In this document: in pieces, positions 1 through 22,226 of the stretch
Layout of the letters: every line of letters begins with the position of its first letter
How positions within the stretch are numbered: position 1 is the stretch's first letter
NCBI GenBank assembly: GCA_023381945.1
Contig: JAMCQY010000265.1
Location: 445 to 22,670 of the forward strand
Source of the DNA: Deltaproteobacteria bacterium
GTDB lineage: Bacteria > Desulfobacterota > Desulfobaccia > Desulfobaccales > 0-14-0-80-60-11
Reading direction: 5' to 3'
Length of the DNA stretch: 22,226 nt
Position numbers and translations under genes: made by a program
The notes under the pieces: model-generated
The model's database searches: none
What the model was told of the DNA's origin: nothing
The model's input: only the letters and a program-made list of their open reading frames with translations

Positions 1-280
1 ATGCACCTGTCAGGGTGCCGGAGGTGTAAACCCGATCCCCCACGGATACCCGCTTGACCTCCGGCCCTACTGCCTCTACTACCCCGGCGGCGTCATGGCC
101 GGGGGTGAAGGGCAGGGGCGGGGACAGATAGACCCCGGCCCGCATGTAGGCCTCATACGGGTTAACCCCGATGGCGTAGACCTTGACCAGCACTTGGCCG
201 GAGCCCGGTTTGGGCTCCGGCGCCTCCTCCAGGCGCAGTACCTCGGGTTCGCCGAATTCATGGACGCGAATGGCTTTCAT
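1..280 (-). CDS. Zinc-type alcohol dehydrogenase / NADPH:quinone oxidoreductase, N-terminal part
   Basis: Only the first 93 codons are in the window; the gene continues past the left edge. The start is ATG at 278-280, with a purine-rich Shine-Dalgarno (AGGGGG) just upstream on the minus strand. The reading begins MKAIRVHEFGEPEVL and contains the GroES-like N-terminal fold of the medium-chain dehydrogenase/reductase family: the segment GVNPYEAYMRAG, then PFTPGHDAAGVVEAVG, then VGDRVYTSG. The lack of catalytic-zinc cysteines in the visible region and the NPYEAYMRAG motif favour the zinc-independent quinone oxidoreductase (zeta-crystallin-like) branch, which reduces quinones or enones with NADPH. 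The substrate cannot be told. No clear partner gene is adjacent; the next gene on the same strand ends about 190 bases upstream. Confidence 0.85.
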   Translation of the reverse strand, partial: MKAIRVHEFGEPEVLRLEEAPEPKPGSGQVLVKVYAIGVNPYEAYMRAGVYLSPPLPFTPGHDAAGVVEAVGPEVKRVSVGDRVYTSGTLTGA

Positions 281-472
281 TATGTTCCCCCTTTCAAAGC
301 TGATCATTGTTGGTGGAGGCTGGGAAGAGAGATGGATTTTGTTTAGAGGAATACAGGTAGAACGGGGAAGTCCCCCGGCCCTCAAAAAAAGAAATAGTCA
401 TTAAAGGACCAGGGTGAAAGGTTTAATTGGAGAAAAAATGTCAAATAAAGAGAGGGGTTTTTCTTTCGCTTT

Positions 473-1090
473 TTACCCGTGTGTCGTTTCGATCCCGGAA
501 TTTTTAATAACTACGGCCAAAATACCCAGTTGTTTCTGCTCCAGGCAGCGGTGCAAGGACAGGCCGCACTCTTCCAGGCATTGGCGGAGATCATGGCTGT
601 AAAAGCGGTCATGCTCCGGGTGCAGGAAGATACGTTTGGCGAGGAAATTTTGATAAAGGGCTGGATAAAACTCCTCCAAAAAATAGAAGCCGCCGGATTT
701 CAGCACCCGGGCGATTTCCTTGAGGCCGCCCCGCCAATCGGGCAGATGGTGCAGCACCCCGAAGCCGAAGACCCCGTCCAGAGCGCCATCCGGATAAGGC
801 AGATTAAAGACGTCGCCGACGTAAAGGGAGATACAGCGGCGCTGCTCCGGGTTCAGGTAGCATAGGGCCTGACAGATCATACGATAATCCAGGTCCAGGG
901 CGTGGAGCAGCGTGGGCTTAAATTTCTCCAGGATCAGGCAGGCCCCGGCGCCCCGGCCACAGCCCACTTCCAGGATCTTCGCCTGTGGGTTCGGGGTCAC
1001 ACTGCGGCCAATCCATCCGATTATCAGGCGCTGGATCATCACCCGCACCGGATTATTGACGATCAGCCGCTCCGCCCAATTGAGCTTCAA
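473..1090 (-). CDS. Class I SAM-dependent methyltransferase, translationally coupled to menG
   Basis: A protein of about 205 residues, read from a TTG start at 1088-1090 that overlaps the TGA stop (1087-1089) of the upstream methyltransferase in a TTGA junction. Longer in-frame extension upstream only reads the MenG gene out of frame and is rejected. Motif I (ILEVGCGRGAG, about residues 39-49) binds S-adenosylmethionine. The acidic LDLDYR follows about 20 residues later, then GDVFNLPYPDGALDGVFGFGVLHHLPDW (motifs II/III) and LKSGGFYFLEEF, all typical of Methyltransf_11-type enzymes. The substrate is unknown. Coupling to MenG suggests a related lipid or quinone substrate, but this is inference. 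The start codon is the least certain part of the call. Confidence 0.8.
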   Translation of the reverse strand: MKLNWAERLIVNNPVRVMIQRLIIGWIGRSVTPNPQAKILEVGCGRGAGACLILEKFKPTLLHALDLDYRMICQALCYLNPEQRRCISLYVGDVFNLPYPDGALDGVFGFGVLHHLPDWRGGLKEIARVLKSGGFYFLEEFYPALYQNFLAKRIFLHPEHDRFYSHDLRQCLEECGLSLHRCLEQKQLGILAVVIKNSGIETTHG

Positions 1091-1869
1091 GGCTTCACCG
1101 CCAGGTGGATCACCGCAATGCCGTTGGTCAGGCGCCGGTAGCGGATTTCTTTGAACCCCAGGCCCGCCAGGGTAGCTGAGACCTCCTCCGGGTCGGCGAA
1201 CATGCGGATGGATTCCGGCAGATAGGTATAGGCCTGCCAGGAGCCTACGAAGAGGCGGCCCATCAGCGGCATAATATAGAAAGAATAAAAGTCGTAAAGC
1301 CGGCGGAACCAGGAAGTGACCGGCTGGGAAAATTCCAGGCACATGAGCCGGCCGCCGGGCTTCAGGACACGGTACATCTCCTTGAAGCCTTGCTCGGGAT
1401 GGGTCAGATTGCGGATGCCGAAGCCGACCATGGCGGAGTCGAAGCTGGCGTCCGGGCAGGAGAGATGCTCAGCGTCGCCCTGGAGAAAGGTAATATTCGA
1501 TTCCAAGCCAGCTTTGGCCACTTTGGGCTGGCCCGCGGTCATCATGGCCCGGTTAATGTCATAGACCATCACCCGACCGGCCGGTCCAATCTTCTTCGCG
1601 GCCAGTAAGGCCAGATCAGCGGTGCCGCCGCAGACATCCAGGACCCGGTCGCCGGGCTCGAGTTTCAGGAGCCGCACCGCGGTCCATTTCCACGGATAGT
1701 GCATCCCGAAGCTCAGCAAGGTGTTCATGAAGTCGTAGCGGCTAGAGACCGTATCGAAATGCCGGTGCACCAGTTTCTCTTTTTCCGCGGGAGCCACCGG
1801 CTGATAGCCGAAATAGGCGAATTCGTCCAGGCCAGGCCTCGATATTTGAGTTTTCTCTTCTGGGTTCAT
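1087..1869 (-). CDS. menG: Demethylmenaquinone methyltransferase (UbiE/MenG family)
   Basis: A 260-residue enzyme of normal family length. It would methylate demethylmenaquinone (or the ubiquinone precursor in other phyla) with S-adenosylmethionine at the last step of menaquinone synthesis. The sequence has the family signature RYDFMNTLLSFGMHYPWKW (about residues 44-62), SAM motif I VLDVCGGTADLAL, then GDAEHLSCPDASFDSAMVGFGIRNL and LKPGGRLMCLEFSQP. The C-terminal RRLTNGIAVIHLAVKP matches the usual end of UbiE proteins. The next gene starts inside its stop codon, so the two are probably translated as a pair. In an anaerobe, menaquinone is the expected quinone, so MenG is the more likely role. 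Confidence 0.92.
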   Translation of the reverse strand: MNPEEKTQISRPGLDEFAYFGYQPVAPAEKEKLVHRHFDTVSSRYDFMNTLLSFGMHYPWKWTAVRLLKLEPGDRVLDVCGGTADLALLAAKKIGPAGRVMVYDINRAMMTAGQPKVAKAGLESNITFLQGDAEHLSCPDASFDSAMVGFGIRNLTHPEQGFKEMYRVLKPGGRLMCLEFSQPVTSWFRRLYDFYSFYIMPLMGRLFVGSWQAYTYLPESIRMFADPEEVSATLAGLGFKEIRYRRLTNGIAVIHLAVKP

Positions 1870-1970
1870 TCAATTTTCCAAAGGAAGCGCAGGCGAAAAG
1901 TTCATGGCCGGTATGAGTCCATCATCGGGAATGAAAATCCCCTCGGCCCCTTTTTCAAAGAGATGGTTAT

Positions 1971-2008
1971 AAAGCCCCCGTTTAGCAAAGGGAAATTTTG
2001 GGGGATTT
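1971..2008. repeat. Imperfect intergenic palindrome
   Basis: Arms AAAGCCCCC (1971-1979) and GGGGGATTT (2000-2008) pair with one mismatch around an A/T-rich centre that includes TTTAGCAAAGGG. It lies between the menG start and the 3' end of the DUF488 gene. It resembles the dispersed intergenic repeats common in deltaproteobacterial genomes. No gene is seen in 1870-2099. Confidence 0.4.
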
Positions 2009-2099
2009 GGTTATCACGGTAAAGCCTGCGGCTGACCAAGATGTTTTTTCAATTTATCAATTCTCAGTTCAACTGGCCACCTTGGGGTTAAATTATCTT

Positions 2100-2645
2100 T
2101 TAAGGTGATTCAGTCTTGGGATAGGTGACTTTGTCACCCTCAACCTGGGCAAAGGGGATGAGGCGGTGCTCCTGAAGCTTGGTTTCACTGATGATATGCT
2201 CCACCTTGATCCCCCGGACTGTTAGAGCGTCAGCAATCAGTGAGCGGTGGCAGCGCCAGGGCAGGGTTTCAGCGCACATCAGCACCAGCCGCTCATCTTT
2301 GGCCAAGTCAATGAGGGCCAGTAAATTTTCCTCGAACTCCGGAGTCTGCATATAGTCGGCAAAGCCCCGGAAAGAGTCATTGCGCCAACCCATATTGGGA
2401 GAATCTTTCAAGGGATGGCGCAGGCCGCCCAGCCCCGGCAGGTGCACGTAGCCAATCCCCGCTTCGGCCAAAGCCTGGGGCAAGGTTTCTTTATTAAATT
2501 GGGGATTGTGCCGGGACCGGGGCACGGTGCGGACATCGGCGACTTTTTCCACCTCATGAGCCTGTAAAATCGCCAAAAAATCAGCCAGGGGCCGGGTGGA
2601 GTGGCCGATGGTCAGAACCGATATCGCCTGGCTCTCCCGGTTCAT
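2100..2645 (-). CDS. DUF488 family protein
   Basis: A 181-residue protein that matches the DUF488 family along its length. The N-terminal VLTIGHSTRPLADFLAIL is followed by VADVRTVPRSRHNPQFN, then YVHLPGLGGLR, then LMCAETLPWRCHRSLIADAL. The last segment holds the conserved CAE...CHR motif that gives the family a putative catalytic cysteine. The biochemical role of the family is not established. The ATG start overlaps the TGA of the upstream glycosylase gene (ATGA at 2642-2645), so the two are translated together. This may hint at a link with nucleic-acid repair or modification, but that is only guilt by association. Confidence 0.85.
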   Translation of the reverse strand: MNRESQAISVLTIGHSTRPLADFLAILQAHEVEKVADVRTVPRSRHNPQFNKETLPQALAEAGIGYVHLPGLGGLRHPLKDSPNMGWRNDSFRGFADYMQTPEFEENLLALIDLAKDERLVLMCAETLPWRCHRSLIADALTVRGIKVEHIISETKLQEHRLIPFAQVEGDKVTYPKTESP

Positions 2646-3586
2646 TTGGCCTGCTGCTCGCTTCCGGTCAGGTATCCCTCTGTGGCCAGACCCTTCAGCA
2701 AAAAATGAAAATAGATAAGCCCGCCGAAGGGCGCAAAATCGGCCATTATCCGCTGCACTCCCTGATAATCCAAAGCCTCCTTTAGATTTAACCAGGCCTC
2801 CAGTCGTTTTCGGGCTCCCACATCGTCGCCGGGAAACAGGTGGATTCGCCCCAGGCCCCGCAGCAAGGCGTATTCCGCTGACCAGCGGCCGATTCCTTTA
2901 ATACGGCTCAAGATCTTGACTGCCTCCTCATCATCCAGGGAAGCGAGATTATCCAGGCTAATGCTTCCGTCCAGCAGGCCTTGGGATAGCCCGATAAGGG
3001 TCCGGGCTTTGCTGTAGCTGAATCCCCTGTCCCGCAGGCCCTGGGGTTCCAATCCCGCTAAGTCTTGCGGCCGGGGGAAGGCGTGCACCGGAGGTTCGGC
3101 ATCGCCGGGAAATGGCAGCCCGTAGGCCTGTGTCAGCCGATTAAGGACGTGGATGCCCACCGTCAGGCTGATCTGCTGGCAGGCAATGGCATTGGTGAGG
3201 GCCTCAAATAGGCTGGGGAATCGGGTGGGCTTGATGCCGCGGAAATCCTGGACCAGGGACTGCAACTGCTGGTCCCGGGAGGCGAAGTGGTAAAAATCCT
3301 GGAGATCAATCTCCAACCCCAAGATGCGTTTTAAAGTGGCGCTGAGAATTTCCGCAGCTTCCTTACCGACCGCTCCCCTGGCTTCTATTTGGAGTTCCGG
3401 GGCCTCGGCCGAACCGCTTTGTCTCACCGCGACCTCTGTTGGCCGGTCCCGGACCAGCAGCACCCGCCGGTAAGTGGCGCCGTCCCAGCGGTCCATGAGG
3501 TTGTGAGCCCGCCGGCGCAAGACCCAGACGGTCAGGTCCAGGCGGAAAGGCGCGACCGGCTTGAGTTGCAGGGAAAGGTTGGCCAA
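2642..3586 (-). CDS. DNA-3-methyladenine glycosylase II (AlkA-like, HhH-GPD superfamily)
   Basis: A 314-residue base-excision repair glycosylase predicted to remove alkylated purines from DNA. The helix-hairpin-helix plus Gly/Pro-Asp motif is clear: IKGIGRWSAEYALL (about 229-242), then the loop LFPGDDVGA with the catalytic aspartate at about residue 255. The segment ALTNAIACQQISLTVG (about 129-144) is the usual AlkA core helix, and an N-terminal AlkA_N-like domain (PFRLDLTVWVLRRR) precedes it. It has no Ada-type methyl-acceptor domain. The start is TTG at 3584-3586, because an in-frame stop lies just upstream and the next ATG would delete the conserved N-terminal strand. The Shine-Dalgarno is weak. 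DUF488 follows with an ATGA overlap. Confidence 0.87.
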   Translation of the reverse strand: MANLSLQLKPVAPFRLDLTVWVLRRRAHNLMDRWDGATYRRVLLVRDRPTEVAVRQSGSAEAPELQIEARGAVGKEAAEILSATLKRILGLEIDLQDFYHFASRDQQLQSLVQDFRGIKPTRFPSLFEALTNAIACQQISLTVGIHVLNRLTQAYGLPFPGDAEPPVHAFPRPQDLAGLEPQGLRDRGFSYSKARTLIGLSQGLLDGSISLDNLASLDDEEAVKILSRIKGIGRWSAEYALLRGLGRIHLFPGDDVGARKRLEAWLNLKEALDYQGVQRIMADFAPFGGLIYFHFLLKGLATEGYLTGSEQQAK

Positions 3587-3666
3587 AAGAAAACCCCGGA
3601 AGCATTAGTCGAAAGACTGATGGAAAGGTAAGGCCGTTGAGGGAGGTGTCAAGAATAAAAGATTAT

Positions 3667-3728
3667 GGGTTAGGGTTAGGGGTTAAAGAGGCCAAGATTC
3701 CTTTTCCTGACCCCTGATCCCTGACCCC
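3667..3728. repeat. Imperfect inverted repeat downstream of glnB
   Basis: A left arm GGGTTAGGGTTAGGGG (3667-3682) can pair imperfectly with CCCCTGATCCCTGACCCC (3711-3728). It sits right after the P-II stop codon on the minus strand. It could end the glnB transcript, but there is no clear T-run. It is more likely one of the dispersed intergenic repeats of this genome. Confidence 0.4.
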
Positions 3729-3732
3729 TGAA

Positions 3733-4131
<399 letters not shown>

Positions 4132-4140
4132 TTATTTATT

Positions 4141-4193
4141 GTAGGGGCGCTGGGTGTGCGCGCTCCTGGGCGGACACATGGGTCCGCCCCTAC
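4141..4193. repeat. REP-like palindromic unit, same family as 19803-19860
   Basis: The outer arms GTAGGGGC (4141-4148) and GCCCCTAC (4186-4193) enclose an inner hairpin, GGGCGGAC (4168-4175) with GTCCGCCC (4182-4189). The block around ACACATGGGT is nearly identical to one in the element between hdrA and mvhD. It lies in the gap between glnB and the Rieske-FAD gene. No gene is seen in 4072-4350. Confidence 0.65.
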
Positions 4194-4350
4194 AAAGGCA
4201 AAGATTTGGAAATAATATTGAGTAACCGATCATACAACGGTTAAATTGCCAAAAGCAAGGGGAAGGAGGCGAATGGCAATAATTCCATGGTAAAGGCCAA
4301 GATCTTAGAGACCTCGGCCTTCATCTTTTGCTCGAGCTGACTGCGGAAGG

Positions 4351-5937
4351 CTACTTTTGCAGCTCCTTGACCCGTCCCAATGGGTCAAAGGATTTATCCT
4401 GCCGCAATTCCTCCGCACTGGGCAATTTTTCCAGCCGCAGCAGCTCACCGATGGCGGCCATCTGGGCGTCGTGCCCCAGACCTACTGCGGCCAGAACCTG
4501 ATTCCCCTTGGCATAAAAGGCCACAAAATTGTGTCCCTCCAGGTCGCCGTGGATGATGACTTCGTCCCACTTGCCGGCATAGCCCACATATTGGGGCATC
4601 ACATCAAAGAGCTCGCTCCAGAAGAATGGTACGCGCCGAAACTCTTCGTTTTTCCCCAGCATATTGCGGGCCGCCACGCGGCCATGCTGCTGGGCCAGCC
4701 GCCAGTGCTCGATGCGGATCGGTTCATGGTTACGCCAGTCTGGAAAGCGGGCAATATCCCCGGCAGCGTAAAGGCCATCGGCCACCCGCAAATACTTGTC
4801 CACCGTCACACTGCCGTCGGGATTGAGGGAGACGCCCTTCAGGAAACCGGTGGCGGGCTTGACTCCCAGGCCCGCCACCACCAGGTCGGCCGGCAGTTTC
4901 TCTCCGGAGTCCAGGACCGCGGTGCGCACCTTCCCGTCACCTTCCAGCCGGGAAACCCTGGCACCGAGGCGGAACGTAACCCCTTCCTTCTCAAAGACCT
5001 GTTGGATGACTCGGCCGATCTCCGGTCCCAGCTGCTTCTGAAAGGGCACGGTCCCCGGCGCCACTACGGTCACCTTGAGGCCCCTCTTGCTGAGGCTGTA
5101 GGCCGCTTCCATGCCGATAAAGCCAGCCCCCGCCACCACGGCCTGCGTTCCTCGTTTGGCCGCTTCAATGATGTGGGTGGCGTCTTCAATAATTCTCAGG
5201 GTGAAAACATTTTGCAGGTCCGCGCCGGGAACCTCCAAAGGGCGGACCTCGCCGCCGCTGGCCAGGAGCAGGGCGTCATAACCCTGCCGGGTGCCGTTAC
5301 TGAAGGTGATGGACCTGCTCACGGGGTCCACCGCGGTCACCCAATGTCGCAAGCGGATTTCAATGCCATATTCCTGGTAAAACTGCTCCTTTCGCCAGGG
5401 CAGGGAATCCAGGGAGGCGTCGCCGTAGAGGTACCCTTTGCTCAGGTTGGGGCGGTCATAGGGCAGGCTGTTTTCATAGGTGATCATGATCACCCGGCCT
5501 TGAAAACCTTCTTCCCGCAAGGTTTGGGCCGCCAGGTTTCCTGCCGCCCCGGCCCCCAGGATGACAAAGGTGCGCGGGTCGGCCTCGGGATTATACTTGA
5601 CCATATCCGGCTCGCGCCGATCCCCGGCGCCTTCCGGCACGGTGACGATGATGTCTTGGCCTTCCACCCGCACCGCAAATCGGGGGACTGCGTCCAGGGC
5701 GGGCGGCTCCTCCATATCCCCGGTGATCACGTTGAAGCGGGACTGATGCCAGGGGCAGTAGACCCCGGTGCCGGAGAGGCAGCCTTCATGGAGCCAGCCG
5801 CCGTAGTGGGTGCAGACGTTGCCGATGGCATGATACTCGCCTTTGATCCGGGTGAGCAACGCCTGGGTTTCGCCCACCTTGACCTCCTTCATTTCGCCGT
5901 CTTTCAGATCACCTACCTTGGCCACGATGGCTTCCAT
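4351..5937 (-). CDS. Rieske domain fused to FAD/NAD(P)-dependent oxidoreductase (AIF/AIFM3-like)
   Basis: A 528-residue fusion. Residues 1 to about 105 form a Rieske [2Fe-2S] domain with ligands Cys42, His44, Cys61 and His64 (CTH...CPWH). After a short linker comes a pyridine nucleotide-disulfide oxidoreductase module: the FAD-binding GAGAAG (128-133), YDRPNLSKGYLYG, an NAD(P)-binding GAGFIG (about 270-275) and the second FAD motif GLYAAGDIA. The C-terminal reductase domain follows. Such proteins pass electrons from NAD(P)H through FAD to the Rieske centre, but the physiological acceptor is not known. The ATG is preceded by a near-perfect Shine-Dalgarno (AAGGAGGT), suggesting strong translation. 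It lacks the two-cysteine redox motif of thioredoxin-type reductases. It is transcribed alone or with glnB downstream, 279 bases away. Confidence 0.88.
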   Translation of the reverse strand: MEAIVAKVGDLKDGEMKEVKVGETQALLTRIKGEYHAIGNVCTHYGGWLHEGCLSGTGVYCPWHQSRFNVITGDMEEPPALDAVPRFAVRVEGQDIIVTVPEGAGDRREPDMVKYNPEADPRTFVILGAGAAGNLAAQTLREEGFQGRVIMITYENSLPYDRPNLSKGYLYGDASLDSLPWRKEQFYQEYGIEIRLRHWVTAVDPVSRSITFSNGTRQGYDALLLASGGEVRPLEVPGADLQNVFTLRIIEDATHIIEAAKRGTQAVVAGAGFIGMEAAYSLSKRGLKVTVVAPGTVPFQKQLGPEIGRVIQQVFEKEGVTFRLGARVSRLEGDGKVRTAVLDSGEKLPADLVVAGLGVKPATGFLKGVSLNPDGSVTVDKYLRVADGLYAAGDIARFPDWRNHEPIRIEHWRLAQQHGRVAARNMLGKNEEFRRVPFFWSELFDVMPQYVGYAGKWDEVIIHGDLEGHNFVAFYAKGNQVLAAVGLGHDAQMAAIGELLRLEKLPSAEELRQDKSFDPLGRVKELQK

Positions 5938-6165
5938 ATCCGCACCTCCTTCTGGCTGATCTCCCTTTTATTCGACATAAACTAGTTCCTGAGGGCTGGG
6001 CTGGCAACCGTTCATGCCTAAAAAACCGCCGGAGGGATAATGAGGAATACGGTCAGGACTGAATTAGGGGGCCGCTGCCGCTTGCACCGGCGCCTGGCGT
6101 GCCTTATTATTGGATAGCAGGAAATGGCAGGCCGCCGGCGGCGGCTGCTTTAATCGGGAGGACTG

Positions 6166-6639
6166 ATGTTTCCTTTAAAAAAGATTCTTTGCCCTGTTGA
6201 TTTTAGCGAACCTTCCCACCACGCCCTCAAGATCGCCGTGGAAATGGCCCGGCAATTTGGCGCGGCCCTGAACGTGATTCATGTCATCCCGCCGGTGCCG
6301 GTGCATTCGCCCTATCCGGACCCGCCGAATGCCTCCAGCGATTATGAGCCCCTCCACCAGCAGGAATTGGCCCTGGAAAGCGAAGAATCCTTGAAAAATA
6401 TGATCAGGTGGGTGCCAAAGGAGATTCCCACGCTGGCCACGGTCGTGACCGGTGACGCAGCCGAAGAGATTCTGGCCTTTGCGGCCAAAGAACATATCAA
6501 TCTCATCGTCATCGCCACCCATGGTCTGACGGGCTGGCGGCATTTGATCACCGGTTCAGTCACCGAAAAGATTGTGCGTCAGGCGTCTTGCCCGGTGCTG
6601 ACCATCCGGCCGCCGGCTGGAGAAAAGCAGGAAAAATGA
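6166..6639 (+). CDS. Universal stress protein (UspA family)
   Basis: A 157-residue single-domain Usp protein. It begins MFPLKKILCPVDFSEPSHHALKIA, the usual first strand and helix, and ends with IVIATHGLTGWRHLITGSVTEKIVRQASCPVLTIRPP. The G-x2-G...GS pattern in that segment is the ATP-binding signature of the UspFG/MJ0577-type branch, so it probably binds ATP. These cytoplasmic proteins rise under stress or energy limitation, but their exact task is unclear. The start has a good GGGAGG ribosome site. It diverges from the Rieske-FAD gene across a 228-base gap and precedes the GAPDH gene by 165 bases. Confidence 0.92.
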   Translation: MFPLKKILCPVDFSEPSHHALKIAVEMARQFGAALNVIHVIPPVPVHSPYPDPPNASSDYEPLHQQELALESEESLKNMIRWVPKEIPTLATVVTGDAAEEILAFAAKEHINLIVIATHGLTGWRHLITGSVTEKIVRQASCPVLTIRPPAGEKQEK

Positions 6640-6804
6640 TTGTCGAGTTGCATTCCCGGATAAATTTGGGCAATAATGATCAGTACGGCGTTAGGCGGTT
6701 TTAATACCGTCATCGCTGCCGCGCGCTTATACTGCAAAATGATTCATTTAGAAACTAAAGCAACTTAGGCAGATAACAGATAAAATTTCCCGAGGAGGCT
6801 CAAT

Positions 6805-7809
6805 ATGGCAAAGGTCGCGATTAACGGCATGGGAAGGATTGGCAGGGCGGCGTTAAAAATTATTATGGATCAACCGGAATTGGACCTGATTGCAGTCAAC
6901 GATCTGATGCCCATTGATAATCTGGCCTATTTGCTCAATTACGACACCGCCTACGGCCGCTATAAACACCGGGTGGAGATCGCCGACGGGGCCCTGCAAG
7001 TGGCCGGCAAGGCCATTAAATATCTAAGCGAACGGGACCCCGCCAACCTCCCCTGGAAGGATTTGGGGGTTGACATTGTTTTTGAGTGCACCGGCCTGTT
7101 CACTCAATCCGAGGGCCTGGGAAAACATATCGCCGCCGGGGCCAAATACGCCGTGCTGTCGGCTCCGCCCAAAGGCGGCGACGTCTGCTGCATCGTCCAT
7201 GGCGTCACCAAACCCGGCGAGAAAGATCGCGCCATTTCCTGCGCCTCCTGCACCACCAACTGCATCACCCCGATTGTGGAGATTATGGGGCGGCGCATTG
7301 GCATCAAAAAGGCGACCATGACCACCATCCACGCCTACACTTCTTCCCAGGCCATTGTGGACGGACCCAGCAAGAAATTTCGGCGGGGCCGGGCCGGGGC
7401 GCAAAATTTGGTGCCCACCTCCACCGGCGCGGCGGTGGCCACCACCAACGTCCTGCCGCAGTACAAGGGCAAATTCGATGGGGTGGCTATGCGCTGTCCG
7501 GTGGTCCTGGGCTCCGTGGCCGACCTGGTCTTTGTCACCGAGCGGCCCACCACGGTGCAGGAGATCAACGCCATCTTCAAAGAAGAAGCCGAAACGACCT
7601 ATAAGGGCATCGTCGAATACGCCCGGGATGAAATCGTCTCCTCGGACATCATCGGCAGCACCTATGCCTCCATTTTCGACCCCAGCATGACCCAGGTAGT
7701 GGACGGCGACCTGGTGAAGGTCATGAGCTGGTACGACAACGAATGGAGCTACACCTCCCAGATGATCCGGGAAGGAGTGCGGCTCGCCAAGGAATGCCTG
7801 ACCTGCTGA
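6805..7809 (+). CDS. gap: Type I glyceraldehyde-3-phosphate dehydrogenase
   Basis: A 334-residue enzyme of normal length that interconverts glyceraldehyde-3-phosphate and 1,3-bisphosphoglycerate in glycolysis and gluconeogenesis. The Rossmann motif INGMGRIGR is at the N-terminus. The catalytic Cys149 lies in ASCTTNC, and His176 in TTIHAYTSS, at the canonical numbers. The phosphate site VPTSTGAA and the C-terminal WYDNEWSYTSQM are intact. Asp at position 33 in VNDL favours NAD over NADP. The S-loop reads VDGPSKKFRRGRAGAQ, a sub-branch different from the E. coli type (LLDLPHKDLRRAR). A strong ribosome site (GAGGAGG) precedes the ATG. It is probably a single-gene transcript ending at the hairpin just downstream. 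Confidence 0.95.
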   Translation: MAKVAINGMGRIGRAALKIIMDQPELDLIAVNDLMPIDNLAYLLNYDTAYGRYKHRVEIADGALQVAGKAIKYLSERDPANLPWKDLGVDIVFECTGLFTQSEGLGKHIAAGAKYAVLSAPPKGGDVCCIVHGVTKPGEKDRAISCASCTTNCITPIVEIMGRRIGIKKATMTTIHAYTSSQAIVDGPSKKFRRGRAGAQNLVPTSTGAAVATTNVLPQYKGKFDGVAMRCPVVLGSVADLVFVTERPTTVQEINAIFKEEAETTYKGIVEYARDEIVSSDIIGSTYASIFDPSMTQVVDGDLVKVMSWYDNEWSYTSQMIREGVRLAKECLTC

Positions 7810-7846
7810 GGCCGGTTGACATCCTTTCATCGTCAGTAAAATTAAT

Positions 7847-7877
7847 GGCAGGGGCGGGTTTAAAACCCGCCCCTGCC
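7847..7877 (+). terminator. Near-perfect hairpin after gap
   Basis: GGCAGGGGCGGGTTT (7847-7861) and AAACCCGCCCCTGCC (7863-7877) are perfectly complementary around one base, giving a GC stem of about 12 pairs with an A/T tip. It lies 38 bases after the gap stop codon. There is no T-run after it, so it may act as a weak or REP-like terminator. Confidence 0.5.
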
Positions 7878-7959
7878 GCGTCTTAGCGCCCGCCAACTTG
7901 CCGCCTTGCCTCCCCGTGCTTATCTTCAAAAAATGCCACCAAAAAAGGAGGGCCGGATT

Positions 7960-8391
7960 ATGACCATGACAGGCCTGGACGTCTTTGATCGCAGCATTCA
8001 CGCGGCCAACGATTGGCTGAAAGATATCATGTATGAGTTGGGCACGGAGGACCGGCACCGGGCCTATCTCGCCCTGCGGGCCACCCTGCAAGCCCTGCGG
8101 GACCGCCTCAGTGTCAACGAGGCGGCGCAACTGGGAGCCCAACTGCCCTTGCTCATTCGAGGTTTCTACTATGAAGGCTGGACCCCCTCGGGTAAGCCCT
8201 TGAAGGAGCGCCATAAAAAGGACTTTCTGGCCCACATCCAGGATCAGTTCGGCCCGGATGGGATCGACGCCGAAAGCGTAGCCCGGGCGGTCTTCAAGAT
8301 GTTGCATTTCCGGGTCTCCAAGGGCGCGATCCAGGATCTCAAAGGAGTTATGCCCAAGGAGTTGTTGGAACTCTGGCCGCAAACGCCGTAA
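7960..8391 (+). CDS. DUF2267 family protein
   Basis: A 143-residue protein from the ATG at 7960, chosen because a strong AAGGAGG lies 8 bases upstream; an earlier in-frame ATG at 7906 has none. The sequence matches the DUF2267 family: DVFDRSIHAANDWLKDI, then RHRAYLALRATLQALRDRLSVNEAAQLGAQLPLLIRGFYYEGW, then a second helical repeat with the same layout. It is soluble, helical and of unknown function. The two repeats look alike (each has a potential helix pair followed by an LP or MP motif). It sits between gap and a small membrane-protein gene, both on plus. Confidence 0.8.
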   Translation: MTMTGLDVFDRSIHAANDWLKDIMYELGTEDRHRAYLALRATLQALRDRLSVNEAAQLGAQLPLLIRGFYYEGWTPSGKPLKERHKKDFLAHIQDQFGPDGIDAESVARAVFKMLHFRVSKGAIQDLKGVMPKELLELWPQTP

Positions 8392-8406
8392 TCAGAGAGA
8401 CTCTCA

Positions 8407-8637
8407 TTGCTTGCCTGGATCTTGATCTTAATCTTTCTGGAAGTGCTTATCATCTGGGCTGCCATCTTTTCCCCAGAAAATATCTTTTTCTGGGCATTTT
8501 TATTCTTTGGGACAGGGGGTACAATCGCGGCTGTCTTGGGCCTTGAAGGGTTGGCGGGCGTGGTAATCTTTCTTAGTTGTATCTTTGCCTTCTTTGCCTT
8601 TCTGCTTCCCTTGAAAGGCTGGTCGCGGGATGAGTGA
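8407..8637 (+). CDS. Small hydrophobic membrane protein
   Basis: A 76-residue predicted membrane protein. It opens with one hydrophobic helix (about residues 2-20), then a second and probably a third (about 28-48 and 50-68), and ends with a charged tail (KGWSRDE). The start appears to be TTG at 8407, with a weak purine tract upstream. The layout FWAFLFFGTGGTIAAVLGL resembles the membrane part of NfeD-like proteins, but the soluble OB domain is absent. No firm family was recognised. It is 15 bases after the DUF2267 stop, so the two may share a transcript. Confidence 0.55.
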   Translation: MLAWILILIFLEVLIIWAAIFSPENIFFWAFLFFGTGGTIAAVLGLEGLAGVVIFLSCIFAFFAFLLPLKGWSRDE

Positions 8638-8664
8638 TGCGGCGCTGCTTTAAGAAAATTTCTT

Positions 8665-9429
8665 ATGAGAGAAAAGACCCGCACGGGTGAAGGCGCAGGT
8701 ATCGGAGCCATTCACCTCGGCACCTCGGGCTGGCACTACGAGCATTGGGTAGGGCCTTTTTATCCGGATGATCTGCGTCCGCGAGATTTTTTGCGCCATT
8801 ACTGCGACCATTTTCACACGGTTGAGATCAATAATTCCTTTTATCAACTGCCCTCGGAAAAGACCCTGAAGGACTGGCGGGATACCTCGCCATCGGAGTT
8901 TATCTTCACGGCCAAAGCCAGTCGCTTCATCACCCATATGAAAAAGCTGCTGGACCCGGATGAGACTTTGCCGCCATTTCTGCAACGCATCCGGGTCCTG
9001 GGCGGCAAACTTGGGCCAATCCTGTTCCAATTGCCTCCGAACTGGAAGTTCAATGGCAAGCGCCTGGCCGACTTTTTGGAGGCCCTGCCAAAAGATCTCC
9101 GCTACGCCATGGAGTTTCGGGACCAAAGCTGGATCAAGCCAGAGACTTATGGGACCCTGGCGGACCGCGGGGTGGCCTTTTGCATGTATGACCTGGCCGG
9201 CTACCAGTCTCCCCGGGAGGTGACCGCAGATTTCGTTTATATCCGCCTGCATGGCCCGGAAGGCGCTTATCAAGGCCAATATCACCAAAAAACCCTGCAA
9301 AGCTGGGCCAAGGATATCACCGCTTGGGCCGAAGATCGCCAGGAAGTCTTTTGCTATTTCGACAATGACGAAAAGGGCTATGCCGCCCAGGATGCCCTGC
9401 GGCTGCAGGAGATGATCAATAAGGGCTGA
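8665..9429 (+). CDS. DUF72 family protein (YecE-like)
   Basis: A 254-residue protein of the DUF72 family, predicted to form a TIM barrel. Diagnostic segments are IHLGTSGWHYEHWVGPFYP near the N-terminus, FHTVEINNSFYQLPSEKTLKDW, FTAKASRFITHMKKL, LGPILFQLPPNW, YAMEFRDQSW and, near the end, FVYIRLHGPEGAYQGQY and FCYFDNDEKGYAAQDAL. No enzymatic activity is firmly assigned to the family. It starts 27 bases after the small membrane protein and precedes polX by 50 bases, so it may be co-transcribed with polX. Many DUF72 genes lie near DNA repair genes, but this is loose context only. Confidence 0.88.
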   Translation: MREKTRTGEGAGIGAIHLGTSGWHYEHWVGPFYPDDLRPRDFLRHYCDHFHTVEINNSFYQLPSEKTLKDWRDTSPSEFIFTAKASRFITHMKKLLDPDETLPPFLQRIRVLGGKLGPILFQLPPNWKFNGKRLADFLEALPKDLRYAMEFRDQSWIKPETYGTLADRGVAFCMYDLAGYQSPREVTADFVYIRLHGPEGAYQGQYHQKTLQSWAKDITAWAEDRQEVFCYFDNDEKGYAAQDALRLQEMINKG

Positions 9430-9442
9430 GTAAATTTTTGCG

Positions 9443-9470
9443 GAAAACGGAAAACTGAAAACAGAAAACG
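9443..9470 (+). repeat. Four tandem 7-base units GAAAAC(N)
   Basis: Four consecutive copies of GAAAACN (GAAAACG, GAAAACT, GAAAACA, GAAAACG) fill most of the gap between the DUF72 and polX genes and end 9 bases before the polX ATG. They occupy the place where a ribosome site would normally lie. This looks like a dispersed A-rich intergenic repeat. Confidence 0.6.
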
Positions 9471-9479
9471 GCCTTTACC

Positions 9480-11201
9480 ATGCCGATTCATAATCACGAC
9501 ATCGCCGATATCTTTGAGCGCGTGGCCGACCTGCTGGAAATAGAGGGCGCCAATCCCTTCCGGGTGCGGGCCTACCGCAATGCCGCCCGGGTGGTGGACA
9601 GCATGTCCCAGAGCCTGGCGGATCTGGCGGAACGGGGAGAAGACTTTACAGATTTGCCCGGGGTAGGCAAGGATTTGGCCGGCAAGATTCAGGAAATCAT
9701 CAAGACCGGTGACCTCGAGATGCTGAAAGAACTGGAGGCCCGCACTCCGCCGGCCCTGGCCGTCTTGATGAACGTCGGCGGCCTCGGCCCCAAGCGGGTC
9801 CACCTTCTGCATGAAGAACTGGGAGTCACCACCGCCGAGGACCTGAAGGAGGCGGCCCAAGCCGGAAAAATCAAGGAATTGAAAGGCTTCGGCCCCAAGA
9901 TCGAGCAGATGGTCCTGGAGAGCCTGGCCAACCTCCCCACCGCCGGCAAGCGTTTTAAGCTGGTGACGGTGGAACCGGTAGCCGAATCCCTGGTGCGATA
10001 TCTCCAGAAGGTGCCGGGAGTGGATGAGGCCATCGTGGCCGGCAGTTATCGCCGCCGCCTGGAGACAGTGGGCGACCTGGATATCCTGACTACCTGCAAA
10101 GATGCCGCCCGGGTAATGGACGCCTTCGTCTCCTACGAGGATGCGGCCAAGGTTGTGGCCAAAGGTGACACCAAATCCACCCTAGTGCTGCGGAACGGCC
10201 TTCAGGTGGACCTGCGGGCCGTGGCGAAGGAAAGCTACGGCGCGGCGCTGCACTATTTCACCGGCTCCAAGGCCCATAACATCGCCATTCGGCACCTGGG
10301 GGTGCAGCGCGGCCTCAAGATCAATGAATACGGGGTCTTTCAAGGCGACAAGCGCGTGGCCGGCAAGACCGAGGAAGAAGTTTATAAAATGGTGGACCTC
10401 CCCTTTATCGAACCGGAATTGCGGGAGGATAGGGGCGAAATCGAGGCCGCCCGGCAAGGCAAACTTCCCAAGCTGATCACCTTGGAGGACATCCGCGGCG
10501 ACCTCCACGCCCACACCAAGGCCACCGACGGACGCAACAGCCTGGAAGAAATGGCCCAGGCCGCCAAGGAACGGGGCTACGAATACCTGGCCATCACCAA
10601 CCACTCAAAGAGGGTGAGCATGGCCCACGGCCATGACGCCAAGAACCTGGCTGCCGAAATCGCCGAGATCGACCGCCTCAACGCCAAACTGGACGGTATC
10701 ATCCTGCTCAAGGCCATCGAATTGGATATCCTGGAAGACGGCTCCCTGGACCTGGAGGACGATATCCTCAAGGAACTCGACCTGACCGTCTGTGCCGCCC
10801 ATTATCACCACAACCTGCCCCGGGAAAAGCAGACCGCCCGGATTCTCAAGGCCATGGATAATCCCTATTTCAACATCCTGGCCCACCCCAGCGGCCGCCT
10901 GATTCATCGCCGGGACCCTTCCGACCTGGACATGGAGCGGCTGATTAAAGCCGCCAAAGAGCGGGGCTGTTTCATGGAACTGGACGCCCAGCCTGACCGG
11001 CTGGACCTGATCGACATCCACTGCAAGCTGGCCAAGGATGTGGGAGTCAAGGTCTCTATCTCCACCGACGCCCACAGCACCTCGGATTTAGGCTTCATGC
11101 GCTGGGGCATCGGCCAGGCCCGGCGCGGCTGGCTGGAGGCTGACGACGTGTTGAATACCCGCTCCTGGCCGGAGTTGAAGAAATTGCTGAAAAGGGTTTG
11201 A
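9480..11201 (+). CDS. polX: DNA polymerase/3'-5' exonuclease PolX
   Basis: A 573-residue family X polymerase with a C-terminal PHP domain, the usual bacterial PolX size. Residues 1-150 carry helix-hairpin-helix DNA-binding motifs (LPGVGKDLAGKI at about 59-70, GGLGPKR at about 100-106, LKGFGPK at about 134-140). The nucleotidyltransferase core follows: GSYRRRLETVGDLDIL with metal-binding Asp199 and Asp201, and Asp244 in VDLR. TGSKAHNIAIR is the nucleotide-binding segment. From about residue 339 the PHP domain has DLHAHTKATDG, ITNHSK, AHPSGR and STDAH, the metal ligands for 3'-5' exonuclease activity. It fills short gaps in base excision repair. No clear Shine-Dalgarno precedes the ATG; the A-rich repeats sit there instead. 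Confidence 0.95.
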   Translation: MPIHNHDIADIFERVADLLEIEGANPFRVRAYRNAARVVDSMSQSLADLAERGEDFTDLPGVGKDLAGKIQEIIKTGDLEMLKELEARTPPALAVLMNVGGLGPKRVHLLHEELGVTTAEDLKEAAQAGKIKELKGFGPKIEQMVLESLANLPTAGKRFKLVTVEPVAESLVRYLQKVPGVDEAIVAGSYRRRLETVGDLDILTTCKDAARVMDAFVSYEDAAKVVAKGDTKSTLVLRNGLQVDLRAVAKESYGAALHYFTGSKAHNIAIRHLGVQRGLKINEYGVFQGDKRVAGKTEEEVYKMVDLPFIEPELREDRGEIEAARQGKLPKLITLEDIRGDLHAHTKATDGRNSLEEMAQAAKERGYEYLAITNHSKRVSMAHGHDAKNLAAEIAEIDRLNAKLDGIILLKAIELDILEDGSLDLEDDILKELDLTVCAAHYHHNLPREKQTARILKAMDNPYFNILAHPSGRLIHRRDPSDLDMERLIKAAKERGCFMELDAQPDRLDLIDIHCKLAKDVGVKVSISTDAHSTSDLGFMRWGIGQARRGWLEADDVLNTRSWPELKKLLKRV

Positions 11202-11280
11202 CGAAGGCGAAACGACGAAGAGAGAAAAAAGTTTGTAAGATATATGCACTCCACGCCGCTTTACCAAATACAATTTATTT

Positions 11281-11305
11281 GGTAGGGCGGGCCTCCGTGC
11301 CCGCC
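11281..11305 (+). repeat. REP palindrome, left copy flanking RAYT
   Basis: This 25-base unit starts GGTAGGGCGGGCC and has a stem GGCGGGC (11286-11292) with GCCCGCC (11299-11305). It is the exact reverse complement of 11790-11814, on the other side of the transposase gene. Confidence 0.85.
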
Positions 11306-11313
11306 ATTTGTGG

Positions 11314-11787
11314 CTATTCATTGAAAACCCATACCCATGGATAATTGATATCTTGCGGCTCGACTTTGAGAGGATTATTTAAAATATACTGAGCCTTCTC
11401 AAGGAATTCACTTTCATCTCTCATAATCCGATCAAAATAATCTTCCTGCCAGATTCTGCCTTCCCTGTTATATTCACGTTGCAATCTATTGGCGCTATAG
11501 GATTTCCAAGAGTGAACAATTTGGTGAAGGAGATATTTTTCGTATGGCCTGATTAAAAGGTGAATATGATCAGGCATTACTACATAAGCGAAAAGATCAA
11601 ATCGTTTCGTTTCAAAATGCTTTAAGGTGGACACGATTAATTCACGTTCGGCTGGAGTAAGAATTTCTTGAAACTTATTTAACCTCCAGGTAACAAAATA
11701 AGTTGAGCCGCCCAGACGCCAATGCGGCAATCTTCTATGATAGATCCATATCTTATTTTCTGAATTATCATTCATGCGAGCGGGCAT
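11314..11787 (-). CDS. REP-associated tyrosine transposase (RAYT, Y1_Tnp)
   Basis: A 157-residue Y1 transposase-like protein related to IS200/IS605 TnpA. The HUH metal-binding pair is in VMPDHIHLLIRP (His74, His76). The probable nucleophile is Tyr117 in WQEDYFDRIMRDE, followed by YILNNP, a RAYT hallmark. The N-terminal STYFVTWRL is also typical. It is visibly richer in A and T than its neighbours, which suggests recent acquisition. It is bracketed by two identical inverted REP palindromes, the expected arrangement for RAYTs, which cut REP hairpins and are usually kept as domesticated single-copy genes. A second possible ATG is at 11775 (MNDNSENK); neither start has a clear ribosome site, and the right REP lies just upstream. 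Confidence 0.9.
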   Translation of the reverse strand: MPARMNDNSENKIWIYHRRLPHWRLGGSTYFVTWRLNKFQEILTPAERELIVSTLKHFETKRFDLFAYVVMPDHIHLLIRPYEKYLLHQIVHSWKSYSANRLQREYNREGRIWQEDYFDRIMRDESEFLEKAQYILNNPLKVEPQDINYPWVWVFNE

Positions 11788-11789
11788 TT

Positions 11790-11814
11790 GGCGGGCACGG
11801 AGGCCCGCCCTACC
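11790..11814 (-). repeat. REP palindrome, right copy flanking RAYT
   Basis: Exact inverted copy of 11281-11305 over all 25 bases, with stem GGCGGGC (11790-11796) and GCCCGCC (11803-11809). It lies 2 bases upstream of the RAYT start, so transcription or translation of the transposase would run through it. Confidence 0.85.
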
Positions 11815-11895
11815 ACTCTTTGCTTCAACTCAAATAAACTTTGAAAATTTGATATGATTTTTTATTATAATAAAAATCGAAAAAACAAAAAGTAA

Positions 11896-12999
11896 TTAGA
11901 CAAACCGCCGCATCAATTCCGCAATAACCTCATCCACATTCGCCGGGGTGAGGTCATTTTTTCGAACGATTTCCTCGGCCCGGCGGCGGTGGAAGGGGTT
12001 TTGCAGGTCATGCAGGCCGCCGAAAACCCCGGTGCGCCGCCCGACCTGATAAAGACACTGTTCTTCCGGACTCATCTGCAAAAATCTCTCGATCACCGCA
12101 ATCATGCGGCCCTGGTCCTGGGGCAGGGTTCCTTCCACCTCCGGCAGCAGGTTGAGAATGTGGTCGCTGGCCACGGTGCTGGTGATTCCTTGCAAGGATT
12201 CGAGGAAAAGCAGAATCTCCCGGGCCATTTCGATATCACTGGGCCGGTCGAAGCGTCCGGCTTGATATTCTTCATAAAGCGGAGCACTGCAGGGGATGGC
12301 CAGGGAGCGCAGCCGGATAAAGTCAGGGTTGATCTCGTTTAGGGCCGCGGCGGTCTCTTTGGCATTAGCCGAACGCAAGGAGCGGCCGCCCAGACCCGGC
12401 ATGTAATATTCCGAAAGCTCCATGCCCGCCCGCTTCACCTTCTGGCCGGCCGCAATCTGGTTCTTTTGAGTCGTCCCCTTGTGCATGCGGCGCAGCACCT
12501 CATTGCTGCCTGATTCGAGACCGATATGCAGGCGGTTCAGGCCCGCCTCCCGGATATCCTTCAGGTCAGCCAGGCCTATCCGGGCCACTGTCGCGGAGCG
12601 GGCATAGGAGGTTATTCGCGGTATCCCGGGAAATTTTTCGGTCAGGTGACGCAGAATCCCCAGCATTTCCGCCGGCGGAATCACCAGGCTGTCGGCGTCC
12701 TGGAGAAAGACCGAGCGCCGGCCGTTTCTGAGCCAATTGGCCGCGGCCTGCCGGGCAACAGGGTCGCTGGAGGCCTGCCTGCCCCCGCCGTTGAGCGACT
12801 GAACCTCCTCGTAGAGCGCGTCGATGTCGCACCGCACGTGGGCGGTGGGGCGAACCGAAAACTCCGTGCCCTTATAGACCGGGCAGAATTTGCAGCGGTT
12901 CCAGGGGCAGTTGCGGGTCACCCGCAGCAGCAGGCTGCCGGCCTCGCTGGGGGGCCGGATGGGGCCTTGCTCATAACCGCCGTAAGCTTCGATCATCAT
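11896..12999 (-). CDS. Radical SAM domain protein with CX4CX2C cluster motif
   Basis: A 367-residue radical SAM protein. The cluster-binding cysteines are Cys31, Cys36 and Cys39 in RNCPWNRCKFCPVYKG, giving a CX4CX2C spacing instead of the common CX3CX2C. Further family motifs are the GGR-type segment, FLQDADSLVI, ITSYARSATV and RLHIGLESGSNEVLRRMHKG, the Elp3/MiaB-like barrel. There is no B12-binding, TRAM or extra ferredoxin domain. The C-terminal part (PEEQCLYQVGRRTGVFGGLHDL) is family-specific. The substrate is unknown. It starts at two adjacent ATG codons after an AAAGGA ribosome site, with a plausible sigma-70 promoter at 13039-13067. It diverges from glnS. Confidence 0.85.
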   Translation of the reverse strand: MMIEAYGGYEQGPIRPPSEAGSLLLRVTRNCPWNRCKFCPVYKGTEFSVRPTAHVRCDIDALYEEVQSLNGGGRQASSDPVARQAAANWLRNGRRSVFLQDADSLVIPPAEMLGILRHLTEKFPGIPRITSYARSATVARIGLADLKDIREAGLNRLHIGLESGSNEVLRRMHKGTTQKNQIAAGQKVKRAGMELSEYYMPGLGGRSLRSANAKETAAALNEINPDFIRLRSLAIPCSAPLYEEYQAGRFDRPSDIEMAREILLFLESLQGITSTVASDHILNLLPEVEGTLPQDQGRMIAVIERFLQMSPEEQCLYQVGRRTGVFGGLHDLQNPFHRRRAEEIVRKNDLTPANVDEVIAELMRRFV

Positions 13000-13038
13000 C
13001 AGATATCCTTTATCGGAGTTTCCCCTCCAGACATTACT

Positions 13039-13067
13039 AGTATATAATTTAACCCCAGGCTATCCAA
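13039..13067 (-). promoter_or_regulatory. Sigma-70 type promoter for the radical SAM gene
   Basis: On the minus strand, TTGGAT (13062-13067) and TATACT (13039-13044) are spaced by exactly 17 bases. The -10 box matches consensus at 5 of 6 positions and the -35 box at 3 of 6. Transcription would start near 13032, about 33 bases before the ATG. Confidence 0.45.
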
Positions 13068-13181
13068 TTGTTGTTAGGGAGAAAATTGTTACAAGACACC
13101 GCGGTTGCCTTTATCCTGGAACGATTTAATTTATAGGCGTCTCGATTAATGGAATTTCCACTTCCCCGGAAGGATAATGAT

Positions 13182-14870
13182 ATGAGCGAAATGGAACCAC
13201 AACCCTCTGACTTTATTCGCGATATCGTGGCTGAAGACCTGAAGGCCGGGAAACACGGCGGCCGGGTCATGACCCGCTTTCCCCCGGAGCCCAACGGCTA
13301 CCTGCACATCGGCCATGCCAAATCCATCTGTCTCAACTTCGGCATCGCGGCCCAGTTCGGTGGGGTCTGCAACCTCCGGTTCGACGACACCAACCCCAGC
13401 AAAGAGGAAGTGGAGTACGTCGATTCCATCATGGCTGATGTGCGCTGGCTGGGCTTCGACTGGGGCAATCGCCTCTATTACGCCTCGGACTATTTCCAGC
13501 AGATGTACGATTATGCCGTGCACCTGATCAAAGCTGGCAAGGCTTACGTCTGCGACCTGACTGCGGATGAGGTCCGTAGGTATCGGGGCACTCTCATCGA
13601 GCCCGGTAAGGACAGCCCCTACCGCAACCGCTCGGCGGCCGAGAACCTCGACCTGTTTGATCGTATGCGGGCCGGGGAGTTTCCCGATGGGGCCCGGACT
13701 CTCAGGGCCAAGATTGACATGGCGTCACCCAATATTAATCTGCGGGACCCGGTGCTGTACCGCATCCTCCACGCCGAGCATCATCGCACGGGGGACAAGT
13801 GGTGCTTATATCCCATGTATGATTACGCCCACCCCATTTCGGACGCCATCGAAGGCGTCACCCACTCCATTTGCACGCTGGAGTTCGAGGACCACCGGCC
13901 CCTGTATGATTGGACCCTGGACAACCTGCCGGTCCCGTGTCATCCGCAGCAGATCGAGTTTGCCAGGCTCAACCTGAGCTACACGGTGATGAGCAAACGC
14001 AAGCTCCTGAAGCTGGTGAACGAAGGCCTGGTTGCCGGTTGGGACGACCCCCGCATGCCCACCCTGGCCGGGATTCGCCGCCGGGGCTTCACCCCGGAGG
14101 CCATGCGTAATTTCGCCGAGCGCATCGGCGTCGCCAAACGGGAAAACCTGGTGGACCTGGCCTTGCTGGAATTTTGCGTCCGGGAGGATTTGAACCGCCG
14201 CGCCCCCCGGGTCATGGGGGTGCTGCGGCCCCTGAAGGTAGTTATCGAGAATTATCCCGCAGGGCAGGTGGAGGAATTAGAGGCGGTTAACAACCCAGAG
14301 GACCCGGCCGCCGGGACCAGGAAGGTGCCCTTTTCCCGGGAACTCTATCTGGAGCGGGAAGACTTTATGGAGGAGCCGCCCAAAAAGTTTTACCGCCTGG
14401 CTCCGGGCCGGGAGGTCAGGCTGCGCTACGCCTACTACATCAAATGCGTGGACGTGGTGAAGAACGCCCAGGGCGAGGTGGTGGAACTGCGCTGCACCTA
14501 TGATCCGGAGACCCGGGGAGGTTATGCGCCGGACGGCCGCCAAGTGAAGGCCACCCTGCACTGGGTGTCGGCGGCCCATGCCGTGCCGGCGGAGGTGCGC
14601 CTCTACGACCGGCTCTTCACCCAACCGGAGCCTGGATCGGCACACGGCGGGGATTTCCTGGCGGACCTCAACCCCAATTCCCTCGAAATCCTGAAATCCT
14701 GCCGGCTGGAACCCGGTCTGGCTAAGGCCGCGCCGGGCAGCTTCTTCCAGTTCGAGCGCCAGGGCTATTTTTGTGTCGACCAGGATTCGGCTCCTGGCGC
14801 CCCGGTCTTTAACCGCACCGTCACCCTGAAAGACCCGTGGGCCAGGATACAGCAGAAGGGGGCGAAATAA
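13182..14870 (+). CDS. glnS: Glutaminyl-tRNA synthetase
   Basis: A 562-residue class I synthetase that charges tRNA-Gln directly with glutamine. The HIGH motif is at about residues 42-45 ([17 protein letters not shown]), followed by [10 protein letters not shown]. The KMSKS-loop equivalent is VMSKRK at about 269-274 ([15 protein letters not shown]). The [37 protein letters not shown] segment is typical of GlnRS, and the C-terminal beta-barrel anticodon domain is complete. The start is placed at ATG 13182 because AAGGA lies 8 bases upstream; an in-frame ATG at 13149 has no ribosome site. Having GlnRS suggests tRNA-Gln need not be made by the Glu-tRNA(Gln) amidotransferase route. It has its own transcription unit, ending before the REP array. 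Confidence 0.95.
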
Positions 14871-14882
14871 TTATAAGTTGTG

Positions 14883-14932
14883 TAGGACAGCCGCCCCGGC
14901 TGTACTTGGACAGGCGAGGGCGCCTGTCCTAA
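14883..14932. repeat. REP-like double hairpin (BIME-like)
   Basis: The outer arms TAGGACAG (14883-14890) and CTGTCCTA (14924-14931) enclose two hairpins: ACAGCC/GGCTGT (14887-14903) and the perfect 9-pair GGACAGGCG/CGCCTGTCC (14908-14929). It starts 13 bases after the glnS stop and may terminate or stabilise that transcript. Confidence 0.65.
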
Positions 14933-14948
14933 ATACTCTTCGCTGTAA

Positions 14949-14968
14949 GGGCGGTTCTTGAACCGCCC
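14949..14968. repeat. REP-like hairpin
   Basis: GGGCGGTTC (14949-14957) and GAACCGCCC (14960-14968) form a perfect 9-pair stem with a 2-base centre. Confidence 0.65.
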
Positions 14969-14996
14969 ATTAGCCCAAATTATCAGTGAATCCATC

Positions 14997-15016
14997 GGGC
15001 GGCTCGTGAGCCGCCC
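14997..15016. repeat. REP-like hairpin
   Basis: GGGCGGCTC (14997-15005) and GAGCCGCCC (15008-15016) form a perfect 9-pair stem, followed by CTACC. It differs from the previous hairpin by compensating changes in the stem. Confidence 0.65.
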
Positions 15017-15048
15017 CTACCAATAATATTCCCAAAACCATAAAAAAT

Positions 15049-15100
15049 GTAGCACCCGCCCTCGGGCGATTCATTACCCGGCAAGGGCGCCGGGACTACA
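15049..15100. repeat. REP-like double hairpin
   Basis: This unit is bounded by TGTAG (15049-15053) and CTACA (15096-15100). It holds one hairpin around CGCCCTCGGGCG (15057-15068) and a second between CCCGGC (15077-15082) and GCCGGG (15089-15094). It is the last of four palindromic units in the glnS downstream gap. Confidence 0.6.
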
Positions 15101-15110
15101 TTTTCAGAGA

Positions 15111-15286
15111 AAATAACCAAAATAATCAGCTAAATACCTTCAACTACAAAGTCAAAAGTGGTTAGGAAAAATTTTCGCACATGTGGCATTTTTACTCATT
15201 TACGACAATTATGAAGAATATCCATAAGTTAATCCATAACCACCTTTTTCCCCCGGTAATTTTGCCTCAGAACCCCTTTTCTTTTC
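15111..15286. other. AT-rich upstream region, no gene seen
   Basis: Between the REP array and the regulatory sites is an AT-rich stretch with no supported reading frame. It holds an 8-base palindrome CACATGTG and a widely spaced inverted pair, GTGGTTA and TAACCAC, about 70 bases apart. It is a reasonable place for the enhancer-binding site of a sigma-54 activator, but no specific site can be named. Confidence 0.4.
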
Positions 15287-15300
15287 TTGATTGATATCAA
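15287..15300. promoter_or_regulatory. FNR/CRP-family binding site
   Basis: TTGATTGATATCAA is an exact match to the FNR-type consensus TTGAT-N4-ATCAA, and its inner ten bases are also a perfect palindrome. It lies 43 bases upstream of the sigma-54 promoter match and about 77 bases upstream of the predicted start of transcription. A redox- or NO-sensing CRP/FNR-family protein is the likely partner. Confidence 0.55.
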
Positions 15301-15343
15301 CCATTCCGTCCAGCATTAGTCCCCACTTCCGGTAGTCTTGTCT

Positions 15344-15360
15344 TTGGCACAGCCCTTGCT
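15344..15360 (+). promoter_or_regulatory. Sigma-54 (RpoN) -24/-12 promoter
   Basis: TTGGCACAGCCCTTGCT matches the sigma-54 consensus (TTGGCACG-N4-TTGCW) with one change. The invariant GG (15346-15347) and GC (15358-15359) are at the required spacing. Predicted transcription starts near 15370, giving a leader of about 57 bases before the response regulator ATG. It would drive the receiver-metF-hdrA unit and perhaps the rest of the cluster. Confidence 0.65.
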
Positions 15361-15427
15361 TTTAATAACAAGGGAGTGACTGCTTCGACAATTTCGCAGG
15401 CCTCTTACCTTAATTCCGGGTGAGTTG

Positions 15428-15808
15428 ATGACCGAGAAATGCAACACGCTGTTAATTGCCGAGCGCGGCTGCGAGCTGGCGCAAGGTCTCTGTTCCTGGC
15501 TGGAGGCACAGGGCCATCGATTTAAGCTGGTGGACAACCTCAAGGACCTCCTCATGACCATTCAGAATGAGAAGGTCAATGTCCTGGTGATGGATGTGCG
15601 CCTGCCTGAGCCCATGGGTTTTGAGGCGATTTCCATCATCAAGGGGTTGGACAAGAAGCTCCCCATCATCATCACCGCTGATGAAAACAATCCGGAACAG
15701 GAAAGCCGGATCAGGCAAAAAGGCATCTTTTATTACCATGTAAATTCGTTTGGCATGGATGAACTCATCTTAGCCATCTCCAATGCCCTGGGGCGCTCAT
15801 CCCACTAA
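15428..15808 (+). CDS. Stand-alone receiver-domain protein, degenerate
   Basis: A 126-residue protein made of a single response-regulator receiver domain with no output domain. The phospho-acceptor Asp is at about residue 56 (VLVMDVRLPEP), and the switch Thr is in PIIITADEN. Two other active-site features are altered. The acidic pair after strand 1 is reduced to one Glu (LLIAERGC). The conserved Lys-Pro after strand 5 is missing (FYYHVNSFG where KPF is usual). It may thus be a pseudo-receiver or a phosphorylation-independent adaptor. An upstream in-frame TTG at 15425 is also possible. It is the first gene after the sigma-54 promoter and lies 16 bases before metF, so it is probably co-transcribed with the methylene-THF reductase genes. 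Confidence 0.78.
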   Translation: MTEKCNTLLIAERGCELAQGLCSWLEAQGHRFKLVDNLKDLLMTIQNEKVNVLVMDVRLPEPMGFEAISIIKGLDKKLPIIITADENNPEQESRIRQKGIFYYHVNSFGMDELILAISNALGRSSH

Positions 15809-15824
15809 TCCAGAGGGGAGTTCG

Positions 15825-16709
15825 ATGCAATTACAAAAGAAACTGGCTTCCGGAGAATTTGTCGTGCTGGCGGAGATGGAGCCGCCCAAGGGGACCGATG
15901 TCGCCGCCATGGTGGCCAATGCCGGCAGTGTCAAGCGTCAGGTGGATGCCTTTGTCATCCCAGAGATGAGCAATGCGGTCATGAAGATGAGTTCTCTGGG
16001 CGGCGCCCTGCTGTTGCAGAGCAAAGGTTTGGAAACGGTGATGCAATGTTGCTGCCGGGACCGCAACCGCCTGGCCCTGCAGGCCGACTTGCTGGCCGCC
16101 CAGGCGTTGGGGGTGCCCAACATTATGGCGGTCTCGGGTGAGGAGATCACTTTTGGTGACCACCACGAGGCCCGGGCGGTCAATGATCTCAGTCTGCTGC
16201 AACTGCTCGGCGCCATCCAAACCATGCAGACGGGGCGGGACTTGGCCGGGGTGGATCTCCAGGGGGCGCCACGCTTTTTTGTGGGCGCCACCGTGAAGAT
16301 TCCCGCGAGCGATGCGGCCCTGTTGGATGAGGTGGCGGAACTGGATAAAAAGATCGCCGCGGGGGCCTCTTTTTTCATCACTCCGCCGGTTTACGATGTA
16401 GCGCCTTTGGCCAAATTCACCGGCTATTTGAAGGGCCGGAACGCTGCCATCATCCCCACCGTTCTGCTCCTCAAGTCCGTGGGCATGGCCCGCTATATTA
16501 ACCGGCATCTGGAACCCAAGATACCGGAAGAGTTCATCACCCGGATTCAAAAGGCACCGGACCGGGTGCGGGAATGCGTGCAGATCGCCGCGGAAATTAT
16601 TATAGCGCTGAAGGACAAGGGTTTTAACGGAGTGAACATCTCCACCATCGGCTGGGAGGACAAGCTGCCGGCTATCCTGGCTGCGGCCAAGTTGGAGTTT
16701 GGGGTTTAG
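15825..16709 (+). CDS. Methylenetetrahydrofolate reductase-like protein (first paralogue)
   Basis: A 294-residue MTHFR-family TIM barrel. It would reduce methylene-THF to methyl-THF or run the reverse reaction, with FAD. The N-terminal LAEMEPPKG keeps the acidic residue and the PP of the family's EFFPP-type motif. CRDRNRLALQADLLAAQALGVPNIMAVSGEE matches the folate/FAD-binding segment, and FFITPPVYDV the C-terminal strand. The start at 15825 has a GAGGGGAG ribosome site. It is shorter than the second MetF in this cluster and clearly diverged from it. It also has three adjacent cysteines (Cys75-77) just before RDRNR. It is followed by hdrA after 33 bases. It could serve a different substrate or electron donor. 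Confidence 0.82.
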   Translation: MQLQKKLASGEFVVLAEMEPPKGTDVAAMVANAGSVKRQVDAFVIPEMSNAVMKMSSLGGALLLQSKGLETVMQCCCRDRNRLALQADLLAAQALGVPNIMAVSGEEITFGDHHEARAVNDLSLLQLLGAIQTMQTGRDLAGVDLQGAPRFFVGATVKIPASDAALLDEVAELDKKIAAGASFFITPPVYDVAPLAKFTGYLKGRNAAIIPTVLLLKSVGMARYINRHLEPKIPEEFITRIQKAPDRVRECVQIAAEIIIALKDKGFNGVNISTIGWEDKLPAILAAAKLEFGV

Positions 16710-16742
16710 CGTCCACTGTCGCAAACCTTCAAGGACCAGATT

Positions 16743-19700
16743 ATGCCCAAAAAGAAAGATCCAATGGTGAAGGAAGAGTCCCGGAGCGGCAACATCGGCT
16801 CCGTGATGTTGGTGGGTGGAGGGATTGCCGGCATCCAGGCTTCCCTGGATTTGGCCAATTCCGGCTTTTTTGTCCATTTGGTGGAGTCCAAGCCCGGCAT
16901 CGGCGGGACCATGGCCCAGTTGGACAAGACCTTTCCCACCAATGACTGCTCCATGTGCATTCTCTCTCCCAAGCTGGTGGAATGCGGGCGGCATCTCAAC
17001 ATCGAGATCCTGGCCCCGGCCCGGGTGGAGTCCATCAGCGGCGAAGCAGGCCGCTTCACCGTCAAGGTGGCGCAGCCGGCCCGCTATATCGATATGAGCA
17101 AATGCATCGGCTGCGGCGTCTGCGCCGAGAAATGCCCCAAAAAGGTGCCGGACGAATTCAACCAGGGCCTGGGCAACCGCAAGGCGGCCTACGTCCTGTA
17201 TCCCCAGGTGGTGCCGCTGAAGTACGCCATCGACAAGGCCAATTGCCTCTATTTCAAGAAAGGCAAGTGCAAGGCCTGCGAGAAGTTCTGCCCGGCCGGT
17301 GCCGTGAACCTGGAGGAACAGGACAAGGAGCGGGAGATCGAGGTCGGGGCGGTGATCATGACTCCGGGGTTCCAGACCTTCGATCCAAGCAAATTCAAGT
17401 CTTATCACTATGCCAGCTTCCCCAACGTGGTCACTTCGCTGGAATTTGAGCGGATTTTGAGCGCCTCCGGCCCCTTCGGCGGCCACCTGGTGCGGCCCTC
17501 GGACCACCAGGAACCAAAGAAGATCGCCTGGCTCCAGTGCGTCGGCTCCCGGGACGTCAAATACCACTCCTACTGCTCGTCGGTCTGCTGCATGTACGCC
17601 ATTAAAGAAGCGGTGATCGCCAAGGAGCATTGCAAGGATTACGAACTGGATGCCGCCATCTTTTTCATGGACATGCGGACCTTCGGCAAGGAGTTCGAGC
17701 AGTATTACAACCGGGCCAAAGAGCAAGGTGTGCGTTTCATTCGCTCGCGGATCCATACCATCGACCCGGCCCCCAATGACAACCTGATCATTAGCTACAC
17801 GGATGAAAGCGGGGTCAAGCGCTCCGAAGAGTTCGACCTGGTGGTCCTGTCGGTGGCCATGGAGGTGAGCGAACCGGCCAAGCGCCTGGCCCAGACGCTG
17901 CAGGCGGACCTGAATCAGCACGACTTCGTCCAAACCCGACAGTTCGCGCCGGTGGTCTCTTCCCGGCCCGGAGTATACGTCTGCGGCGCCATGCAGGGCC
18001 CCAAGGACATTCCCGAGTCGGTCATGCAGGCCTCGGCGGCCGCGGGTGCGGTGAGCGCCGCCCTGGGCGATGCCCGCTGGACCCGCACCGCATCCAGGCA
18101 GGTTCCCGAAGCTAAGGAAATCAAGCCGGAGGATGCACCTCGCATCGGCGTCTTTGTTTGCAACTGCGGCATCAATATCGGTGGCATCGTCGATGTGCCT
18201 GGTTTGGCCGAATATGCCAAGACCCTGCCCAACGTGGTCTATGTGCAGGAAAATCTTTTCACCTGTTCCCAGGACACCCAGGTAACCATGGCCAAACTCA
18301 TCGAAGAGCACCAGCTCAACCGGGTGGTGGTGGCAGCCTGCACACCGATCACGCATGAGGCCCTGTTCCGGGAGACTTTGATCGACGCCGGGCTGAATAA
18401 ATACCTCTTCGAGATGGCCAATATCCGCAACCAGGACTCCTGGGTGCACATGCAGGAACCGGAGAAGGCCACGGAAAAAGCCAAAGACCTGGTGCGCATG
18501 GCGGTGGCCCGGGCCTCGCTGCTCAAGCCCCTGATGGAAAAGCCCCTGACCATCAACCAGCGGGCTCTGGTGATTGGCGGCGGTGTGGCGGGACTGAACG
18601 CCGCCCTCAACCTGGCGGACCAGGGGTTCGAAACCGTCATCCTGGAAAAGGAAGATCGGTTGGGCGGCAACGCCTGGAACATCCACCACACCCTCGAAGG
18701 CTCGGAAGTGGCGCCTTACCTCGACAACCTGATCAATCTGGTAAAAACCCATGACAGGATCCAGGTGCTCACCGGAGCCCTGGTGGTAGGGTTCAAAGGC
18801 TACAAAGGCAACTTCACCACGGAGGTGCTGGTGGGGCCCGGCATGTACGAACGCAAGATCGACCACGGCGTCACCGTGGTGGCCACCGGGGCCCATGAGT
18901 ACCAGCCCAAGGAGTTCCTCTACGGCCAGCATCATCGCATAATGACTCAGTTGGAGTTGGGCCGGTTCCTCCACGAGAAACCGGCGGAAGCAGCCGGCTG
19001 GGGCCGGGTGGCCTTCATCCAGTGCGTGGGCTCCCGCAACGAGGAGAACCCCAACTGCAGCCGCATCTGCTGCCAGGGCGCGGTAAAATACGCCCTGCAA
19101 TTGAAAAAGAACAATCCGGAGACCGAAGTGCTCATCCTTTACCGGGATATGCGCACCTACGGCTTGATGGAAGACTACTACAAGGAGGCCCGGGACCACG
19201 GGGTGCTCTTCGCCCGTTTCGACCCGGAGTGTCTGCCGGAGGTCAAGAATGAAAACGGTGATTTAAGCATCACCTTCATCGACCACGTCCTGGAACGGCC
19301 GGTAAGCCTGCCGGTGGATGCCGTGGTCCTGAGCGCCGGAGTCCGGCCTAATGATACCGAGGAACTGGCCTCGCTTTTGAAGATCCCCAGGAACGCCGCG
19401 GGATTCTTCATCGAGGCCCATGCCAAGCTGAGGCCGGTGGACTTCGCTTCGGAGGGCATTTTCCTCTGCGGCTTGGCCCACAATCCCAAGCTTATCACCG
19501 AGTCCATCGCCCAGGCCCAGGCTGCGGCCTCCCGGGCCGGGGCCTTCCTGGCGGACACCCGGCAGACCATCAGCGGCGTCACCGCCCATGTGTCGCCGGA
19601 GCGCTGCGCCGCCTGCCTGGTGTGCGTGCGCACCTGTCCGTACGGCGTGCCCCAGATCAATAAGGAGAACGTCTCGGAGATTAACGAGGCCCTGTGCCAG

Positions 19701-19799
19701 GGTTGCGGCACCTGCGCCTCGGAGTGTCCGGCCAAGGTGATCCAGGTGTCGCATTTTGAGGATGACCAACTGAGCGCCAAGATTAAGACGCTGTTTTGA
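16743..19799 (+). CDS. hdrA: Double HdrA-type iron-sulfur flavoprotein
   Basis: A 1018-residue protein with two HdrA-like halves. Residues 1 to about 450 form a QmoA-like FAD module: GGGIAG at 25-30, ferredoxin-type cysteines 121/124/127/131 and 176/179/183, and QCVGSRDVKYHSYCSSVCC at about 265-283. Residues 466-1018 form a classical HdrA: an N-terminal CNCG domain (about 470-600), a second FAD motif GGGVAG at 612-617, a second QCVGSR...CSRICC block (760-777), and two C-terminal [4Fe-4S] motifs (Cys955/958/961/965 and Cys985/988/991/995). HdrA flavins carry out electron bifurcation or confurcation, with ferredoxin on one branch. Here the partners should be MvhD and MetV/MetF. No hdrB or hdrC is in the window. 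It is probably cytoplasmic, with no signal peptide or membrane segment. Confidence 0.9.
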   Translation: MPKKKDPMVKEESRSGNIGSVMLVGGGIAGIQASLDLANSGFFVHLVESKPGIGGTMAQLDKTFPTNDCSMCILSPKLVECGRHLNIEILAPARVESISGEAGRFTVKVAQPARYIDMSKCIGCGVCAEKCPKKVPDEFNQGLGNRKAAYVLYPQVVPLKYAIDKANCLYFKKGKCKACEKFCPAGAVNLEEQDKEREIEVGAVIMTPGFQTFDPSKFKSYHYASFPNVVTSLEFERILSASGPFGGHLVRPSDHQEPKKIAWLQCVGSRDVKYHSYCSSVCCMYAIKEAVIAKEHCKDYELDAAIFFMDMRTFGKEFEQYYNRAKEQGVRFIRSRIHTIDPAPNDNLIISYTDESGVKRSEEFDLVVLSVAMEVSEPAKRLAQTLQADLNQHDFVQTRQFAPVVSSRPGVYVCGAMQGPKDIPESVMQASAAAGAVSAALGDARWTRTASRQVPEAKEIKPEDAPRIGVFVCNCGINIGGIVDVPGLAEYAKTLPNVVYVQENLFTCSQDTQVTMAKLIEEHQLNRVVVAACTPITHEALFRETLIDAGLNKYLFEMANIRNQDSWVHMQEPEKATEKAKDLVRMAVARASLLKPLMEKPLTINQRALVIGGGVAGLNAALNLADQGFETVILEKEDRLGGNAWNIHHTLEGSEVAPYLDNLINLVKTHDRIQVLTGALVVGFKGYKGNFTTEVLVGPGMYERKIDHGVTVVATGAHEYQPKEFLYGQHHRIMTQLELGRFLHEKPAEAAGWGRVAFIQCVGSRNEENPNCSRICCQGAVKYALQLKKNNPETEVLILYRDMRTYGLMEDYYKEARDHGVLFARFDPECLPEVKNENGDLSITFIDHVLERPVSLPVDAVVLSAGVRPNDTEELASLLKIPRNAAGFFIEAHAKLRPVDFASEGIFLCGLAHNPKLITESIAQAQAAASRAGAFLADTRQTISGVTAHVSPERCAACLVCVRTCPYGVPQINKENVSEINEALCQGCGTCASECPAKVIQVSHFEDDQLSAKIKTLF

Positions 19800-19802
19800 G
19801 TT

Positions 19803-19860
19803 GTAGGGGCGGACCCGCGTGTCCGCCCAAATAAGGGCGCACACATGGGTGCGCCCCTAC
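19803..19860. repeat. REP-like double hairpin inside the operon, between hdrA and mvhD
   Basis: The outer arms GTAGGGGC (19803-19810) and GCCCCTAC (19853-19860) enclose hairpins GGGCGGAC/GTCCGCCC (19807-19828) and GGGCGCAC/GTGCGCCC (19835-19856). The second matches the 4141-4193 element closely. It starts 3 bases after the hdrA stop and ends 21 bases before the mvhD start. Confidence 0.75.
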
Positions 19861-19881
19861 GATAACCCTAAAGGAGCCCCC

Positions 19882-20343
19882 ATGATGGAACCGTTTGAGC
19901 CGAAAATCGTCGGGTTCTGTTGCCACTACTGAGCGTATTCCGCCGCGGACCTGGCAGGTTCGATGCGACTGCAATACCCGCCCAACGTGCGGATCATCGA
20001 GGTCCCGTGCACCGGCAAGGTGGACCTTATCCACATCCTTCAGGCTTTTGAATACGGGGCCGACGGGGTCATCGTGGTGGGCTGCATGGAAGGCGATTGT
20101 CATTACCAGCGAGGCAATCTGTTCGCCAAGACCCGGGTGAAACGGGCTAAGGAAATCCTGGACAAGGTGGGCCTGGGGGGCGAGCGCGTGGGGATGTTCA
20201 ATCTCTCCTCCGGCATGGGGGGCAGGTTCGCCGAGATTGTCACGGAGATGACCAACAAAATCCTGGAACTGGGACCGAGCCCCATTCGAGGTGTGAAAGA
20301 AAAGGCTAAGGCAGCTTTCGCCGCCGGGGAGGTAACCACATGA
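19882..20343 (+). CDS. mvhD: MvhD/FlpD-type [2Fe-2S] subunit, predicted selenoprotein with in-frame TGA
   Basis: A 153-residue MvhD-family protein, if the TGA at 19930-19932 is read as selenocysteine (residue 17). Translation from ATG 19882 gives MMEPFEPKIVGFCCHY, then TGA, then AYSAADLAGSMRLQYPPNVRI. The aligned family motif is C-x-x-C/U near GADLAG, where VhuD-type proteins carry Cys or Sec. The other conserved cysteines follow (VPCTGKVD, VVGCMEGDCHYQRGN). The ribosome site AAAGGAG precedes the ATG, and the reading frame is intact on both sides, so a plain nonsense mutation is unlikely. Without read-through, only a truncated form from the ATG at 19963 would be seen. MvhD links an electron-donating partner to HdrA. 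Its stop overlaps the metV start (ATGA). Confidence 0.9.
19944..19967 (+). promoter_or_regulatory. Predicted bacterial SECIS hairpin in mvhD
   Basis: Just after the in-frame TGA, GACCT (19948-19952) pairs with AGGTT (19956-19960; one G-U pair at its base) around a three-base loop GGC (19953-19955). An outer CGC/GCG pair, at about 19944-19946 and 19965-19967, extends the helix. The loop starts 21 bases after the TGA and begins with G. These features fit bacterial SECIS rules as remembered: loop 16-37 bases downstream, with a G in the first two loop positions. Confidence 0.6.
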
Positions 20344-21008
20344 TCAAGGCAAAACCCAAGCCGTTGGAAGAGATTATCGACAATGTCAAGGATTTCCAGA
20401 GGTTGCTCATTGCCGGCTGCGACGGCTGCGTCACCGTCTGCGAGGCCGGCGGCCTCAAAGAGGCGAAGATTCTGGCCGCGGCCCTAAGGCTCTACTTCAC
20501 CCAGGCGGGCAAACAGGTCCAGGTGGATGAAACCAGCCTCACCCGCCAATGCGAAAAGGAGTACCTGGCGCAGCTCAGCGACCGCATGGACGGCTACGAC
20601 GCCGCGGTCTCCCTGGCTTGCGGCTGCGGCATCCAGTACCTGGCGGAGATGTACAACAACAAGCTCGTCTTCCCCGGGGTGGACACCTGTTTTATGGGGG
20701 TCAACGAGGAGCGGGGGCTCTACTCCGAGCGCTGCGCGGCCTGCGGCCGCTGCATCCTGGCCGAGACCGGCGGCATCTGCCCCATCGCCCGCTGCTCCAA
20801 GCGCATGCTTAACGGCCCCTGCGGCGGCTCCGACAAAGGCAAGTGCGAAGTCAACCCGGAGATTCCCTGCGGCTGGGAGCTGATTTACGAACGCCTCAAG
20901 ACCCTGGGGCAACTGGACCGCTTCGAAAGGCCGGTGGTGCCCAAAGACTGGACCACTTCCCGGGATGGCGGACCCCGCAAGATTGTCAGAGAGGACTTAC
21001 GGATATGA
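20340..21008 (+). CDS. metV: Methylenetetrahydrofolate reductase C-terminal (zinc/iron-sulfur) subunit MetV
   Basis: A 222-residue MetV protein (MTHFR_C family). It forms a heteromer with MetF and links it to the HdrA/MvhD electron-transfer module. Conserved features are AGCDGCVTVCEAGG (about 25-38), the SLACGCGIQYLAE segment, and a C-terminal cysteine-rich block CAACGRCILAETGG, CPIARCSKRMLNGPCGGS, which would hold an iron-sulfur or zinc site. The end of the sequence, EIPCGWELIYERL, is also typical. The start overlaps the mvhD stop by ATGA, and its own stop overlaps the second metF by ATGA. This arrangement points to translational coupling of three subunits. Confidence 0.92.
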   Translation: MIKAKPKPLEEIIDNVKDFQRLLIAGCDGCVTVCEAGGLKEAKILAAALRLYFTQAGKQVQVDETSLTRQCEKEYLAQLSDRMDGYDAAVSLACGCGIQYLAEMYNNKLVFPGVDTCFMGVNEERGLYSERCAACGRCILAETGGICPIARCSKRMLNGPCGGSDKGKCEVNPEIPCGWELIYERLKTLGQLDRFERPVVPKDWTTSRDGGPRKIVREDLRI

Positions 21009-21934
21009 GCGAGACGACTCCCAGCAAACTCCAGAAAATTATCGCCTCCGGTCAGGTGGCCGTCACCTCCGAAGTGGGTCCGCCCCGCAATGCCGACGGC
21101 GCGGTGATCGAACATAAGGCCAAGCTGATCAAAGACCACGTGGACGCCATCAACGTCACTGACAACCAGACTTCAGTGTGCCGCATGTGCTCCCTGGCCT
21201 GCTGCATTCGCATCAAGCTCATGGGGCTGGAGCCCATCCTGCAGATGACCACCCGGGACCGTAACCGCATCGCCTTGCAGAGCGATATCCTGGGGGCGGC
21301 AAGCTTCGGGATCAACAATATCCTCTGCCTGACCGGCGACCACCAGCACTTCGGCGACCACGCCACCTGCGCCAATGTCTTTGACCTGGATTCGACGCAG
21401 CTGGCCATGGCGGTGAAGATGATGCGGGATGAAGGCAAGATGCTCGGCGGTTTTGAATTCCAGGTGAAGCCCCAGATGTTCATCGGCGCCGCCGTCAACC
21501 CCTTCGCCGGTCCCAACGTCTACATGCGGGCGGTCCGCATGGGCAAGAAGGCCGCGGCGGGGGTGCAATTCGTCCAGACCCAGTGCATCTATAACCTGGA
21601 CAAATTCAAGGAGTTCATGAAAATCGCCGCGGACAAGGGCCTGACGGAAAAAGTGGCCGTCCTGGCGGGCATTACCCCCATGAAAAACGTGGGCATGGCC
21701 AAGTATATGCAAAAACGGGTGCCGGGCATGGATGTTCCCGATGAGATCGTCAAGCGCATCGGTGGCGTGCCCAAGGAGAAGCAGGCAGCGGAAGGCATCA
21801 ACCTGGCCGTCGAGCAGATCGAGGAACTCAAGAGCGTCCCGGGAGTCAAGGGCTTCCACCTTATGGCCATCGAATGGGAGGAGAAGGTCCCGGAAATCGT
21901 GGAGCGGGCTGGTCTGTATCCCCGGCCGCAGTAG
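21005..21934 (+). CDS. metF: Methylenetetrahydrofolate reductase (MetF, second paralogue)
   Basis: A 309-residue MTHFR-family TIM barrel, immediately coupled to metV. It keeps TSEVGPPRN at the N-terminus, VTDNQTS, TTRDRNRIALQSDILGAASFGINNILCLTGD, and FVQTQCIYNLDKF. The segment after NQTS reads CRMCSLACCIRIKL, four cysteines (about 59, 62, 66 and 67) where the upstream paralogue has MKMSSLGGALLL and where many MetF proteins, as remembered, have serine and alanine. This may be lineage-specific metal or redox chemistry. Coupling to metV makes this the MetF of the complex. It would work in the methyl branch of the Wood-Ljungdahl pathway, in either direction. A 116-base gap and a possible hairpin separate it from the next regulator. 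Confidence 0.92.
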   Translation: MSETTPSKLQKIIASGQVAVTSEVGPPRNADGAVIEHKAKLIKDHVDAINVTDNQTSVCRMCSLACCIRIKLMGLEPILQMTTRDRNRIALQSDILGAASFGINNILCLTGDHQHFGDHATCANVFDLDSTQLAMAVKMMRDEGKMLGGFEFQVKPQMFIGAAVNPFAGPNVYMRAVRMGKKAAAGVQFVQTQCIYNLDKFKEFMKIAADKGLTEKVAVLAGITPMKNVGMAKYMQKRVPGMDVPDEIVKRIGGVPKEKQAAEGINLAVEQIEELKSVPGVKGFHLMAIEWEEKVPEIVERAGLYPRPQ

Positions 21935-21953
21935 AGAAACAGGGAATTTTTTT

Positions 21954-21972
21954 CCGGGTAAAATTTACCCGG
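21954..21972 (+). terminator. Hairpin downstream of metF2
   Basis: CCGGGTAAA (21954-21962) and TTTACCCGG (21964-21972) are perfectly complementary around one base, 20 bases after the metF stop. A T-run precedes rather than follows the stem, so it is not a textbook intrinsic terminator on plus. It may still mark the end of the cluster transcript. Confidence 0.4.
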
Positions 21973-22050
21973 CCCGAAAGTGCCTTGTAATTTACCATCT
22001 TAGTGACTAATAATTAGGGTAAGTAACGCCATCTAGAAAGGGGAGACCTC

Positions 22051-22226
22051 ATGTCTGGTAAATATGTGCTGATTGTGGACGACGATCCTGATCTGGTGGA
22101 AACTGTGGCGATGATGCTGGAGAGCAAGGGCTTCGAGGTCGGCAAGGCCTATGACGGCATTGAGGGCGAGGCGGCCATCAAGCAACGCCGGCCTGACGTG
22201 TTGGTCCTGGACGTCATGATGCCCCG
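22051..22226 (+). CDS. Response regulator receiver protein, N-terminal part
   Basis: The first 58 codons are in the window and the gene continues past the right edge. The start ATG has a GGGGAG ribosome site 8 bases upstream. The sequence MSGKYVLIVDDDPDLVETVA holds the intact acidic pocket (Asp10-12), and Asp54 in LVLDVMMP is the phospho-acceptor. The output domain, if any, is outside the window. In contrast to the receiver at 15428, this one keeps canonical N-terminal active-site residues. It follows the metF stop by 116 bases. Confidence 0.88.
   Translation, partial: MSGKYVLIVDDDPDLVETVAMMLESKGFEVGKAYDGIEGEAAIKQRRPDVLVLDVMMP

Follow-up and report, generated by a model that had tools for sequence, protein, structure and literature searches.

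A Predicted UGA-Encoded Selenocysteine in MvhD, Encoded between hdrA and metVF in a Deltaproteobacterium

The mvhD gene of the window (the entire 22,226-nucleotide stretch of a deltaproteobacterial contig that was analyzed) is almost certainly a bacterial selenoprotein gene. A SECIS element and SelB would direct the insertion of selenocysteine (Sec) at residue 17, yielding an FlpD/MvhD protein that, together with MetV-MetF, would carry electrons between a partner and HdrA. By virtue of UGA readthrough, MvhD is very probably a selenium-containing electron-transfer protein, as predicted from its sequence, and the strongest evidence for this reading is the near-invariance of the codons that follow the UGA. 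The features discussed below are listed in Table 1.

Table 1. Features of the mvhD region and its gene cluster in the window
Feature	Coordinates	Strand	Basis and remarks
Response-regulator receiver protein, head of the cluster	15425..15808	+	PF00072, E = 9.5e-13
MetF2, second metF-like gene, upstream of hdrA	15783..16709	+	PF02219, E = 9.6e-26
hdrA, 1018 aa, two HdrA-like halves	16743..19799	+	HdrA2, Pyr_redox_2, Fer4
Imperfect palindrome, 26-base arms, in the hdrA-mvhD gap	19803..19860	.	Palindrome search
Ribosome binding site AAGGAG	19871..19876	+	Sequence; 5 bases to ATG 19882, 8 to ATG 19885
mvhD (flpD), 153 aa, predicted Sec17	19882..20343, stop included	+	PF02662 match; translation with TGA = U
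UGA predicted to be read as Sec, residue 17, CxxU motif with Cys14	19930..19932	+	Residue-17 codons in related loci
Bacterial SECIS, predicted	19941..19967	+	Fold of -13.6 kcal/mol; near-invariant wobble bases
SECIS upper stem, 7 bp, with loop GGC at 19953-19955	19946-19952/19956-19962	+	Fold
SECIS short lower stem	19941-19943/19965-19967	+	Fold
metV, 222 aa	20340..21008	+	PF12225, E = 1e-37; ATG overlaps the mvhD stop (ATGA)
metF, 309 aa, methylene-THF reductase family	21005..21934	+	PF02219, E = 3.4e-37 (scanned as 20996-21931); ATG 21005 overlaps the metV stop (ATGA)

The mvhD reading frame and the codon for residue 17

A first-pass annotation of this DNA described a frame that is open from ATG 19882 to 20343 except for a single TGA. 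Translation confirms this, with TGA 19930-19932 as the sole internal stop and TGA 20341-20343 as the terminal one. When the internal TGA is rendered as U, the 153-residue product begins with MMEPFEPKIVGFCCHYUAYSAADLAGSMRL. The ribosome binding site that had been placed before the full-length start is indeed there (Table 1), and AGGAG-type sites are also found upstream of mvhD in the eight relatives compared (L001 to L007 and L009). The FlpD profile (PF02662) matches this product over its entire length (positions 1 to 123 of 123; E = 1.9e-50; 170.4 bits against a cutoff of 22.3). The match spans residues 9 to 131 and hence both sides of the TGA, which lies, as had been proposed, within the cysteine motif of MvhD (here CxxU). 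Residues C14, U17, C43, C68, and C73 occupy columns that are conserved among the relatives as the Cys positions of FlpD/MvhD. The closest PDB chain is 9sfi_K (VhuD, the delta subunit of a hydrogenase). Alignment of the 153-residue translation with MvhD/VhuD proteins, a check suggested in the annotation, places an X of this chain, presumably Sec, opposite residue 17; a second X is seen in the residue-68 column.

Standard gene calling had been expected to give only a fragment from position 19963, and the list of open reading frames does contain, in the mvhD frame, nothing but 19963-20343 (126 aa, starting at residue 28). A plain gene call thus removes the CxxU motif, so that a working subunit would be absent from metabolic models built for these uncultured bacteria.

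A scan of genome contigs, in which no search pattern spanned residue 17, produced 141 candidate loci, of which the best 80 were kept. In the 93 tblastn rows from these 80 loci, the residue-17 codon is TGA in 49, TGC in 27, TGT in 16, and TCT in 1, with no TAA or TAG; TGA and Cys (43) together account for 92 of the 93 rows, all but the one with Ser. Among the same best 80 of 141, the seven closest loci (78 to 90% identical) all have TGA; the nearest relative is L001 from genome G001, with a 90% identical protein. The single Ser codon belongs to an mvhD gene located beside metVF (L065:8001-8399) that also lacks one residue close by; its genome has both tRNA-Sec and selB over the cutoff. Either the Sec/Cys residue has truly been lost here or the sequence contains an error. 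Owing to the gap in its row, L065 was left out of the codon counts, which, with the window added, comprise 50 TGA genes and 43 Cys genes.

A tree of the 93 rows could draw on 132 columns, a small number for this many sequences. It joins the window to L001 (100/96), and both belong to a group of 8 TGA genes (100/99). Three changes of the TGA label are needed on this tree: 48 TGA genes fall together (87/80, not a starred fork), and two lie outside, L054 from Bacillota and the paralog L052:7052.

The predicted SECIS hairpin and the silent sites after the UGA

Bacterial SECIS rules, as excerpted from PMC13188914, specify a loop of 3 to 9 bases with a G in its first two positions, a stem of 4 to 16, a location 16 to 37 bases from the UGA, and a folding energy of at most -7.5 kcal/mol. 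The window hairpin agrees with these rules, having a loop of 3 (GGC), a stem of 7, 20 bases between the UGA and the loop, and an energy of -13.6 kcal/mol. As coded here, the rules are passed by 42 of the 50 TGA genes, 11 of the 43 Cys genes, 108 of 1,000 window resamples, and 351 of 2,000 resamples over all TGA genes; given the passing Cys genes and the latter resamples, they are less specific than the codons themselves. The fold is likewise ordinary when compared with dinucleotide shuffles, both for 19924-19982 (-14.6 kcal/mol; z = 0.07) and for 19930-19970 (-13.6 kcal/mol; z = -0.85), and 598 of 1,000 synonymous resamples of the window fold equally stably. The proof of the Sec reading is comparative, not energetic. 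No SECIS was found by the same rules after the stop UGAs of mvhD (20341), metV, and hdrA; the palindrome behind the hdrA stop UGA fails by spacing alone (15 bases, with 16 needed). In the window, Rfam at the gathering threshold gave no match, and ARAGORN found no tRNA.

The codons for residues 22 to 26 are nearly fixed in the 50 TGA genes, the window included: GCG, GAC, CTG, and GCA are each found in 50/50 and GGT in 48/50, both exceptions being GGG at residue 26. The respective values in the 43 Cys genes are 14/43, 28/43, 25/43, 2/43, and 9/43, and the background shares of GCA and GGT codons across the TGA loci amount to 0.20 and 0.24. After thinning of the TGA genes to <75% DNA identity over residues 31 to 130, which retained 19 genes, each of the five codons is found in 19/19, and all other conserved degenerate columns printed vary in codon. 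In all 50 TGA genes, the next least variable conserved column is Phe56, with TTT in 45/49. The near-invariant wobble bases, seen in TGA genes only, are 19947, 19950, 19953, 19956, and 19959. All five occur jointly in 48/50 TGA genes, 0/43 Cys genes, and 25 of 20,000 synonymous window resamples. The invariance is partly a matter of shared descent, since 48 of the 50 TGA genes cluster on the tree; in other conserved columns of these clustered genes, the wobble bases have diverged. L054 and L052:7052, which stand apart on the tree, have the same five codons. This pattern points to selection acting on the putative SECIS beyond the protein sequence, and the fixed block of five codons (15 bases) that follows the UGA offers a simple signature for finding further such genes.

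Translation might instead start at ATG 19963, in which case the real protein would have 126 residues and the upstream part would be a relic. Database proteins of this size are common, as automatic callers make them: among the 120 protein matches listed of 7,958, the window's own included, 57 do not exceed 126 aa, including every one of the 45 best. However, such a protein would lack two positions of the FlpD motif, Cys14 and residue 17, the PF02662 match begins upstream of it at residue 9, and the wobble bases are fixed just before ATG 19963, where a relic would drift; a start at this position is highly improbable. To judge from the proteins rather than from their DNA, many of the short MvhD sequences in the databases were probably cut at the same UGA.

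Selenocysteine machinery and Sec-mvhD paralogs in related genomes

Among the genomes behind the 80 loci, 32 were chosen for a test of tRNA-Sec and selB; selA and selD were also tested in 16 of these. In 14 control genomes, tRNA-Sec, selB, and selD each had matches in all 14, over the cutoff in 5, 2, and 2, respectively, whereas selA matched in 4 and was over the cutoff in 1. Matches below the cutoff being uninformative by this measure, only those above it were counted. Ten genomes have TGA at their best locus; 9 of them contain tRNA-Sec (each with at least 67 bits), 9 selB, 9 selA, and 8 selD. All four are present in 7 of the 10 (G001, G002, G003, G006, G007, G009, and G022), including the nearest relative. 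As for the remainder, G004 has only a selB fragment, selD of G005 is not over the cutoff, and G020 (L029, TGA), a 1.9-Mb assembly that may be incomplete, has selB, with tRNA-Sec, selA, and selD not over the cutoff. The 22 other genomes encode Cys (21) or Ser (one) at residue 17; tRNA-Sec is over the cutoff in 16 of them, so a Cys gene does not imply a Sec-free cell. The remaining six include one with selA, G031. This genome (L077) also has selB and selD over the cutoff, and its tRNA-Sec scores 43.7 bits against an Rfam cutoff of 47, reflecting either an incomplete genome or a diverged tRNA.

In eight genomes (G001, G002, G003, G004, G006, G007, G009, and G022), a selD match over the cutoff holds one in-frame TGA, which suggests that selD, too, is a selenoprotein gene in these organisms. 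There are two such matches in G022, and G004 has an additional selD copy without a TGA.

The TGA/Cys pairing at residue 17, the wobble constraint, and the sel genes of the relatives all support the earlier proposal that Sec is inserted at this position. The two findings named there as refuting it, missing sel genes or a miscalled TGA, are not borne out by the relatives. Genome-wide reassignment of UGA, or its reading by a near-cognate tRNA without a SECIS, would fit a frame that is open under codes reading TGA as an amino acid. But hdrA, mvhD, and metV themselves end in TGA, relatives encode tRNA-Sec and SelB, and such decoding gives no reason for the wobble constraint, which leaves it very little probability. 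Next to none is left for an error of sequencing or assembly, or for a recent nonsense mutation in a decaying gene: the TGA of the window is seen in a single contig, but its recurrence at the same codon in 49 of the 93 rows from related loci makes a base error at 19930-19932 very unlikely, the residues before it are conserved (Cys14 in 50/50 TGA genes), and the frame is intact beyond it.

Of the 29 genomes searched from the order of G001, 24 contain the codon pattern of the UGA and SECIS, which goes with the Sec reading, at 36 places in all; the reversed pattern has no matches in these 29 genomes. Because the search pattern dictates residues 22 to 26, their constancy at these places carries no weight as evidence; residues 27 and 28, outside the pattern, are encoded by TCG ATG at 36/36 places. 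The places were fetched with approximately 1.5 kb on each side where the contig allowed. At 18 of them, metV lies beside mvhD, and the other 18 have hdrA and no metV within the stretch fetched (L113 stops at a contig edge), so the order appears to keep two kinds of Sec-mvhD. In nine genomes, 35 of 102 PF02662 matches hold one TGA, with at least three per genome.

One such paralog, L052:7052-7486, is a second Sec-mvhD located beside another hdrA in the same assembly as the metVF-linked L003. Compared with L003, L004, and L006, it agrees at 98% over residues 17 to 31 and at 62 to 65% over residues 35 to 130 (63% for L003). Gene conversion between mvhD paralogs at residues 17 to 31 is possible, although shared constraint can yield much of the same pattern. 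The broader idea of a clade-wide selenium-dependent methylene-THF reductase step, with Sec-MvhD wiring HdrA to MetVF and a fixed-wobble UGA-SECIS cassette common to two mvhD paralogs and maybe moved by gene conversion, is tentative and on the whole somewhat doubtful.

Gene cluster, proposed electron path, and comparison with known systems

Profile searches give the gene order response regulator, MetF2, HdrA, MvhD(Sec), MetV, and MetF. The order is the same in L001, L002, L003, and L006 and, as far as the contig reaches, in L007; the response regulator and MetF2 occupy the same place in all five. A diverged MetF-like gene upstream of hdrA is also seen at other loci, e.g., L043, L046, and L063. 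The metV start lies within 700 bases of mvhD in 47/50 TGA genes versus 22/43 Cys genes. The NCBIfam HdrA2 model matches hdrA in three stretches (E = 6.4e-293; 973.6 bits, below the curated cutoff of 1100). The adjacency of hdrA, mvhD, metV, and metF on one strand is that of the Hdr-type methylene-THF reductase. Scans of six cluster proteins in the window and of six flanking ORFs in L001 and L003, kinases and response regulators among the latter, detected neither hdrB nor hdrC; both genes could be located elsewhere in the genome. The cluster is therefore likened to this reductase and not filed as a member.

The window HdrA and that of L006 lack an insert of approximately 470 aa, after approximately residue 170, that is present in L001, L002, L003, and L007. 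This insert looks like a GltD-type NAD(P)H/FAD module, so Sporomusa-like and Moorella-like forms of HdrA seem to coexist in the clade. Collapse of a tandem repeat was rejected as the origin of the short window HdrA: the part absent relative to L002 is a different inserted stretch, hdrA of L001 and L002 has only 20- to 25-base repeats, and L006 is short too. In L001:6300-6500, hdrA is split in two frames near 6400-6416, with approximately 60 residues fewer than in the window, through either a deletion or an assembly fault. The hdrA-mvhD gap holds a different palindrome in L001 and none in L002, L003, L006, and L009. Palindrome ends of the form GTAGGGGCG...CGCCCCTAC occur in the window at 19803-19860, 4141-4193, and 15012-15020, and the window also contains an IS200-like Y1_Tnp gene (PF01797; 11314-11787, minus strand); these are presumably REP elements with a RAYT-type transposase.

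In the proposed mechanism, the ribosome would start at ATG 19882 and reach the UGA at 19930, where SelB with Sec-tRNA, bound to the hairpin at 19946-19962, would insert Sec at residue 17. Insertion by SelB, Sec-tRNA, and a hairpin is established for bacteria, and the window would use the same machinery. The UGA at 20341, with no SECIS after it, would end translation, giving a full-length FlpD/MvhD iron-sulfur protein. Judging by the family, Sec17 would replace one Cys of a CxxC pair that is thought to help hold the cluster and would be a ligand or a neighbor of the FlpD cluster. HdrA, the flavoprotein partner, would exchange electrons with MvhD, and MvhD with another partner; this path is drawn by analogy only. 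Methylene-THF reduction, or methyl-THF oxidation in an acetate oxidizer, might be coupled to the HdrA flavin, as suggested by the operon and by the Moorella and Sporomusa systems.

Sec-FrhD/MvhD/VhuD is a listed prokaryotic selenoprotein family (PF02662, CxxU) in the excerpted text of PMC13188914. According to similar excerpts, Sec-FrhD was described in 2006 in Syntrophobacter fumaroxidans (8 copies), Syntrophus, Moorella thermoacetica, and others, and the same study counted three Cys-to-Sec and three Sec-to-Cys events (PMC1794560). Sec was also assigned to mvhD1, 2, 3, and 5 of Desulfobacterium autotrophicum HRM2 (PMC2702500) and to mvhD of Desulfococcus multivorans (PMC5109826), and the selenoprotein family was named for a marine deltaproteobacterium (PMC8318568). 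The use of Sec in deltaproteobacterial MvhD, which the first-pass annotation had mentioned, is thus on record (PMC2702500, PMC5109826, PMC1794560), and descriptions of Sec-MvhD/FrhD in methanogens, clostridia, and deltaproteobacteria go back to 2006 or earlier. The window gene resembles the published deltaproteobacterial and clostridial ones in its UGA-encoded Sec, in a location that is commonly beside hdrA, and in coming from anaerobes of broadly the same group. The neighbors named in the excerpts are hdrA/hdrL, frhAG/mvhAG, glpC, fdh, and dsr, with no metVF among them; some published copy, e.g., that of Moorella, may well be metVF-linked. With the methanogen VhuD (9sfi_K), the window protein shares a nonstandard residue in the residue-17 column; in contrast, VhuD is named as a hydrogenase subunit and has X in the residue-68 column, where the window has Cys.

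The HdrCBA-MvhD-MetVF systems of Moorella and Sporomusa, in the parts of PMC9430772, PMC5736913, and PMC9012536 that describe them, likewise bring together HdrA, MvhD, MetV, and MetF, with an HdrA of two fused halves, and a pull-down with tagged MvhD in Sporomusa recovered HdrA, HdrB, and MetF (PMC9430772). Like the reported Sporomusa HdrA and unlike that of Moorella, which holds a GltD domain (PMC9430772), the window HdrA is without a GltD-type insert. The window differs from both systems in the lack of hdrB and hdrC in the cluster genes examined and in the second metF upstream; the former feature is shared with the MetFV-HdrA-MvhD clusters mentioned for Syntrophoarchaeum (PMC9012536). The word selenocysteine is absent from PMC9430772, which deals with the Hdr-type methylene-THF reductase, and no literature tying Sec-MvhD to metVF was found in open papers, taken without supplements; given that scope, the apparent novelty of the metVF link should be taken with reserve. 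Against these known systems, the clade-wide MetVF link and the near-fixed SECIS are modestly new.
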